The notes under the pieces are model-generated. The model saw nothing but the letters and a program-made list of their open reading frames with translations, was not told the DNA's origin and did not search any database. From Lachnospiraceae bacterium (GTDB lineage: Bacteria > Bacillota > Clostridia > Lachnospirales > Lachnospiraceae), in contig JAFUNC010000002.1 in the NCBI GenBank assembly GCA_017473115.1, positions 62,001-126,000 of the forward strand: DNA of 64,000 nucleotides, written 5' to 3'. The translations under genes were made by a program, and so were the position numbers. Below are positions 1 through 64,000 of this stretch, one piece after another; within the stretch, counting starts at the first letter, position 1, and each line of letters begins with the position of its first letter.

Positions 1-1
1 A

Positions 2-595
2 TCGTCTATGCAGATTGACAATCCGGAGAGAGGGTTTTCTTATAAGGTGGACGGACCTCTGGATTTGCGACTGAATCCGGAACAGGGCGAGTCGGCAGCT
101 GAGCGTCTTAAAAATATTACCCGTGAAGAGTTTGTATATATGATGCAGGAAAACTCAGACGAACCTTATGCGGTTGAAATTGCTAAGGTTGTATTTGATG
201 ATATGCGAAGAGGGAAATATATCGAGACAACAACTGACCTAAAGAAGGCCATTGAGAAGGCATTGGTATATGTTCCGGCAAAGGAGCGCACGGAGGCAGT
301 GAAAAAATCCTGCGCAAGGGTTTTTCAGGCATTGCGCATTGATGTAAACAGCGAGTTTGAAGTGTTATATGAATTCTTGGAAAAACTTCCTGATGTATTA
401 AATCCCGGTGCAAGAGTGGCCATTCTTACATTCCACTCCGGCGAGGACCGATTGGTGAAGAAATCTTTTAAGCAACTTGCTAAGGAAGGGATTTACAGTG
501 AGGTTTCTGATGAGGTAATCAGACCCACAGTTGCGGAATGCACAAGAAATCCCAGAGCGAAATCAACCAAGCTTCGTTGGGCAATTCGGGCATAG
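2..595 (+). CDS. rsmH: 16S rRNA (cytosine1402-N4)-methyltransferase RsmH, 3' part
   Basis: This is the C-terminal ~197 residues of RsmH (MraW), the SAM-dependent enzyme that methylates N4 of C1402 in 16S rRNA. The reading frame is open through the first base, so the gene begins upstream of the window and the in-frame ATG at 8 is internal. Visible family marks are ERGFSY followed by DGPLDLRLN near the start, the ARAVFQALRI-like segment (here CARVFQALRIDVN), the conserved LTFHSGEDR segment and a C-terminal RAKSTKLRWAIR tail. It ends at TAG 593-595. In most Firmicutes rsmH starts the division/cell wall cluster, but here it is followed by aromatic amino acid genes. Confidence 0.95.
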   Translation, partial: SSMQIDNPERGFSYKVDGPLDLRLNPEQGESAAERLKNITREEFVYMMQENSDEPYAVEIAKVVFDDMRRGKYIETTTDLKKAIEKALVYVPAKERTEAVKKSCARVFQALRIDVNSEFEVLYEFLEKLPDVLNPGARVAILTFHSGEDRLVKKSFKQLAKEGIYSEVSDEVIRPTVAECTRNPRAKSTKLRWAIRA

Positions 596-628
596 ATGAA
601 GGTGCAATGTAAAAAATGTGATTAAATA

Positions 629-702
629 GTTTACATAAAGCAAAAACAAACTCTAAAAAGCAAGTAACAACAAGTGTTTGTCAAATAATTGTGTTTACAT
701 AA
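629..702. repeat. Two direct copies of GTTTACATAA upstream of pheA
   Basis: The decamer GTTTACATAA occurs at 629-638 and again at 693-702, both followed by an A-rich stretch, 64 bp apart (about six helical turns). They are part of a motif repeated 15 times in the window (see findings). No convincing -35/-10 pair or T-box/riboswitch-like structure was seen in the 135-bp rsmH-pheA gap. A regulatory role for pheA is only inferred from position. Confidence 0.5.
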
Positions 703-730
703 AACAAAAGCATAAAGCGAGGAGACAATA

Positions 731-1867
731 ATGGATTTAAGTGATGTAAGAGTAAAAATTGACGCGTTGGACGATCAATTGGTAGATTTGTTCAAAAAGC
801 GCATGGACCTGGCGATGGACGTAGCGAAGGTAAAAAAAAGTGAGAATCTTCCCATTTTGAACACAGCAAGAGAGCGTGCGATTATCAATCGTCTCACCGA
901 GAACGAAAACGACGATATGGCAGGCTATATTAAGATTCTCTATACCACTTTGTTTGACGTATCCAGGGCTTATCAGGCGGACTACCTTTATCAGACGTCT
1001 GAAATCGGCGATAAAATCAGAAAGGCTTTGGAAGAAACACCGAAGGTATTCCCTAAGCGTGCAACCGTAGCGTGCCAGGGTATCGAAGGTGCGAATTCCA
1101 TGTCAGCCTGCGAGAAGTTATTTGAGAGACCTTCCATCGTATATTTTAATTCTTTTGAAGGCGTATTTTCCGCGGTAGAACAGGGCCTTTGCCAGTATGG
1201 TATTTTACCTATTGAAAACAGCCTTCGCGGTTCGGTAATTGCCAACTATGACTTGATGAGCAAGCATCATTTTTATATTGTAAACAGTGTAAAAGTAAAG
1301 ATTAACCATTGCTTAATGGCAAAGCCCGGCACTAAGAAAAGTGATATCAAAGTGATTTATTCTCACGAGCAGGCTTTGGGACAGTGTAGTGAAATGCTTG
1401 CCAATATGGATGTCAAAGTAATTCCCTGCGAGAATACTGCGGTTGCTGCAAGAATGGTATCTGAGAGCGCAGACAATTCAGTGGCAGCACTTTCTTCCAA
1501 ACAGTGCGCAGAACTTTACCAGTTAGAGATTTTGGAAGAAAATACACAGAATAACGAAAACAATTACACCAAGTTTATTTGTATTTCCAAGAAACTGGAG
1601 ATTTATCCCGGAGCAAAGAAAATCAGTCTTATGATGACCTTGCCCCATAAGCCCGGTTCTTTGTATGAGATGATTGCTAAATTCTCTGCTTTGGGAATTA
1701 ATTTAACCAAGTTGGAGAGCAGACCGATTCCCAATAAGGATTTTGAGTTTATGTTCTATTTCGATTTGGATATATCGGTATACGATCAGGCGGTATTTAA
1801 TTTGTTTGCCCAGCTTGAACACGGTACGGAAGAATTTGAATTTATGGGATGCTATACGGAAGTGTAA
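731..1867 (+). CDS. pheA: Bifunctional chorismate mutase/prephenate dehydratase (P-protein)
   Basis: The enzyme converts chorismate to prephenate and then to phenylpyruvate, the committed route to phenylalanine, in the cytosol. An AroQ-type chorismate mutase domain covers about residues 1-85 (LDDQLVDLFKKRMDLAMDVAKVK), the prephenate dehydratase domain about 105-285, and an ACT regulatory domain the remaining ~85 residues, with the ESRP Phe-binding motif at about 329-332. The catalytic Thr motif reads NNYTKF (278-282 region) where many enzymes have TRF. The length of 378 residues fits the family. The start has GAGGAGA seven bases upstream. It heads a block with aroE-aroK and aroQ, so it is probably co-transcribed with shikimate genes; the ACT domain implies feedback by Phe. 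Confidence 0.95.
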   Translation: MDLSDVRVKIDALDDQLVDLFKKRMDLAMDVAKVKKSENLPILNTARERAIINRLTENENDDMAGYIKILYTTLFDVSRAYQADYLYQTSEIGDKIRKALEETPKVFPKRATVACQGIEGANSMSACEKLFERPSIVYFNSFEGVFSAVEQGLCQYGILPIENSLRGSVIANYDLMSKHHFYIVNSVKVKINHCLMAKPGTKKSDIKVIYSHEQALGQCSEMLANMDVKVIPCENTAVAARMVSESADNSVAALSSKQCAELYQLEILEENTQNNENNYTKFICISKKLEIYPGAKKISLMMTLPHKPGSLYEMIAKFSALGINLTKLESRPIPNKDFEFMFYFDLDISVYDQAVFNLFAQLEHGTEEFEFMGCYTEV

Positions 1868-1925
1868 TATATAGGTATTATGCGAAAGTATAAAATCGGA
1901 TTTTTAAGGAGTATTATACGCCAAT

Positions 1926-3191
1926 ATGAAATACGGACTTTTGGGAGAAAAATTAAAACATAGTTTTTCACCGCAGATACACAATGCGTTTGGCATTGAT
2001 GATTATATTTTAAAAGAGGTGCCGCGAGAAGAAATCGATGCTTTTATGAAGGTCAAAGATTTTACGGCAATGAATGTTACCATTCCTTACAAAGAGGCAG
2101 TGATTCCCTATTGCGTGCAGGATGAAGTGTCCAAGGCAATCGGCAGTGTGAATACGGTGGTGAATCGCGAGGGTACATTGTATGCCTATAATACGGACTG
2201 CTTGGGCTTTCTTTATATGGCTACCGAGGCCGGTATTACTTTTACGGGTAAAAAAGTGGTTGTCTTAGGAAGTGGCGGTACCGCCAAAACCGCAGTGTAT
2301 GTAGCAAGACAGGAAGGTGCGTCTGAGATTGTTGTGGTATCAAGGAGCGGCGCCAATATCAGCGAAATATTCGGTGAGGTAAAAACCGCAGATTATACGC
2401 AGACGGAAGCGTACCGGGATGCGCAGATTATTGTGAATACCACGCCTTTGGGAATGTATCCCAATGTGCAGGCGCAGGCGGTGGATTTGGACGTGTTTGC
2501 CAAGGCGGAAGCGGTAGTGGATGTGGTTTATAATCCTTTGCTTACGGCGCTTACTTTGCAGGCAAAGAAGAAAGGTTTAAAATATGTCAATGGCTTGCCG
2601 ATGTTGGTAGCGCAGGCGTATTTTGCGCAACGCTATTTTTACAATGAGGAGCCTAAAGTAAAGCCCGATGATGAAGTTCTGTTAAAGCAGGTTATTGCGG
2701 ATATTGAAGCGCAGGTGCGAAACATTGTGTTAATCGGTATGCCGGGAAGCGGTAAGTCTACCGTAGGTAAAGCTTTGGCAGAGAAACTCGGCAGAACTTT
2801 TGTGGATACCGACGAAGAATTTGCAAAGAAAGAGGGCATGTTTGCCGGTGCATATATCGAGCAGTTCGGAGAGGTGGCATTTCGTGACGCGGAGAGTCGT
2901 GTGGTAAAAGAATTTGCCAAAGAAAAGAGCCTTGTGATTGCTACCGGTGGCGGAAGTATTTTACGGGAAGAAAATCGTGATGCAATGATGCAAAATAGTT
3001 TAATTGTATATCTTGACAGAGAGTTATGTAAACTCGCGACCGATGGACGTCCTTTATCCGGGAATATGGATAAAATGCAGAAGTTGTATGAAACAAGATA
3101 TCCGATTTATGTAAACTTGGCAGACGTACATTTGAAGGTAGAAGAAGATAATATAGACGGATTGGTAGATGCAATTATAGAGTCGTTTTAG
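1926..3191 (+). CDS. Fused shikimate dehydrogenase-shikimate kinase
   Basis: A 421-residue two-domain protein catalysing two consecutive shikimate pathway steps. Residues 1 to ~255 are AroE: SFSPQIHN substrate loop, NVTIPYK with catalytic Lys56, NTDCLG with Asp91, and a Rossmann GSGGTAKTA NADP-binding loop. Residues ~265-421 are shikimate kinase (AroK): Walker A GMPGSGKST at 271-279, DTDEEF, FRDAE and the GGG loop, and a GRPL lid segment. Each domain is close to its usual stand-alone length, so this is a true fusion and not a read-through of a damaged stop. A copy of the TTATGTAAAC decamer occurs twice inside the kinase part. Neighbours pheA and aroQ belong to the same pathway. Confidence 0.95.
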   Translation: MKYGLLGEKLKHSFSPQIHNAFGIDDYILKEVPREEIDAFMKVKDFTAMNVTIPYKEAVIPYCVQDEVSKAIGSVNTVVNREGTLYAYNTDCLGFLYMATEAGITFTGKKVVVLGSGGTAKTAVYVARQEGASEIVVVSRSGANISEIFGEVKTADYTQTEAYRDAQIIVNTTPLGMYPNVQAQAVDLDVFAKAEAVVDVVYNPLLTALTLQAKKKGLKYVNGLPMLVAQAYFAQRYFYNEEPKVKPDDEVLLKQVIADIEAQVRNIVLIGMPGSGKSTVGKALAEKLGRTFVDTDEEFAKKEGMFAGAYIEQFGEVAFRDAESRVVKEFAKEKSLVIATGGGSILREENRDAMMQNSLIVYLDRELCKLATDGRPLSGNMDKMQKLYETRYPIYVNLADVHLKVEEDNIDGLVDAIIESF

Positions 3192-3205
3192 TAGATGTGC
3201 TTGTA

Positions 3206-3215
3206 TTATGTAAAC
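3206..3215 (+). repeat. TTATGTAAAC motif in the aroEK-aroQ gap
   Basis: An intergenic copy of the over-represented decamer, third within 200 bp (others at 3024 and 3107 lie within the kinase coding sequence). It sits 59 bp upstream of the aroQ start. Function unknown. Confidence 0.5.
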
Positions 3216-3273
3216 TACATATTAAACTTTAAATGATGAAGAAATTATTAAAAACTTTATACGGGAGAGTGCT

Positions 3274-3699
3274 ATGAAAATTTTAGTCATCAATGGCCCA
3301 AATTTAAATATGCTGGGCATTCGAGAAAAAAATATATACGGAACACAGGATTACAACGCGCTTGTGGAATTCTGTGAAAAGGCGGGCGCAGACAACGGTG
3401 TGGAGATTACCTGCTTCCAGTCTAACCATGAGGGAAGCATCATAGATAAAATCCAGGAAGCCTATGGTGTTTATGACGGAATTGTAATTAATCCTGCGGC
3501 CTATACACATACCAGTGTGGCAATTCTAGACGCAATCAAAGCGGTGTCAATTCCTACGGTGGAGGTTCATTTGTCCAATGTGGATGAAAGAGAAGAATTT
3601 CGCAAGATTTCTTATGTAAGAAGCGCTTGCGTGGCAACCTTCTACGGTTATGGTTTTGACGGATACCGTATGGCGATTGAGGAATTAGTAAAGAGATAG
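3274..3699 (+). CDS. aroQ: Type II 3-dehydroquinate dehydratase
   Basis: The protein dehydrates 3-dehydroquinate to 3-dehydroshikimate and in this family forms a dodecamer. The 141-residue length is typical. The signature LVINGPNLNMLGIRE is at residues 4-18, the catalytic Tyr is Y22 in NIYGT, and the SNHEG, INPAAYTHTS and EVHLSN blocks carry the remaining active site Asn, Glu and His residues. The start has CGGGAGAG about six bases upstream. It is followed by an intrinsic terminator, so it closes the pheA-aroEK-aroQ unit. Confidence 0.96.
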   Translation: MKILVINGPNLNMLGIREKNIYGTQDYNALVEFCEKAGADNGVEITCFQSNHEGSIIDKIQEAYGVYDGIVINPAAYTHTSVAILDAIKAVSIPTVEVHLSNVDEREEFRKISYVRSACVATFYGYGFDGYRMAIEELVKR

Positions 3700-3711
3700 A
3701 CAGTATGTGAG

Positions 3712-3744
3712 AGGCGTATTTTTAGAATGCGCCTTTTCTTTATT
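3712..3744 (+). terminator. Intrinsic terminator after aroQ
   Basis: A 9-bp stem (AGGCGTATT with AATGCGCCT, one G-U pair) and five-base loop is followed by TTTCTTTATT. It separates the aromatic block from the AraC regulator. Confidence 0.8.
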
Positions 3745-3846
3745 TCAGGGGAAGATTGTTATAGATTTTATGATAATATCTATAGGAATGAAAGAAGAAA
3801 TTTGTTAATATAAGAACAGATTGCGAGTTGTTTTGGGGAGAATGAG

Positions 3847-3951
3847 ATGGGAGAATACAGAACTTGGATGGTATTTGATGAGATGGCGGATGTTTTAACA
3901 ATCATTAGACATAAAAAGAAAGGGAGAAACAATGGCAGATATCAAAAGTGA
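3847..3951 (+). CDS. Candidate 34-residue small ORF overlapping the AraC gene start
   Basis: An ATG at 3847 has a strong GGGGAG ribosome binding site at 3835-3840 with six-base spacing. The frame gives a 34-residue peptide (starts MGEYRTWMVFDEM, ends basic with HKKKGRN) and stops at 3949-3951, overlapping the first 20 bases of the AraC-type gene in another frame. This arrangement would allow translational coupling or a leader peptide role. I do not recognise the peptide and it may be non-functional; the support is only the ribosome binding site and position. Confidence 0.3.
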   Translation: MGEYRTWMVFDEMADVLTIIRHKKKGRNNGRYQK

Positions 3952-4798
3952 CGGTTCGGAAGTATTGCATTATGACAATCCGGAATTTCCTGTTTTTATC
4001 AGAAGAAACGTAATACCGCCGAAGGCGCTTTTTTCGGATATTTCCTTGCATTGGCACGAGGACTTGGAGTTTATTTATGTGCTTTCGGGCGATATCGGAT
4101 ACTGGATAGACGGTGAGCATATCGTGATGAAAGCCGGCGAAGGGATCTTTGTAAATGCAAAGCATATGCATCTGATTTGTAATGCCGATTTCGGCTGTAC
4201 ACTTTTGTGCGTGATTTTTCCGCCGACCGTTCTTTGTTCTACGGAGTATATGGCATCTAAAATGGTGAATCCCATACTGAATGCCAAGGAATTGGCTTAT
4301 CTTTTGTTAAGTGAGCAGGTGCCCTGGCAAAAGTCAGTGCTTGCAGGCGTCAAAGACATATACGATTATTCCCTGCAGGAGAACGGTGAGGCGGACATTT
4401 TATCGGCAGTCTATCGTTTGTGGGGAGAATTATACAGAAATGTTGCCGTAAAAGCAGAAGAACCCTATAAGGATGAGAATCTGATTTTAATCAAAAAGAT
4501 GCTTGATTATTTATACAAAAACTATAATCAAAAAATTGTCTTAAATGATATCTGCGCAAATGCAGGTATCGGAAAGAATAAGTGCACGGAGTTGTTCCGA
4601 AGATACACCAATATGTCGCCTATGGAGTATTTGCGACATTACCGCGTGGAGAAGGGCGTGCAATTATTAAAAGATACGGACCTGTCCGTAACCGAGATTG
4701 CCTATGAGGTGGGTATGTCCGGTGCGAGTTATTTTGCGGAATCCTTGCGTATTTGCAGGGGATGTACACCGACGCAGATACGTAAAGGGATAGAATAG
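3932..4798 (+). CDS. AraC family transcriptional regulator
   Basis: A 288-residue regulator with an N-terminal cupin sensor domain (LHWHEDLEFIYVLSG, then GEGIFVNAKHMH, about residues 30-90) and a C-terminal double helix-turn-helix AraC domain (about 190-288; CTELFRRYTNMSPMEYLRHY and VTEIAYEVGMSGASYFAESL). Such proteins usually sense a sugar or related small ligand and regulate adjacent genes. The start is preceded by AAAGGGAGA. It lies 75 bp upstream of the ABC exporter genes on the same strand, so that exporter is the first candidate target, though this is inference. The ligand cannot be told from sequence. Confidence 0.9.
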   Translation: MADIKSDGSEVLHYDNPEFPVFIRRNVIPPKALFSDISLHWHEDLEFIYVLSGDIGYWIDGEHIVMKAGEGIFVNAKHMHLICNADFGCTLLCVIFPPTVLCSTEYMASKMVNPILNAKELAYLLLSEQVPWQKSVLAGVKDIYDYSLQENGEADILSAVYRLWGELYRNVAVKAEEPYKDENLILIKKMLDYLYKNYNQKIVLNDICANAGIGKNKCTELFRRYTNMSPMEYLRHYRVEKGVQLLKDTDLSVTEIAYEVGMSGASYFAESLRICRGCTPTQIRKGIE

Positions 4799-4873
4799 AG
4801 GCGTATTTTTGAATAATCATTATTTGTAAGTATTATGCAGTCTTAAGTTAAGCAAGAAAGGAGACGCTGACGT

Positions 4874-5683
4874 ATGAACATACGTAAAAATGTAACTGCA
4901 TATTTTTATGTTTATAAAATTCGTATCCAGAAAAGTTTGGCTTATCATTACGATGTGTACGGCAATATTCTGATGCAATGCATTATTATGTTTGCGGCTG
5001 CTTTCTTTTGGCGGGCTTTGTATGCAGGGGAAACAATGGTACAAGGTGTTGAAGCAGAGCAAATGTACATTTATACCGTGGTATCTACAGCGATGTCGGT
5101 GTTTTTTATGAATGATGTGGAACAAAGGGTTATGCGCAGTGTGGAAAAGGGAACCATTGCGGTAGAAATGTTAAAACCCATTAATCTTTACGGCATTTTC
5201 TTTTTTGAAGATTTGGGAAAACTGACGGCGTTGTTTTGTCAGAATCTGATTCCGATTTTATTGATTGGAAGTCTTTTTATTGCGGTTCCGAAACCGGCAA
5301 GCGGTTTAGCGTTTTTATTGTTCTTAGTCAGTCTTGTAATGGCTTATCTGATACATTGGTTGCTGGCGGCATGCTTTTCCATGTGGGCCTTTGTGACAAT
5401 CAATATGAGTCCGCTTTTACAGGTAAAAAAGCATTTAATCAGACTTTTATCCGGAAGTATTATTCCTTTGTGGTTTTTTCCGGATTGGCTGGCATCGGTG
5501 TTAAATTGTCTGCCTTTTGTATATATCTATCAATTGCCGTTGGATATTTATATCGGCAAGGAAGAGATGAGTAATATTCTTCCAAGGCTTGGAATTCAAG
5601 CGATTTGGGTAGTGGTTTTATTTGTTTTATTTAGTGTTTTGCAAAAGAATGCACTGAAAAAAGTGATGATACAGGGCGGTTAA
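4874..5683 (+). CDS. ABC-2 type exporter permease, first subunit
   Basis: A 269-residue integral membrane protein with about six hydrophobic segments and short charged loops (EQRVMRSVEKGTIAVEMLKP after the second segment). It resembles the COG4587-type permease found with a DUF990-type permease and a COG4586-type ATPase, an uncharacterised ABC-2 exporter class. The conserved feature is the amphipathic coupling segment with GTI..ML(K/R)P, also present in its partner as EGDFDRYMLRP. AAGGAG stands ten bases upstream of the start. It is the first of three transporter genes running to 7675. Substrate unknown. Confidence 0.85.
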   Translation: MNIRKNVTAYFYVYKIRIQKSLAYHYDVYGNILMQCIIMFAAAFFWRALYAGETMVQGVEAEQMYIYTVVSTAMSVFFMNDVEQRVMRSVEKGTIAVEMLKPINLYGIFFFEDLGKLTALFCQNLIPILLIGSLFIAVPKPASGLAFLLFLVSLVMAYLIHWLLAACFSMWAFVTINMSPLLQVKKHLIRLLSGSIIPLWFFPDWLASVLNCLPFVYIYQLPLDIYIGKEEMSNILPRLGIQAIWVVVLFVLFSVLQKNALKKVMIQGG

Positions 5684-5782
5684 CATAATGTTGTTGTAAT
5701 AGCGATAAACATATGACATGCCGTAAGGCTGTGTAAATGTGCGGAAACTTATGTGAGGCAGTAAGCAGAGAAAGGAAATAGA

Positions 5783-6598
5783 ATGTTAGCAGGCATAAAA
5801 CATTATACAAGCGTAACATTTGAATATTTAAAATTAAGCATTTTAACGGTGTTTGAGTATCCGGCCAATATGATTGGATGGTTGATTTCCAATCCGTTGC
5901 AGTTTATTGTCGGTTTTGCCACCATTCAATTTGTGGTAAAAGAATTCGGAGACATTGCAGGATGGAATTACGGGCAATTGGCATTTCTCTACGGATTGGC
6001 AATTATATCCCATGCCTTGTCCATGATCTTTTTTGTACAGGGCTGGTTTATGGGATACGCAGTTCTTGAGGGAGATTTTGATCGTTATATGCTTCGTCCC
6101 ATGAATGTGTTGTATCAGTTTTGTTTTACACAATTTAATTTAATCGGGATTACGGACTTAATCCCCGGAATATGCGTTTTTGTTTATGGATGCGTGCAGG
6201 TTGATTTTGTTTTCAATTTGCGGAATGTTTTGGCTTTGTTGGCTATCCTGGTTGGTGCAACGTTTATTCGTGGTGGTGTGTATATCGCTATCGGCAGCAG
6301 CAGTTTCTGGACCAAAAGTATTGTGGATTTCGGCGGATATACCCAGGAGTTTTTTGATAAAACTACGATGTATCCTTTGTCTATGTACCCGGAAAGTGTG
6401 CAGTTTCTTTTAACCTATATCATTCCAATCGGCTGGGTGAGTTTTTATCCGGCTGCAGACTTGATGGGAATGTCCGGTGATGTGTTTATGCCGGGGGCAG
6501 CGCCATTGGTATCCATGGCAGCAGGAGCGCTGGTATTTGCAGTGGCGGCAGTGATTTTTTATGCAGGGTTAAAACGATATGAGAGTGCGGGAAATTAA
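5783..6598 (+). CDS. ABC-2 type exporter permease, second subunit (DUF990-like)
   Basis: A 271-residue polytopic membrane protein with about six transmembrane segments, resembling the ABC2_membrane_6 (DUF990) family. The EGDFDRYMLRPMNVLYQ segment matches the coupling region of the first permease. AAAGGAAATAG precedes the ATG. The 99-bp gap from the first permease contains no terminator, so both permeases and the ATPase are probably one transcript and form a heterodimeric channel. Substrate cannot be inferred. Confidence 0.85.
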   Translation: MLAGIKHYTSVTFEYLKLSILTVFEYPANMIGWLISNPLQFIVGFATIQFVVKEFGDIAGWNYGQLAFLYGLAIISHALSMIFFVQGWFMGYAVLEGDFDRYMLRPMNVLYQFCFTQFNLIGITDLIPGICVFVYGCVQVDFVFNLRNVLALLAILVGATFIRGGVYIAIGSSSFWTKSIVDFGGYTQEFFDKTTMYPLSMYPESVQFLLTYIIPIGWVSFYPAADLMGMSGDVFMPGAAPLVSMAAGALVFAVAAVIFYAGLKRYESAGN

Positions 6599-6688
6599 TT
6601 CAAAATCATAGTATAAAAATACGATTTATTGCAAAAAGAGAACAAGCAGGATTGAATGTTGTATGGAAAGAAAGGGCAGGGAGAAGAT

Positions 6689-7675
6689 ATGTCTGTCATT
6701 GAAGTGAAGAATCTGACAAAAGATTATAAAATAAATAAAAAAGGAAAAGGTCTTGGCGGTGCTGTAAAGAATCTGTTCGTTCGGGAAAAAACAGTGGTTC
6801 GCGCGGTCAAAGATTTAAGTTTTTCCATTGAAAAAGGCGAAATCGTGGCTTTTATCGGTCCGAACGGAGCAGGGAAATCGACTACGGTTAAAATGATGTC
6901 GGGTATTTTAAATCCTACAGGCGGGCAAGTGCTTGTAAACGGTAAGGATGTAGCAAAAAAGCGTAAAGAAGTAGTGATGGACCTGGGCGTGGTTTTTGGT
7001 CAGCGTACCCAGTTGAATTGGGATTTGCGGCTGGGGGAAAGTTTTGAATTGTTGAAGCGTATTTATCGGATTCCCGATGAGCGATATAAGGAGAATTTAA
7101 AGGTAATGGATGAAATTTTGGGAATCAATGAAATCATTGATATCCCGGTGCGCCAATTGTCCTTGGGACAGCGTATGCGTGGGGATTTGGTTGCTGCCAT
7201 GTTGCATTCGCCTTCAGTTTTATTCCTGGATGAACCGACCATTGGTTTGGATGTGGAAGGTAAGTATGCCATCCGTAAATTCATTAAGGAGATCAATCGG
7301 GTAAAAGGGACAACGGTTATTTTAACCACGCATGATTTAGGGGATATTCAGGAATTATGCGAACGCTTGATTATTATCAACAACGGCGAGTTAATGGAGG
7401 ACGGCCCCTTACGGGAAGTGACCGAGCGAATAGCACCGTTTAAAACGCTTGTGGTGGAATTTTATGATGGCGAAGCACCGAAGCATGCCAAAGCGGAGTT
7501 GTTTTATCACGAAGGAAATATTGCAAAATATCGTTTTCGTAAGGCGGATATTACTGCTGCACAGTTAATTGATGAGATTGCCCAAAAGCAGGCAATCAAG
7601 GATGTTTCCATCGAGGAAGCAAGTATTGATGATATCATTCGCATTGCATATCAGGGTTCTGATGATAAAATATAA
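6689..7675 (+). CDS. ABC exporter ATP-binding protein
   Basis: The ATPase partner of the two preceding permeases, 328 residues from the chosen start. Walker A GPNGAGKST is at 57-65, the Q-loop segment VFGQRTQLNWDL near 100, signature LSLGQ at 157-161, Walker B VLFLDEP at 177-183 and the switch His in LTTHDLGD. An extra C-terminal ~100 residues follows the ATPase core, as in COG4586-type proteins. An upstream in-frame start at 6656 is possible, but ATG 6689 has GGGAG close upstream and begins directly at the conserved SVIEVKNLTKDY domain start. A terminator-like hairpin follows. Confidence 0.9.
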   Translation: MSVIEVKNLTKDYKINKKGKGLGGAVKNLFVREKTVVRAVKDLSFSIEKGEIVAFIGPNGAGKSTTVKMMSGILNPTGGQVLVNGKDVAKKRKEVVMDLGVVFGQRTQLNWDLRLGESFELLKRIYRIPDERYKENLKVMDEILGINEIIDIPVRQLSLGQRMRGDLVAAMLHSPSVLFLDEPTIGLDVEGKYAIRKFIKEINRVKGTTVILTTHDLGDIQELCERLIIINNGELMEDGPLREVTERIAPFKTLVVEFYDGEAPKHAKAELFYHEGNIAKYRFRKADITAAQLIDEIAQKQAIKDVSIEEASIDDIIRIAYQGSDDKI

Positions 7676-7705
7676 AGACAAAATGAAGATTTTATGATAT
7701 GATAG

Positions 7706-7745
7706 ACGCGTGGTTGGAAAAATGTTCCGGCCGCGCGTTGTTGTA
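7706..7745 (+). terminator. Hairpin terminator after the ABC exporter operon
   Basis: A 13-bp stem (ACGCGTGGTTGGA with TCCGGCCGCGCGT, three G-U pairs) with a seven-base loop is followed by the T-rich TGTTGTATTGTTT. The T tract is interrupted, so termination strength is uncertain. Confidence 0.6.
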
Positions 7746-7838
7746 TTGTTTATCAGTAAGAGTTTGTATGTAGTGAATTTAAGCCTTATTTTTTAAACAT
7801 AAAAATATTGTGTAAGGCAAGAAGAAACGGGGTATACA

Positions 7839-8567
7839 ATGGAAAAAACAAAAAAGAAACTTACGGAAAAACAGGTAATCCATGTTCTTATGGCCTGTGT
7901 TGCGGTTATGCTCATCTGTATTGTGGTGATGTTTATCTGTACTATAAACTTAGTGAAAGAAAATGAAACGTTACAGACTGAAAAAACTGAAATGCAGATG
8001 CAATATGATTTGGAGAAGAAAGAATTAAGCGAAAAGGTAACACTGTTAAGTAATCAGTTAACGGCATGGATTGAGGAAGAAGAGGCGCAGGCGCAGAAGA
8101 AGGTACCTACGGGACTTCCCGTAAGCGGTAAGGTGATTACCATTGAGTCGGAACCGATTATCATTGCGACAGAAAAAGAAGGCACGGGACAAGTGGCGGA
8201 CGATGACGTGGAAGCAGACACGGATACCGACGAAGAGAATCCTGAAATTGATGAAAATATTGTGGAACAGGAAATTCCCACTGTTGTGTTTGGTGTTAAG
8301 AAGGAAACGCAGATTGTGGCAGCAGGAGCCGGAGAAGTTAAGACAGTAGAGGAACTTGCGGAAGGAACCAGTGTCAAGATTGATCACGGAAACGGATATA
8401 TGTCTGTGTATTTGTTTAAGGGAACTCCTAAGGTAAAAGTGGGAGATGAAGTATTGCGCGGAACGTTATTGTTTGAGGTAACAAGTAATAATGCAAAGTT
8501 TTCATTCCAGATTCTTGAGAATGAAAATTATGTAAACCCGATGGATTTGATGGAGATACATGGTTAA
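7839..8567 (+). CDS. Membrane-anchored coiled-coil protein with degenerate LytM/M23 domain
   Basis: A 242-residue protein: basic N-terminus, one transmembrane segment (about 14-38), a short coiled coil (about 40-80, LVKENETLQTEKTEMQMQYD), an acidic Asp/Glu linker (about 125-150) and a C-terminal LytM-like beta domain (about 155-242). The C-terminal part keeps the fold landmarks VAAGAGEV, KIDHGNGYMSVY, VKVGDEVLRG and YVNPMDLM, but where active M23 peptidases have the metal-binding HxH it reads NAKFSFQI. It is therefore probably a non-catalytic envelope protein, in the manner of SpoIIQ or EnvC-type LytM factors. It stands alone between two terminators. Confidence 0.75.
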   Translation: MEKTKKKLTEKQVIHVLMACVAVMLICIVVMFICTINLVKENETLQTEKTEMQMQYDLEKKELSEKVTLLSNQLTAWIEEEEAQAQKKVPTGLPVSGKVITIESEPIIIATEKEGTGQVADDDVEADTDTDEENPEIDENIVEQEIPTVVFGVKKETQIVAAGAGEVKTVEELAEGTSVKIDHGNGYMSVYLFKGTPKVKVGDEVLRGTLLFEVTSNNAKFSFQILENENYVNPMDLMEIHG

Positions 8568-8595
8568 AATTGAAGAAATATAATGAAAAAAAGCA

Positions 8596-8622
8596 AGAGA
8601 CTTCATTTGAAGTCTCTTTTAT
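8596..8622. terminator. Bidirectional terminator between the LytM-like gene and yerC
   Basis: A perfect 10-bp stem (AGAGACTTCA / TGAAGTCTCT) with a two-base loop, followed by TTTTATAATTT on the + strand and by a run of T on the minus strand (AAAAAAAG just before the stem). It serves the convergent genes ending at 8567 (+) and 8644 (-). Confidence 0.88.
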
Positions 8623-8643
8623 AATTTGATTTTATGTTAACTG

Positions 8644-8937
8644 TTATTCGTCTTTTTTCATACGTTCAAAAATCAATTCATATCCGTCGCAGCCATAATT
8701 CAAAGAACGGTTTACGCGGCTGATGGTAGCTGTGGAAGCACCGGTTTTATCCGCAATGTCCATATAGGTCTTGCCATCGCGCAACATGGTGGCTACGGCA
8801 AGCCTCTGGGATAAAGAGAGAAGTTCGTTTACCGTGCACAAATCTTCAAAAAAGTTATAGCATTCTTCTTTGTTCTCTAAGCAAAGAATGGCATCAAATA
8901 ACTGATCTACCGCTTCGGTTTTTAATTTTTTATTCAT
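8644..8937 (-). CDS. yerC: YerC/YecD family TrpR-like regulator
   Basis: A 97-residue protein of the YerC family, relatives of the Trp repressor found in Firmicutes. The TrpR-like helical DNA-binding segment is clear: FEDLCTVNELLSLSQRLAVA followed by GKTYMDIADKTGASTATISR. AAAGGGGTG stands upstream of the ATG on the minus strand. The regulon and ligand are not known from sequence. It is divergent from the DUF1836 gene and the glycan operon, with a 300-bp AT-rich region between them. Confidence 0.9.
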   Translation of the reverse strand: MNKKLKTEAVDQLFDAILCLENKEECYNFFEDLCTVNELLSLSQRLAVATMLRDGKTYMDIADKTGASTATISRVNRSLNYGCDGYELIFERMKKDE

Positions 8938-9162
8938 ACCAATACACCCCTTTTATCATGTTAAAATGTAAATTATTTAATTTCACACTTTAAAACTTTT
9001 ATACTGTAAGTTAACGATATTTTAACATATTAAAGTGTTGCAGTAAAGAAAAAAATAAATTCTTTACGGTTTTGAAATATACCGAACGAAAATAGTATTA
9101 AAATGCATGCCATAAATCTGTCATAAATGCACAAAACAGTAATATTGTGTCATCATCAAGAC

Positions 9163-9191
9163 TTTACAAGTAGTTTTAATTACTATATAAT
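9163..9191 (+). promoter_or_regulatory. Sigma-A type promoter for DUF1836 gene and glycan operon
   Basis: TTTACA at 9163-9168 and a perfect TATAAT at 9186-9191 with exactly 17 bp between them, 45 bp upstream of the DUF1836 start at 9236. No terminator was found between here and 27874, so this may drive the whole glycan locus. The rest of the 8938-9235 region is AT-rich with nothing else I can assign. Confidence 0.72.
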
Positions 9192-9235
9192 TAAATAGAG
9201 TATCTATGCGGTACGATAAAAGGGGCGGAATTACA

Positions 9236-9955
9236 ATGAAAATAAATACTGAAGAAATATTAAATGAGATTATAGATAAAATGCAGGATGTCATGAAAAT
9301 CAGAGCCAATGATATCCCGAATATTGACTTATACATGGACCAGGTAACCACATTCATGGATGAGAAACTTCGAAGTACAGTCCGTAAGGAAGAGGCACAG
9401 GAGAATATCTTAACCAAGACCATGATTAACAATTATGCGAAGAATGATTTGTTACCGCCGCCCGTGAAGAAGAAATATTCCCGGGAACATATGATGGTTC
9501 TGATTTTTGTTTATTATTTTAAAAGTTTTCTTACCATAAGTGACATACAAACATTGCTGAATCCGATTACGGAGCAGTATTTTGGTGAGGGCAGTGAATT
9601 AAAAGTTTCGGACATTTATGAAGAAATTCTGAAACAAGGTGCAGCGGAACTGCCGAAATTGGAAGAGGACATGAGAACCACTTATGAAGCGGCACAAAAA
9701 ACTTTTTCGGAAGTGGATGAGGATGACGCGGAATACTTAAGGCTCTTCGCTTATATCTGTTTCCTGAGTTATGATGTTTTTGTAAAGAAGATGTTGATAG
9801 AGAAACTCCTGGATGAAGTCAGCGAGAAACGACAGAACCGGGAAGAGGCGTTGAAAAAAGAAAGAGAAGAACAACTGCGTCGGGAAAAAGAAGAACAGAA
9901 ACGCGAAAAAGAAGTGCAGAAGCGCGAAAAGAAAAGTAAAACGGTTGAAAAGTAA
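9236..9955 (+). CDS. DUF1836 domain protein, probable regulator
   Basis: A 239-residue DUF1836 protein. Residues ~30-140 hold the domain, with a MerR/HTH-like segment (LTKTMINNYAKNDLLPPPVKKKYSREHMMVLIFVYYFK, given here in parts: LTKTMINNYAKNDLLPPP then KKYSREHMMVLI) typical of this family of putative DNA-binding proteins. The C-terminus is a highly charged helix (about 205-239) of repeated KREKEEQKREKE-type units. ATG 9236 is preferred over 9206 because AAAGGGGCGG lies seven bases upstream. It is 42 bp before the flavoprotein gene, so it may regulate or simply lead the glycan operon; that is inference. Confidence 0.82.
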   Translation: MKINTEEILNEIIDKMQDVMKIRANDIPNIDLYMDQVTTFMDEKLRSTVRKEEAQENILTKTMINNYAKNDLLPPPVKKKYSREHMMVLIFVYYFKSFLTISDIQTLLNPITEQYFGEGSELKVSDIYEEILKQGAAELPKLEEDMRTTYEAAQKTFSEVDEDDAEYLRLFAYICFLSYDVFVKKMLIEKLLDEVSEKRQNREEALKKEREEQLRREKEEQKREKEVQKREKKSKTVEK

Positions 9956-9997
9956 TAGAGGGTATTAGGGGTTTTTAGAAAGGAGCAACAAACGATT

Positions 9998-12900
9998 ATG
10001 AAGAAGGTTATCATTATTGGAGCGGGACCGGCAGGTATTACGGCAGGATACGAGCTTTTGAAGCAGTCCAATGAATATGAGGTGACAATTCTGGAGGAAT
10101 CGCCTTATGCCGGCGGTATTTCGAGAACTGAAGTTTATAACGGACATCGTATGGATATTGGCGGACACCGTTTCTTCTCCAAATCGCAGGAGGTAAATGA
10201 CTGGTGGGCGCAGATTATGCCCATGCAGGGAGCACCGGCGTATGATGATGATAAATTAAACAGGGATGTACCTTTGGAGCAAGGCGGTCCGGACCCGGCA
10301 AAAGAAGACCGTGTTATGTTGAATCGTAGTCGTATTTCGCATATTTATTACAAGAGAAAATTCTTTGAATATCCGGTTAAAATGAATGCGGATACAATTA
10401 AAAACATGGGATTCGGAACCACTATGCAGGCCGGATTCAGTTATCTCGGAAGTATGGTTGCTAAGAAGCCCGTGAACAGTTTGGAGAATTTTTATATCAA
10501 TCAGTTTGGCAGAAAATTGTACTCCATGTTCTTCGAAGGATATACCGAGAAACTTTGGGGACGTCATCCCAGAGATATCGATCCTTCCTGGGGAGCACAG
10601 AGAACAAAAGGTTTATCCATTACGGAAATTGTAAAAGATGCAACCCGTAAGGCATTACATAAAGAGGCAAAGGAAGTGAATACTTCCCTGATTGGTGCTT
10701 TTAAATATCCGAAATTGGGACCCGGGCAGTTGTGGGAATGCGCAGCGGCTGATTTTGAGAAAATGGGTGGTTCCATCCATTATAATTGTCGTGTAATCCG
10801 TATCAATACAGAAGGCGACAAGGTAGACAGTGTTACCTGCGCGGTAGATGGTATTGTAATTGAAGAAAAAGCAGATATCGTCATTTCTTCCATGCCCATC
10901 AAAGACCTGATCATCGGTATGAACAATGTGCCTGCAAATGTACAGGAAGTGGCACGTAAATTGCCGTATCGTGATTTTGTTACTGTTGGTCTTTTGGTGC
11001 CGAAGTTGCGTATCAGCAACACTACATATATGAGGACCCTTGGAAATGTCATTCCGGACACCTGGATTTATGTACAGGATCCCGGAATTAAAATGGGACG
11101 TATTCAGATTTTTAACAACTGGTCACCGTACCTTGTTGAGAATCCCGAGAAGACGGTGTGGGTCGGATTGGAATACTTCTGTAATGAGGGCGACCGTTAT
11201 TGGAATATGACAGACGAAGAGTGGATACAGTTTGCAACCAAAGAACTGGTACATATGGGTATTTTATCCGAAAGTACCAAGGTGCTGGATGCACATAAAT
11301 TGGCTGTAAAGAAAGCGTATCCCGCATATTTCGATACTTATTCACGCTTTGATGAAGTGCGTACATATTTGGATGGTTTTGAGAATTTGTATTGTGTAGG
11401 ACGAAACGGACAGCACAGATATAACAATATGGACCATTCCATGATTACTTCTTTCGAAGCGGTTAAAAACATTATTAACGGCGTAAAAGATAAGTCCAAT
11501 ATCTGGAATGTAAATACGGAGCAGGAATATCACGAAGAGAAGGCGGCACCGGCAGATGATAAAGCAACAGAAGTAAAGCCTTCTGTCACTTCTGCGCCCG
11601 TACCTCCCGTTAAACAGGAAAGCAAAACCACACCGGAGCCTTCACAGGCAACGTCGGCAACTGTTACATCTGTAAAAGCAGAAGAACCTGTGCAAAAAGA
11701 AGAGGAACTGCAGGCAGCCGTGAAGGCAGTCCCTGCGCCGCCTGTCAGAAAGCAACTTCGCAGAAATCCCGTGCCGAAAGCGGCTGAGGATATGGCAGTT
11801 GCAGGAGCCGTTGCCGTTGCGGAAAGTTCAAATGTTTCAGCAATGGTTCAGGAGACGACACAGGTATCTGAGCAGACAGCAGAAACAACACAGGTTATTG
11901 TGCCCAATGCAATGCCGGAGCCGGAAATCCATGAGTCAAAATCCAGAAGTATTTGGGATGATGTGGCTTATGCAGAAGCAACGGCAGAGGTTAAGACCGC
12001 GCCGATTCGCTTTAAAACCGTGGAAGAGGCTCATGCAGCAGTGAAGGGAACCACAGTTGAAAAGGTATCTGTTCACAAGGATGAAAAGAAAGTTGATGAA
12101 GTAAAAACGGATGTTGTAGAAACAGTGGCAGAAACTGTGAAAGAAACGACAGAACCGGAGAAAAAGGACTCTGTGGAAATAAAAGAAGAAAAACCGAAGA
12201 AAACCACAAGAGGAAGAAAAAAAGAACAGGTCAAGAATGACAGTGATGCTAAAGTTTCAGAGGATAAAAAGTCAGAGACTGTGACGTCAGAAGAAGTAAA
12301 AGAGGATAAGCCGAAGAAAACCGGCAGAACCGGAAGAAAGAAAACGGTGAAGGAGCAAGGGGTAACGGAGGCTGTCGAGACAATTGCGGAGGAAGTGAAA
12401 ACAGAATCTGTACCGGAACAGGTTATCGAAGAAACGAAAAAGGAAGATGTTTTAGAACCGGTTGCTGAAGCGACGAAAACAGAAGTGATGGCAGAGACGG
12501 TTGATGAAGTTTCTGAAACAAAAGCAGAGAATGCAACAGCAGTTGATGAAAGCGTAAAAGAAGAAAAACCTAAAAAAGCAACCCGAACAAGACGGAAGAA
12601 AGCAGTTGAGACACAGGATAATACTGAAGTCAAAGAAACTGTTTCCGTGGCGGAAGAAAAAGCCGAAGCGATAACAGAAACTTTGGAAACTGCGGAAGAA
12701 GTTGCAGCAGAAAAAATGGAAGCGGTTGAAGAAGTTAAGGTTGTAACTGCGGAAATTTTGGAAGAAACTAAGGTTGAAAGTGTTGAAATGGTTGAGAATG
12801 CCGAGGCTGATGCTGAGGAATTATCAGAAGAAGTCAAGGCTGAAGCAATGAAGGCAACGGAAGAGGTCGAGGTTGAGGCAATAAAGACTATGGAAGAAGC

Positions 12901-13204
12901 CAAGGTTGAAGCAGTAGAGGAAACGGAAGAAATCAAGACAGAAGTTGCAGAAACAGCAGAGGAACCGAAAAGACCTTCCCGCTCGACATCCGGAAAAACC
13001 ATTGCCGGAAGAAGTTCATCACGCAGAGTATCCGATAGTAGGAATAATACAAACCGGAGAAAAGCGGAAGACAATAAAAAACCGGTTTCCAATATAGGAA
13101 AGCAGGCTGTTGTAGGCTCTATGAAGGGAACGGTTATTAAGTCCAATGTCATTCAGAAGAAACCGGAAGAAAATAAAAAAGCGGCAGGCAGCGGACGAAG
13201 ATAA
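9998..13204 (+). CDS. FAD-dependent amine-oxidase-like flavoprotein with long charged repetitive tail
   Basis: A 1068-residue protein in two parts. Residues 1 to ~505 are an NAD(P)/FAD-dependent oxidoreductase of the protoporphyrinogen oxidase/UDP-galactopyranose mutase-like group found in polysaccharide loci: dinucleotide motif GAGPAG at 8-13, [15 protein letters not shown], and YNNMDHSM near 485. Residues ~510-1068 are low complexity, rich in Glu, Ala, Lys, Val and Thr, with three copies of a basic KPKK-x2-R-x2-RKK element at about 732, 771 and 857, and a basic Ser/Arg-rich end ([13 protein letters not shown]). Family members end near residue 500. AGGAG precedes the ATG. The tail has no signal peptide or membrane segment; its role is unknown. 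Confidence 0.85.
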
Positions 13205-13228
13205 AATACTAAAGCAAGAGGAAAGAGT

Positions 13229-14572
13229 ATGTCACAGGAACAGGATAGAGCGCTCATATTAGATGAGGTAAAAAAGTATTATGAAAAATATCATGTAACA
13301 ACAAAGGATTTTTCGGCAGGCGACAGAATTCCTTATGCATCCAGAGTGTATGATAGTGAGGAAATGACGAATCTCGTGGACAGTTGTTTGGATTTTTGGC
13401 TGACATCCGGCAGATATACGGATGAATTTGAAAAAGAACTTGCCAAATATTTAGATGTACGATTCTGTTCTTTGGTAAACTCCGGTTCATCAGCCAATTT
13501 GTTGGCTTTTATGGCATTGACGTCTCCTCTGTTAAAAGAGCGAAGTATTCAAAGAGGCGATGAGGTGATTACCGTAGCAGCAGGATTTCCTACAACAGTA
13601 GCCCCCATTATTCAGTTTGGTGCGGTTCCGGTTTTTGTGGATATTTCCATTCCTTCCTTGAATATTGATGTTTCACAGTTGGAGCAGGCCTATTCATCGA
13701 AAACTAAGGCTGTTATGTTGGCTCATACTTTGGGTAATCCTTTTAATGTTGTTGCAGTAAAAGAGTTTTGTGACAAACATAATCTTTGGTTAATTGAAGA
13801 TAATTGTGATGCACTCGGAACGGAAGTGCTCATAAATGGTGAGTGGAAAAAGACCGGCACCATAGGTGATATCGGAACGTCAAGTTTTTATCCGCCTCAT
13901 CATATGACTATGGGCGAAGGCGGCGCAGTTTATACCAACAATTCTCTTTTGAATAAAATTATTCGTTCCATGCGCGATTGGGGTAGGGAATGCAGTTGCC
14001 CTTCCGGTGTTGATAATTTGTGCGGACATCGTTTTGACGGACAGTTTGGAGAATTACCGGTCGGATATGACCATAAATATGTATATTCGCATCTCGGTTA
14101 CAATTTGAAGGCTACGGATATGCAGGCTGCAATTGGGTGTGCACAGATTAAGAAAATGCCTGAATTTGCAAGACGCAGAAGAGAGAATTTTGCGTTTTTA
14201 CATAATGAATTAAAAGATTTGGATGCGTTTTTCTTTTTGCCGAAAGCCGAGGAGGGGACGAATCCGAGTTGGTTCGGCTTCCCGATTACCTGTAAAGAAG
14301 GCGTGGACCGCGGTATGGTTGTGAAAGCACTGGAAGATCATAAAGTGCAGACCAGAATGCTGTTTGCGGGTAATCTGATTAAGCATCCTTGTTTTACCAA
14401 TATGCCGGATGGCGGAAGAAGTCTTTATCGTAAGGTGGGCGAATTGAACAATACAGATGTTGCCATGGAGCGTACTTTCTGGATTGGCGTGTATCCCGGA
14501 ATGACGGAAGAGAAACTGAAGTTTATGGCGAAGTGTATCAGGGATGGTATAAAAAGTATTCCAAAGCAGTAA
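13229..14572 (+). CDS. rfbH: CDP-4-keto-6-deoxyglucose 3-dehydratase (E1), RfbH/DdhC
   Basis: A 447-residue fold-type I enzyme of the DegT/DnrJ/EryC1 family that uses PMP and a 2Fe-2S cluster to remove the C-3 hydroxyl of CDP-4-keto-6-deoxyglucose. The usual PLP-binding Lys is replaced by His: the loop reads SSFYPPHHMTMGEGGA with His224/225. The cluster cysteines match the E1 pattern: Cys193, Cys255, Cys257, Cys265 (C-x61-C-x-C-x7-C, the last three in ECSCPSGVDNLCG). These features distinguish it from ordinary sugar aminotransferases. CDP-glucose genes rfbF and rfbG lie 9 kb downstream in the same locus. The partner reductase E3 (RfbI/AscD) was not found in the window. Confidence 0.93.
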   Translation: MSQEQDRALILDEVKKYYEKYHVTTKDFSAGDRIPYASRVYDSEEMTNLVDSCLDFWLTSGRYTDEFEKELAKYLDVRFCSLVNSGSSANLLAFMALTSPLLKERSIQRGDEVITVAAGFPTTVAPIIQFGAVPVFVDISIPSLNIDVSQLEQAYSSKTKAVMLAHTLGNPFNVVAVKEFCDKHNLWLIEDNCDALGTEVLINGEWKKTGTIGDIGTSSFYPPHHMTMGEGGAVYTNNSLLNKIIRSMRDWGRECSCPSGVDNLCGHRFDGQFGELPVGYDHKYVYSHLGYNLKATDMQAAIGCAQIKKMPEFARRRRENFAFLHNELKDLDAFFFLPKAEEGTNPSWFGFPITCKEGVDRGMVVKALEDHKVQTRMLFAGNLIKHPCFTNMPDGGRSLYRKVGELNNTDVAMERTFWIGVYPGMTEEKLKFMAKCIRDGIKSIPKQ

Positions 14573-14593
14573 TTCAAGAGGAGCATTATAATA

Positions 14594-16204
14594 ATGGGTG
14601 CAATAAATTTATTGGACTGTACTTTGAGAGATGGCGGTTATCTAAACGATTGGGAATATGGTTATGATGAAATAATTTCTGTTTTTGAACGTTTGATAAG
14701 TGCCGGTATTGATATTATTGAAGTCGGTTTTATAGATGAGCGAAGAAGTTACGATAAAAACAGAACCATATTTCCTGATGTGGTATCCATTAATCGTACA
14801 TTTCACGGAATAGAAAAAAAGAATGCCATGGTAGTAGGTATGATTGATTACGGAACTTGCTCCATAGATAAGGTGATTCCACAAAAGGAAAGTTTTTTGG
14901 ATGGCATTCGTGTAATTTTTAAAAAGCATATCATGAACGATGCCTTGGATTTTTGCGCGGAATTAAAGGCACTGGGATATCATGTTTTTGTACAGGCGGT
15001 ATCGATTACCAGTTATGATGATGAGGAATTTGCAAAACTTATGGAATTGGTAAATGCGGTGGAGCCTTATGCTTTTTCTATTGTCGATACCTATGGTCTT
15101 TTGCATAAAAATCAGTTGATTCATTACTTCGAAATGGCAAATGACTCGCTGAAAGATAATATTTCTTTGGGATACCACTCACACAATAATTTTCAATTAG
15201 GTTATGCCAATTGTATTGAACTGGCAGAGAAGCAGATTGAGAGAAATTTATTATTGGACGGTTCGTTGCACGGCATGGGAAAAGGTGCCGGAAATACACC
15301 GATTGAGTTACTGGCCATGTATATGCGTGAAAATTATGGTGCGGATTATCATTTGAGTCAGTTGTTAGAAGCGATTGATGTTACGATACAGGATTGTTAT
15401 CGTGTTACACCATGGGGATATAGCCTAAAATTCTTTATTGCGGCATCTAATGATTGCCATCCGAATTATGTAGCGGCATTAACGGAGAAAAAGAAATTGT
15501 CGGTAAAATCCATCAATGAAATTTTGGCGACTATACCAAAAGAGAAAAAACTTCTTTATGATGGTGACTTGATTGAAGCATTGTATCAGGATTATCAGGC
15601 AATTGCCTGCGATGACAAAGATGATTTATGTAAACTGAATTCTGAGTGGAAAAATCGTAATCTTTTATTGATTGGTCCGGGCAGAAGAGCAGAAGAAACC
15701 GATCGGATTAATCAATATAAAGCAGAAAATGATGCGCTGGTTGTTTCGGTTAATTTTATTCCGGAAGGTATAGCACCGGATTATGTGTTTATGAGCAATG
15801 CCAAACGATATGTAAAAATGGTGGGAAAACTATCGGAAGTGTTAGAGGAAGCGTCTAATATCAAAACGATTGCTACGTCCAACGTAACCAGATCAAAAGG
15901 AAGATTTGAGTATGTTTTGGCATATGAAACACTTTTGGATGAAGAAGCGTTGATTAAAGATAATCCTTTATTAATGTTGTTGAAGTTATGTAAACAATTT
16001 GAAGTTAAGTCCGTTGCATTGGCGGGATTTGACGGATATGAAAAATGCGTCGACACAAATTACATCAACCCCAATATGGAATATGTATTCAGTAAAGAAA
16101 AAGCCGACGTATTAAACGAAGATGCGGCAGAGGGGATTCAGAGGGTAAAATTGTCACATCCTGTATTTTTTGTCACAGAGAGTTTATACGAAAGGTATTT
16201 ATAA
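14594..16204 (+). CDS. HMGL/4-hydroxy-2-oxovalerate aldolase-like enzyme with extra C-terminal domain
   Basis: A 536-residue protein. Residues 1 to ~300 form a pyruvate-type metal-dependent aldolase TIM barrel: DCTLRDGG at 8-15 and metal-binding HSHNN with His195 and His197, followed by DGSLHGMGKGAGNTP. Residues ~345-536 are a separate domain beginning NRNLLLIGPGRRAEETDRI, then VVSVNFIPEGIAPDYVFMSN, which looks loosely like the NGPS-type nucleotide or DUF115/GT42-like folds; that link is weak. It lies between rfbH and the TPP enzyme with gaps of 21 and 4 bp, so it probably supplies or consumes a 2-keto acid or aldehyde in sugar synthesis. Two in-frame TTATGTAAAC copies are inside. Confidence 0.82.
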   Translation: MGAINLLDCTLRDGGYLNDWEYGYDEIISVFERLISAGIDIIEVGFIDERRSYDKNRTIFPDVVSINRTFHGIEKKNAMVVGMIDYGTCSIDKVIPQKESFLDGIRVIFKKHIMNDALDFCAELKALGYHVFVQAVSITSYDDEEFAKLMELVNAVEPYAFSIVDTYGLLHKNQLIHYFEMANDSLKDNISLGYHSHNNFQLGYANCIELAEKQIERNLLLDGSLHGMGKGAGNTPIELLAMYMRENYGADYHLSQLLEAIDVTIQDCYRVTPWGYSLKFFIAASNDCHPNYVAALTEKKKLSVKSINEILATIPKEKKLLYDGDLIEALYQDYQAIACDDKDDLCKLNSEWKNRNLLLIGPGRRAEETDRINQYKAENDALVVSVNFIPEGIAPDYVFMSNAKRYVKMVGKLSEVLEEASNIKTIATSNVTRSKGRFEYVLAYETLLDEEALIKDNPLLMLLKLCKQFEVKSVALAGFDGYEKCVDTNYINPNMEYVFSKEKADVLNEDAAEGIQRVKLSHPVFFVTESLYERYL

Positions 16205-16208
16205 ATAA

Positions 16209-18146
16209 ATGAAAAAGAAAGTTGCTCAGGTTATTGCAGATTTTATGGTAGAAAAAGGCGTTAGTCATGTTTTTACGGTGACTGGCGGAGGAGCAATGCA
16301 TTTAAATGATGCATTTGGGCATCATTCCGAGTTGACATGTATTTATAATCACCATGAGCAGGCGTGTTCTCTTGCGGCAGAAGGATATGCCCGTCACAGC
16401 GGAAAAATTGCCTGTGTATGTGTAACCAGCGGGCCGGGAGGCACGAATGCAATCACCGGCGTTTTAGGCGGTTGGCAGGACTCGATTCCGATGTTTGTGG
16501 TATCCGGACAGGTAAAGAGAATCACAACAACCGGTTATATGGATGTATCGTTGCGTCAGTTGGGAGATCAGGAGTTTCAAATAACTGATTGCGTGGCAAA
16601 TATGACCAAATATGCAGTTATGTTAACCGATGCAAATAAGATATTATATCATTTGGAAAAAGCATGGTTTTTGGCGAATCACGGACGCAAGGGACCGGTA
16701 TGGTTGGATATCCCTCTGGATATTCAGGCTGCAGAGGTGGAAACGGATTCGTTATGTCATTTTAACGAAAGTGAGTATGATTCATATATTCAGCAATGCA
16801 ATCAAGAGAATTACATAACGGATAAGCAAGAAAGTACAGAAGGATTTCATTGTGATTTTTGGGAAGAAACGGTTCAGTCTGAAAACGTAAAATTGCAGAA
16901 AGTATTATCGGCAGATGCGCCCGTATGGAAGGATGAGTATATTGAACAGGTTATATCGGCCTTAAAAAAAGCGAAGCGTCCTGTGATTCTTGCAGGCACG
17001 GGAATTCGTCTTGCCGATGCGTATTGTGAATTCCTGGAATTGGTTGAACAGTTAAAAATTCCTGTAGTTACGGCATGGAATGCTCATGATTTGGTATGGG
17101 CGGAACATCCGTATGATTGCGGACGTCCCGGAACTGTCGGAACCAGAGGCGGTAATTTTGTGGTTCAAAATGCGGATTTGGTTTTGATTCTCGGCTGTCG
17201 TATGAATATAAGGATGATTAGTTATCAATGGGAGAATTTTGCAAAAGATGCTCTTAAGATTTGGGTTGAAATCGACAAAAACGAATTATGTAAACCTACA
17301 ATCAAGCCTGATATTCCGATTCATGCGGATGTAAAAGCATTTTTACTTCATATGAATCAAGAACTCAAAGCAGAAGCATTATCATTAGAAAATATGCAGT
17401 CAGACTGGCTTATGTGGTGTAAGGAAGTGAATCAAAAATATCCGGCTGTAAGACCGGAATATTATGATTCCGTCAAACTGAATCCGTACGTTTTCATTGA
17501 TAAGTTAACGCAGCAGATGTCGGCAGACACCTCGGTTGTTTGCGGAAACGGAAGCGCTTGCGTGATTACTTTCCAGGCTGCCAAAATTAAGAAGGGGCAG
17601 AGATATTTTACGAATTCCGGTTGTGCGGCCATGGGATATGGATTTCCTGCGGCTATCGGTGTTGCAGTTCAGGAGAATGCCCGTGAGGTTGTTTGTATAG
17701 ACGGAGACGGCAGTTTCCAGATGAATCTGCAGGAATTGCAAACTGTGGTACAAAATAAATTACCTTTAAAAATTGTGATTTTGAATAATAATGGGTATCA
17801 TTCCATCCGTCAAACCCAGACAAATTTGTTTAAGGGAAGAGAATTGGTTGGTGTAGAGGCAGAAAGCGGTGTAAGTTTTCCTAAGTTTGAAAAAATAGCA
17901 TATGCCTATGAAATTCCCTATGTAAAAATTGAAAGTATAAAAGATTGTGAAGACAAATTAAAAGATGCATTGGATATGGAAGGTCCGGTTTTGATTGAAG
18001 CCGTAGTGGATGAGGGACAAAATTTTGAACCGAAATTGTCATCAAAAGTATTACCGGACGGAACAATGGTTTCTCCGCCCATAGATGATATGTATCCTTT
18101 CCTTGAACGTGAGGAATATGAAAACAATAAGATGATTAGTAAATGA
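16209..18146 (+). CDS. Acetolactate synthase-like TPP enzyme, YerE-like
   Basis: A 645-residue thiamine diphosphate enzyme. The PYR domain holds the cofactor-activating Glu50 in NHHEQA and the TSGPGGTNAITG loop; the TPP-binding motif GDGSFQMN (near 498-505) ends at NNNGYHSI. Length exceeds typical acetolactate synthase (~560) because of a linker near residues 185-235 rich in Glu and Gln. No regulatory small subunit gene is nearby and the gene sits among CDP-dideoxysugar genes, so a role in branched-chain valine synthesis is unlikely. The best comparison is YerE, which decarboxylates pyruvate and adds the two-carbon unit to C-4 of CDP-3,6-dideoxy-4-ketoglucose. Substrate here is inferred from context. 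Confidence 0.82.
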   Translation: MKKKVAQVIADFMVEKGVSHVFTVTGGGAMHLNDAFGHHSELTCIYNHHEQACSLAAEGYARHSGKIACVCVTSGPGGTNAITGVLGGWQDSIPMFVVSGQVKRITTTGYMDVSLRQLGDQEFQITDCVANMTKYAVMLTDANKILYHLEKAWFLANHGRKGPVWLDIPLDIQAAEVETDSLCHFNESEYDSYIQQCNQENYITDKQESTEGFHCDFWEETVQSENVKLQKVLSADAPVWKDEYIEQVISALKKAKRPVILAGTGIRLADAYCEFLELVEQLKIPVVTAWNAHDLVWAEHPYDCGRPGTVGTRGGNFVVQNADLVLILGCRMNIRMISYQWENFAKDALKIWVEIDKNELCKPTIKPDIPIHADVKAFLLHMNQELKAEALSLENMQSDWLMWCKEVNQKYPAVRPEYYDSVKLNPYVFIDKLTQQMSADTSVVCGNGSACVITFQAAKIKKGQRYFTNSGCAAMGYGFPAAIGVAVQENAREVVCIDGDGSFQMNLQELQTVVQNKLPLKIVILNNNGYHSIRQTQTNLFKGRELVGVEAESGVSFPKFEKIAYAYEIPYVKIESIKDCEDKLKDALDMEGPVLIEAVVDEGQNFEPKLSSKVLPDGTMVSPPIDDMYPFLEREEYENNKMISK

Positions 18147-18154
18147 GGTATCCG

Positions 18155-19078
18155 ATGCTTGATGGGAAGAAAAAGGTTATACTTACGGGAGCAACAGGAG
18201 CAATCGGTATTGCGATTGTAAAACGTTGTTATGAGTTGAATTGGGATGTTTGTGCTGTTGTTCGCCCGGGAAGTAACAGGAATCGCTCATTTTTAGAACG
18301 ATATGGTGCGTATATCATTGAATGTGATTTGGCAGAACTCGGACGATTACGAAAGAATGAAGTCTGTCAGAATGCAGATTACTTTTTACATCTTGGTTGG
18401 GGCGGAACATTTGGAGAACAACGTAATGATGAGGCATTACAGTTGAAAAATGCGGAATATGCCTTGGAAGCATGTGAAACTGCTTCGGCATTAGGCTGCG
18501 AGGTATTTCTGTTTGCAGGCAGTCAGGCTGAGTTTGGAAGAGTAGAGGGATTATTAAACGAAAATATAATTCCGCATCCGGAAAACGCTTATGGCAAAGC
18601 AAAGTTAAAAGCGGGATTTGAGACCAGGAAAGCATGTGAAGCAAACGGATTACGTCATATATATACGCGTATTTTAAGTGTGTATGGTCCCGGCGACGGA
18701 ACGGAAACCATGGTAAGTTCTACTGTTCGTAAATTACGTGACGGTATTTCTCCGCAGTTTACTCTTGGAGAGCAAATGTGGGATTATTTATACAGTGATG
18801 ATGCGGCAGAGGCATTGTTGCTGTTATGTCAGTTTGGAAAGAGAAATAAAATATATTGTTTGGGCAGCGGAAAAGCCAGACCGTTATGCGAATACATCGA
18901 AACAATCGGACGGATTGTGAATCCTGATATTCTGTTGGGAATAGGGGAATTGCCTTATCGTGAGAATCAAGTTATGTATTTGTGTGCAGATATTTCGGAT
19001 TTGACAGGCGACACCGGTTTTGTGCCCAAGGTTTCCTTTGAAGAGGGAATCAAAAAAGTAATGGAAGCAAATGAATAA
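18155..19078 (+). CDS. NAD(P)-dependent extended SDR reductase/epimerase
   Basis: A 307-residue extended short-chain dehydrogenase: TGATGAIG nucleotide-binding loop near the N-terminus, FLFAGSQAEFG strand and the YGKAK active-site Tyr-Lys pair, then RILSVYGPGDG. It is placed after the TPP enzyme, where YerF-type reductases reduce the branch ketone of the yersiniose precursor; that role is inferred. The start at 18155 has TGAGG six bases upstream; ATG 18143 overlaps the preceding stop by four bases but lacks a clear ribosome binding site. Both give the same domain. Confidence 0.85.
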   Translation: MLDGKKKVILTGATGAIGIAIVKRCYELNWDVCAVVRPGSNRNRSFLERYGAYIIECDLAELGRLRKNEVCQNADYFLHLGWGGTFGEQRNDEALQLKNAEYALEACETASALGCEVFLFAGSQAEFGRVEGLLNENIIPHPENAYGKAKLKAGFETRKACEANGLRHIYTRILSVYGPGDGTETMVSSTVRKLRDGISPQFTLGEQMWDYLYSDDAAEALLLLCQFGKRNKIYCLGSGKARPLCEYIETIGRIVNPDILLGIGELPYRENQVMYLCADISDLTGDTGFVPKVSFEEGIKKVMEANE

Positions 19079-19093
19079 TAAGAAGGCATAATC

Positions 19094-19576
19094 ATGGAAA
19101 CTGTAGTTCATAAGAAAAAAACGCTCATTCAATTTATAAAATTTGGAATGGTAGGTTTAAGCAATACCTTGCTTTCTTTTTTGATTTATAATTTTTGTTA
19201 CCATGTATGCGGTTTTTCTTATCATATTTCTAATATTTTTGGTTTTGTAATCAGCGTATTAAATGCGTATTTGTTACAGAATAAGTTTGTGTTTAAACAG
19301 GATGAAAGTGAGAAGAAGCGTGTATGGTGGAAGGCATTGATTAAAACCTATGTATCGTATGCTTTTACCGGATTGATTTTGACTGAAATTTTATTGGTTT
19401 TATGGATGGATGTTATTGAAATTCAGAATATATTTGAAAATATTTCGTGGCTGAACCGCTGGTTTGGCGATAATTTTACATCTTATGATTTTGCAATCAC
19501 AATTGCACCAATTATTAATTTATTTATTACCGTGCCCCTTAATTTTGTGTTGAATAAATTATGGGCCTATAAGTAA
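19094..19576 (+). CDS. GtrA family membrane protein, probable polyprenyl-phosphate-sugar flippase
   Basis: A 160-residue protein with four hydrophobic segments and the GtrA family N-terminus (FIKFGMVGLSNTLLSFLIY) and loop (NAYLLQNKFVF). GtrA proteins are thought to move polyprenyl-phosphate-linked sugars across the membrane. Fifteen bases separate it from the SDR gene and 22 from a GtrB-like glycosyltransferase, making the classical GtrA/GtrB pair. A terminal LNFVLNKLWAYK also fits the family. Confidence 0.9.
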   Translation: METVVHKKKTLIQFIKFGMVGLSNTLLSFLIYNFCYHVCGFSYHISNIFGFVISVLNAYLLQNKFVFKQDESEKKRVWWKALIKTYVSYAFTGLILTEILLVLWMDVIEIQNIFENISWLNRWFGDNFTSYDFAITIAPIINLFITVPLNFVLNKLWAYK

Positions 19577-19598
19577 AAATGCGGAAGGTGAAACACAG

Positions 19599-20543
19599 AT
19601 GAAAAAAATCAGCATTTTAATTCCTTGTTATAACGAAGAAGAAAACGTATATCCGATGAGTGAAGAAATCGTAAAGTTATTCGAGACACAGTTGAAGGAA
19701 TATGACTATGAATTGGTGTTTATCGATAATGATTCGAAGGATAAAACACGTATCTATTTGCGAGATATTTGCCAAAAGAACAAAAAGATTAAGGCTATTT
19801 TTAATGCGAGAAATTTTGGTCAGTTTAATTCACCATATCATGGCATTTTACAAACCACAGGTGATTGTACCATTTCTATGGTGTGTGATTTCCAGGATCC
19901 GATTGACTTAATTCCGCAATACATAAAAGAATGGGAAAACGGTTATAAAATCGTGATTGGAATTAAGGCAAAAAGTAAAGAGAATAAATTAATTTATCTC
20001 TTGAGAAGTTTGTATTATAAATTTGTTAAAAAGTTTTCGGATGTGGAGCAGATTGAACATTTTACAGGGTCCGGATTATATGATAAGGCGTTTGTGGATG
20101 TATTAAGGGATTTAAAAGATCCGAAACCCTTCTTGCGAGGTATTGTTGCGGAGTTGGGATTTAAACATAAAGAAATTATGTATGAGCAACCCTTAAGACG
20201 TGCGGGAAAAACACATAATAATTTCTTTACGCTATATGATGCAGCGATGTTAAGCATTACGTCCTACACCAAAGTAGGCTTGCGAATGGCAACGTTTATC
20301 GGCTTTTTAATGGGAATCGGCAGTTTCTTGGTAGGTTTGGTTTATTTTGTACTGAAATTGTTGATGTGGAATGATTTCCCTGCCGGTATGGCTCCTGTCT
20401 TAATCGGTATGTTTTTCTTGGAGTCGGTACAATTGTTTTTTATCGGTTTCATCGGAGAATATATTTTAAGCATTAACGAACGCAGTATGAACAGACCCTT
20501 GGTTGTAGAAGAGGAAAGAATCAATTTCGAGGACGGAAACTAA
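19599..20543 (+). CDS. GtrB-like polyprenyl-phosphate glycosyltransferase (GT2)
   Basis: A 314-residue family 2 glycosyltransferase: ISILIPCYNEEENV at the N-terminus, acidic metal/nucleotide motif DFQD at 97-100, and two C-terminal transmembrane segments (about 230-255 and 268-290) as in GtrB/DPM1-like enzymes that load a sugar onto undecaprenyl phosphate on the cytoplasmic face. GGAAGGTGA precedes the start. The locus makes CDP-sugars, so a CDP-dideoxysugar may be the donor in place of the usual UDP-glucose; this is inference. Confidence 0.9.
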   Translation: MKKISILIPCYNEEENVYPMSEEIVKLFETQLKEYDYELVFIDNDSKDKTRIYLRDICQKNKKIKAIFNARNFGQFNSPYHGILQTTGDCTISMVCDFQDPIDLIPQYIKEWENGYKIVIGIKAKSKENKLIYLLRSLYYKFVKKFSDVEQIEHFTGSGLYDKAFVDVLRDLKDPKPFLRGIVAELGFKHKEIMYEQPLRRAGKTHNNFFTLYDAAMLSITSYTKVGLRMATFIGFLMGIGSFLVGLVYFVLKLLMWNDFPAGMAPVLIGMFFLESVQLFFIGFIGEYILSINERSMNRPLVVEEERINFEDGN

Positions 20544-20544
20544 C

Positions 20545-21840
20545 ATGACTTCAAACAAGAAATTTATTTTTTTGAGTGTCTTTATTACAATTGGTTATGT
20601 GGCATTTTTTGTTTTTTCATATATTGCCCAAAAGATACTCGGATTTGAATATCCGGTGGGAAGTTTTCTTTTTAAATTAAATGAAGTTTTCTCGGATTTT
20701 TATGATATTAATACCATGTTATCAAATATGAGTCCGTATATTGAATATGATTCGTCTTATCCGCCGGTTGCATTGGTACTTGCAATACCCTTTGCTGTGT
20801 TGCAAAAGTATATCGGAATGATTGCATATCCTGTTATGGTACTGATATGTGTTGCTGTAATTTTTGTTTTTCAGTTTAAAATTATAAGAAAACATATTGA
20901 TCAGTTTTCCAGCGGAATGCTTGTGGCTGAAGTTTCAATTCCTTTGTTGGTAACAGCGCCTTTTATTTTTATGTTTGACCGCGGCAATTATCTGTTGCTG
21001 ACCATCACATTTTTTTATGCGTTTGTTTATTTTTATTATGTAAAATCCAATGATGTTTTGGCATCTGTTCTGTTGGCATTTATGATTGCAGGTAAAATTT
21101 ATCCGGCATTGTTATTGTTTTTATTCGTATTTGACAAGAAGTGGAAAAATTTATTTCTGACAGTCGGAGTTACAATCGGAATTACATTGCTTGGATTTTG
21201 CTTTTTCCAAGAAGGTTTTTTTGCTAATTTAGTTGCTTTTTTGGGAAATCTGTTTGATTTTGCAAGCGGGTCCGGTGATGAGGCTGCTAATGTATATTTT
21301 TCTGTGGGCTTAACCGCGTTGTTGAGATTTCCTTTTGTTGTCTGGAACGGCATTAAAATTCCTGAATGGTATCCGGTTGGGTATATTTATATCATTATTG
21401 CCGTGGTATTGGTGTTGTGGTCTTTCTGGAACTTACGGAAGGAGGAGAGCAGTTGGAAGAAGTTAATGATATTAACTGTTCTTATGGTTTTTTTAACTCC
21501 GAATTCATATATGTATAATTTGACTTATTTGTTGCCGGTAATGTTGATTTTTATTATTAAAGATGTTTCTGTGCAGAAATTTGAGAATTACTTATATGCC
21601 ATTTGTTTCGGGATTTTGAATATACCAAAAGCATATTATTATTTTAGTATTGATGATAAGTATGTGGATGTTCCGACCTATGCGATAGTATACAGTGAGG
21701 AATTAGGTGAATATGTACAATATGATTGGGTGTTTCCTAAGGATATGATTAGTATTCAGGTTTTGATAGATGGTTTTATATTATTCGGAATCATATTGTT
21801 TTACAATATATGTATGTCGAAGAAGAAAAAGAGGATTTAG
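20545..21840 (+). CDS. GT-C type membrane glycosyltransferase (DUF2029/GT87-like)
   Basis: A 431-residue protein with about ten transmembrane segments. The first external loop carries acidic residues followed by a proline motif (DFYDINTMLSN and YDSSYPPVALVLA), and MFDRGNYLLL occurs further on; these resemble DUF2029/GT87 polyprenol-phosphate-dependent enzymes that transfer sugars on the outer face. It begins one base after the GtrB-like gene, which fits the third component of a GtrA/GtrB/GtrC-like glycosylation system. Acceptor and sugar are unknown. Confidence 0.78.
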   Translation: MTSNKKFIFLSVFITIGYVAFFVFSYIAQKILGFEYPVGSFLFKLNEVFSDFYDINTMLSNMSPYIEYDSSYPPVALVLAIPFAVLQKYIGMIAYPVMVLICVAVIFVFQFKIIRKHIDQFSSGMLVAEVSIPLLVTAPFIFMFDRGNYLLLTITFFYAFVYFYYVKSNDVLASVLLAFMIAGKIYPALLLFLFVFDKKWKNLFLTVGVTIGITLLGFCFFQEGFFANLVAFLGNLFDFASGSGDEAANVYFSVGLTALLRFPFVVWNGIKIPEWYPVGYIYIIIAVVLVLWSFWNLRKEESSWKKLMILTVLMVFLTPNSYMYNLTYLLPVMLIFIIKDVSVQKFENYLYAICFGILNIPKAYYYFSIDDKYVDVPTYAIVYSEELGEYVQYDWVFPKDMISIQVLIDGFILFGIILFYNICMSKKKKRI

Positions 21841-21841
21841 T

Positions 21842-22678
21842 ATGAAAGTAATTATATTGGTGGGCGGCCTCCCCAGTACAATCAGTGATGTAAAAAGCGG
21901 TATTCCGAAACCTATGGCTGAAATAGGCGGCAGACCGTTAATCTGGCATATTATGAAACTTTATGCGCATTACGGCTTTCGCGATTTTATTGTTTGCGGC
22001 GGTTATAAGGTTAACATAATTAAGGAATATTTTAAAGATTTTTATATTTATCAATCTGATATTACAGTAGATTTGGCAAGTAATGAAATTACCATTCATA
22101 ACAAAAGAACCGAAGACTGGAAAGTTACGGTTGTGGATACCGGAGTAGAAGCCACTACCAGTGAACGTATTTTACAGGTAAAAGAGTTTATCGGAGACGA
22201 GGATTTCTTCGTGGCATACGGAGATTGTTTGTCGGATATCAATTTCGATGAGATGTTACGTCTTCATAAAGAACGAAATTCTTTTATTACAATGGCGGTA
22301 GCCAAACCTACGGGACGTCATTCGGTGTTATCCATCCGAGAGGATGATGTGTTGATGAGCAAGTATGGCGATAAGATAAATGAACATGCAGGAGATTTTT
22401 CAGCATCTTCAAACGCATTACAATGCGGTGAGAAGCGTTTGAATCAAGACGTTGCATGGGTAAATGCCAGTTGTTATATTTTCTCTCACAAAGCACTGGA
22501 GTCTTTGTCCGGCGAAGAGTTGAATGAAACTTTTATGGAAAAAATGGCTGAGAAAGAGAAGGTGCATATTTATCGCCATGAAGGGTTCTGGCGACCGGTT
22601 GAAACCATGCGTGACAGTGTGGCGCTGGAAGAAATGTGGGAAGAAACAAAAGCACCATGGAAGGTATGGGAGAAATAA
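21842..22678 (+). CDS. RfbF-like sugar-1-phosphate nucleotidyltransferase with altered signature
   Basis: A 278-residue paralogue of glucose-1-phosphate cytidylyltransferase. Conserved RfbF segments are present (KPMAEIGGRPLIWHIMKLY, VVDTGVE, AYGDCLSDI and the C-terminal GFWRP), but the triphosphate-binding loop reads GGLPSTISDV where RfbF enzymes have GG(L/K)GTR-like residues. It lacks the conserved Gly and basic residue there, so activity or specificity may differ. ATG 21842 has AGAGG upstream and begins the domain directly. Its stop abuts the ATG of the next gene, an intact RfbF, suggesting duplication and coupled translation. Confidence 0.8.
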   Translation: MKVIILVGGLPSTISDVKSGIPKPMAEIGGRPLIWHIMKLYAHYGFRDFIVCGGYKVNIIKEYFKDFYIYQSDITVDLASNEITIHNKRTEDWKVTVVDTGVEATTSERILQVKEFIGDEDFFVAYGDCLSDINFDEMLRLHKERNSFITMAVAKPTGRHSVLSIREDDVLMSKYGDKINEHAGDFSASSNALQCGEKRLNQDVAWVNASCYIFSHKALESLSGEELNETFMEKMAEKEKVHIYRHEGFWRPVETMRDSVALEEMWEETKAPWKVWEK

Positions 22679-23464
22679 ATGAAGGCAGTGATTCTTGTGG
22701 GCGGTAAAGGCAGCCGCATCAGTGAAGAGTCCCGTTTTAAACCGAAACCATTGGTCGAAATCGGGGGAAGACCGATTTTATGGCATATTATGAAATTGTA
22801 TTCTTTCTATGGAGTCAATGAATTTATTATTTGTTGCGGTTACAAGGGACATTTGATAAAAGAATATTTTGTAAATTATAAAAATACAAACCGTGTAAGC
22901 AATTATTGTTTAGGAAACATAAGTAGTGAACTTGATTTACATAATTGTACAGAAGAGCCGTTTAAAGTAACGTTGGTTGATACCGGTCTTGAGACATTAA
23001 CGGCAGGAAGACTTCAGAAAGTAAGGCAATATCTGGAGGGGGAAGAGGAGTTCTTTTTAACTTACGGTGATGGTGTCAGTGATGTGAATTTAGATGAGTT
23101 GCTGGCGTTTCATCGTGAGCAGGGAAAGTGTGTTACCATTACCACTTATCCGAAGGAAGAGCGTTTTGGCAGGTTGAAATTAAAAGAAAATCAAACTCAG
23201 GTAGAAAGTTTTCATGAAAAAACCAAGGCAGAGGCTTCGTTAATCAATGCCGGTTTTATGGTGATGAATAAGAATGTATTTGATTATCTTGGTGACGGAA
23301 GTGAAATGTTGGAAGACGGTCCTTTTGAGAAACTGTCTACAACAGGAGAAATGGCAGCGTTTACACACAAAGGCTTTTGGTCACCGATGGATACGCTTAA
23401 AGAGCAGATGTATTTGGATCATTTGTGTACTACAAACAGTGCTCCTTGGATGGTATGGAAGTGA
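22679..23464 (+). CDS. rfbF: Glucose-1-phosphate cytidylyltransferase
   Basis: A 261-residue nucleotidyltransferase making CDP-glucose from glucose-1-phosphate and CTP, the first step to CDP-dideoxyhexoses. Signature loop VGGKGSRISEES, then KPKPLVEIGGRPILWHIMK, FIICCGYKG, TYGDGVSD and the end HKGFWSPMDTLKEQ are typical of RfbF/DdhA. It starts directly after the stop of a diverged paralogue and is followed 8 bp later by rfbG. Confidence 0.93.
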   Translation: MKAVILVGGKGSRISEESRFKPKPLVEIGGRPILWHIMKLYSFYGVNEFIICCGYKGHLIKEYFVNYKNTNRVSNYCLGNISSELDLHNCTEEPFKVTLVDTGLETLTAGRLQKVRQYLEGEEEFFLTYGDGVSDVNLDELLAFHREQGKCVTITTYPKEERFGRLKLKENQTQVESFHEKTKAEASLINAGFMVMNKNVFDYLGDGSEMLEDGPFEKLSTTGEMAAFTHKGFWSPMDTLKEQMYLDHLCTTNSAPWMVWK

Positions 23465-23472
23465 GGTTGCGT

Positions 23473-24546
23473 ATGGATTTAAGTTTTTATAAAGGAAAAA
23501 AAGTTTTTATCACAGGACATACCGGATTTAAAGGGGCTTGGCTTTCGTTTATGTTATTGGAGGCCGGAGCAGAGGTAACAGGTTATTCTTTGGAGGCACC
23601 GACAGTTCCTTCACTATATAAGTTATGTAAACTGGCTAGGAGGATGGATTCCGTAATTGGAGATATCCGAGATTATCAGAATTTAAAGAAAACCTTCGAT
23701 AAGGCACAACCGGAGTTTGTGTTTCATTTAGCTGCTCAGCCCTTAGTGAGAGAATCATATATTACACCAAGGGAGACATACGAAACGAATGTAATGGGTA
23801 CAGTCAATATATTGGAATGCGTCAGAACTACCGATACGGTTAAGTCTGTGATTATTGTAACCACAGATAAGGTATATCGTAATGACAGCCGCGAAGAAGG
23901 ATATGTGGAAGAGGACATTTTAAACGGATTTGATCCGTATTCCAATTCTAAATCATGCGCGGATATTTTAACAAATAGTTATGTAAACTCGTTTTTAAAA
24001 GAACGTAATATACCGGTATCTGTTTTGCGTGCCGGAAATGTGATAGGCGGCGGAGATTTTGCGAAAGACAGATTGGTGCCGGATTGTTTTCGAGCCATTC
24101 GGACAAATGAAAAAGTGATTATCCGTAATCCAAATGCTACGCGCCCGTTCCAACATGTTATTGAGCCTTTGGTGGCATATCTGATGATTGCAAAAGAACA
24201 GATTGTGAAACCGGAATTAGCGGGTGCATATAATGTGGGACCGGATGAAAAGGATGTACAGAGTGTCAGTGATATGCTGATGCATTTTCAGACAATTTGG
24301 AATACCGGAGAATTTGGAAAGAATACTCCTTTCGATTGGATGTATACTGAGGAAAAAAATGCGCCGCATGAAGCGGCTATGCTTAGTTTGAATTGTGATA
24401 AAATAAAAAAGAATTTTAATTGGTCACCTAAATGGAATGCTTATGATGCAGTATATAAAAGCATAGAGTGGATGCAATATTATATGAAAGATAAAGATGT
24501 GAGCATCTGTATGCAAAAACAAATTAAGGAATATCTTGCGAAATAA
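23473..24546 (+). CDS. rfbG: CDP-glucose 4,6-dehydratase
   Basis: A 357-residue extended SDR converting CDP-glucose to CDP-4-keto-6-deoxyglucose, the substrate of RfbH. It has the nucleotide loop GHTGFKGAW, LAAQPLVRESY, TTDKVYRN and the catalytic DPYSNSKS Tyr/Lys pair, plus GNVIGGGDFAKDRL, all diagnostic of RfbG/DdhB. The start at 23473 has GAGG six bases upstream; an earlier in-frame start at 23425 would overlap rfbF. One TTATGTAAAC codes LCK near residue 51 and another YVN near 170. Confidence 0.93.
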   Translation: MDLSFYKGKKVFITGHTGFKGAWLSFMLLEAGAEVTGYSLEAPTVPSLYKLCKLARRMDSVIGDIRDYQNLKKTFDKAQPEFVFHLAAQPLVRESYITPRETYETNVMGTVNILECVRTTDTVKSVIIVTTDKVYRNDSREEGYVEEDILNGFDPYSNSKSCADILTNSYVNSFLKERNIPVSVLRAGNVIGGGDFAKDRLVPDCFRAIRTNEKVIIRNPNATRPFQHVIEPLVAYLMIAKEQIVKPELAGAYNVGPDEKDVQSVSDMLMHFQTIWNTGEFGKNTPFDWMYTEEKNAPHEAAMLSLNCDKIKKNFNWSPKWNAYDAVYKSIEWMQYYMKDKDVSICMQKQIKEYLAK

Positions 24547-24580
24547 TATTTTATTGAACTGTTATTTGAGAAAAAGAATT

Positions 24581-24616
24581 GTATGTATAAATTTGATTCT
24601 CCAATTTACATACATA
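24581..24616. repeat. Imperfect inverted repeat between rfbG and the membrane protein gene
   Basis: GTATGTATAAATT at 24581-24593 is complementary to AATTTACATACATA at 24603-24616 apart from a two-base gap. It is AT-only paired and not followed by T residues, so it is not a clear terminator; it may be an RNA hairpin within the operon or a binding site. Confidence 0.35.
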
Positions 24617-24636
24617 AAGATCGGGAGGAAGTTTAA

Positions 24637-26247
24637 GTGCTGACACTTTCATACTCAAGTATAAAGAAATATGCATTTTGCGCTCTCGCATTGCCATTTA
24701 TCGTATTTGCAATTGGTTGGTTGGAATGGTATTGGGCAGTAGTAGCGGTTGGGGCGACACTTGCCTGTATTTGGTTAGGTTGCTTTCAGAGACAGAAAAG
24801 TAATGAAGAAAAGAAAATAGTATCTTTGAGCGAAAGCGAGGAGAAAATTGCCGTAAAGAAATGGATATTTTTTCTGTTGATTTTCATTGCCCTTGTTTGG
24901 GTATGGCAGTCCGGTATCGGAGGATTTTGGGCGCAAAGTAAGGATTATCCCTGGCGAAATGCAATTTATAGGGATATCGTATTAAAAGATTGGCCCGTGT
25001 ATTATGATTTGTATGATGGTGCACTTGTATATTATATCGGTTTCTGGTTACCACCGGCCTTAATCGGGAAACTGGCTCTTTTATTCGGTGCCAATGATAT
25101 TGCAGCATTTCAAGTGGCCTCTGTGGCTATATTTATATGGTCAGTGGTTTTTATTGTGATATTATTTAGTCTTTTGATTACTTTATTGAAGGCTGATACT
25201 ACAAAGAAACAGTTATTGGTTATTTTGGGATTTGTATTCTTTAGCGGTTTGGACATTTTAGGTTCTATTGAACCGCTGGGAGCCAATCTTTATCATTTGG
25301 AATGGTGGGCGGATGATTACCAGTACAGTTCTTTTACAACCTGTATGTTTTGGGTATTTAATCAGAGTATTATTCCATGGGTGTCTTTGGCGTGTTTATT
25401 GCAGGAGAAAACAGTACGTAATTATGTATTTTTAGGAATGATGTGCCTGTTTTCCGGTCCATTGCCTTTTATTGGATTCTTCCTGTTTTGCGTGGCGCTT
25501 GGTATTATAAAATGTGTTGAGGCTGTTCAAAATAAGAAACTTGCAATGTTTCTGAAGGACGTTGTATCGCCTTCCAATATGTTGGCGGTTGCATTTATCT
25601 TTGTTTTTATCGCTACGTATTTGTTAAGCAATATGGCAATTTCCGGCGACGGAGCATTGAGAATCGGACAGGATACAACGGTTACCCGGGAAAGTATATC
25701 AGATACAGAAGAAGTCACGGAAGAGCAGAGTAGTACTTTTGAAAATGTTGGTACTTACCTGAAATTTGTATTGTTCGAGTTTGGATTTTACGCGTTGCTT
25801 ATTGCACGTAAAAATTACAAGAAACCGTTATTCTATGTAATGTTGGGAGGTTTATTGATTTTCCCGTTTGTAAAAATCGGTGAGGGTTATGATTTCCCGA
25901 TGAGGGCTTCCATTCCTGCATTATTTTATTTATACTATCTTGTGATGCAGTTTTTTATGGAAGAGAAGTATTGGATGAAAAAGAAGGGGACTACCAACAG
26001 ATTGTTATATATTGTGTTGGTTATTGTATTTTTGCTTGGCACGGTTACGCCGATAGTAGAGTTTTATCGTGGTTGCAGACAGGTTGCGAAATACAGTTTG
26101 GATAATCCGTTAGAAGATTACTTGTATACGTTGGATGGTACAACACCGGGGTGGGAAGTGGAAACCGGTTATGAATATGCTAATTTTGTTGCATTAAATC
26201 CCGGGCAGCATGCATTTTTCCGGTATTTTGCAAAGGACTTGAAATAA
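24637..26247 (+). CDS. Polytopic membrane protein, possibly GT-C glycosyltransferase
   Basis: A 536-residue protein with roughly eleven transmembrane segments that I do not assign to a named family. After the second membrane block comes an external loop with acidic and aromatic residues (DYPWRNAIYRDIVLKDWP) then YDGALVYYIGFWLPP, an arrangement seen in GT-C enzymes that use polyprenyl-linked sugars. A short hydrophilic loop near 355-375 is rich in Glu and Thr. It starts with GTG, supported by GGGAGG eight bases upstream. It lies in the glycan operon between rfbG and the GH9 gene, so a transfer or polymerase role is plausible but unproven. Confidence 0.7.
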   Translation: MLTLSYSSIKKYAFCALALPFIVFAIGWLEWYWAVVAVGATLACIWLGCFQRQKSNEEKKIVSLSESEEKIAVKKWIFFLLIFIALVWVWQSGIGGFWAQSKDYPWRNAIYRDIVLKDWPVYYDLYDGALVYYIGFWLPPALIGKLALLFGANDIAAFQVASVAIFIWSVVFIVILFSLLITLLKADTTKKQLLVILGFVFFSGLDILGSIEPLGANLYHLEWWADDYQYSSFTTCMFWVFNQSIIPWVSLACLLQEKTVRNYVFLGMMCLFSGPLPFIGFFLFCVALGIIKCVEAVQNKKLAMFLKDVVSPSNMLAVAFIFVFIATYLLSNMAISGDGALRIGQDTTVTRESISDTEEVTEEQSSTFENVGTYLKFVLFEFGFYALLIARKNYKKPLFYVMLGGLLIFPFVKIGEGYDFPMRASIPALFYLYYLVMQFFMEEKYWMKKKGTTNRLLYIVLVIVFLLGTVTPIVEFYRGCRQVAKYSLDNPLEDYLYTLDGTTPGWEVETGYEYANFVALNPGQHAFFRYFAKDLK

Positions 26248-26276
26248 ATTGAAGAGACAGAAAGGACGACTTTAGT

Positions 26277-27869
26277 ATGAAGAGTAAAATTTATGTGAAT
26301 GAAATCGGTTATCGCCCTAATGACAGAAAGGTAGCAGTTTACAGCGGAAAGGATGCAGTTAATTTTAAAGTGATGCGTAAGTCCGGAGACTGTATCTTGG
26401 AAAAGACGAGCGGTATCGGAGCATATAATACATCCACAAAGGATTACGAAGTAAAGTTGGATTTTTCGGAAGTAAAAGAGCATGGAGAATATATTATAAA
26501 AGTCGGTGAGGAAACCTCGGTTCCTTTTGTCGTGGGAGAATCGATATATGATGATGTGAATAAGGCATTGATGCGTTTCTTCTTCCTGCAGAGATGCGGA
26601 ACGGAACTGACAGAGGCGGATGCAGGAGTGTATGCACATCCTGTATGCCATAATACACCGGCCAGAATATACGGTACGGAAACGTTCCGCGAAGTAAACG
26701 GCGGTTGGCACGATGCCGGAGATTACGGAAGATATATTGTGGCTGCGGCAGTGACATTGGCAGCATTGTTCCATGCGATTGAGAACGATGAGAGTCTTTT
26801 GAAAGTGGATATGCAGATTCCGGAAAGCGGACAAAAATTACCTGACATTTTAGCGGAGATTAAGTATGAATTGGACTGGATGCTAAAAATGCAGGATGAG
26901 GCTACCGGAAAGGTATATCATAAAGTTACCTGCGCCAATTTCTGTGGATTTGTGATGCCTCAATACGAAACGGAAGAGTTGGTAATTTGCCCGTTTTCAT
27001 TGACAGCAACAGCAGATTTTGCAGCCTGTATGGCTATGGCGGTAAAGTTCTATGAGCCTTATGATAAGGCATTTGCAGAGCGGATGGCAGAGGCTGCTAA
27101 GAGAGCCTATGCTGTAATGCGTGATATTCAGGTGCCGGGAGGCTTTTTAAATCCGGATGGTGTAGTAACCGGTACTTATGAAGATAAAAATGAATTGGAC
27201 GAGCAGTACTGGGCGGCTGCAGAAATGTACAAGGCTTTCGGCGATGAATTGTATCGAACAGAGTTTGAAAATTATGTTAACCAAGAGATTCTGCACGGAT
27301 ATGGTTGGGAGGATGTGGCAAGTTTTGGAAATCTTGCATATCTTTCAACCTCTTATCCTACGGATGAAAAAATTGCCGATAAATTGCGTGCATCCATGCT
27401 GGAGAAAGCGGATGCATTGATGAAGAAGTATGAAACCAATAATTTTGAAATTTCATTTGATGAAAAGGATTATATTTGGGGAAGTAATATGTATGTAGCC
27501 GAGAATGGCAGCCATTTGTTTGACGCGTATAAGATTTCGGGAGAGGATAAGTATCTGACTGCGGCGAGAGAGCATATTCATTATATTTTAGGTAAAAATC
27601 CTTGTAATGTATGTTTTATTACAGGTTTCGGAACCAATAAGGTATTAGAACCGCATCATCGTCCGTCAGCAGCCACAAAGCAGGCAATGCCCGGTATGTT
27701 AATCGGAGGACCGGACAGTGGTTTGCATGATCCGGATGCAGTGAGAGATTGTACAGGTCTTGCACCGGCGTTATGTCATACGGATAAACTGTTAAGTTAT
27801 TCTACAAATGAAGTAACCATTTACTGGAATTCGGCATTATTAATGTTGATGGCACAGGTATTATCATAA
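26277..27869 (+). CDS. Glycoside hydrolase family 9, cytosolic cellodextrinase-like
   Basis: A 530-residue GH9 enzyme with an N-terminal Ig-like CelD_N domain (about 1-90, VNEIGYRPNDRKVA) and an (alpha/alpha)6 catalytic domain. Active-site landmarks are GGWHDAGDYGRY near 142-153 (nucleophilic water-activating Asp), HHRPSA near 461 and the acid Glu in TNEVTIYWN near 511. There is no signal peptide, dockerin or carbohydrate-binding module, so it should act in the cytosol on oligosaccharides, like the Butyrivibrio cellodextrinase Ced1. It is the last gene before a strong terminator at the end of the glycan locus. Confidence 0.92.
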   Translation: MKSKIYVNEIGYRPNDRKVAVYSGKDAVNFKVMRKSGDCILEKTSGIGAYNTSTKDYEVKLDFSEVKEHGEYIIKVGEETSVPFVVGESIYDDVNKALMRFFFLQRCGTELTEADAGVYAHPVCHNTPARIYGTETFREVNGGWHDAGDYGRYIVAAAVTLAALFHAIENDESLLKVDMQIPESGQKLPDILAEIKYELDWMLKMQDEATGKVYHKVTCANFCGFVMPQYETEELVICPFSLTATADFAACMAMAVKFYEPYDKAFAERMAEAAKRAYAVMRDIQVPGGFLNPDGVVTGTYEDKNELDEQYWAAAEMYKAFGDELYRTEFENYVNQEILHGYGWEDVASFGNLAYLSTSYPTDEKIADKLRASMLEKADALMKKYETNNFEISFDEKDYIWGSNMYVAENGSHLFDAYKISGEDKYLTAAREHIHYILGKNPCNVCFITGFGTNKVLEPHHRPSAATKQAMPGMLIGGPDSGLHDPDAVRDCTGLAPALCHTDKLLSYSTNEVTIYWNSALLMLMAQVLS

Positions 27870-27873
27870 AAAG

Positions 27874-27899
27874 AAAAGGGAAGCGTAGGCTTCCCTTTT
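27874..27899 (+). terminator. Intrinsic terminator ending the glycan locus
   Basis: A perfect 11-bp stem (AAAAGGGAAGC / GCTTCCCTTTT) with a four-base loop, its 3' arm ending in a T run. It begins five bases after the GH9 stop codon. Confidence 0.9.
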
Positions 27900-27947
27900 A
27901 TAATACAGATAATAATATTCCAATATATCGTATTAAGATAAAAAAAG

Positions 27948-27984
27948 AACCTCTTCGACATGACGGTATCGAAGAGGTTTGTTT
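27948..27984. terminator. Terminator of rpsT, bidirectional
   Basis: An 11-bp stem (AACCTCTTCGA / TCGAAGAGGTT) with a ten-base loop. Minus-strand transcripts from rpsT reach it after the stop and then meet a run of T (AAAAAAG on the + strand side); the + side also ends in TTGTTTTTATTTT. Confidence 0.88.
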
Positions 27985-28003
27985 TTATTTTATAAACAAA
28001 TAA

Positions 28004-28267
28004 TTAGTTCATTTTGTTTACAGCGATGCTAAGACGAGAAATCTTTCTTGAAGCATAGTTCTTATGATAAACGCCCTTAGAAGTAGCCTTATCAATAGTA
28101 CTTGTTGCAGCAAGTAAAGCAGCCTTTGCGGCTTCCTTGTCGTTTGCATCAATAGCTGCGTAAACTTTCTTAACAGCGGTTTTAACACCTGAACGAATTG
28201 CTTTGTTTCTTTCAGTTCTAACCTCAGTTACGAGAATTCTTTTTTTTGCAGATTTGATGTTAGCCAA
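28004..28267 (-). CDS. rpsT: 30S ribosomal protein S20
   Basis: An 87-residue basic primary 16S rRNA-binding protein of the small subunit. The sequence begins ANIKSAKKRILVTEVRTERN and has the Ala/Lys-rich helices and VYHKNYASRKISRL segment of S20. Translation starts at a TTG codon (CAA at 28265-28267 on +) with GGGAGGTG seven bases upstream; E. coli rpsT also uses UUG, which there takes part in autoregulation. It is divergent from gpr, as in Bacillus. A leader of about 80 bases separates the promoter from the start. Confidence 0.96.
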   Translation of the reverse strand: MANIKSAKKRILVTEVRTERNKAIRSGVKTAVKKVYAAIDANDKEAAKAALLAATSTIDKATSKGVYHKNYASRKISRLSIAVNKMN

Positions 28268-28356
28268 GACTCACACCTCCCATTTTCTTCAATCATTCTT
28301 GTGAAAATGTTCCATTAAAGCCGGACACGGACGTTCTAATGTAAACATACGATGTT

Positions 28357-28385
28357 ATTTTATCCGTCTAAAAGCAATCTGTCAA
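28357..28385 (-). promoter_or_regulatory. Sigma-A promoter for rpsT
   Basis: On the minus strand TTGACA (28385-28380) and TAAAAT (28362-28357) are separated by 17 bp, a near-consensus sigma-A promoter about 90 bp upstream of the rpsT TTG start. Confidence 0.82.
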
Positions 28386-28446
28386 TACATAAAATCAATA
28401 ATTTTGAGAAAAATAAGAGAAAAATTATGATTTAGAGGTTAAAAAA

Positions 28447-29328
28447 ATGGAAGTGTGTCGCGTGAGAACGGATTTGGCATTGGAATCGGCTGAAAGTATG
28501 CAAGGACCTGAGCAGGAAATGAGCGGGGTGTCCGTTTCCGAAGAATATCATGCAAGAACCGATGTTACAATTACAACGGTTGTGATTGAAAGTAAAAATG
28601 CATCCAAACGTTTGGGAAAGCCAAACGGAACTTATATTACTTTGGAAGCACCTTCCATGCACGAAGATGATGAAGCCTATCATCGGGAGATATCTAAAGA
28701 GTTAGCGGATTGTGTTTGTAAACTTTTGCCGTACAAAGAAAAGGAACTTTCGGTTCTTGTGGTAGGGTTGGGTAATCGTGCAGTGACTGCAGATTCATTG
28801 GGACCGCTTGTAATTGATCATCTTCATGTTACCAGGCATATTTTGCTGGAGTATGGGGCAGCGGCCTATGACAACGCGACCAATATGATCAGCGGCATTG
28901 TTCCGGGGGTTATGGCGCGGACCGGTATGGAAAGTATGGAGATTGTTCGTGGCGTGGCAGAAAGTACGGAGCCGGATGTCATTATTGTTGTGGATGCGCT
29001 TGCGGCCAGATCTACCAAGCGATTGAACCGTACGATACAAATTACCAATACGGGGATTCATCCGGGCTCCGGTGTAGGGAATCACAGAAGCACTTTGAAT
29101 GAAGATTCTTTAGGAAAACCGGTAATCGCCATTGGAGTTCCTACGGTGGTAGATGCTGCAACCATCGTGAATGATGCCATCGGTCGTCAGTATGAAGAAA
29201 TTCCTCTGTCCAATATGGCAGAACTTGCAAATATGTATGTGACCGGTAAGGACATTGATGAAATAATACAAAGATTGTCTTTTACAATTTCAGAAGGTAT
29301 CAATATGGCTTTAAAGCGTAGTTATTGA
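28447..29328 (+). CDS. gpr: Spore germination protease GPR
   Basis: The aspartate-type protease that degrades small acid-soluble spore proteins during germination. The 293-residue protein carries VRTDLALE near its N-terminus (resembling the GPR propeptide and SASP cleavage sites), then LVVGLGNRAVTADSLGP, IVPGVMARTGMES, DALAARSTKRLNRTIQ and GIHPGSGVGNHR. It is shorter than Bacillus GPR (~370) because the region after VPTVVDAATIVNDAI is reduced. GAGG precedes the ATG. It is followed by spoIIP, as in Bacillus. Forespore (sigma-F/G) control is expected from the family, but I could not identify a clear promoter. Confidence 0.95.
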   Translation: MEVCRVRTDLALESAESMQGPEQEMSGVSVSEEYHARTDVTITTVVIESKNASKRLGKPNGTYITLEAPSMHEDDEAYHREISKELADCVCKLLPYKEKELSVLVVGLGNRAVTADSLGPLVIDHLHVTRHILLEYGAAAYDNATNMISGIVPGVMARTGMESMEIVRGVAESTEPDVIIVVDALAARSTKRLNRTIQITNTGIHPGSGVGNHRSTLNEDSLGKPVIAIGVPTVVDAATIVNDAIGRQYEEIPLSNMAELANMYVTGKDIDEIIQRLSFTISEGINMALKRSY

Positions 29329-29411
29329 CGTGAGACGGAAAAGAAAATATTTTCAAAAAAGAGAGAATGTCTGTATTTCGAGAATGCCGGTAATTAAGGA
29401 GAGATACTTAT

Positions 29412-29419
29412 CATATAAT
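29412..29419 (+). promoter_or_regulatory. Possible sigma-E type -10 element before spoIIP
   Basis: CATATAAT lies 54 bp upstream of the spoIIP start and differs at one position from the sigma-E -10 consensus CATACAAT. No firm -35 element was found, so this is tentative; it rests partly on spoIIP being sigma-E dependent in Bacillus. Confidence 0.3.
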
Positions 29420-29434
29420 ATAAAAGTTATGGTA

Positions 29435-29449
29435 AGACAAGTCTTGTCT
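29435..29449. repeat. Perfect palindrome in the spoIIP leader
   Basis: AGACAAG and CTTGTCT flank a single T, giving 7-bp arms, between the putative -10 and the spoIIP ribosome binding site. It could be an operator or a small leader hairpin; no T run follows, so it is not a terminator. Confidence 0.4.
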
Positions 29450-29472
29450 GCGCCGGTAAGGAGAAGAACGAT

Positions 29473-30780
29473 ATGAGAGGCAGTAAAAACGGAAAAATAA
29501 CAGTCATAATGGTAATGCTCTTTTTTGTTTTTTTGGGGATTGCTGCCTGGATTGAGAATGTCGGAGTACAAAATTATAATGTGGAAACATTATGGCAAAT
29601 AACTGAAACGGAACTGAAAACGGAATTGCTTTATGATATTTTTCCTTGCTTTGGATACGCGGGAGAAGAAATGTGGAAGGTTGAGACGTCCGCGGATGAA
29701 GAAGTGTTTGTGGGGGAGATTCCGTTGTATGAATATTCCAAAGAGAAAATGCAATTGGCATATACTATGGAAAACACACCGTTTGAATTGAACTATAGTT
29801 TAGTGCCGGAGGAGAGACTGGAAACAAAAACGGAAGAGGAAATGGGGGTATTGGAAAATCCGGAGTTTTATAAGGAAATGATGACTGAAAATCATCATGC
29901 TGCGATTTTTGCAAAGAAGACCGATTTTTTTACATGCGGAAGCGGTTTTGTCAGTGAGATAACCACATTTTGGATTACTGAATTTGTTAAGGCTTCCGAA
30001 AAAACAGTAGAGTATGAGTACGGTAAATTGACGGATTACGAGTTTGTGATGGAAAATTTTTATACGGTAGATGCATGTACTGCAGCCGGTCCGGATGTGA
30101 TTCGGCCGGAAGAATTTTTGCAGTATGATACAACAATAGATAAAACGGCTCCCGGACCTCATATTTTAATTTATCATACCCATTCCCAGGAAGCATTTGC
30201 AGACAGTGTACCGGGAGATAAATCCACAACAATTGTGGGTGCCGGAGCAAAACTGTCGGAATTGTTGCGGGAGGAGTACGGATATGAAGTATATCACCAT
30301 ACGGGAGAGTATGATTTGAATACAAGAGATGATGCTTATGCCAAATCAGCCCCTGCAATCGAGGAGATTTTGGAACAGTATCCTCAAATTCAGGTAATTA
30401 TTGATATACATAGAGACGGGGTTGCGGAAAGCAGACATCTGGTTATGGATTGGGAAGGAAAGCGTGTTGCTCAATTTATGTTTTTTAATGGTCTTAGTTA
30501 TTTAAATACAAAGGGAAATATTGACTATTTACCAAATCCGAATTTGTACGGAAACCTGGCATTGTCTTATCAGACAACGGTGGTTGCCAATGAATATTAC
30601 CCGGGACTGGCAAGAAGAACCTACCTGAACGGGTACCGCTACAATATGCATTATCGTGAAAAAACATTATTAATCGAATTGGGAGCACAGACAAACACCG
30701 TGGATGAAATTATGAATGCCTGCGAGCCTTTGGCACATATTTTGGATATGGTATTTTCCGGAAAAGAAAAGGAAGATTAG
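29473..30780 (+). CDS. spoIIP: Stage II sporulation protein P
   Basis: A 435-residue cell wall amidase/endopeptidase that drives septal peptidoglycan degradation and forespore engulfment. An N-terminal transmembrane segment (about 10-30) is followed by a variable region and the catalytic SpoIIP domain from ~215: ILIYHTHSQEAF with His235 and His237, VIIDIHRDGV, and LIELGAQTNT near the end, supplying metal ligands and the catalytic Glu. AAGGAGAAG precedes the start. Its position after gpr matches Bacillus. Confidence 0.94.
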   Translation: MRGSKNGKITVIMVMLFFVFLGIAAWIENVGVQNYNVETLWQITETELKTELLYDIFPCFGYAGEEMWKVETSADEEVFVGEIPLYEYSKEKMQLAYTMENTPFELNYSLVPEERLETKTEEEMGVLENPEFYKEMMTENHHAAIFAKKTDFFTCGSGFVSEITTFWITEFVKASEKTVEYEYGKLTDYEFVMENFYTVDACTAAGPDVIRPEEFLQYDTTIDKTAPGPHILIYHTHSQEAFADSVPGDKSTTIVGAGAKLSELLREEYGYEVYHHTGEYDLNTRDDAYAKSAPAIEEILEQYPQIQVIIDIHRDGVAESRHLVMDWEGKRVAQFMFFNGLSYLNTKGNIDYLPNPNLYGNLALSYQTTVVANEYYPGLARRTYLNGYRYNMHYREKTLLIELGAQTNTVDEIMNACEPLAHILDMVFSGKEKED

Positions 30781-30790
30781 GTTTACATAA
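30781..30790 (-). repeat. GTTTACATAA motif directly upstream of a promoter
   Basis: A copy of the over-represented decamer (reverse orientation) starting immediately after the spoIIP stop codon and six bases before the -35 box at 30796. This position would allow a regulator to act on the downstream promoter. Confidence 0.5.
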
Positions 30791-30795
30791 AAATA

Positions 30796-30824
30796 TTTAC
30801 AGAAGATAGAAAGTGAATTATAAT
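30796..30824 (+). promoter_or_regulatory. Sigma-A type promoter for the yfhO-lepA unit
   Basis: TTTACA at 30796-30801 and a perfect TATAAT at 30819-30824 with 17 bp spacing, 84 bp upstream of the YfhO-like gene. It probably gives lepA vegetative expression independent of the sporulation genes upstream. Confidence 0.75.
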
Positions 30825-30908
30825 ATATTAGTTATGCTGTAATTATTATATGATATGGAATTTGTATTGTATTTGAAAGTTGTGTAAAAGACCAAAGGGA
30901 ATGAAGTT

Positions 30909-33548
30909 ATGGAAAAATACTTATCGAAAATTCAACCGAAACATTATGGTTTGGTTGCGTTTGTTTTGACCTGTTTGTCAATGTATATGATGTTTTCGTA
31001 CGAAGAAGTGTTAAGTACAGGAAGATATATCATTATGGAAGGTGACCTGTTCCATCAGTACGTTCCTTTTATCAAAATGTTTGTCAGAGATATATTGCAA
31101 GGCGAAAACCCCTTTTTCTCATGGAGTTTATCCATGGGAATGAATACGTCGCTCTGCTATGCTTATTATGTGTTAAGTCCGTTTAATTTGCTGTATTTGA
31201 TTTTATACGGTGTGGATGAAAATATTGTTACTGCTATTGTTATCATATTGAAATCAGGCTTAGCGGCATTTTTGTTCCAACGATTTGTTGCCAGGCACTT
31301 AAAATGTACCGGCGTAGAATCGATTGTTTTTGCCATATGTTATGCAATGTGCTCTTTTCAGGTAATATTTAACGTGATTCATATCGCGTGGATGGATGCG
31401 CTATATTTGTTGCCGTTGCTTTGCGGTCTGCTTATTTCTTTTGTAAAAGAGGGTAAGTGGAAAGCACTGGTGATTACATATGTATATTTATTTGTGGTAC
31501 AGTTTTACATGGCCTATATTGTGGGGTTCTTTTCATTATTGTTTTTGCTGTGTGTAATCGTATGCAGTACCGAGATAAAAGTGAAAAAAACAGTTATAAT
31601 GTTTCTAAAATATATCGGAATTGTGTTGTTGGCAATTGGAGCAACGGCAGTTATATGGTTGCCTGCCATTTTGTTTCTTATTGGGAATGTTGTACCGACA
31701 GAAGCATCCGTGGCATTGGAACTTACGGTCTTTGATGTTATTAAAAATATGTTTTGGGGACAGATGCAGGGATATGAAGGAATCTATCCATACGTGTACT
31801 GTGGAGTGCCGGCATTGATTTTATTGCCTTTATTTTGGGGAAATAAAAAGATATGTCTGAAATACAGAGTGTGGGGCGGCATTTTACTTTTTGTTTTATT
31901 TTGCTTTATGTTGATAGAACCGTTATACTTTTTTATACACGCGTTTGATGTGCCGAATCAGTTTGGTTTTCGGTTTGCCTTTTTAATTAGTTTTTTGCTT
32001 TGTTGCATTGGGTGTTATCAATACAGGAATGCGGACAGGCATTTTACCAAAGGTATGCTTTGCATTCCGGGCGTTGCAATTCTGTTGTACGCACTGGCTG
32101 TCATAATAAACGGAAATAATGATAGCAGTGGGGCAGATTGGTTTCCATTGATGGTATCGGTTGCGTTTATGCTTGGTTGGATTGGCAGTATGTGGCTTTT
32201 GCAGAAAAAAACGCAAAAAAAGGTTTTGGTGGCAGTGTTTTGTGTTTTTTTGGTTATGGTTGAATTGGTTTCTAACGGTTATGTTTGTTTTCAATATTCG
32301 GGGCCGGAAACACATGACAGGCAATATACCAATTACCGCAACAGCATAGACTATGCAATGCAGGAATTGGAGCAGGATCAAAGTTTTTATCGTGTAATAT
32401 ATTATAATGATTTTAATGATAATTCCGATTCGTGGTTTGGATATAACGGAATGACGGATTTTAATTCTTCAATGAATGTTGTCCATCAAAAAGCAATGCG
32501 CAATTTGGGGCATATTTCCGGTGGGAATATGAATTACACCGTTGGTAATACTCCTGTTACGAGAATGTTGTTTGGGGTTAAATATTTGATTTACGGAATT
32601 CATCCGAATATGACAGCGGTGCAAATGCCGGATCCTTCCATTGCGATGTGCGAGCAGGTGTTGTCTTTGGGCTATATGGTTGATGAGGCTGTGTTGGACT
32701 GCGGAATGGCTGATAATTATGTATTTGATAATATGGATGCGGTATTAAGCAGTATGATTGGGAAAAAAACGGATTGTTTTCAGGAAATACCGGAAGAAAT
32801 GATTGACATAACCGAAGAAAATGCAACGCTGAAATTTGAAGATAATATGTTTGCAATATACCGGGCCAGTGAGAATGAAGACTGCGGATATGTAAGATAC
32901 AGTGTCAGCGGTGAACCCGGCCAAACAGCGTATGTTCAGTTTGTGAGGGAACATATATATTTTTCGGACCAATCGCCGATTTTGCTTGGCGGAATTGAGA
33001 ACAGTATTGAAGATATGGGATGCTTAACGGCATCTTATGCCAAGGAACTGATTCCTGTGGAGAACGGTTATGAGGTTGTGGTAGAGATGAGACCGGAACA
33101 TGTACCCATGATTCGGTATGAGTCGGCCGATTTCTTTTATTTAAACCGGAGCGAATTAGACAAGGCATACGATATTTTATCTCAAAATCAAATGAATGTG
33201 GAAGAATATGCCAATGGCTATGTAAAAGCAAATGTTACAGTGCCACAGGAGAAAACCGTTCTGTTTACCAGTATTCCTTATGATGAAGGATGGACCGTAT
33301 ATGCGGATGGTGTTGAAACACAAACGGTAGCGGTAATTGATGACGCTTTTCTGGCATTGGAATTGGAGCCGGGATACCATGATTTGGAATTCCGGTATGA
33401 AGTTCCGGGAGCGAAGATGGGAATGGGTGTTTCCGCGGTATCTGTCGGAATATTTGCAATATTCGTAATAACCGATTATATTAAAAAGAGAAAGAACAAA
33501 GCGAAGGAAGGAACAATAGAACCCGATGTCGAAGATAGAACAGAGTAA
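30909..33548 (+). CDS. YfhO family membrane protein
   Basis: An 879-residue protein of the YfhO family: about twelve transmembrane segments in the first ~450 residues, a long extracytoplasmic domain (about 470-840), and a final transmembrane segment followed by a basic and acidic tail. YfhO proteins are GT-C-like and have been linked to glycosylation of teichoic or lipoteichoic acids. The first external loop shows the acidic motif [21 protein letters not shown] precedes the start. Its last 23 bases overlap lepA. It interrupts the spoIIP-lepA synteny known from Bacillus. Confidence 0.88.
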
Positions 33549-35343
33549 AATCAGAAATTTTTGTATAGTAGCGCATATTGACCATGGTAAGTCAACGTTG
33601 GCTGACCGTATTATTGAGCAGACCGGTTTGTTAACCAGCCGTGAAATGCAGGCGCAGGTGTTAGATAACATGGATTTGGAGCGTGAGAGAGGTATTACCA
33701 TTAAGTCTCAGGCAGTGCGAACCGTATATAAAGCCAAAGATGGTGGTGAGTATATTTTTAATTTAATTGATACTCCGGGCCATGTAGACTTCAATTATGA
33801 GGTAAGCCGTAGTCTGGCAGCCTGTGACGGTGCCATTCTTGTGGTGGATGCTGCTCAGGGTATTGAAGCCCAGACGCTTGCCAATGTATATTTGGCGTTG
33901 GATCATAACCTTGATGTGTTTCCCGTTATAAATAAAATCGATTTGCCCAGTGCGGATCCTCAGCGCGTGAAGGATGAGATAGAAGATATTATCGGTATTG
34001 AAGCGCAGGATGCACCGTTGATTTCTGCGAAGAACGGCATCGGAATTGAAGAGGTTTTAGAGGCAATTGTAAATAAAATACCCGCCCCGGACGGTAATGA
34101 AGATGCACCGCTTCAGGCATTGATTTTTGACTCTTTATATGATTCCTATAAGGGTGTTATTGTATTTTGCCGTGTAATGGAAGGTACGGTTAAAAAAGGG
34201 ACAACCATTCAGATGATGGCAACCAAGGCAAAGGCCGATGTTGTAGAAGTGGGAACTTTCGGTGCAGGACAGTTTATTCCCTGCGAAGAGTTGTCTGCCG
34301 GTATGGTAGGTTATATTACTGCATCTATTAAAAATGTCAAAGATACCGCAGTAGGTGATACCGTAACCGATTTTAACAGACCCTGTAAAGAACCCCTTCC
34401 CGGTTATAAAAAAGTACGCTCCATGGTATACTGTGGTGTGTATCCCGCAGACGGTGCAAAATATCCGGACTTAAGAGACGCATTGGAGAAGTTGCAGTTA
34501 AACGATGCGGCGCTTAATTATGAACCTGAAACTTCCATTGCCTTAGGCTTCGGTTTCCGTTGCGGATTCCTTGGTTTGTTGCATTTGGAAATTATTCAGG
34601 AGCGTTTGGAAAGAGAATATAATCTCGATTTGGTAACCACAGCACCTGGTGTAGTATATAAGGTGCATAAAACGGACGGTGAGATTATTGAGTTAACCAA
34701 TCCCAGCAATTTGCCGGATCCTTCCGAAATTGAATTTATGGAAGAACCTATCGTAACGGCGGAAATCATGGTAACAACGGAATATATCGGTTCCATTATG
34801 GAACTCTGTCAGGAACGCCGCGGCCGTTATCTTGGTATGGACTACATGGAAGAAACAAGAGCGCTTTTAAAATATGAGTTGCCTTTGAATGAAATCATTT
34901 ACGATTTCTTTGATGCCTTAAAGTCCCGTTCCAGAGGATACGCATCCTTTGATTATGATTTAAAAGGATATGAGCAGTCTGAACTGGTGAAGTTGGACAT
35001 TCTTGTTAACCGCGAAGAAGTGGATGCATTGTCTTTTATTGTGCATAAAGATACCGCTTATGAGCGTGGTCGTAAAATGTGTGAAAAGTTAAAGGACGAA
35101 ATTCCCAGACACTTGTTTGAAATTCCTATTCAGGCAGCAGTGGGCGGAAAAATCATTGCCCGTGAAACCGTGAAGGCAATGCGTAAGGACGTACTCGCCA
35201 AGTGTTACGGCGGTGATATTACTCGTAAGAAGAAACTTCTTGAGAAACAGAAAGAAGGTAAGAAGCGTATGCGTCAGGTGGGCAATGTGGAGATTCCTCA
35301 GCAGGCATTTATGAGCGTGTTAAAACTGGATGATAAGAAGTGA
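33526..35343 (+). CDS. lepA: Elongation factor 4 (LepA)
   Basis: A 605-residue translational GTPase, typical LepA length. G1 AHIDHGKST is at 16-24, the [10 protein letters not shown] switch region with DTPGHVDF, and NKIDLPSAD; the C-terminal LepA-specific domain has [17 protein letters not shown]. The ATG lies within the 3' end of the YfhO gene (23-bp overlap), with GGAAGGAA about eleven bases upstream, implying translational coupling. Confidence 0.97.
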
Positions 35344-35401
35344 TTTGGAGTCTGACAGAAGAAGAGGTCTTACTAATATAGGACTTAAAGTATAACTGGA
35401 A

Positions 35402-35411
35402 TTATGTAAAC
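35402..35411 (+). repeat. TTATGTAAAC motif upstream of hemW
   Basis: An intergenic copy of the decamer, 24 bp before the hemW start and just ahead of its ribosome binding site. Another copy is inside hemW at 35660. Confidence 0.5.
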
Positions 35412-35434
35412 CAAAAAGGAAAGGGGTGTGCAGT

Positions 35435-36571
35435 ATGAATCGCAAATCATTAGGGATTTATATACACATTCCTTTTTGTGTACGGAAATGTCTGTATTGT
35501 GACTTTGTATCCGGTCCTTCAACGCCGGAAATACAAATAAATTATGTTAACCAACTTAAAAAGGAAATATGCAGGACTTCCAATGGTAATATTGTTGATA
35601 CCGTTTTTATCGGGGGAGGTACGCCGTCCGTGCTGGATGTCAATCTCTTAGAAGAAGTTTTATGTAAACTAAAAGAAACGTTTTGTTTGGTGCCGGAGTG
35701 CGAATGCAGCATAGAAATAAACCCCGGTACCGTTGACTACGATAAACTGATAAAATATCGTAAAATGGGCATCAATCGTCTGAGCATCGGTTTACAGTCC
35801 TGCAATGACAATGAATTAAAAGCACTTGGAAGAATCCATGATTGTAAAACGTTTGAAGAAACCTATTTTCTGGCACGAGAAGCAGGATTTGATAATATTA
35901 ACGTGGATTTAATGTCTTCGGTGCCTGAGCAGACGCCGGAGAGTTTTAGCCGTTCATTACGTAAAGTGGCAGAACTGAATCCGGAGCATATATCGGTATA
36001 CAGTTTGATTGTGGAAGAGGGAACTCCTTTTTATGATATGGAGTTAAAATTGCCGTCAGAGGAAGAAGAACGATTGATTTATCATAAGACCGGACGCATT
36101 CTCCGTGAATACGGTTATGAGCAGTATGAAATATCCAACTATGCAAAAAAAGGAAGAGAATGCAGGCATAATATCCGTTATTGGCAATGTGAAGAATATC
36201 TCGGTTTTGGAGTTGCGGCAGCCTCTTATCGAAATGGCGTGCGATGGAAAAACACCGTGGATTTGAAACGGTATCTGGGCGCAGAATTAGAAGAGCCTAT
36301 GGAGAACTCTTTTTATGAAGAAATGGAGTATCTGACCGAGAAGGATCAATATGCGGAGTTTATGTTTATGGGACTTCGAATGAATAGCGGTATTTCGAAA
36401 GAAACGTTTAGAAAACGGTTTGGTATTTCGATGGAAGAAATATATGGGGATGTGTTGGAAAAACATATCCAAAACGGACTGTTGGAACGGGCAGAACAAA
36501 GTATACGGTTAACCGAACGCGGTAGGGATATTTCCAATTTTGTAATGGCGGATTTTATTCTTTTAGAGTGA
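35435..36571 (+). CDS. hemW: HemW-type radical SAM protein
   Basis: A 378-residue radical SAM protein of the HemN/HemW group. The cluster motif CVRKCLYC is at residues 15-22, followed by GGGTPS. True coproporphyrinogen dehydrogenase HemN has an extra N-terminal Cys motif that is absent here, and the length and position after lepA fit HemW, a heme chaperone. ATG 35435 has AAGGGG eight bases upstream; the earlier GTG at 35426 lies within that ribosome binding site. Older annotations may call this coproporphyrinogen III oxidase. Confidence 0.9.
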   Translation: MNRKSLGIYIHIPFCVRKCLYCDFVSGPSTPEIQINYVNQLKKEICRTSNGNIVDTVFIGGGTPSVLDVNLLEEVLCKLKETFCLVPECECSIEINPGTVDYDKLIKYRKMGINRLSIGLQSCNDNELKALGRIHDCKTFEETYFLAREAGFDNINVDLMSSVPEQTPESFSRSLRKVAELNPEHISVYSLIVEEGTPFYDMELKLPSEEEERLIYHKTGRILREYGYEQYEISNYAKKGRECRHNIRYWQCEEYLGFGVAAASYRNGVRWKNTVDLKRYLGAELEEPMENSFYEEMEYLTEKDQYAEFMFMGLRMNSGISKETFRKRFGISMEEIYGDVLEKHIQNGLLERAEQSIRLTERGRDISNFVMADFILLE

Positions 36572-36649
36572 TTTTTATATATTTCATGTTAAGTAAATCA
36601 AAAGTATATGAAAAAAAACATTTTTTCGGCGGAAAATACATAATTTTGC

Positions 36650-36678
36650 TTGCAAGGTTTGGACCTAATCTGTATAAT
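36650..36678 (+). promoter_or_regulatory. Promoter-like element before sigK
   Basis: TTGCAA at 36650-36655 and TATAAT at 36673-36678 with 17 bp spacing form a good sigma-A type promoter about 80 bp upstream of the sigK start. A mother-cell sigma-E promoter would be expected for sigK; I did not find one with confidence. Confidence 0.6.
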
Positions 36679-36755
36679 ATTTTGTAGACGCGTGGAAAGG
36701 CACAATTGAAATCGTCCTCTCATAGAATGTGATAAAGAGTTCATGGAGGCTTCTT

Positions 36756-37400
36756 TTGAAAACTTTTCAACAACCGCTTACTGCAGACGAGGAAGCCTTT
36801 TATATACGGCAGATGCAAGAAGATGGCAATGGAGAAAAGGGACTTGAAGCACGAAATATTCTCATTGAAAGAAATTTAAGACTGGTGGCGCATGTTGCGA
36901 AGAAATATCAGGGTGTGGATGAGAATACGGAGGATTTGATTTCGGTGGGAACCATAGGATTGATGAAGGCAATTGCCACCTTTGATGCAACAAAAGGAAA
37001 TAAGTTGGCAACCTATGCGGCCCGATGTATTGAGAATGAACTTCTGATGATGTTTCGTTCAAGAAAAAAACTTTCCAGGGAAGTGTCCTTGTATGAGCCG
37101 ATCGGAACCGATACGGAAGGAAATGAAATCAGCCTTCTGGATGTAATCGAGAGCGAGCAGGCAGATGTGGTGGAGGAAATGGAGCGCACAGAGAATCTTA
37201 GGAAACTTGGTTCGCTGATAGATAATTGCCTGACACCGCGGGAGAAAGAAATCATTTTTATGCGTTATGGGTTAATGAGAGAGCACGAGATGACCCAGAG
37301 AGAGGTTGGAATGGCCTTGGGAATTTCCAGAAGTTATGTCTCAAGAATTGAGAAGAAGGCTTTGAAGAAATTAAGGGAGGGCTTTGACCATACAAAATAG
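36756..37400 (+). CDS. sigK: Sporulation sigma factor SigK
   Basis: A 214-residue sigma-70 family factor closely matching sigma-K, the late mother-cell factor: LTADEEAFYIRQM, ARNILIERNLRLVAHVAKKY, DLISVGTIGLMKAI (region 2), LATYAARCIENELLMMFRS, and region 4 TQREVGMALGISRSYVSRIE. I chose TTG 36756 because GGAGG stands seven bases upstream and the protein then begins KTFQQPLTADEE, as in SigK relatives; the frame is also open from GTG 36729. It is encoded in one piece, with no skin-type interruption and no evident long pro-sequence. Confidence 0.9.
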   Translation: MKTFQQPLTADEEAFYIRQMQEDGNGEKGLEARNILIERNLRLVAHVAKKYQGVDENTEDLISVGTIGLMKAIATFDATKGNKLATYAARCIENELLMMFRSRKKLSREVSLYEPIGTDTEGNEISLLDVIESEQADVVEEMERTENLRKLGSLIDNCLTPREKEIIFMRYGLMREHEMTQREVGMALGISRSYVSRIEKKALKKLREGFDHTK

Positions 37401-37401
37401 T

Positions 37402-37424
37402 GTACCTTTATCCTGATAAAGTAC
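37402..37424 (+). other. Small inverted repeat between sigK and pilT
   Basis: GTACCTTTATC pairs with GATAAAGTAC (one bulged C, very short loop). It lies two codons after the sigK stop, without a T run, so it may be a weak hairpin or coincidental. Confidence 0.3.
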
Positions 37425-37448
37425 CAAATAAGAAAAGGGGAAAGAACT

Positions 37449-38528
37449 ATGCCACGTATTGAAGAAATATTACAGGTTGCAATGGATGCCAGAGCATCCG
37501 ATATTCATTTAACAGCAGGTTTACCGCCTAAAATGCGTGTAAACGGACATTTGTTAAATATGGATTTTCCGATTTTAAAACCGGACGATACATTAGCAAT
37601 TGTTGCACAGATTATGACAGACCATCAGAAGCAGATGTTCGAAGAACGAGGAGAACTGGATATGTCTTTCGCGGTTACCAACCTTGGTCGTTACCGTGTT
37701 AATGCATTCCGTCAGAGAGGTTCCGTAGCAATGGCGCTCCGTGCCGTTAATACCGTTATTCCTTCTCCTGCGCAGTTGGGTGTTCCCAATTCCGTAGTTG
37801 AACTTTACAACCGTAAGAGAGGTCTTGTATTGGTAACAGGTCCTACCGGTTCCGGTAAATCAACAACACTTGCTTCCATCATTGATAAGGCGAACAACAA
37901 CCGTGATGCACATATCATTACACTGGAAGACCCTATCGAGTATCTGCACTTACATAAAATGTCAATGGTTAACCAGCGAGAAATCGGTTTTGACTCTATG
38001 AGTTATGAGAGAGCCTTAAGAGCTGCCCTTCGAGAAGATCCCGATATTATCCTCGTAGGTGAAATGCGTGACTACGAAACTATTTCCGTAGCAATCACCG
38101 CAGCCGAAACAGGTCACTTGGTGCTTTCTACACTGCATACTATCGGTGCAGCAAGTACAATCGACCGTATCATCGACGTTTTCCCGCCTCATCAGCAGCA
38201 ACAGATTCGTGTTCAGCTTGCTAACGTATTGGAGGCAGTTATTTCTCAGCAGTTGATTCCTACCGCTGACGGTAGAGGTCGAGTTGCAGCATTCGAGGTA
38301 ATGCATGCAAACCATGCGGTACGTAACCTGATTCGTGAAGGTAAGTCACATCAGTTACAGTCAACCATGCAGACAAACCGTAAGATGGGTATGATCACCA
38401 TGGACGAAGCCCTTACACAGCTTTACTTGGAAGGTAAGATTGATAAGGAAATGGTTGTTCAGTATGCACAGGATCCTGACGGTATGATTCAGAAGTTAGG
38501 TTTAAGAGGTGTATACGCTCCTATGTAA
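37449..38528 (+). CDS. pilT: PilT-type pilus retraction ATPase
   Basis: A 359-residue hexameric secretion ATPase of the PilT family that powers type IV pilus retraction. N-terminal ASDIHL PAS-like domain, Walker A GPTGSGKST at 131-139, Asp box ITLEDPIEYLH, Walker B-like LREDPDIILVGEMRD and His box AETGHLVLSTLHT; the AIRNLIREGK-type motif of PilT reads AVRNLIREGKSHQL. GAAAAGGGGAAAG precedes the start. No other pilus genes are in the window, so this is an isolated locus, closed by a terminator. Confidence 0.94.
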   Translation: MPRIEEILQVAMDARASDIHLTAGLPPKMRVNGHLLNMDFPILKPDDTLAIVAQIMTDHQKQMFEERGELDMSFAVTNLGRYRVNAFRQRGSVAMALRAVNTVIPSPAQLGVPNSVVELYNRKRGLVLVTGPTGSGKSTTLASIIDKANNNRDAHIITLEDPIEYLHLHKMSMVNQREIGFDSMSYERALRAALREDPDIILVGEMRDYETISVAITAAETGHLVLSTLHTIGAASTIDRIIDVFPPHQQQQIRVQLANVLEAVISQQLIPTADGRGRVAAFEVMHANHAVRNLIREGKSHQLQSTMQTNRKMGMITMDEALTQLYLEGKIDKEMVVQYAQDPDGMIQKLGLRGVYAPM

Positions 38529-38550
38529 ATTTTATACATAAGCAAATGAG

Positions 38551-38580
38551 AGACCGGCGTTTTACGTCGGTCTTTTTTAT
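38551..38580 (+). terminator. Intrinsic terminator after pilT
   Basis: A 9-bp stem (AGACCGGCG / CGTCGGTCT, one G-U pair) with a five-base loop followed by TTTTTATTTT. Confidence 0.88.
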
Positions 38581-38659
38581 TTTGGTGAATCAACCGGACA
38601 GACGTAAACCATGTATGATTTTGCGCCTGATTATCATGTTGAAAATTCTGTATTTTTCA

Positions 38660-38688
38660 TTTCCAAAACTACAATTTTAAGATATAAT
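38660..38688 (+). promoter_or_regulatory. Candidate promoter for the fapA-HD-GYP pair
   Basis: TTTCCA at 38660-38665 and TATAAT at 38683-38688 are separated by 17 bp, 62 bp upstream of the FapA start. The -35 box is a partial match (four of six). Confidence 0.45.
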
Positions 38689-38750
38689 AAAATATAGAAA
38701 AAGGCATACGATTCTGTTTGATTTAGTATCTTTTTGGGGTGGGGATTTTT

Positions 38751-40952
38751 ATGGAAAATGCTGTATTGGAACAATTAAAGAAAAAAGGATTTATGGATAT
38801 CCAGTTGCATCAAATTCAATTGGGCTTGTCGGAAGGGTTGGCGGTTGAGCATTATGCCAAACCTGAATTTGACTGGTTCCAAATGGAGGAGATCAGGAAA
38901 GGACTGAAAGCAAAACTGGATGTGAAATGTTATGCCAATCCGGAGATTTCTTTTGAGAAGATGCGTCAAATTCGTAAAGGGTTGCAGGATGGCATTGATC
39001 TTATGCCTTATCTTGAATGGAATGCCGGTGTTTTAAAAGAATTCCGCCTTGCAAAAGGAAAGGGTATTGATTTGCTTGCTTATATTCATGAGGGGTATGA
39101 TGCATTACAACTTGCGGAAATCAGAAAAGCATTGGAAAAAAATATAGTTTTTACGCCGCACATTAACAGGGAATACAGGGCTGCATCCATTGCTGAAATT
39201 TGCAATGGATTGGAAAGTGGCGTGGATGTATCCGTTTATGCCAAAGAGATGTACAGTTGGCGTAAAATGAGAGAACTTCGCCTTGGTTTAGAAAATCGTT
39301 TGGATGTTTCCAAATATAGCGGAGAATTTTATGATTGGGAACAGATGCGGGAAATCCGATTAGGATTAAAAGCTGGTATTGAAGTTGATTCATATTGTTC
39401 TTTGCGATATTCGGCAAAAGAAATGCGTAAGAAACGACTGGAACTTTTATTAAAGACCCATGTAAACGGCAATGCATTTGTAAAACAAATGGAAGCATCG
39501 GTAAGTAATATATTATCCTCTGAGCATGCTTTGGATGTACATCATTTTCCGGTGAAAGCAGAAAATGAAGATAATGTCAGAACGGATGATTCTAAAAAAC
39601 CGGTATTGGGTAAAGAACATTTGGCGTTGGAATTCCGTGCGGGCAATATGGAAGCGTATCTTACCGTTGAAATACCGAATGGCACCATAGAACATGAAAC
39701 TCTTATGGATTTTTTAAGAGAGAAGAACATAAAAAAAGGGATATTGGATACTGTACTGGAACGGATTTGCAATAGCGGATACGAAGCAGGCCCCATATTA
39801 ATTGCGCAGGGTAAAATACCGTTAAAAGGTGAAGACGGTCGTTACGAGTATTTCTTCCGTACGGATGTACAGAAAAAACCGAAGGTTTTAGAAGACGGAA
39901 GTACGGATTATAAAGATATTGAATGGTTTGAAGTAGTACGCGAAGGTCAAAAAATTGCATATTATCATGAAGCGAAAGAAGGCATTGACGGATATGACGT
40001 GCTTGGAAATGTAATCAAAGGCCGAAAAGGCACGGAGAAACGCGTGCTGAGAGGAAAAGGATTCCGATTGGAAGAGGACAAGAAAACATATACAGCCTTG
40101 TATAACGGAATGATACGTCTGGAGGACGAGGAACTGTCGGTGGTAAATCATTTGGAATTAGATGAAATTAATATGACCACAGGAAACATTTTTTTTGACG
40201 GAAGTCTTCATATCCGCGGGAATGTGAGCAGCGGAATGACGGTAAAAGCAACCGGTGATATTGTAATTGACGGTAATGTTGAAGTTGCAGTGATTGAAAC
40301 CGAAGGCAGTGTCATGCTTAAAAAGGGTATGAACTCCTCCGGCTTGGGAACGGTAAAAGCAGGAAAAAATATAGTGAGCCGATTTTTTGATGCTACCAAG
40401 GTTATGGCCGACGGTAATATCGAAGTAGAGAAGTGTCTGAACAGTCAGTTGTATGCAAAAGGAATCATTACGTCAACGAAGATTTTTGCCGGGGGCGTGG
40501 CAAGTTCGGAATCCGGTTTTTATCTGAATAATGTGGGGAATCATGCAGGATTAAAAACCGTTTTAAAAGTACAAATTAATGAGGCTGCACGTAATGATTA
40601 TCAGAATATTCTTTTTAATATAAAAGATGTCGCCCGGCAATTAGAGGTATTAAGCAGAACCTATGGCGAACTTATGGAGAAATATTCGGCGCAGGAACGC
40701 AGTGAAATGGAACTTTTTCAAAAGGTTGAAAATGCAGTTTTTCTGAAACAAAAACAGTTGGATAAAATGAAAGAACTGGAGAAGAAATTAAAAAGAATGA
40801 TTGATAAAGAAAAACTCGTCAGCATTGTGATTGGCGGAAATGCTTATGAAGGTACTGTGATTGAAATGGGCAGCAGCCGATGGGAAGCCAAAAATCAACG
40901 TAATATCACCGTGAAGCAGCAAAACAGCGATATTTCAGTATACAACAATTAA
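38751..40952 (+). CDS. FapA (DUF342) protein with N-terminal 26-residue repeat array
   Basis: A 733-residue protein. Residues ~15-235 consist of about eight tandem units of ~26 residues with consensus MREIRLGL-x2-G-x-DV-x2-YA followed by an aromatic segment. Residues ~300-730 are a FapA/DUF342 domain: LMDFLREKNIKKGIL, GKIPLKGEDGRYEYFF, GIDGYDVLGN, a right-handed beta-helix stretch (GSLHIRGNVSSGMTVKATGD and following) and a C-terminal coiled coil with KQKQLDKMKELEKKLKRM. ATG 38751 is favoured since GGGGTGGGG lies six bases upstream. FapA proteins are cytosolic and of unclear function. The HD-GYP response regulator follows 18 bp later. Confidence 0.83.
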   Translation: MENAVLEQLKKKGFMDIQLHQIQLGLSEGLAVEHYAKPEFDWFQMEEIRKGLKAKLDVKCYANPEISFEKMRQIRKGLQDGIDLMPYLEWNAGVLKEFRLAKGKGIDLLAYIHEGYDALQLAEIRKALEKNIVFTPHINREYRAASIAEICNGLESGVDVSVYAKEMYSWRKMRELRLGLENRLDVSKYSGEFYDWEQMREIRLGLKAGIEVDSYCSLRYSAKEMRKKRLELLLKTHVNGNAFVKQMEASVSNILSSEHALDVHHFPVKAENEDNVRTDDSKKPVLGKEHLALEFRAGNMEAYLTVEIPNGTIEHETLMDFLREKNIKKGILDTVLERICNSGYEAGPILIAQGKIPLKGEDGRYEYFFRTDVQKKPKVLEDGSTDYKDIEWFEVVREGQKIAYYHEAKEGIDGYDVLGNVIKGRKGTEKRVLRGKGFRLEEDKKTYTALYNGMIRLEDEELSVVNHLELDEINMTTGNIFFDGSLHIRGNVSSGMTVKATGDIVIDGNVEVAVIETEGSVMLKKGMNSSGLGTVKAGKNIVSRFFDATKVMADGNIEVEKCLNSQLYAKGIITSTKIFAGGVASSESGFYLNNVGNHAGLKTVLKVQINEAARNDYQNILFNIKDVARQLEVLSRTYGELMEKYSAQERSEMELFQKVENAVFLKQKQLDKMKELEKKLKRMIDKEKLVSIVIGGNAYEGTVIEMGSSRWEAKNQRNITVKQQNSDISVYNN

Positions 40953-40970
40953 TATGTCGGGGGGATTGGA

Positions 40971-42071
40971 ATGAGAAATAAGATATTGGTTGTGGATGAT
41001 TCCGCATTTAATCGTCAGGTTTTAATTGATATTCTGAAGGATACTTATGCCGTTGCAGAAGCGGGAAACGGTGTGGAGGCTTTGAAAATCGTTGAGGAGC
41101 AGATGCAGGAGATTGCTGCTGTTTTTCTTGATATTAATATGCCGGAAATGGACGGAATTACTTTTTTGAAAAAAATGACCGAGAGAAAGTATCTGGGTGC
41201 GTTTCCTGTATTGGTGGTTACCAGCGAACAGTCGGTAGAACAGGTGGCGGAATGTTTTGAGTATGGTGCGGTAGATTATATTCGCAAGCCGGTCAATAAA
41301 GATTTTATCATGCAAAGATTAAATAAGTTATTGGTATTGTTTGAGCAAAAAAATGATTTTAAAGAACGGCTGGATAAGCAGACTTTAACGTTGCAATCCC
41401 AATATCGGCTGTTAAAGCAACAGGCGTTGCAGTTGAAAAAGAATCAGGAGAATATAATCAATATTTTAGGAACGGTGGTAGAGTACCGAAATTTAGAGGG
41501 ACGTATGCATACCACCAGAGTAAAGGGTTTTACTAAGATTCTCGGTACTTATATGATGAAACACTATCCGGAATATGAATTGACCGGAGAAAAGATCAAT
41601 GCTATTGCAGCGGCCAGTGTTTTGCATGATGTGGGTAAGGTTATGCTTTCGGATGCGATTCTCTTAAAACCGGGGAAACTGACGAAAGAGGAGTTTGAAT
41701 ATGTGAAGTCACATTCCGTCAAAGGATATGATATTGTAAACAGTTTAACGGATATGTTGGATGAAGAATATGTCCGATACGGTACAGAAATCGTAAGATG
41801 GCATCATGAAAAGTATGACGGCTCCGGATATCCGGACGGATTAAAAGGAGATGAGATACCGATTTCGGCCCAACTGGTATCTGTAGCGGATTGTTTTGAA
41901 TCATTGCTTTCGGAAAGTGTATATAAAGGAGCGATTCCTTTTGAAGAGGCGTATAATATGATTCTTCAGGGTGAATGCGGTATATTTTCGTATAAACTGT
42001 TGGAGTGCTTCCGTAAGGCCAAAGATGATATGGCAAATTATATCAAAAAGGTTGAAAAAAGTGTAGAATAA
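40971..42071 (+). CDS. Response regulator with HD-GYP domain (cyclic-di-GMP phosphodiesterase)
   Basis: A 366-residue protein with an N-terminal receiver domain (VVDDSAFNRQVLI, phosphoacceptor Asp in FLDINMPEMDG, VTSEQ and IRKPV) and a C-terminal HD-GYP domain (LHDVGK, HHEKYDGSGYPDG, SVADCFESL) expected to hydrolyse cyclic-di-GMP. A short coiled coil links them. The final HD-GYP segment has a Ser/Glu-rich variant near YKGAIPFEEAYNMI but the metal and GYP residues are present. No histidine kinase gene is adjacent. Co-transcription with the FapA gene is likely. Confidence 0.9.
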   Translation: MRNKILVVDDSAFNRQVLIDILKDTYAVAEAGNGVEALKIVEEQMQEIAAVFLDINMPEMDGITFLKKMTERKYLGAFPVLVVTSEQSVEQVAECFEYGAVDYIRKPVNKDFIMQRLNKLLVLFEQKNDFKERLDKQTLTLQSQYRLLKQQALQLKKNQENIINILGTVVEYRNLEGRMHTTRVKGFTKILGTYMMKHYPEYELTGEKINAIAAASVLHDVGKVMLSDAILLKPGKLTKEEFEYVKSHSVKGYDIVNSLTDMLDEEYVRYGTEIVRWHHEKYDGSGYPDGLKGDEIPISAQLVSVADCFESLLSESVYKGAIPFEEAYNMILQGECGIFSYKLLECFRKAKDDMANYIKKVEKSVE

Positions 42072-42129
42072 TCGTCTATTCCTGCCGAAATGTAAATACA
42101 ATGTAGTAATAACTTTTCTGAGGTTACAT

Positions 42130-43311
42130 ATGAGGCAAAATAAAACGTTTGGAATAGTAAGATGTTTCATTGCAGTGCTTTTTTCAATGTGTATGATTTT
42201 TCAAACGGCAACAACCATTTGTGCAGCGGCTCCCGCACATCATTCAACTTCCGTGATTCTGGTGGAAGAGACTACGGGACAGGTTATTTATGAGGTAAAT
42301 GCCGATGAACAAAAAAGTCCTGCCAGTATTACCAAAGTAATGACTATGATTTTGGTGTTTGAAGCAATCGAAAACGGTCAAATTACTATGAATGACAAGG
42401 TGGTAACCAGTGCTCATGCCCAGTCGATGGGAGGTTCCCAGGTTTTTCTGGAGGAAGGAGAATTACAGACAGTAGAGACGCTTTTAAAATGTGTGGCAGT
42501 ATCCAGCGGTAACGATGCCAGCGTTGCTCTGGCTGAGTATGTGGCAGGAACAGAAGAGGAGTTTGTGGCCCGTATGAATGAAAAAGCGTCCGAACTGGGG
42601 ATGGAGAATACGCATTTTGTGGATTGCTGCGGCTTGACGGATTCGCCGGAACATTATACCACGGCACGGGATATTGCTACCATGTCCCGATACCTGATTC
42701 ATCAATATCCCGAAGTATATCATTTTACCACCATATGGATGGAAGATATTGTGCATTCCACGAATCGCGGAGATTCTACTTTTACTTTATCCAGTACGAA
42801 TAAATTATTAAAGCAGTATCCATATACTACGGGGTTGAAAACCGGTTTTACCAGTACGGCAAAATATTGCATCAGTGCTACAGCGAAGAAGGATAATATT
42901 TCCCTGATTGCGGTGGTTATGGCGGCAGAAACTTCAGATTTGCGAAATAAAGATGCCATCAGCCTTTTTAATTATGGGTTCTCTGTGAGCCGTCTGTATC
43001 AGGATACCAGAAGTTTGGGATGCGACAGCCTTCCGGTAAAAGGTGCGATTATTGATGAGATTCCGGTGGCTTGTGAGGAACAATTTACTTATCTTGACAT
43101 AACGGGAATGGATTTTGCTAACGTAGAACGTAAAATCATGGTAAAAGAAGAAATTGAGGCACCGGTTCAGATGGGGCAGGTTGTAGGTGAAATTGTATAT
43201 AGTTGTGACGGAAAAGAACTCGGAAGCGTAGATATTGTCTCTTTGGCAGAGGCGGAGAAAGCCGGTGTTTGGGATTATTATGGTAAGGTTTTTATAAAAT
43301 ATCTTTTGTAA
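42130..43311 (+). CDS. dacF: Secreted D-alanyl-D-alanine carboxypeptidase (first copy)
   Basis: A 393-residue low-molecular-mass penicillin-binding protein of the DacF/PBP5 type that trims the terminal D-Ala of peptidoglycan stems. It has a signal sequence (about 1-35, ending near TICAAAPAH), the SITK catalytic tetrad at 66-69, SGN (SSGNDASVAL), and KTG at 237-239, plus a C-terminal PBP5_C beta domain and a hydrophobic C-terminal helix. A long hairpin follows the stop. Symbol given by similarity; a second copy is at 45946. Confidence 0.88.
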   Translation: MRQNKTFGIVRCFIAVLFSMCMIFQTATTICAAAPAHHSTSVILVEETTGQVIYEVNADEQKSPASITKVMTMILVFEAIENGQITMNDKVVTSAHAQSMGGSQVFLEEGELQTVETLLKCVAVSSGNDASVALAEYVAGTEEEFVARMNEKASELGMENTHFVDCCGLTDSPEHYTTARDIATMSRYLIHQYPEVYHFTTIWMEDIVHSTNRGDSTFTLSSTNKLLKQYPYTTGLKTGFTSTAKYCISATAKKDNISLIAVVMAAETSDLRNKDAISLFNYGFSVSRLYQDTRSLGCDSLPVKGAIIDEIPVACEEQFTYLDITGMDFANVERKIMVKEEIEAPVQMGQVVGEIVYSCDGKELGSVDIVSLAEAEKAGVWDYYGKVFIKYLL

Positions 43312-43332
43312 TCAGGTGAGATATGTTAAAAT

Positions 43333-43386
43333 AATCAGGTATGGTCTGTTATTGATGTCGTAAGTAACGGACGATACCTGATTTTA
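43333..43386 (+). terminator. Long two-part hairpin after the first carboxypeptidase gene
   Basis: Outer arms AATCAGGTAT / ATACCTGATT (10 bp) enclose inner arms GTCTGTTAT / GTAACGGAC (9 bp, two G-U pairs), a nearly continuous stem of about 19 bp with an eleven-base loop, followed by TTATG. The T run is short, so it may act as terminator or as an RNA-stabilising hairpin. Confidence 0.6.
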
Positions 43387-43468
43387 TGTAAAAGTAAAAG
43401 ATATGTGCTGAAATGCTTACACATATCAAAACAAGAATCCTATTTTTATGGTTTTGAATGGAGAATGT

Positions 43469-44335
43469 ATGGGATATATCATATTGGGAATTTGTATCGC
43501 AGTTGCTCTGTTTTTTTTCATAGTGAACATTCGGGACATGAACCGTTTTGTGGTGCGAGAGTACACTTTTACCTCTGATAAAATCGCAAAAGAAGGTACT
43601 TTTGTATTTTTGAGTGATTTGCATAACAAGAGTTACGGGAAAGAGAATGAAAAATTATTGAATGCAATTCATGAAGTTAAGCCGGATGTTTTGTTGGTGG
43701 GCGGTGATATGATTGTGGCAAGCCCCGGAGAAGGAAATGATACGGCGAAGGCTTTTATGCATACTTTGGCAAAGAATTATACCGTGTACCATGGTATGGG
43801 CAATCATGAGTACCGTTCGGATTTGTACCGGGAAAAATATGAAAGTATGTATGATGAATACAGTATGCCGTTGATAGAAAAGGGCGTTGTTTTTTTGCGA
43901 AACGAAACGGTATTTCTCAAAGAATATAATATTCGGATTCGCGGCGCGGAAATCGATCGCAAGTATTATAAAAGATTTGTGGTACGCCATATGGAGAATA
44001 CTTACTTGGAAGAAATCCTGGGAAAAAGTGACAAAGAGTGTTACGAAATTCTTCTGGCACATAATCCGGATTATTTTAGACAATACGCTGCATACGGAGC
44101 AGACTTGACGTTGGCAGGACATGTTCACGGTGGTATTATCCGTATGCCGTTTGTAGGAGGAATTGCATCGCCGGCAGTGCGATTCTTTCCGAGATATAAC
44201 GGAGGACTGTATCACAGAGGGGATGCCGATATGATTGTAAGTTGCGGATTGGGAACCCATACGCTCCCTATGCGTATTTTTAATCCGGCAGAATTAATCG
44301 TAATTCATTTAAAGCCTGCTTGCAAAGATGCGTAA
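43469..44335 (+). CDS. Membrane-anchored metallophosphoesterase
   Basis: A 288-residue calcineurin-like phosphoesterase of the YkuE type. An N-terminal transmembrane anchor (about 3-22) is followed by the metal motifs FLSDLHN, VGGDM, GNHEYR, and GHVHGG with the family spacing. Substrates of this group are poorly defined. ATG 43469 is preferred over 43448 because GGAG lies seven bases upstream. It precedes scpA by 43 bp with no terminator. Confidence 0.87.
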   Translation: MGYIILGICIAVALFFFIVNIRDMNRFVVREYTFTSDKIAKEGTFVFLSDLHNKSYGKENEKLLNAIHEVKPDVLLVGGDMIVASPGEGNDTAKAFMHTLAKNYTVYHGMGNHEYRSDLYREKYESMYDEYSMPLIEKGVVFLRNETVFLKEYNIRIRGAEIDRKYYKRFVVRHMENTYLEEILGKSDKECYEILLAHNPDYFRQYAAYGADLTLAGHVHGGIIRMPFVGGIASPAVRFFPRYNGGLYHRGDADMIVSCGLGTHTLPMRIFNPAELIVIHLKPACKDA

Positions 44336-44378
44336 AAACGGATAAAATAGAGTGGATTTGTAAAAACGGAGAAATTTT

Positions 44379-45209
44379 ATGGCAATACCTGTTAAACTGG
44401 AGGTTTTTGAAGGTCCTCTTGATCTTCTCCTTCATTTGATTGAAAAGAATAAAGTAGACATTTATGATATTCCCATTGCGGAAATTACCCAGCAGTATCT
44501 GGAATATATTAATCAGATGCATACGGATGATATGAATGTAATGAGTGAATTTCTTGTGATGGCGGCTACACTTTTGGATATTAAGTGTAAAATGCTTCTT
44601 CCGCCCGAAGTGAATGAAGACGGTGAGGAAGAAGATCCCAGAGCGGAACTGGTCCAGAAATTGTTGGAATATAAGATGTACAAATATATGTCCTATGAAC
44701 TGAAAGATATGCAGATGGGAGCAGAGAAATATCTGTACAAGAAACCGACCATTCCCAAGGAAGTTCTGGAATATCAGGCACCAATTGATTATGAAGAACT
44801 GGTGGGAGATTCCACCTTACAACTTTTAAATGAATTATTCCAAAGTATTATGAAACGTCAGGAAGATAAAATTGACCCTGTGCGCAGTACTTTTGGTAAA
44901 ATCCAAAAAGAAGAAATTGATCTGGAAAAGAAACAGTCTTATATTTTTGACTACATTGAGAAGAATCGTAAATGCAGTTTCAGACAGTTGCTGGAGAAAC
45001 AGAAGAGCAAGATGGAAGTGATTGTGACATTCCTTATTGTTCTGGAGTTGATTAAAGTCGGTAGTGTGGATGTGGAACAGGATGATACGTTCGGCGAAAT
45101 CAATATTACATATAAGGCCCCGTTCAGTGGTGTGATTGATTTATCGGAAACAAAGAAAGAAGAAAAAGAGGACCCGTTGGCAGGTGTTTTGCCGGCATCG
45201 GATACCTGA
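44379..45209 (+). CDS. scpA: Segregation and condensation protein A
   Basis: A 276-residue kleisin subunit of the SMC-ScpAB condensin. The N-terminus VKLEVFEGPLDLLLHLIEKNKVDIYDIPIAEIT is diagnostic, as is the acidic middle (EDGEEEDPRAELVQKLLEYK). It bridges SMC heads and binds ScpB, the next gene. Confidence 0.95.
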   Translation: MAIPVKLEVFEGPLDLLLHLIEKNKVDIYDIPIAEITQQYLEYINQMHTDDMNVMSEFLVMAATLLDIKCKMLLPPEVNEDGEEEDPRAELVQKLLEYKMYKYMSYELKDMQMGAEKYLYKKPTIPKEVLEYQAPIDYEELVGDSTLQLLNELFQSIMKRQEDKIDPVRSTFGKIQKEEIDLEKKQSYIFDYIEKNRKCSFRQLLEKQKSKMEVIVTFLIVLELIKVGSVDVEQDDTFGEINITYKAPFSGVIDLSETKKEEKEDPLAGVLPASDT

Positions 45210-45224
45210 TTGAGGTGATGAAAA

Positions 45225-45794
45225 GTGGAACGAGAAAGAGCGCAGGCGGTAATCGAGGCGGTTTTGTTTGCTATGGGAGATTCCGTAAGTATTTCGGATT
45301 TGGCAATTGCCGTGGATGAGAATGAGAAATTTGTAAAAGAAATATTGGAAGAGATGAAGGTCTTTTATGCGGAAAGCAATCGCGGTATTCAAATTGTGGA
45401 ACTTGAGGACGCTGTCCAGTTACGCACAAAGGATGAGTTTTATGATGAGTTGATTAAGGTTGCGTCAGCACCGAAAAAACAGACGCTGACAGATGCTTTG
45501 TTGGAGGTTTTATCCATTATTGCATACAAGCAGCCCGTAACGCGTTTGGATGTGGAGAAAATCCGTGGTGTAAACAGCGATCATGGTATCAGCCGCTTGG
45601 TAGAGTTGGGCTTTGTAAAAGAGTTAGGACGCCTGGATGCACCGGGAAGACCGCTTTTGTTTGGAACTACAGAGCAGTTTTTACGTAGTTTTGGCGTGAA
45701 ATCCATCGATGATTTGCCGGAGATGAGCAGAGATTTGTTGGAAGATTTCAAAGTACAGGCAGAACAGGAAATTCAATTAAAACTGGATATTTAA
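45225..45794 (+). CDS. scpB: Segregation and condensation protein B
   Basis: A 189-residue condensin accessory subunit with two winged-helix domains; ALLEVLSIIAYKQPVTRLDVEKIRGV and GRLDAPGRPLLFGTTEQFL are typical. It starts with GTG, supported by GAGGTGATG upstream, 15 bp after scpA. A terminator follows. Confidence 0.95.
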   Translation: MERERAQAVIEAVLFAMGDSVSISDLAIAVDENEKFVKEILEEMKVFYAESNRGIQIVELEDAVQLRTKDEFYDELIKVASAPKKQTLTDALLEVLSIIAYKQPVTRLDVEKIRGVNSDHGISRLVELGFVKELGRLDAPGRPLLFGTTEQFLRSFGVKSIDDLPEMSRDLLEDFKVQAEQEIQLKLDI

Positions 45795-45802
45795 AAATGG
45801 TT

Positions 45803-45851
45803 AAGAATCTCAGAAGTGTTTGAATACTTTTTTTCTGGGGTTCTTTTTGTT
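45803..45851 (+). terminator. Terminator after scpB
   Basis: Arms AAGAATCTCAGAA and TTCTGGGGTTCTT (13 bp with two G-U pairs) enclose a loop that can itself pair, followed by TTTTTGTTT. Confidence 0.75.
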
Positions 45852-45945
45852 TACGGTAAATTTAGGGGAGTAAGGAGAAAATAATCGGTGATTTTATACC
45901 ATTGAATATCATATAGTGATAATAAGTGTAAAACAGGTGAATAAG

Positions 45946-47106
45946 ATGAGAAAAATGATAAGAAAAGGTCTGCTTCTTTTTTGTGTATTGCTGCTGTGGT
46001 TGAATGCGTCAATTACGGTATCTGCCGAAGAGGCAGACCTTAAATTGTATGCCCGTTCGGCACTTTTGATGGATGCCGAATCCGGGCGGGTATTATATGA
46101 GGAAAACGGATACGAAGTGATGCCCATGGCAAGTACCACCAAAATAATGACATGCATTTTAGCCTTGGAATCCGGAAAAGCCGATGAATATGTAACCGTA
46201 TCCCGGAAAGCACAGGGACAGCCCAAAGTGAGACTGGGAATCAAAGAAGGTGAATCCTATAATTTAAAAGATTTGCTATACTCTCTGATGTTGGAATCTC
46301 ACAATGATGTTGCGGTAGCAATTGCGGAATATCTTGGTGGCAGTGTGGATGGTTTTGCGGATATGATGAATGCCAAGGCTGCGGAATTAGGATGTGAAAA
46401 TACTTTTTTTGTTACGCCCAACGGACTGGATGCATCGAGAGCCGGAAAACAACATGGAAGTACGGCCTATGATATGGCATTGATTACTGCGTACGCTCTG
46501 GATAATAAAGATTTTTGCGAAATTATTGCTACGGGAAGTTATTCTTTTATGGAGAAAGCGGGACAGAAACAGTATACGGTTTATAATAAAGATGCATTTT
46601 TGAATATGTATGAAGGGGCAATAGGAGTAAAAACCGGTTTCACAAACGGTGCAGGGTATTGTTTTGTGGGAGCGGTGAAGCAGGGAGAAGCAACTTTTAT
46701 TTCCGTGGTATTGGCAAGCGGATGGCCGCCTAATAAAAGTTGGAAGTGGGCGGATACAAAGACTTTAATGAACTACGGTACGCAGAATTATTTTTATCAA
46801 TCTTATATCGGTGAAGGAACTTATGGACCGCTGGAGGTTGAGGACGGAGTTGTACCGGAAGCATACCTTACGTTGGAAAGGGAGGAAGTTGGTATGCTGC
46901 TACGGGAGGATGAAGAAATTGTTACCGAATATGAATTGGTTGATAAACTGACGGCTCCGGTGGAAGAAGGACAGATTGTGGGATATGAAAGATATGTTCT
47001 GAATGGTGAAGTTTTGGCGGAATTTCCCATACGAACATTGGAAAAAACAGATAAAATCACGCCTTGGTATTGTTTTGGTAAAATTGTTGAAAAATTTTTG
47101 ATTTAA
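45946..47106 (+). CDS. Secreted D-alanyl-D-alanine carboxypeptidase (second copy)
   Basis: A 386-residue DacF/PBP5-type enzyme with signal peptide (about 1-28, ending near ITVSAEE), catalytic STTK at 63-66, SHN (LESHNDVAVAI) and KTG at 229-231, a PBP5_C domain and a C-terminal amphipathic helix. SHN replaces the more common SGN/SAN of relatives, still the SxN motif. ATG 45946 has AGGTG six bases upstream and starts the signal peptide; the GTG at 45916 is less likely. The scpAB-dacF order is common in Clostridia. It is paralogous to the gene at 42130. Confidence 0.88.
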   Translation: MRKMIRKGLLLFCVLLLWLNASITVSAEEADLKLYARSALLMDAESGRVLYEENGYEVMPMASTTKIMTCILALESGKADEYVTVSRKAQGQPKVRLGIKEGESYNLKDLLYSLMLESHNDVAVAIAEYLGGSVDGFADMMNAKAAELGCENTFFVTPNGLDASRAGKQHGSTAYDMALITAYALDNKDFCEIIATGSYSFMEKAGQKQYTVYNKDAFLNMYEGAIGVKTGFTNGAGYCFVGAVKQGEATFISVVLASGWPPNKSWKWADTKTLMNYGTQNYFYQSYIGEGTYGPLEVEDGVVPEAYLTLEREEVGMLLREDEEIVTEYELVDKLTAPVEEGQIVGYERYVLNGEVLAEFPIRTLEKTDKITPWYCFGKIVEKFLI

Positions 47107-47138
47107 AACGAAAAAAATGTCAAAATATGCTAGAAGAA

Positions 47139-47167
47139 TTGACAGACTTATGTTATACTTTTAGAGT
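47139..47167 (+). promoter_or_regulatory. Candidate promoter for the sodium pump operon
   Basis: A perfect TTGACA at 47139-47144 is followed after 17 bp by TAGAGT (four of six); a better TATACT at 47154 with a TG extension lies too close to that -35. The exact -10 is thus unclear. A palindromic GCGCAAA/TTTGTGC sits at 47201-47217, a possible operator downstream of the start site. Confidence 0.4.
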
Positions 47168-47295
47168 GTGTGGGTTTTTTGTAGTAATAAAGTGAAAAGC
47201 GCGCAAATTGTTTGTGCAAACTGACATTTTACGAAAGAAGAAACCGCCGTGAATAGTATAATTTTTATTAAAAATCATAAATGGAGGTCAACAAA

Positions 47296-48732
47296 ATGAG
47301 TACTACTTCAACAAGTGAAGCGAGACAGAGAATTAATGCTTTGCTCGACGAAAACAGTTTCGTTGAAATAGGGGCACTTGTAAGTGCAAGAGCTACTGAT
47401 TTCAATCTGAAGCAGCTGGATACTCCTTCTGACGGTGTTATTACCGGCTACGGAGTAATCAACGACAATCTTGTGTATGTTTACAGCCAGGATGCATCCG
47501 TAATCAACGGTACCATTGGTGAAATGCATGCCAAGAAAATTGTAAATCTTTATGATTTGGCTATGAAGATGGGTGCGCCTGTAATCGGTCTCATCGATTC
47601 AGCCGGCTTAAGATTACAGGAGGCTACTGACGCGCTGAATGCATTCGGTGAAATTTATTTAAAGCAGTCTATGGCAAGCGGTGTGATTCCTCAGATTACT
47701 GCAATTTTTGGAACCTGCGGAGGCGGACTTGCAGTGATTCCTTCTTTAACCGACTTTACTTTTATGGAAGAAAAGAAGGCAAAATTATTTGTGAACTCAC
47801 CTAATGCATTGGATGGTAATGAAATCGGAAAATGTGACACATCTTCTGCACAGTTCCAGTCAGAAGAAAGCGGTTTGGTTGATTTTGTGGGCTCTGAAAA
47901 TGAAATTATGGGACAGATTCGTCAGTTGGTATCCCTTCTTCCTGGAAATAACGAAGAGGAAGCAGAGTTTACGGAATGCGCGGATGATTTGAACCGCTTA
48001 TGTTCTCAGGTAGAAGCAGGAGCCGGCGATACAGTAATTGCATTAAGTGATATTGCAGATGACGGAATGTTCGTTGAAGTTAAAGCAAACTATGGCAAGG
48101 ATATGGTTGTTGGTTTAATGAAATTAAACGGAATGACCATAGGTGCTGTTGCAAACAGAAGTGAAATTTACGGGGAAGACGGTAAAGTTGCAGAGAAGTT
48201 AGGTGAAGAACTCTCTGTTCGCGGATGCGAAAAGGCAGCAGAATTTATTAATTTCTGTGATGCATTCTCAATTCCCGTACTTTCTCTTACCAATGTTAAG
48301 GGATTTAAGGCGACAAAGTGTGCCGAAAAGGGTATGGCCAAAGCCGTTGCAAAACTTACTTATGCATTTGCAAATGCAACCGTTCCCAAGGTAAATGTAA
48401 TTACCAAGAAGGCTTACGGTAGTGCATATGTTGCAATGAACTCCAAGGCAATCGGTGCAGATGTGACTTTTGCATGGGACAAGGCAGAAATCGGCACCAT
48501 GGATGCAAAACTTGCAGCAAAGATTATGTACGATGGTGAAGGCGCTGATGTTTTAGATGAAAAGGCAAAAGAATATGCTGCATTGCAGAACAGTGCATTG
48601 AGTGCTGCAAAGAGAGGTTATGTAGATTATATTATTTCTGCTGCTGAAACAAGAAAGTATGTTATCGGTGCGTTTGAAATGCTTTACAGCAAGAGAGAAG
48701 ACCGTCCTGCAAAGAAGCATGGCACAGTATAA
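47296..48732 (+). CDS. 12S-type acyl-CoA carboxyltransferase subunit (MmdA-like)
   Basis: A 478-residue carboxyltransferase of the methylmalonyl-CoA decarboxylase alpha/propionyl-CoA carboxylase beta type with two crotonase-like halves. Landmarks are DGVITGYG, IGLIDSAGLRLQEA, the oxyanion-forming GTCGGGLAVIPSL in the N-half and TKKAYGSAYVAMNSK in the C-half. It would transfer a carboxyl group between an acyl-CoA and biotin. ATG 47296 has GGAGG eight bases upstream. It heads an operon with a gamma-like subunit, biotin carrier, beta-type Na+ pump and a 5S-type carboxyltransferase. The acyl-CoA substrate cannot be fixed by sequence. Confidence 0.85.
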   Translation: MSTTSTSEARQRINALLDENSFVEIGALVSARATDFNLKQLDTPSDGVITGYGVINDNLVYVYSQDASVINGTIGEMHAKKIVNLYDLAMKMGAPVIGLIDSAGLRLQEATDALNAFGEIYLKQSMASGVIPQITAIFGTCGGGLAVIPSLTDFTFMEEKKAKLFVNSPNALDGNEIGKCDTSSAQFQSEESGLVDFVGSENEIMGQIRQLVSLLPGNNEEEAEFTECADDLNRLCSQVEAGAGDTVIALSDIADDGMFVEVKANYGKDMVVGLMKLNGMTIGAVANRSEIYGEDGKVAEKLGEELSVRGCEKAAEFINFCDAFSIPVLSLTNVKGFKATKCAEKGMAKAVAKLTYAFANATVPKVNVITKKAYGSAYVAMNSKAIGADVTFAWDKAEIGTMDAKLAAKIMYDGEGADVLDEKAKEYAALQNSALSAAKRGYVDYIISAAETRKYVIGAFEMLYSKREDRPAKKHGTV

Positions 48733-48753
48733 TTCGGAAAGGATAACACAACT

Positions 48754-49626
48754 ATGAAAAAAATAATTACTTTGATTTGTTGTGTGCTTTTCTCCATGCT
48801 GCTTTTGACCGGTTGTGCAAGTCAGGAAGTAAATTTGGATGAGACCCAAATTCAGCAGGTTGAGGGGAATGTGAAATCATTAATCAGCCTGATTGTAGTG
48901 GAACTTCCTACAGATGCTTCTGCTGAAGGTGATTGGACAGCCAATGCCGCTTACAGTGAAGCGGATCGTGAAGTGCAGTTGAACCTGTCAAAAGATATAT
49001 GGGAAGAATTGCAGACAAAATGGAAAAAAGAAAACAACTTAAAGATTGAATCCCAGGATACATATGAGAAAGCGATTGCGTCTTATCTTTCTTCGGAAGA
49101 AGAGAACGGTACGCCTACCGGTTTGGTAGATGGTTATGTATATGCTTCCGCAGAGGATGGTTTCACCGTAACTGCTACTTTGGTAACAGAAGTAAGAAAC
49201 GTTGAAATGGTTGTTTTATATGATGAAGATATGTATATTACCAATGTGGCATTTAATCCTGTTTACACCGTAGGTGAAAATATGGAAAGAGCAGCATTAA
49301 ATACGCTCCTTGGTATGGGAACCGTATTTGCAGTTTTAATTCTGATTATGTTTATTATTCAGAGTTTTACCTTGATTTCAAAAATCGAGAAGGCTTCTGC
49401 TAATAAAAAAGAAAAGAAGACTGCAAAGAAAACAGGAGATGCAGTAGATAATACCATTGCACAGATTATTGAAAAAGAAGAGACGGAACTCGCTGATGAT
49501 TTGGAATTGGTAGCTGTAATCAGTGCCGCAATTGCCGCGTACGAAGGAAGTACTTCAACAGACGGATTTGTGGTTAGAAGCATTAAGAAGTCAAATAAAA
49601 GAAGCTGGAAAAGCACGCTTAATTAG
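48754..49626 (+). CDS. OadG-related subunit with N-terminal lipoprotein-like domain
   Basis: A 290-residue protein. It opens with a lipoprotein signal (LLLTGC, lipidated Cys at about 21) and an extracytoplasmic domain of ~150 residues, then a transmembrane segment (about 187-207) and a cytosolic charged tail ending in ELVAVISAAIAAYEG and WKSTLN, typical of OadG/MmdD gamma subunits that tether the decarboxylase to its membrane pump. Ordinary OadG proteins are ~80-120 residues without the exterior domain. It lies between the carboxyltransferase and biotin carrier genes. Confidence 0.78.
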   Translation: MKKIITLICCVLFSMLLLTGCASQEVNLDETQIQQVEGNVKSLISLIVVELPTDASAEGDWTANAAYSEADREVQLNLSKDIWEELQTKWKKENNLKIESQDTYEKAIASYLSSEEENGTPTGLVDGYVYASAEDGFTVTATLVTEVRNVEMVVLYDEDMYITNVAFNPVYTVGENMERAALNTLLGMGTVFAVLILIMFIIQSFTLISKIEKASANKKEKKTAKKTGDAVDNTIAQIIEKEETELADDLELVAVISAAIAAYEGSTSTDGFVVRSIKKSNKRSWKSTLN

Positions 49627-49638
49627 GAGGATAAAGAA

Positions 49639-50013
49639 ATGAAAAATTATACAATTACCGTTAATGGAAACGTATATGACGTTGTTGTAGAAGAAGGTGC
49701 AGGCAGTGGTGTGGCTCCCGTTGCGGCTCCCGTAGTAAAGAAGGCAGCTCCCGTAGTTGCAGCAGCTCCCGCAGCGGCTCCTGCGGCAGGCGGAACAGGC
49801 AGCATTAAGGTAGAAGCAGGTGCTGCCGGTAAAATCTTTAAGATTGAAGCAAAAGTCGGACAGGCAGTGAAGAAGGGTGACGCAGTTATCATTCTTGAAG
49901 CTATGAAAATGGAAATCCCTGTTGTTGCTCCCGAAGACGGTACAGTAGCAAGTATTGATGTTGCTGTTGGTGATGCTGTTGAAGCTGGTGCAGTTCTTGC
50001 AACATTGAACTAA
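49639..50013 (+). CDS. Biotin carboxyl carrier protein of decarboxylase complex
   Basis: A 124-residue biotinyl domain protein with an Ala/Pro/Val-rich hinge (about 22-52) and a lipoyl-like fold with the biotinylation motif EAMKM, Lys90. It carries carboxybiotin between the carboxyltransferases and the membrane beta subunit. AGGAGG precedes the ATG. Equivalent to the 1.3S subunit or MmdC. Confidence 0.93.
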   Translation: MKNYTITVNGNVYDVVVEEGAGSGVAPVAAPVVKKAAPVVAAAPAAAPAAGGTGSIKVEAGAAGKIFKIEAKVGQAVKKGDAVIILEAMKMEIPVVAPEDGTVASIDVAVGDAVEAGAVLATLN

Positions 50014-50054
50014 TCACTTATCGTGGATTTAAATTAACAGGAGGTTTCTAAAAG

Positions 50055-51221
50055 ATGGATTATATTATTAATACGCTGGGTAATCTGATTCAACAGACAG
50101 CTTTCTTTAATCTGACGATTGGAAACTATATTATGATCGCGGTTGCATGTGTATTTTTATATCTTGCAATTAAGAAGGAATACGAACCGTTGCTGTTGCT
50201 TCCCATTGCATTCGGTATGTTGCTGGTTAATATCTACCCTGATATTATGGCACCTGTTGGAGAGAATGGAGAAGCCGGCGGATTACTCTATTATTTTTAC
50301 TTGTTGGATGAATGGGCAATTATGCCTTCCCTGATTTTTATGGGTGTAGGTGCTATGACTGACTTCGGTCCCCTGATTGCCAATCCTAAGAGTTTCTTAC
50401 TTGGTGCAGCGGCACAGTTTGGTATTTTCGCTGCATACTTCGGAGCATTGTTATTTAACGAGACAGGTTGGGTAGACTTTAATGATAAGGCTGCTGCAGC
50501 AATTTCAATTATCGGTGGTGCAGACGGACCGACCTCTATTTTCCTTGCCGGTAAACTCGGACAGACTGCATTACTCGGACCTATTGCGGTTGCGGCATAT
50601 TCTTATATGTCATTGGTACCCATTATCCAGCCGCCTATTATGAAACTTTTGACAACAAAGAAGGAAAGAGCAATCAAGATGGAACAGCTTCGTCCTGTAT
50701 CCAAATTGGAGAAGATTTTGTTCCCTATCGTTGTTACAATCGTTGTATGTTTGATTCTTCCTACAACAGCACCTTTGGTTGGTATGTTGATGTTAGGTAA
50801 CTTATTCCGTGAATCAGGCGTAGTCAGACAGTTGACAGAAACAGCATCCAATGCATTGATGTACATCGTAGTAATTTTACTTGGTACATCCGTTGGTGCA
50901 ACTACAAGTGCGGAAGCATTCCTTAAGATGGATACTATTTGTATCGTAATTTTAGGTTTGATTGCGTTTGCATTCGGTACTGCGGCAGGTGTTGTATTCG
51001 GTAAGATTATGTGTTGGGCAACCAAGGGTAAGGTAAATCCCCTTATCGGTTCAGCAGGTGTATCTGCGGTTCCTATGGCGGCCCGTGTATCCCAGAAAGT
51101 TGGTGCAGAAGAAGATCCTACAAACTTCTTATTGATGCATGCTATGGGACCTAACGTTGCAGGTGTTATCGGTACTGCGGTTGCAGCCGGTACATTTATG
51201 GCAATCTTTGGGGTATTCTGA
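50055..51221 (+). CDS. oadB: Sodium-translocating decarboxylase beta subunit
   Basis: A 388-residue membrane protein of the OadB/MmdB/GcdB family with about eleven hydrophobic segments, which decarboxylates carboxybiotin and pumps Na+ outward. Diagnostic segments are [30 protein letters not shown] (contains the Na+-binding Asp and Gly-rich region), and [20 protein letters not shown] near the end with [12 protein letters not shown]. Slightly shorter than some family members but complete. Confidence 0.95.
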
Positions 51222-51268
51222 TTTGATTCAGAGGCAAAATGTTTTATATAAAATTGGAGGAAAATATA

Positions 51269-52708
51269 ATGGATAACGCTGAAAATAAAGTGGTGAAAAA
51301 ACCCATTGGAATTACAGAAACCGTTCTGCGTGATGCACATCAATCTTTGCTTGCAACCAGAATGCCGACTGAATTCATGTTACCCATCGTTGATAAGATG
51401 GACAAAGTTGGATACCATTCCGTAGAATGCTGGGGTGGTGCAACATTCGATGCTTCTCTCAGATTCTTAAAGGAAGATCCCTGGGAGAGACTTCGTAAAT
51501 TAAGAGACGGATTTAAGAATACAAAACTTCAGATGCTTTTTAGAGGTCAGAATATCTTGGGTTACCGTCACTATGCCGATGATGTGGTAGATCAGTTTGT
51601 ACAGAAGTCTATCTCTAACGGTATTGATATCATCAGAATTTTTGACTGCTTGAATGACTTAAGAAACCTTCAGGCAGCCGTAGATGCTACAAATAAAGCA
51701 AAACAGCAGGAAGGCCGCGGTCATGCGCAGATTGCCCTTTCTTATACATTAGGTGATGCATATACATTGGATTACTGGACCAAGATGGCAAAAGACATCG
51801 AAAACATGGGTGCAGATTCTATTTGTATTAAGGATATGGCTGGTCTTCTCGTTCCTTACAAGGCAGAAGAACTTGTTAAGGCAATGAAGAGTGCTACAAA
51901 ACTTCCCATCCAATTACATACACACTATACCTCAGGTGTTGGTAGTATGACATACTTAAAGGCTGTAGAAGCCGGTGTGGATGTAATTGACTGTGCAATG
52001 TCACCTCTTGCTTTGGGTACATCACAGCCTGCTACAGAAGTTATGGTTGAAACCTTCAAGGGAACTCCTTTTGATACAGGTTACGATCAGAACCTTCTTG
52101 CAGAAATCGCTGATTACTTCAGACCTTACAGAGATGAGTGTCTTGCAAACGGACTCTTAAATCCTAAGGTTATGGGTGTTGATATTAAGACATTGTTATA
52201 TCAGGTACCCGGCGGTATGCTTTCTAACATGGTTAGCCAGTTAAAAGAGCAGAATGCTGAAGACAAGTACTATGATGTATTAAAGGAAATTCCTGAAGTT
52301 CGTAAGGATTTAGGTGAGCCTCCTTTGGTTACACCTTCTTCACAGATCGTTGGTACACAGGCTGTATTCAATGTACTTATGGGTGAAAGATATAAGATGG
52401 CTACCAAGGAAACCAAGGCTGTTCTTCGCGGTGAATACGGTCAGACCGTTAAGCCTTTCAATAAAGAAGTTCAGGATAAGGTTATCCCCGGTGAAGAAAT
52501 TATCACCTGCCGTCCCGCAGATTTGCTTCCTAACGAGTTAGATAAGATTGAAGCAGAGATGAAGGAATGGAAGCAGCAGGATGAAGACGTATTGTCATAC
52601 GCCTTATTCCCTCAGGTTGCTGTTGACTTCTTTAAGTATCGTCTTGCACAGCAGGAAAAAGTTGATCTTGCTCAGGCTGACACCAAGAATGGTGCATACC
52701 CTGTATAA
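51269..52708 (+). CDS. 5S-type oxaloacetate/pyruvate carboxyltransferase (OadA-like)
   Basis: A 479-residue carboxyltransferase of the OadA/pyruvate carboxylase B/transcarboxylase 5S type. The TIM-barrel landmarks are ETVLRDAHQSLLATRM, ECWGGATFDASLRFL, IRIFDCLNDLRN, ICIKDMAGLL (biotin/Lys site) and LHTHYTSGVGSM (metal His pair). It lacks a C-terminal biotinyl domain, so the separate carrier at 49639 must serve it. GGAGG precedes ATG 51269. With the 12S-type gene in the same operon it could form a transcarboxylase-like assembly coupled to a Na+ pump. Confidence 0.92.
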   Translation: MDNAENKVVKKPIGITETVLRDAHQSLLATRMPTEFMLPIVDKMDKVGYHSVECWGGATFDASLRFLKEDPWERLRKLRDGFKNTKLQMLFRGQNILGYRHYADDVVDQFVQKSISNGIDIIRIFDCLNDLRNLQAAVDATNKAKQQEGRGHAQIALSYTLGDAYTLDYWTKMAKDIENMGADSICIKDMAGLLVPYKAEELVKAMKSATKLPIQLHTHYTSGVGSMTYLKAVEAGVDVIDCAMSPLALGTSQPATEVMVETFKGTPFDTGYDQNLLAEIADYFRPYRDECLANGLLNPKVMGVDIKTLLYQVPGGMLSNMVSQLKEQNAEDKYYDVLKEIPEVRKDLGEPPLVTPSSQIVGTQAVFNVLMGERYKMATKETKAVLRGEYGQTVKPFNKEVQDKVIPGEEIITCRPADLLPNELDKIEAEMKEWKQQDEDVLSYALFPQVAVDFFKYRLAQQEKVDLAQADTKNGAYPV

Positions 52709-52719
52709 TTAATATGAAT

Positions 52720-52769
52720 GAAAACCCTTTTACGAAAGTAAAACTCTTTTGTAAAAGGGTTTTCTTTTG
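52720..52769 (+). terminator. Terminator of the sodium pump operon
   Basis: Perfect 14-bp arms GAAAACCCTTTTAC / GTAAAAGGGTTTTC with a 17-base loop, followed by TTTTG. The remaining 240 bp to the next gene are AT-rich with TATACT and TATAAT boxes near 52860-52877 but no clear -35. Confidence 0.88.
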
Positions 52770-53008
52770 TTTTATGTTGTAAGAAAAAGAATATAAGATT
52801 GTTATGATATTTCATAAGATTGTTTTACAGATATGCCTTTTTTATTTCGGCAAAATATGGTATACTTTATTATAATGTAAAATTGTGTGTATTGTATGCT
52901 TTGGCAGGCTGTACTGCATTGTCGAAGCAGCATTAAAATGATTCTGTTTTCTTTTGGCAGAATGCGAGAATAAAAGGAATAAGTACATCAAAAGGAGCGA
53001 TATTTATA

Positions 53009-53917
53009 ATGGAAATGAACGTGATGGACCGAGTTCTTGAAGCAAGAAATAAGAGAAGTAAAGGATATAGGGCTATTGCGGAATATATCGTGCAAAATAC
53101 CAAACAGGCTGTGTTTATGACTGCGGCAGCGATAGCGAAAGAAACCGGCGTAAGTGAGTCGACAGTTGTCCGTTTTGCGGCAGCACTGGGGTATGAAGGA
53201 TTTCCGGAATTTCATAAAGCCTTGGAAGATTGGTTGCAGGAGCAGTTGGAGAGTAATGATAGTGTGGTAAATATTGCATCCAAAACATCGGAATCGGAAC
53301 TGATTCAAAATGTGATGACTTCTGATATGAAAAAAATCAATGATACCATTGAACGTACGGACGTGACGTCTTTTCATATGGCAGTGGATATGATTTTATC
53401 GGCGAAGAATATTTATGTTATGGGACTTCGAAATAGCGAGCCTGTGGCGCATTTTCTTGCATTTTATCTGCAGATGATTCGTGGAAATGTGACACTTTTG
53501 ACTACCGGAAGTACTACGGAATTTTTTGAACAGATGATTCGGATTGGTAAGGACGATGTGTTTATCGGTATCGGTTTTCCAAGATATTCCATGCGTACTT
53601 TAAAGGCTATGGAGTTTGCCAATGACAGGAAGGCTACAGTGATTGCCATTACGGATAACGAACATTCTCCCATGAAAATGTATGCTACCTGCAATTTGTT
53701 TGCAGCAAGTGATTCCTCCACGTTTATTGATTCCATGGTTGCACCTATGAGTTTAATCAATGCATTGCTGACAGCCATATGCCTAAAGAAACCGAAAGAA
53801 ATACAAAAGCATTTAAAGTTACTGGAACAGACGTGGAATACGTATCAGGTGTATTTGAATGATGAGATAGACTTTATTGGAGACGACCCGATTATCAAAG
53901 AGGTAAAAAATGAGTAA
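53009..53917 (+). CDS. RpiR family transcriptional regulator
   Basis: A 302-residue regulator with an N-terminal HTH_6 domain (about 1-80, TAAAIAKETGVSESTVVRFAAALGYEGFPEFHKAL) and a C-terminal SIS sugar-phosphate-binding domain (about 130-260, NIYVMGLRNSEPVAHFLAFYL, then GFPRYSMRTLKAMEFA). Such proteins respond to phosphorylated sugars. AAAGGAG stands eleven bases upstream of the chosen ATG. Its end overlaps the next gene by eight bases, an odd pairing with a flavoprotein. Confidence 0.9.
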   Translation: MEMNVMDRVLEARNKRSKGYRAIAEYIVQNTKQAVFMTAAAIAKETGVSESTVVRFAAALGYEGFPEFHKALEDWLQEQLESNDSVVNIASKTSESELIQNVMTSDMKKINDTIERTDVTSFHMAVDMILSAKNIYVMGLRNSEPVAHFLAFYLQMIRGNVTLLTTGSTTEFFEQMIRIGKDDVFIGIGFPRYSMRTLKAMEFANDRKATVIAITDNEHSPMKMYATCNLFAASDSSTFIDSMVAPMSLINALLTAICLKKPKEIQKHLKLLEQTWNTYQVYLNDEIDFIGDDPIIKEVKNE

Positions 53918-55253
53918 AATTGCAGTAATCGGTGGTGGGGCTGCAGGAATGATGGCTGCTATCAGAGCAGCAGAGCGCGGTCACCATGTAACCATATATG
54001 AAAAAAATGAAAAATTGGGGAAAAAGGTTTACATAACAGGTAAAGGAAGATGCAATGTTACCAATGCCTGTGATGCGGAAACATTTTTCGAACATATAAC
54101 AGGCAATGCGAAATTTTTCTATAGTGCATTTTATGGTTTTGATAATTTTAGGGTTATGGAGTTGCTTGAAAAACTGGGTTGTCCGTTAAAGACAGAGCGC
54201 GGGAATCGTGTTTTTCCGATATCTGACCATTCTTCTGATGTTATTAAAGCCTTGCGGAAGTATATTGAGAAATTAAATTGTCAGGTTTGTTATAATACAC
54301 CGGTAAAAGCGTTATTAACGGAAGAATACAAAGATAATGATACTGCTTTTTATGAAGGTAACAACGTATATGAATACGGTTTTCCGGAAAAAGCAGAGGA
54401 TAATAAAAGAAGTGAAAAGAAAAAGAAGAATAAGTACGTACAAAAAATAGTCGGCGTGGAGTTGGCAGGCGGTAAGAAGGTTTTTTATGATAATGTCATC
54501 CTTGCTACCGGAGGAGTATCTTATCCCTCTACCGGCTCTACCGGTGACGGACATAGATTTGCGAAAGAATTGGGGCTAAATGTTACGGAATGTAAGCCTT
54601 CTTTGGTCCCTTTCGAAGTAAAGGAGGAGTGGTGCGGCCGCTTGCAGGGGTTGGCACTTAAGAATGTAACCGCTACTTTATATGTGGACGGAAAAAAAGT
54701 GTTTTCGCAAATGGGAGAACTGCTGTTTACACATTTTGGCGTCAGCGGTCCCTTGATTTTGACCGCAAGCAGCGTGCTTGCGCAAAAGAAGAATGCTAAT
54801 GATGTTATGTTAACTATTGATTTGAAGCCTGCCTTGACGGAAGAGCAGTTGGACAAACGTTTTTTAAAAGAGTTTGAGGAAGGGCATAACAAACAGTTAA
54901 AGAATATTTTATCCTCTTTATATCCGTCCGGTTTGGCAGCTATAATGCCAAAACTTGCCGGAGTTGAGGAAAGCAAACCGGCACATTCCATTACCCGGGA
55001 AGAGCGTGAGCGTTTGGTACGTAATACCAGGGAATTGAAACTTACGGTAATCGGAACGAGAGGATTTGCGGAAGCAATTATAACCAGTGGAGGTATAGAT
55101 TTAAAAGAAGTTAATCCATCCACCATGGAATGTAAAACGGTGAAGAATTTGTATGTGGCGGGAGAATTATTAAATTTGGATGCCCATACGGGTGGCTATA
55201 ATTTACAGATTGCGTGGTCAACCGGTTATTTGGCCGGAGATTGCGTAGAGTAA
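53910..55253 (+). CDS. BaiN/HI0933-family flavoprotein
   Basis: A 447-residue NAD(P)/FAD-dependent oxidoreductase of the HI0933 (YhiN/BaiN) family. FAD motif GGGAAGMMAA near the N-terminus, ITGKGRCNVTN, ATGGVSYPSTGSTGDGHRFA, and the end GGYNLQIAWSTGYLAG are characteristic. A stretch of Lys/Arg/Asp residues near 150-178 is an insertion relative to typical members. BaiN has been linked to bile acid dehydroxylation in some clostridia, but this family is widespread and the substrate here is unknown. In related clostridia it often precedes cmk and ispH; here a GGDEF/EAL gene lies between. Confidence 0.88.
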   Translation: MSKIAVIGGGAAGMMAAIRAAERGHHVTIYEKNEKLGKKVYITGKGRCNVTNACDAETFFEHITGNAKFFYSAFYGFDNFRVMELLEKLGCPLKTERGNRVFPISDHSSDVIKALRKYIEKLNCQVCYNTPVKALLTEEYKDNDTAFYEGNNVYEYGFPEKAEDNKRSEKKKKNKYVQKIVGVELAGGKKVFYDNVILATGGVSYPSTGSTGDGHRFAKELGLNVTECKPSLVPFEVKEEWCGRLQGLALKNVTATLYVDGKKVFSQMGELLFTHFGVSGPLILTASSVLAQKKNANDVMLTIDLKPALTEEQLDKRFLKEFEEGHNKQLKNILSSLYPSGLAAIMPKLAGVEESKPAHSITREERERLVRNTRELKLTVIGTRGFAEAIITSGGIDLKEVNPSTMECKTVKNLYVAGELLNLDAHTGGYNLQIAWSTGYLAGDCVE

Positions 55254-55339
55254 CGTAAAGTGTTTGATGCAGTATGGTCGAAACATATAACTTATTACAA
55301 CACAAATGAGATGCATAACACTGATTAGGGGTGCTTACG

Positions 55340-58054
55340 ATGAAAATGAGAAAACGAATTGCCTTGTTATTAGGGCAACCGGGAGAAGACAATCAGAAAA
55401 ATTTTATGACAGGGTTTATGAAGCAGGCTTTTTCCTACAATTATGATGTCTGTGTTTTTGCCATGTATCATAAAATTCAGGAATCAAAACCGAGAGAAAT
55501 TGGTGAGTCCAATATTTTTAAATTGATTCAGTTTAACTCTTTTGATGCGGTGGTAATTATGGGCGATACCATTCAAACTCCCGGCGTATTATATAATATT
55601 GAGAAGAAATTGAAATCTTCTTACAAGGGTGTTGTATTGTGCGTTGATAAGGAAAGTATAAATTTTCCTACCATTCGTATGAATCATTATGAACCGATTA
55701 TGCAGCTTGTATCACATTTGATTGAAAAGCATGGTATACATGATATTGCATTTTTGACCGGAACAAAGTGGCATTCACATTCTACGGAACGCTTACGTGC
55801 TTATATAGATTGTATGCATGCACATAATCTTCCCATTGAAGATGATTATGTCATGTACGGAGATTACTGGTATGACAGTGGAGTCAAAGCAGTAGAGCGT
55901 CTTCTTGAGAAACGCGGTAAAATGCCAAGAGCCATTGCCTGTGCCAATGATTATATGGCAATTGGTGTGGCGGACGGCTTAACCAAAAAAGGATATCGTA
56001 TTCCGGAAGATGTTGCAGTTACGGGGTATGGTTGTACGGAAGAGGGAAGAACCAGTCCACAGCCGATTACATCTGTTTATTTTCCCTCATGGGAATTTGG
56101 TATTTTTGCTGCGGATTACGTTGATGCAATGCTGAATCGGAAAGAATTACCGGAATTTAAGCCGGAGTATAAGTTTTTTGTGGGAAGCAGTTGCGGTTGC
56201 AGTAACGACAGTGTGATTCCTGTGGCACCGGTACGGGCGGTTTGGCCGATTTATGCAACAAAAGGTATTTTACATACCAATGTGGATTATCTGTTAGAGG
56301 ATATGCTATCCAGAAATAATTTCCGCGGCTTAATGGATACCATCCAAACTTATACGTATCAAATTCGAGAATTTGACAGTTTTCATATATGTCTGAATGC
56401 ATCTTGGGATAATACGAAAAATGATGAAAGTAATTTGATAAAAAACGGATATGCCGAACATATCATTCCGGTGTTAAAATGCGGTCCCTCCGGGAAAGGT
56501 GAAGACCAGTTGAATTTTACGGAAATGTTTGATGCAAAGGAAATGCTGCCTCATATGTACAAGGACAGAGAAGTGCCGAAAGCATATATTTTTACTCCGT
56601 TGTATTTTGAAGATATTTGTTTTGGTTATGCGGTAATCAGTTACGGTAATGAAGCAAAAAGTTACGGAGAAAATTATTATATGTGGCTTCGTAATGTTAT
56701 GCTGGGATTGGAATATTATCGCAGAATTGCTGCACTTCGGGCCCAAAATCAAATTATCGAAGAACAGAAAATCATGGATTCACTGACCGGCGTCTTTGAT
56801 TATAACGGATTTGTAAAACACGCAAAGCCCATGATTGAACGTGTTAAGTCTACCCATCAATATGTCGGTGTACTGGCTATTGATGTTTGTGATATTGGCG
56901 AGATTAATGCCAAGAAGGGCAGGGAAGTCGGCGATAAGGTTCTGGTGGAATTGGCCGGAATGCTGAAAGCAACCTCAGGTGAAGGTGCTATGTGCTGTCG
57001 TTTGGGAAATGATGAATTTATTGTGGCACAAATTTCACCGGAAGATAATTCCGATATGACCCGCCGTATCAGTGAGAAACTTTTGGAGGCATTGTTTACT
57101 TATAATGCAAGTCCGGATGCGGTAGCCCATATTGAAATTAATGCAGGAACCAAGACAGGATATGTTGCGAGTTGGCCGGATTTGGAAAACCTGATGAATA
57201 TAGCGGTCAGCCGTAAAAACGGTAATAAAGCAAAAGCATTACAAGTCCGTATCGGTAAGAAACTGTCGGAAGAAGAATTAAATGAAGCCAAAGTGGTAGG
57301 TAATATTTTGGATCATAATCTGTTTACCTATCATTTCCAGCCCATTGTAAATGCAAAGGATGGTAGTATATATGCGTATGAGGCTTTGATGCGTACCAAT
57401 GTTGAACCCAGGGTATCGCCTTTGCAGGTAATCAAATACGCAGAGTATCTTGGTCGTCTTTATGATGTGGAGAAAGCAACCTTCTATAATGTGATTCAGT
57501 GTATTGAGAATAACAGGGATCTGTTCGAAGGAAAGAAAGTTTTTATTAACAGTATTCCGGGCAATCAGTTGGAAGGAAATGATGCGGAGCATTTGGCAAT
57601 TAAGTTGCGTAAATTCAGTTCTTCTGTGGTTGTAGAATTGACGGAACAGTCGGAAGCGGATGATATTGCACTGGAACGTATGAAAGAAATATTCCATACC
57701 ATCGGCGTGGAAACGGCGGTTGATGATTACGGTACGGGATATTCCAATATCATAAATCTTTTAAGGTATGCACCCAATTATGTTAAAATTGACCGTATGC
57801 TTTTAAGCGGTATTGATAATAACCAGCAAAAACAACATTTTGTCAAAAGTATCATCAGTTTTGCACATGAAAATAATTTTAAGGCATTGGCGGAAGGCGT
57901 GGAAACTTCGAAAGAAATGGAAACGGTGATTTCACTTGGCGTAGATTTGATTCAGGGCTATTATACAGCCAAACCCAATGCAGAAATTGTACAAAGCATT
58001 TCTTCTGATGTTGAGAAAGAAATCAAAGATTTTTATGCAAAAGCGAATTTATAA
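55340..58054 (+). CDS. LacI-type sensor-GGDEF-EAL protein
   Basis: A 904-residue cytosolic signalling protein. Residues ~1-290 form a LacI/periplasmic-binding-like fold without a DNA-binding helix-turn-helix (RIALLLGQPGEDNQKNFM, IACANDYMAIGVADGL, VAVTGYG). A linker domain follows, then a GGDEF domain whose motif reads GNDEF (556-560), and an EAL domain (EAL at 681-683, DDYGTGYS, ALAEGVET) that looks catalytically complete. It may be a sugar-responsive cyclic-di-GMP phosphodiesterase with a modified GGDEF. ATG 55340 has AGGGGTG upstream. No signal peptide or membrane segment is seen. Confidence 0.85.
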   Translation: MKMRKRIALLLGQPGEDNQKNFMTGFMKQAFSYNYDVCVFAMYHKIQESKPREIGESNIFKLIQFNSFDAVVIMGDTIQTPGVLYNIEKKLKSSYKGVVLCVDKESINFPTIRMNHYEPIMQLVSHLIEKHGIHDIAFLTGTKWHSHSTERLRAYIDCMHAHNLPIEDDYVMYGDYWYDSGVKAVERLLEKRGKMPRAIACANDYMAIGVADGLTKKGYRIPEDVAVTGYGCTEEGRTSPQPITSVYFPSWEFGIFAADYVDAMLNRKELPEFKPEYKFFVGSSCGCSNDSVIPVAPVRAVWPIYATKGILHTNVDYLLEDMLSRNNFRGLMDTIQTYTYQIREFDSFHICLNASWDNTKNDESNLIKNGYAEHIIPVLKCGPSGKGEDQLNFTEMFDAKEMLPHMYKDREVPKAYIFTPLYFEDICFGYAVISYGNEAKSYGENYYMWLRNVMLGLEYYRRIAALRAQNQIIEEQKIMDSLTGVFDYNGFVKHAKPMIERVKSTHQYVGVLAIDVCDIGEINAKKGREVGDKVLVELAGMLKATSGEGAMCCRLGNDEFIVAQISPEDNSDMTRRISEKLLEALFTYNASPDAVAHIEINAGTKTGYVASWPDLENLMNIAVSRKNGNKAKALQVRIGKKLSEEELNEAKVVGNILDHNLFTYHFQPIVNAKDGSIYAYEALMRTNVEPRVSPLQVIKYAEYLGRLYDVEKATFYNVIQCIENNRDLFEGKKVFINSIPGNQLEGNDAEHLAIKLRKFSSSVVVELTEQSEADDIALERMKEIFHTIGVETAVDDYGTGYSNIINLLRYAPNYVKIDRMLLSGIDNNQQKQHFVKSIISFAHENNFKALAEGVETSKEMETVISLGVDLIQGYYTAKPNAEIVQSISSDVEKEIKDFYAKANL

Positions 58055-58075
58055 ATAATAAGGGAGATGCAGAAT

Positions 58076-58741
58076 ATGGCGTTTAATGTAGCAATTGACG
58101 GACCTGCGGGAGCAGGTAAAAGTACCATTGCCAAAAGTGTGGCGGCGGAATTGAATTTTATATATGTGGATACGGGAGCAATGTACCGTGCCATTGCATT
58201 GTATTTAATCCGTAACGGAATTACTGCAGAGGAAAGTGCTAAAATTTCCGAGAAATGTAAGGAAGCCAAAGTGTCCATTCAGTATGTAGAAGGGAAGCAG
58301 GTAGTGCTTTTAAACGGCGAGGATGTGAATCCGTATATTCGTACGGAGGAAGTCGGAAATATGGCATCTGCAAGTTCCACGAACCCTGATGTAAGAGCGC
58401 AACTTCTTGATTTGCAGCGTGATCTTGCGGCAAAAAATGATGTAATTATGGACGGTCGTGATATTGGTACGAATATTTTACCGAATGCACAGGTAAAAAT
58501 ATATTTGACGGCGAGCATTGCGGTAAGAGCAAAGCGTCGTTACAATGAATTGATTGCCAAAGGAATGGATTGTGATTTAAAGGAAATTGAGAAAGATATC
58601 GCGGAACGTGATGAGCGTGATATGAACCGTGAAATCGCACCGTTAAAGCAGGCAGAGGACGCAGTTTTTCTGGATACTTCCGATATGGGAATTGAGGAAG
58701 TAAAGAATGCGATTATCGAGTTAATCCGTTCCAAACAGTAG
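58076..58741 (+). CDS. cmk: Cytidylate kinase
   Basis: A 221-residue CMP/dCMP kinase with P-loop GPAGAGKST, VDTGAMYRA, DGRDIGT and the acidic RDERDMNRE region. ATG 58076 is preferred to 58067 since GGGAG would abut the latter but lies nine bases from the former. Order cmk-ispH-rpsA is common in clostridia. Confidence 0.96.
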   Translation: MAFNVAIDGPAGAGKSTIAKSVAAELNFIYVDTGAMYRAIALYLIRNGITAEESAKISEKCKEAKVSIQYVEGKQVVLLNGEDVNPYIRTEEVGNMASASSTNPDVRAQLLDLQRDLAAKNDVIMDGRDIGTNILPNAQVKIYLTASIAVRAKRRYNELIAKGMDCDLKEIEKDIAERDERDMNREIAPLKQAEDAVFLDTSDMGIEEVKNAIIELIRSKQ

Positions 58742-58830
58742 AGCGTGCTTTGGCTTAGAAAATGCAGGATTTTATATCAAAATGGCATATGGAGCCTCAA
58801 TCATAAAAGAAGTAAAAGAGGAATTGAAAA

Positions 58831-59679
58831 ATGGAAGTAAAACTGGCAAAAACCGCAGGCTTTTGTTTTGGAGTGAAGCGTGCGGTGGATAAAGTTTACG
58901 AACAGATTGAAACCGGTAAAAAGATATATACGTACGGCCCCATTATTCACAATGAAGAGGTTGTAAAAGATTTGGCAAGCAAAGGCGTTTTGGTCATAGA
59001 AAACGAAGAGGAGTTGCGGAACCTGACGGAAGGAACCGTCATAATCCGTTCGCACGGTGTTGCCAAGGATGTTTACCGTATCATTGAGGAAAACGGTTTG
59101 GAGTATGAGGATGCCACCTGTCCTTTTGTAAAAAGGATTCATTCCATTGTGGAAAAAGAGAGTGCCGAAGGGAAGCAGATTATTATTATCGGTAACGAAG
59201 GTCATCCGGAAGTGGAAGGTATTCGCGGATGGGCTTCAACCCCTGCAATTGTGGTAGAATCTCATGAGCAGGCTGAAAAAATTACAATCGAAAAAGATAG
59301 AAAAGTATGCATTGTCTCACAAACGACATTTAATTATAGGAAATTTCAAGAATTAGTTGAAATTTTTACAAAAAAAGGGTATGATATTAGTGTTGCGAAT
59401 ACTATTTGCAATGCGACAGAAGTACGGCAGAAAGAAGCCCGTGAAATTGCGGATGAGGCTGACGTTATGATTGTCATTGGTGGGGCTCATAGTTCAAACT
59501 CACGTAAGTTGTATGAAATATGTGCGAAAGAGTGTGAGAATACTCACTTTATTCAGACACTGGATGACTTGCATTTAGACTTACCTAAATCTGTGGAACT
59601 AGTGGGAATTACAGCAGGGGCATCAACCCCAAATAAAATTATTGAGGAGGTTCAAAATTATGTCAGAATTAACTTTTGA
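58831..59679 (+). CDS. ispH: 4-hydroxy-3-methylbut-2-enyl diphosphate reductase
   Basis: The last MEP-pathway enzyme (LytB), a 4Fe-4S protein of 282 residues giving IPP and DMAPP. The three cluster cysteines are visible in GFCFGVKRAV (Cys12), DATCPFVKRIH and NTICNATEVRQ, with SHG and TAGASTPN motifs. AAAGAGGAATTG precedes the ATG. Its last 20 bases overlap rpsA in another frame; in many clostridia the two are fused. Confidence 0.96.
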   Translation: MEVKLAKTAGFCFGVKRAVDKVYEQIETGKKIYTYGPIIHNEEVVKDLASKGVLVIENEEELRNLTEGTVIIRSHGVAKDVYRIIEENGLEYEDATCPFVKRIHSIVEKESAEGKQIIIIGNEGHPEVEGIRGWASTPAIVVESHEQAEKITIEKDRKVCIVSQTTFNYRKFQELVEIFTKKGYDISVANTICNATEVRQKEAREIADEADVMIVIGGAHSSNSRKLYEICAKECENTHFIQTLDDLHLDLPKSVELVGITAGASTPNKIIEEVQNYVRINF

Positions 59680-60763
59680 ACAAATGCTTGAAGAATCATT
59701 AAAAACTATTCATACAGGAGAGGTAGTTGAAGGTACAGTTATCGACGTGAAACCTGATGAGATTATTCTCAACATCGGCTATAAGTCAGATGGTATTTTA
59801 CCCAAGTCTGAGTATACCAATGATTCTGCAATCGATTTGACAGAAGCAGTCAAGGTGGGGGACAAGCTTGATGTCAAAGTCGTTAAAGTAAACGATGGTG
59901 ACGGACAGGTTGCTCTTACATATAAGAGACTGGTTGCTGACAGGGGTAGCAAGAGAATTGAAGAAGCATTTAACAATCAGGAAGTACTTACAGCGAAGGT
60001 TGCTCAACTTTTAAACGGTGGTTTATCTGTTGTTGTGGATGAAGTAAGAATTTTTATTCCTGCAAGTCTTGTATCTGATGTATACGAGAAGGATTTAAGC
60101 AAGTATGCTGATCAGGAAATCCAGTTTGTTGTTACAGAATACAATCCTAAGAAGAGAAGATATATCGGTGACCGTAAACAGCTTATCGTTGCTGAAAAGG
60201 CGAAAGCACAGGAAGAACTTCTTGCTAAGGTGAAAGAAGGCGATGTGATTGAAGGTACCGTTAAGAATGTAACGGACTTCGGTGCATTTATTGATTTAGG
60301 CGGTGTTGACGGATTACTTCACATTTCTGAAATGAGTTGGGGAAGAATTGAACATCCCAAGAAATTATTTAAGACCGGCGATGTGGTTAATGTAATGATT
60401 AAAGAAATTAACGGAACCAAGATTGCTTTAAGCACAAAGTTTGATGATGCAAATCCTTGGAAGGATGCAGCAGAGAAATATGCGGTAGGCAATACAGTGA
60501 CCGGTAAGGTTGCAAGAATGACTGAATTCGGTGCATTCATTGAATTGGAAGCAGGTGTAGATGCACTTCTTCATGTTTCGCAGATTTCTAAGGAACATAT
60601 CGAGAAACCTGCAGATGCATTAAAGATTGGTGATGAAGTAACCGCAAAGGTTGTTGATTTCAATGCAGAAAGCCAGAAAATCAGTTTAAGCGTGAAAGCC
60701 CTTCTTCCTGATGATGAAGTGGCAGAAGAAGCAGTTGCTGAAGAAGCACCCGCAGAAGAATAA
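59660..60763 (+). CDS. rpsA: Ribosomal protein S1-like, four S1 domains
   Basis: A 367-residue RNA-binding protein with four S1 repeats at about 15-85, 100-170, 188-258 and 275-343; the third and fourth are canonical (VTDFGAFIDLGGVDGLLHISEMSW, in part VTDFGAFIDLGG; MTEFGAFIELEAGVDALLHV). The C-terminal tail is Glu/Ala-rich (VAEEAVAEEAPAEE). E. coli S1 has six repeats, Firmicute forms four. ATG 59660 has GAGGAGG nine bases upstream, inside the 3' end of ispH, indicating translational coupling. Confidence 0.93.
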   Translation: MSELTFEQMLEESLKTIHTGEVVEGTVIDVKPDEIILNIGYKSDGILPKSEYTNDSAIDLTEAVKVGDKLDVKVVKVNDGDGQVALTYKRLVADRGSKRIEEAFNNQEVLTAKVAQLLNGGLSVVVDEVRIFIPASLVSDVYEKDLSKYADQEIQFVVTEYNPKKRRYIGDRKQLIVAEKAKAQEELLAKVKEGDVIEGTVKNVTDFGAFIDLGGVDGLLHISEMSWGRIEHPKKLFKTGDVVNVMIKEINGTKIALSTKFDDANPWKDAAEKYAVGNTVTGKVARMTEFGAFIELEAGVDALLHVSQISKEHIEKPADALKIGDEVTAKVVDFNAESQKISLSVKALLPDDEVAEEAVAEEAPAEE

Positions 60764-60783
60764 GAGTAAGGAATTGTTCTGAT

Positions 60784-61566
60784 ATGGTATATGATTACGA
60801 GTATTTCAAGAAACAGGTGCTGGCGCTGACCAAGATTGATTTGAACTGCTACAAAGAGAAGCAGATGAAACGTAGAATCGATACCTTGATTGGCAGACAT
60901 AATCTGGATGGGTATGATGCATTTCTTGGAAAACTTAAAACGGATGCAACATTGTTGGAAGAGTTTGTGAATTATCTCACCATTAATGTATCTGAGTTTT
61001 ATCGTAATCCGGATCAGTGGCAGATTCTTGATAAAGATGTTTTTCCGCAGTTGATCAATACTTTTGGGCAGCAGTTGACGATTTGGAGTGCTGCATGTTC
61101 TACGGGAGACGAGCCGTATTCATTGGTTATGGCGTTGTCCAGACATGTACCTTTGTCCAAGATTAAGATTTTGGCAACGGATATTGATAAGCAGGTATTA
61201 GCGGCTGCTAAGAATGGTATTTATGCAGAAAAAAGTTTGGTGGGAGTACCTGCCGACTTGAAAGCGAAATATTTTACAAAAGTTGGTTCTTCTTATCGTA
61301 TTTCGGATGAAATCAAGGCAAGAGTAGAGTTTAAGGAGCATAATCTTTTAAGAGATCCTTATCCCACGAATGTTAATTTGATTGTTTGCAGAAATGTACT
61401 CATCTATTTTACGGAGGAAGCAAAGGAAGATATCTTCCGAAAATATTATAATTCATTGGCGCCCGGCGGAATGTTGTTTTTAGGCAGTACGGAGCAGATG
61501 ATGAATTACAAAGAAGTAGGGTATGAGAGAAAGGCATCGTTCTTTTTTATCAGACCACAGAATTAA
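60784..61566 (+). CDS. CheR-type protein-glutamate methyltransferase
   Basis: A 260-residue CheR: N-terminal helical domain with RRIDTLIGRHNL, then the SAM-binding domain (NVSEFYRNPDQW, WSAACSTGDEPYSLVMAL, NLIVCRNVLIYFTEE). CheR methylates chemoreceptor glutamates with SAM. No chemoreceptor or other che gene is in the window, so it is an orphan located 20 bp after rpsA. AAGGAATTG lies upstream. Confidence 0.92.
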   Translation: MVYDYEYFKKQVLALTKIDLNCYKEKQMKRRIDTLIGRHNLDGYDAFLGKLKTDATLLEEFVNYLTINVSEFYRNPDQWQILDKDVFPQLINTFGQQLTIWSAACSTGDEPYSLVMALSRHVPLSKIKILATDIDKQVLAAAKNGIYAEKSLVGVPADLKAKYFTKVGSSYRISDEIKARVEFKEHNLLRDPYPTNVNLIVCRNVLIYFTEEAKEDIFRKYYNSLAPGGMLFLGSTEQMMNYKEVGYERKASFFFIRPQN

Positions 61567-61570
61567 AAAT

Positions 61571-61609
61571 AAAGCACTTTCGGTTCAAAAGTCCGGAAGT
61601 GCTTTTTTA
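61571..61609 (+). terminator. Terminator after cheR
   Basis: A 13-bp stem (AAAGCACTTTCGG / CCGGAAGTGCTTT, one G-U pair) is followed by TTTTAT. Confidence 0.9.
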
Positions 61610-61651
61610 TGTTATTCAGTAATTTTCGGAATAATATAGGACAAAATGAAT

Positions 61652-61674
61652 GCCCCAAGCAAGTTGCCTGGGGC
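61652..61674 (-). terminator. Terminator of the minus-strand exonuclease gene
   Basis: A GC-rich 10-bp hairpin, read on the minus strand as GCCCCAGGCA-ACT-TGCTTGGGGC, then ATTCATTTTG. It lies 20 bases beyond the stop codon of the minus-strand gene. Confidence 0.65.
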
Positions 61675-61694
61675 CGTATTGTGTTTCATAATTA

Positions 61695-62804
61695 TTATAC
61701 AAAATCGGACATTAACATTGTCTGTAGAATGTGTTCTGCATACTGATTAAATGATGCACGACTTGTTTTAAATTCATCGGTTAATTCAAAGAACATATCG
61801 CGTTCGCGATAACCTCTCTTATAAAAAGGTGTAAACAACATTTCCCACTGCGGCAGATATGATGCCTGTTTTCTGGTGTAACAGTTGGCAGCGGTGGCCT
61901 GTTCGCGGTGCTCTTTATCCACGAAACTTGCTACTGATTTATGAATGGCAATGTCTTCTTCGGGGAGATAGTAGTAATCTCTGTAGTTAGAGTAAAAGTA
62001 TTTCATTTCTTCTTCATAAAGAGGCACTTTGATAATACCGTTGATTTCGTTTCCGGTAAAATAGCAACCCATAGCCGCATAAGATACGGGAACCGGAAGC
62101 GGAGTCATAAAACGTAAGTTAAGTACGAGTTCCTGACGCTTTTTATTTTCATAATCATTATAGTAATTTGCCTGCACCTTCATAACACGCAACGGCAGAT
62201 TAAATAAATCACTAAAAGCAAGAATAGCAGTCAAATCCAACATACCTTCTACATCTTCCTGATTATGTAATAAAATTGCATTCATCAGTTCTTCGCTGTG
62301 TGAGCAAACATAATCATGATAATAATTGATTAATTCGCCGCCGGAGAACTTGTCCTCGCGCTCAAGCCCGAGAAACTGTTCCAACGTCTTTTGTTTCAAA
62401 TCGTTTAATTTTAAGAAACTTTTGTAGGGTTTGATACGCTTGTATAAATCTACACCCTTATATACATCAAACATAAAAGGAATGTTATACATATTGCATT
62501 TTTGCTGTAAATAGGGGATATCAAAGCGGTTACCGTTAAAATGAATCAGGAAAGTATATCCCAGACAAAATTCTAAAAATGCCTGTAAAACAACGGTTTC
62601 TTCATCATAATTCTCGGCAAGCCACTGGATGGTGTGCCATTCATTCTCCTTATAGTATGCACAACCAATCAAATAAAGATTGGAGTTCTGTGCGGTAAAA
62701 CCGGTGGTTTCAATATCAAGGAACAGAATTTCTTCCGGTTTTGCAAGATTTTCAATCGGATAATTCGGTTTTTTGTTACCGAGATCTTTTACAATTGTTT
62801 TCAT
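61695..62804 (-). CDS. YprB-like RNase H-fold 3'-5' exonuclease
   Basis: A 369-residue protein with an RNase_H_2 (YprB) domain. The DEDD-type acidic residues are seen in FLDIETTGF (about 28-36), FNGNRFDIPYL and NQEDVEGMLDL. The C-terminal ~170 residues are less conserved. It likely cleaves nucleic acid 3'-5' but its role is not known. It is convergent with cheR and divergent from rnfC. Confidence 0.87.
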   Translation of the reverse strand: MKTIVKDLGNKKPNYPIENLAKPEEILFLDIETTGFTAQNSNLYLIGCAYYKENEWHTIQWLAENYDEETVVLQAFLEFCLGYTFLIHFNGNRFDIPYLQQKCNMYNIPFMFDVYKGVDLYKRIKPYKSFLKLNDLKQKTLEQFLGLEREDKFSGGELINYYHDYVCSHSEELMNAILLHNQEDVEGMLDLTAILAFSDLFNLPLRVMKVQANYYNDYENKKRQELVLNLRFMTPLPVPVSYAAMGCYFTGNEINGIIKVPLYEEEMKYFYSNYRDYYYLPEEDIAIHKSVASFVDKEHREQATAANCYTRKQASYLPQWEMLFTPFYKRGYRERDMFFELTDEFKTSRASFNQYAEHILQTMLMSDFV

Positions 62805-62900
62805 ATTTTATCACCCTTACAATACAATTCGTTTGTTTTTATAAAAAGGCTGTTACAAAGTAAAAACAGAGTAACATTTTTATAAAATAAGTTCGTTTCC

Positions 62901-62909
62901 ATTATAGCA
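62901..62909 (-). promoter_or_regulatory. Extended -10 promoter for the exonuclease gene
   Basis: On the minus strand TGCTATAAT provides a TGn extension and a perfect -10 box about 97 bp upstream of the start at 62804. The -35 region is poor, as is usual for extended -10 promoters. Confidence 0.55.
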
Positions 62910-62937
62910 CGAATTATGAAAATAAAGTAGTATTTTT

Positions 62938-62966
62938 TTGCGAAATATAGTACATTTATATATAAG
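62938..62966 (+). promoter_or_regulatory. Promoter for rnfC
   Basis: TTGCGA at 62938-62943 and TATAAG at 62961-62966 with 17 bp spacing, 51 bp upstream of the rnfC start. Confidence 0.5.
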
Positions 62967-63017
62967 AATTATTGTCGAAAATAAGAGAAAATGCTGTTTC
63001 GGGAGAGAGGAGCGTTT

Positions 63018-64000
63018 ATGGTTAAGTTTACATTTACCGGAGGGGTTCATCCGTATGACGGAAAGGAACTTTCCAAGGAAAAACCTATTAGAGAATATTT
63101 GCCCAAAGGGGATATGGTTTACCCTTTGTCCCAACATATCGGAGCACCGGCAAAGCCTATTGTAAAAAAAGGTGATTATGTGCTGGTGGGGCAAAAAATA
63201 GCAGAGGCAGACGGTTATGTATCCGCACCGATTTATGCTACGGTTTCCGGAACGGTAAAAGCCATTGAACCCTGTCGCGTAGTGACGGGAGATGGTGTTA
63301 TGTCGATTGTGGTAGAGAATGACGGTGAATACAAGGAAGTGATTTTTCATCAGCCTAAAGCAGTGGAATTACTTTTAAAAGAAGATATCTTAAAATTAAT
63401 TCAGGAGGCCGGTGTTGTGGGAATGGGAGGAGCCGGATTCCCGACACATGTGAAGTTGGCGCCAAAAGATCCGGAAGAGATTGATTTTGTGGTAATTAAT
63501 TGTGCGGAGTGTGAGCCTTATTTAACCAGCGATTACCGACGAATGATGGAAGAACCGGAAAAACTGGTGGAAGGATTGCGTATTATTCTTCGCCTGTTCG
63601 ATAAGGCAAGAGGAATTCTCGCAGTGGAAGACAATAAAAAAGACTGTATTCAAAAATTAAGAAATCTGACAAGAACCGACGAGCGCATTTCCGTTGCGAC
63701 GTTACATACCAAATATCCGCAGGGCTCTGAGCGACATTTGATTTATGCGGTTACCGGCAGGGCAATCAATTCTTCCAAACTTCCGGCGGATGTCGGATGT
63801 ATTGTTAATAATGTGGATACGGTTGTATCTGTTTATAACGCCGTAAAGGAAGGAAAACCGGTGATGCAACGTATTGTTACCGTAACAGGTGATTGCATTA
63901 AGGAACCACGTAATTTTATGGTTAAAATCGGTACTTCTTATGCTGAGTTAATAGAAGAGGCCGGTGGTTTTGTGAAAGAACCGGAGAAAATTGTATCCGG
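63018..64000 (+). CDS. rnfC: Rnf electron transport complex subunit C, 5' part
   Basis: The first 327 residues of RnfC, cut off by the window end (frame stays open to base 64000). RnfC is the peripheral iron-sulfur/NAD-binding subunit of the Rnf ferredoxin:NAD oxidoreductase that pumps ions. Visible marks are FTGGVHPYDGKELS, PLSQHIGAPAKPIV (barrel sandwich domain), GVVGMGGAGFPTHVKL (NADH/FMN loop) and NCAECEPYLTSDYRRM. The 4Fe-4S cysteines would be beyond the window. GGGAGAGAGGAG precedes the ATG. It should be followed by rnfDGEAB. Confidence 0.93.
   Translation, partial: MVKFTFTGGVHPYDGKELSKEKPIREYLPKGDMVYPLSQHIGAPAKPIVKKGDYVLVGQKIAEADGYVSAPIYATVSGTVKAIEPCRVVTGDGVMSIVVENDGEYKEVIFHQPKAVELLLKEDILKLIQEAGVVGMGGAGFPTHVKLAPKDPEEIDFVVINCAECEPYLTSDYRRMMEEPEKLVEGLRIILRLFDKARGILAVEDNKKDCIQKLRNLTRTDERISVATLHTKYPQGSERHLIYAVTGRAINSSKLPADVGCIVNNVDTVVSVYNAVKEGKPVMQRIVTVTGDCIKEPRNFMVKIGTSYAELIEEAGGFVKEPEKIVS

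Follow-up and report, generated by a model that had tools for sequence, protein, structure and literature searches.

Here we describe an operon of a Lachnospiraceae bacterium whose probable product is a CDP-3,6-dideoxyhexose bearing a long, hydroxylated branch at its C-4, a sugar that would then pass to a lipid-linked glycosylation branch. The pathway is a variant of one that a few other bacteria are known to have. Its genes lie at positions 13229-24546 of the 64,000-nucleotide stretch analysed (hereafter the window), where RfbF, RfbG, RfbH, an HMGL-type aldolase, an acetolactate-synthase-like ThDP enzyme and an extended SDR are encoded in one co-directional run on the + strand, together with GtrA, GT2 and GT87 genes that were absent from an earlier, sequence-only reading of this DNA. 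That reading had placed the enzymes it named in one apparent operon, and they are indeed all present on the + strand, with intergenic gaps of -4 to 24 bp from the gene upstream of rfbH through to rfbG (1 bp between the GT87 gene and the next one, using the checked ATG at 21842). The members of the run are:

13229..14572, + strand: RfbH, CDP-4-keto-6-deoxyglucose 3-dehydrase (E1); NF011936 698 bits against a cut-off of 423, with the His and the cysteines
14594..16204, + strand: HMGL-type pyruvate aldolase with an added C-terminal domain, 536 aa; HMGL-like match at residues 4-256
15545..16204, + strand: C-terminal domain of the aldolase, with the fold of MptE/Maf/CstII/SteA
16209..18146, + strand: YerE-like ThDP enzyme, 645 aa; PF02776, PF00205, PF02775; JanthE (8rph) 395 bits; trees
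18143..19078, + strand: extended SDR, proposed branch-ketone reductase; PF01370 110 bits; present in 12/12 clade loci
19094..19576, + strand: GtrA-like membrane protein, proposed flippase; PF04138 72 bits
19599..20543, + strand: GT2 glycosyltransferase, proposed to transfer the CDP-sugar to undecaprenyl phosphate; PF00535, and scores below cut-off on the models for PgfS and ArnC
20545..21840, + strand: GT87 glycosyltransferase, proposed for transfer outside; PF09594 66 bits
21842..22678, + strand: diverged cytidylyltransferase paralogue; TIGR02623 266 bits, under the cut-off of 300; start checked
22679..23464, + strand: RfbF, glucose-1-phosphate cytidylyltransferase; TIGR02623 324 bits, over the cut-off of 300
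23473..24546, + strand: RfbG, CDP-glucose 4,6-dehydratase; TIGR02622 436 bits, over the cut-off of 278; start checked

The second, diverged cytidylyltransferase-like gene and the C-terminal domain of the aldolase were likewise not part of the sequence-only reading. The rfbH-aldolase-ThDP-SDR block, for which that reading had suggested a genome search, is found again in other Clostridia, as such or in near variants, and is therefore not a chance arrangement.

In the proposed pathway, RfbF and RfbG, whose families were found here and whose chemistry is taken from those families, would yield CDP-4-keto-6-deoxyglucose, from which RfbH, supplied with electrons by some reductase, would strip the 3-hydroxyl, leaving CDP-3,6-dideoxy-4-ketoglucose. 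The aldolase would couple pyruvate to an aldehyde, forming a 4-hydroxy-2-oxo acid (a 3-deoxy-2-ulosonic acid); this product is suggested by the fold, the motif, the gene context, the swapping of aldolases and the fusions described below. The YerE-like enzyme would then decarboxylate the keto acid and add the resulting acyl anion to the ketone at C-4, and the SDR would reduce the new branch ketone, so that the predicted branch carries a C1'-OH, a C2'-H2 and a C3'-OH, as the branch of caryophyllose does. Lastly, the gene families of GT2, GtrA and GT87 point to a probable route by way of undecaprenyl phosphate: the sugar would be loaded on this carrier by GT2, flipped by GtrA and transferred outside by GT87. 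The three gene types of such a glycosylation set occur together at 19094-21840, and the GT2 protein is 62-75% identical to its counterparts in loci L041-L046.

The ThDP enzyme is, by its sequence, a YerE-like lyase, for which carboligation onto a CDP-4-ketosugar is predicted, and the earlier assignment to this group is borne out. All three TPP_enzyme domains, the GDG-NN motif and the catalytic Glu are present. The best solved relative is JanthE (8rph, 395 bits), followed by an acetolactate synthase (238 bits). It could be thought that the gene codes for a conventional acetolactate synthase, or another housekeeping decarboxylase, and sits by chance in a polysaccharide operon, since TIGR00118 matches it over nearly the whole length with 369 bits; this score is however under the cut-off of 538, a separate true acetolactate synthase in the same genome reaches 699 bits on the same model, the match to JanthE is far better, and rfbH occurs in 37 of the 80 loci fetched for relatives of the enzyme. 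In the tree, the window enzyme falls inside the YerE-like sequences, with the genome's own acetolactate synthase as single outgroup. A housekeeping role is thus scarcely credible. JanthE (8rph, 8rpi, 8rpj) and the window enzyme share about 37% identity over two JanthE pieces and have Y297, F564 and K567 in common, but JanthE carries CDG in place of GDG, and its pocket residues V121, Y268, P293 and H494 are replaced by D, V, R and Q. The JanthE-like loci L071-L075 contain RfbF, RfbG and RfbH, as does the window.

The principle of the proposed branching step is already published: hydroxylated 2-oxo acids, and not pyruvate, are the reported donors of ErwE from Pectobacterium atrosepticum, MMAR_2332, the caryophyllose enzyme of Mycobacterium marinum, has a similar donor preference, both favouring hydroxylated longer keto acids, and YerE transfers a C3 unit at most and prefers pyruvate (PMC12247030). 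By its published description, ErwE is a YerE-like ThDP enzyme that joins a hydroxylated 2-oxo acid to CDP-4-keto-3,6-dideoxyglucose, as proposed here for the window enzyme (PMC12247030); ErwE and MMAR_2332 are not among the 80 loci of ThDP relatives. Carboligation by ErwE was demonstrated in vitro by others with a substrate analogue. The YerE/yersiniose A system shares the acceptor CDP-sugar and the succession of ThDP enzyme and reductase (PMC12247030), but it is not the closest model, because ErwE, and similarly MMAR_2332, use hydroxylated 2-oxo acids and not pyruvate. The sequence-only reading had proposed an undescribed branched sugar on the YerE model: the YerE-like enzyme stood, whereas longer branches made in this way have already been described (PMC12247030).

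Erwiniose is a branched sugar of 10 carbons (PMC8657720), a size that by our arithmetic equals pyruvate plus acetaldehyde, minus CO2, plus a hexose. In the window's genome (85% complete), by contrast, no acetylating acetaldehyde dehydrogenase was found, and the aldolase is of another subfamily. The caryophyllose branch, in turn, is a 1,3,4,5-tetrahydroxyhexyl group (PMC5706390), with the 1-hydroxy, 2-deoxy, 3-hydroxy pattern that would be expected from an aldol step, a ThDP enzyme and a reductase. Caryophyllose sits on lipooligosaccharide, whereas the window sugar probably passes through GT2, GtrA and GT87.

The aldolase was proposed in the earlier reading to make a longer hydroxy-2-keto acid for the ThDP enzyme, and genomic association argues for this role. 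The window's ThDP clade has the same aldolase in 10/10 members (SH-aLRT 95 and 99 in two trees). When enlarged by L098 and L181, which form its two earliest branches, it comprises 12 members with a support of 97, with a pyruvate aldolase at most two ORFs away in 12/12, an SDR in 12/12, a GT2 gene in 11/12 and a HAD gene in 8/12. L098 and L181 carry instead an unrelated HpcH/HpaI-type protein and a HAD (Pfam checked for L098). Furthermore, six of 73 loci (L072-L075, L102 and L143) couple the ThDP gene to an acetaldehyde dehydrogenase and a 4-hydroxy-2-oxovalerate aldolase in a JanthE-type arrangement; of these enzymes, three dehydrogenases and two aldolases were checked, and all exceed the NCBIfam cut-offs. 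Across the whole TPP-anchored sample, a keto-acid-forming enzyme occurs in 40/73 loci, at most two ORFs away in 34, and the fusions at L075 and L061 also count toward the aldolase as donor-forming enzyme. No keto-acid enzyme was recognised in the flanks of the other 33 of the 73 YerE-like loci, 15 of which have rfbH and among which is L071, the nearest to JanthE on the tree; the aldolase label requires 10 changes on the ThDP tree.

In a control anchored on RfbH (59 loci), a pyruvate aldolase was present in 8/20 loci with a ThDP gene and in 0/39 without (Fisher one-sided 5.7e-5, the counts being loci and not independent events), and in 7 of the 8 it lies less than 700 bp from the ThDP gene. A stricter recount, in which four same-genus loci were collapsed, the window was omitted and L221 and L222 were recounted, gave 4/18 vs 0/37 (p 0.009). 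By class, the figures are 7/14 vs 0/14 in Clostridia, 1/3 vs 0/7 in Gammaproteobacteria and 0/3 vs 0/18 in Bacteroidia, three of the 14 clostridial loci scored without a ThDP gene (L182, L192, L194) belonging to genomes in which an aldolase-ThDP pair is present at another site. The sole gammaproteobacterial case, L205, has its aldolase 10.4 kb from the ThDP gene, and the association among RfbH loci is mostly a clostridial signal.

These surveys also bear on whether the ThDP enzyme might take pyruvate as YerE does, giving a two-carbon branch and a yersiniose-like sugar, with the aldolase serving another product or pyruvate supply. The core can work without an aldolase, because L076, L078 and L116 are ordered rfbF-rfbG-rfbH-ThDP-SDR-GT2 with no recognised aldolase, and some aldolase-bearing and aldolase-free sequences are near each other on the tree. 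On the other hand, the clade keeps a pyruvate aldolase at most two ORFs away throughout, with two unrelated families filling the slot; aldolases accompany the ThDP gene and not RfbH alone; none of the nine ThDP-paired aldolase loci of Clostridia has a CMP-synthetase-like gene as another consumer of the acid; and pyruvate is not accepted by ErwE (PMC12247030). We thus hold a two-carbon branch to be unlikely. L222 and L226, with the order E3-rfbF-rfbG-SDR-ThDP-rfbH, presumably resemble the yersiniose genes; they stand apart from the window on the tree, and their ThDP gene has no adjoining keto-acid enzyme.

The aldolase itself shows the RD and HxH motifs and the barrel fold of 4-hydroxy-2-oxovalerate aldolase. 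It scores 70 bits on TIGR03217, short of the curated cut-off of 286, and differs from 4-hydroxy-2-oxovalerate aldolase (1nvm) and the BVU_2661 N-terminal domain (3dxi) in having a Tyr for a conserved His, an added C-terminal domain and no acetaldehyde dehydrogenase partner. The Tyr, three residues past the RD Asp, is found in the window and in at least 90% of family A2, and the His in the four 4-hydroxy-2-oxovalerate aldolases aligned. The C-terminal domain (about 200 residues, with no Pfam match) shares the sialyltransferase/MptE-like fold of the MptE/HPPK, Maf, CstII and SteA group; the likeness is one of fold, sequence matches being weak (PF01973 in 3/22 members, best E 0.0044; 9hmz E 0.0023). 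Among 20 aldolase-anchored loci of Clostridia, nine have a ThDP gene, nine a CMP-ulosonate-synthetase-like gene, none both and two neither.

The latter distribution is relevant to the suggestion, also made in the sequence-only reading, that the ThDP enzyme adds a short branch first and the aldolase lengthens it afterwards. Apart from the adjacency of the two genes, nothing was found in its support. A pyruvate aldolase acting last would be expected, from family chemistry, to give a product with a carboxylate and to need an aldehyde as acceptor, whereas the ThDP product would carry a ketone; moreover, the same family lies beside CMP-synthetase-like genes with no ThDP gene in 9/20 loci, which makes a free keto acid the most plausible product of the family. 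Late extension is highly improbable. As to the aldehyde consumed in the preferred order, with the aldolase acting before the ThDP enzyme, it is probably a phosphate at those loci where a HAD phosphatase adjoins the aldolase. Its source is not apparent in the window: no HAD phosphatase gene was found in the run, and no acetylating acetaldehyde dehydrogenase in the 85%-complete genome.

It might also be that the same modules operate and that later unrecognised enzymes alter the polyhydroxyalkyl chain, for instance by ring closure. A dehydroquinate-synthase-like gene in 10/80 TPP-anchored loci (PF01761 shown in L093 and L097) and the extra cytidylyltransferase-like gene of the window would fit such an end product; a scan of ten proteins of the run, however, gave no match to a dehydroquinate synthase family, and we consider this end product very unlikely.

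For the long-branched sugar proposed here, we found no published account of a clostridial version, of an aldolase whose C-terminal domain has the sialyltransferase/MptE fold, of one partnered with either a ThDP enzyme or a CMP-ulosonate synthetase but never both, or of a probable lipid-linked export branch for such a sugar. As a tentative generalization, possible rather than probable, YerE-like enzymes may constitute the fixed core of a combinatorial system, and the branch would depend on which of several exchangeable keto-acid modules is combined with them (HMGL, HpcH/HpaI, acetaldehyde dehydrogenase plus aldolase, NeuB-like). The sialyltransferase-fold domain that the aldolase has in the window's lineage might bind the cytidine nucleotide sugar, gathering aldolase, CDP-ketosugar and ThDP enzyme, while elsewhere the same aldolase family might make CMP-activated ulosonic acids from pyruvate and not phosphoenolpyruvate; the window's product would then be a novel dideoxysugar with a long branch, borne on the surface of Clostridia. 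If the proposed pathway is right, the branch would be predictable from the keto-acid gene next to the ThDP gene, making many orphan glycan loci testable, long-branched sugars would be placed on Clostridia, new pairs of aldolase and ThDP enzyme would be available for chiral tertiary alcohol synthesis, and a function would be given to an aldolase family with a solved N-terminal domain (3dxi) that was labelled a putative aldolase.

Concerning the deoxygenation step, the earlier description of an E1-type RfbH is confirmed by the NF011936 score of 698 bits, by the His of SFYPPHH at the position of the PLP lysine and by C193, C255, C257 and C265 (C-x-C-x7-C). An E3-type reductase was found neither in the window, its run included, nor in 27 other clostridial RfbH loci (L072 E3 as query, threshold 60 bits); it is present in L072, L073, L074, L143 and L147.

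Judged from its sequence, the operon at 13229-24546 very probably directs the synthesis of a long-branched CDP-3,6-dideoxyhexose by a route that most resembles those to erwiniose and caryophyllose and that includes a distinct aldolase of two domains. The sequence-only reading had placed here rfbF, rfbG, rfbH, an HMGL-type aldolase, a TPP (ThDP) enzyme and an extended SDR; all of these genes are present on the + strand, with intergenic spacing of -4 to 24 bp, and the His and cysteine residues that it gave for RfbH are likewise seen in the sequence.

Genes of the operon (window coordinates, strand, product)
13229-14572, + strand, RfbH
14594-16204, + strand, HMGL-type aldolase, 536 residues
16209-18146, + strand, ThDP enzyme, 645 residues
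18143-19078, + strand, extended SDR
19094-19576, + strand, GtrA
19599-20543, + strand, GT2
20545-21840, + strand, GT87
21842-22678, + strand, cytidylyltransferase-like gene
22679-23464, + strand, RfbF
23473-24546, + strand, RfbG (ATG start inside a longer GTG-started ORF)

The gene at 21842-22678, adjoining rfbF, is a second glucose-1-phosphate cytidylyltransferase-like gene, with 266 bits, under the 300-bit family cut-off. Upstream, a gene at 9998-13204, ending 24 bp before rfbH, encodes a protein of 1068 residues, which opens with an FAD amine-oxidase-like domain (PF01593) and closes with a long tail rich in Glu, Lys and Ala; in the equivalent position, the related locus L140 encodes a protein of 974 residues that begins in the same way.

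The ThDP enzyme had been read as YerE-like, and comparison with solved structures bears this out, its best match being 8rph (395 bits); an acetolactate synthase (238 bits) ranks second, and the others score lower. According to the accessible part of a 2025 paper (PMC12188165), 8rph is JanthE, a YerE-like enzyme that takes both short and long keto acids, e.g., 4-hydroxy-2-oxovalerate with benzaldehyde. The possibility of a housekeeping acetolactate synthase was rejected, since the enzyme scores under the cut-off of that family, JanthE is its best match, and a separate synthase, well above the cut-off, exists in the same genome. Y297, F564 and K567 are common to JanthE and the window enzyme, whereas the two differ at V121, Y268, P293 and H494, and the window has GDG where JanthE has CDG. 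Around residues 190-240, the window enzyme carries an insertion of ~40 residues relative to the related loci L041-L045 (645 vs. 606 aa); its L140 counterpart has 639 aa. A plasmid search with the enzyme gave no match at 1e-60 and 104 records at 1e-30; among the 30 of these that were listed, identity is 29-31%, and those with an annotation are labelled acetolactate synthases.

In the accessible text of a 2025 review (PMC12247030), YerE donors are limited to pyruvate and 2-oxobutyrate, ErwE of Pectobacterium atrosepticum, which forms erwiniose, uses neither pyruvate nor acetaldehyde and takes longer functionalised donors (e.g., 4-hydroxy-2-oxobutanoate, -pentanoate and -hexanoate), and MMAR_2332, of the caryophyllose pathway, has a donor preference like that of ErwE. 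Caryophyllose is 3,6-dideoxy-4-C-[D-altro-1,3,4,5-tetrahydroxyhexyl]-D-xylo-hexopyranose and erwiniose a 10-carbon sugar, according to the available portions of PMC5706390 and PMC8657720, respectively. An aldol reaction between pyruvate and an aldehyde, followed by decarboxylative addition and then reduction, would leave a C1′ hydroxyl, a C2′ methylene and a C3′ hydroxyl, as in the caryophyllose branch. In turn, the acetaldehyde dehydrogenase and aldolase pair of YerE-like loci predicts a four-carbon branch and a 10-carbon sugar, the size of erwiniose. No aldolase for caryophyllose was found in the accessible parts of a few M. marinum or glycan papers, and a search for caryophyllose together with aldolase, with most subscription journals outside its range, returned only PMC12247030, whose aldolase mentions, in the accessible text, concern other carboligations. 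Steitz 2022 and Lanza 2024 may be prior descriptions of these aldolases.

As to the aldolase of the window, the idea of a true 4-hydroxy-2-oxovalerate aldolase that receives its aldehyde from an acetylating acetaldehyde dehydrogenase was rejected: the protein falls under the cut-off, carries Tyr for a conserved His, and the dehydrogenase was not found in the 85%-complete genome. The sequence-only reading had also proposed that the aldolase might extend the branch at a late stage, an idea abandoned because of the chemistry involved and because the aldolase family occurs beside CMP-synthetase-like genes without a ThDP gene. For its C-terminal domain (15545-16204), no clear Pfam family was found at E up to 1. 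The structure of this domain was predicted alone, and its likeness to the MptE/Maf/CstII/SteA fold group is suggested by VIA-align; the fold search with the whole model was filled with barrel matches.

The aldolase-anchored count in Clostridia comprises 20 loci, including both near-copies L059 and L060 and leaving out L050, whose aldolase ORF is displaced by an overlapping ORF and where the aldolase adjoins a cytidylyltransferase. The family stands beside, or fused with, CMP-ulosonate-synthetase-like proteins in L047, L048, L050, L051-L053, L055-L058, L070 (9986-12988) and L075 (14741-17068), partners that suggest Kdo-like acids made from pyruvate rather than phosphoenolpyruvate. Moreover, in L063 (8766-10505) and L065 (9413-11152) an IspD-type cytidylyltransferase is fused to an HMGL aldolase domain.

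On the main ThDP tree (93 rows, built by a quick method with SH-aLRT support, the genome's own acetolactate synthase serving as root, ORFs < 520 residues unused; L089, L060, L117, L064, L062, L133 and L088 left off), the window belongs to a clade of 10 rows with support 99, the same aldolase being present in 10/10. The identical 10-row clade was recovered, with support 95, on an earlier tree of 85 rows built under a mixture model (L089 left off, ORFs < 480 residues unused). Widened by L098 and L181, where an HpcH/HpaI-type gene and a HAD phosphatase gene replace the window-type aldolase, the clade holds 12 rows with support 97 on the 93-row tree; an aldolase lies ≤2 ORFs from the ThDP gene in 12/12, accompanied by SDR in 12/12, GT2 in 11/12 and HAD in 8/12. 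No other single argument speaks as strongly as this interchange of aldolase families at one slot for the view that the ThDP enzymes of the window clade would need the aldol reaction itself.

Do aldolases merely accompany RfbH? As a control, RfbH loci were taken irrespective of a ThDP gene: 28 from 341 Clostridia genomes, 10 above the cut-off from 369 Gammaproteobacteria (4 of 14 matches, below it, were left out) and 21 from 345 Bacteroidia (22 matches, the L072 genome left out). L041, L043, L044, L045 and L062 were counted as aldolase-centred stretches, with the aldolase ≤2.6 kb from rfbH in each. Counted as loci, not independent events, a pyruvate aldolase (HMGL or HpcH/HpaI) occurs in 8/20 RfbH loci with a ThDP gene vs. 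0/39 without (Fisher one-sided, 5.7e-5). By class, the figures are 7/14 vs. 0/14 in Clostridia, 1/3 vs. 0/7 in Gammaproteobacteria and 0/3 vs. 0/18 in Bacteroidia, so that the signal is mostly clostridial. The distance between the aldolase and ThDP genes is < 700 bp in 7/8 loci and 10.4 kb in L205. With NeuB-like genes included, the counts become 3/3 vs. 0/7 in Gammaproteobacteria and 12/20 vs. 2/39 over all classes; in L204 and L210 these genes abut the ThDP gene or nearly do so, and in L199 and L226 they lie at a distance from it. The ThDP genes of L221 and L222, closer to the acetolactate synthase query, were at first scored as absent; rescoring both and removing the window gives 7/21 vs. 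0/37 (p 3.9e-4), and merging, in addition, four loci of one genus gives 4/18 vs. 0/37 (p 0.009). In the clostridial genomes G077, G241 and G329, RfbH is separate from the aldolase-ThDP pair, and these were scored as lacking both.

A broader view was provided by a scan of 84,980 species, one genome each, with a JanthE-led ThDP alignment. Of 586 confirmed places, the best 80 were kept; none of these 80 is named as Pectobacterium, Mycobacterium, Yersinia or Janthinobacterium, and JanthE is the sole characterised relative placed. A ThDP ORF was called in 73, the other 7 being left out, and several loci are interrupted by contig ends. In these 73 loci from the best 80 of 586, a keto-acid-forming enzyme flanks the ThDP gene in 40/73 and lies ≤2 ORFs away in 34/73, the kinds overlapping between loci: the window-type aldolase in 13; a 4-hydroxy-2-oxovalerate aldolase with acetylating acetaldehyde dehydrogenase in 6 (L075 additionally with the window-type aldolase), NCBIfam cut-offs being exceeded by all those checked (three dehydrogenases, two aldolases); an HpcH/HpaI-type enzyme in 14 (L103 and L143 also with another kind; Pfam agrees in 4/4 checked); a NeuB-like enzyme in 8 (L112 also with an HMGL-type gene; Pfam agrees in 4/4 checked); and other HMGL-type genes, with the C-terminal domain undetected, in 3 (L080, L082, L112), two of which stop at a contig end. 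No recognised keto-acid enzyme was found in the flanks of 33/73; some of these may be true two-carbon-branch pathways, e.g., L076, L078 and L116, and others may employ keto-acid enzymes of kinds outside this search.

Regarding the fate of the sugar, the GT2 relates to the PgfS and ArnC models with scores under their cut-offs, and it is 62-75% identical to its L041-L046 counterparts, above the identity of the ThDP enzyme itself. The natural reading of GT2, GtrA and GT87 together would be a lipid-linked, outside-acting sugar transfer. Furthermore, no E3-type reductase partner was detected near the 28 clostridial RfbH genes, so the clostridial E1 (RfbH) enzymes may draw their electrons from elsewhere; E3 genes are present in L072, L073, L074, L143 and L147, from the best 80 of 586 ThDP places, and in L222, L224 and L226.

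A 3-dehydroquinate-synthase-like gene lies near a YerE-like ThDP gene in L093 (4280-11803, Bradyrhizobium canariense), L081, L142, L104, L077 and L097, those of L093 and L097 matching PF01761 and PF24621. Both rfbF and rfbG occur in L093; a search of its genome for RfbH at 1e-50 found none. Such an arrangement could lead to carbocyclic sugars, for example bradyrhizose, for which the accessible part of PMC4743980 names ligase and dehydratase genes only. Finally, in L069 (6846-11014, a Desulfobaculum bizertense plasmid) RfbH is followed by a two-piece transketolase, a different ThDP enzyme occupying the equivalent slot, and by a protein that is 33% identical to the window aldolase over its first 334 residues.
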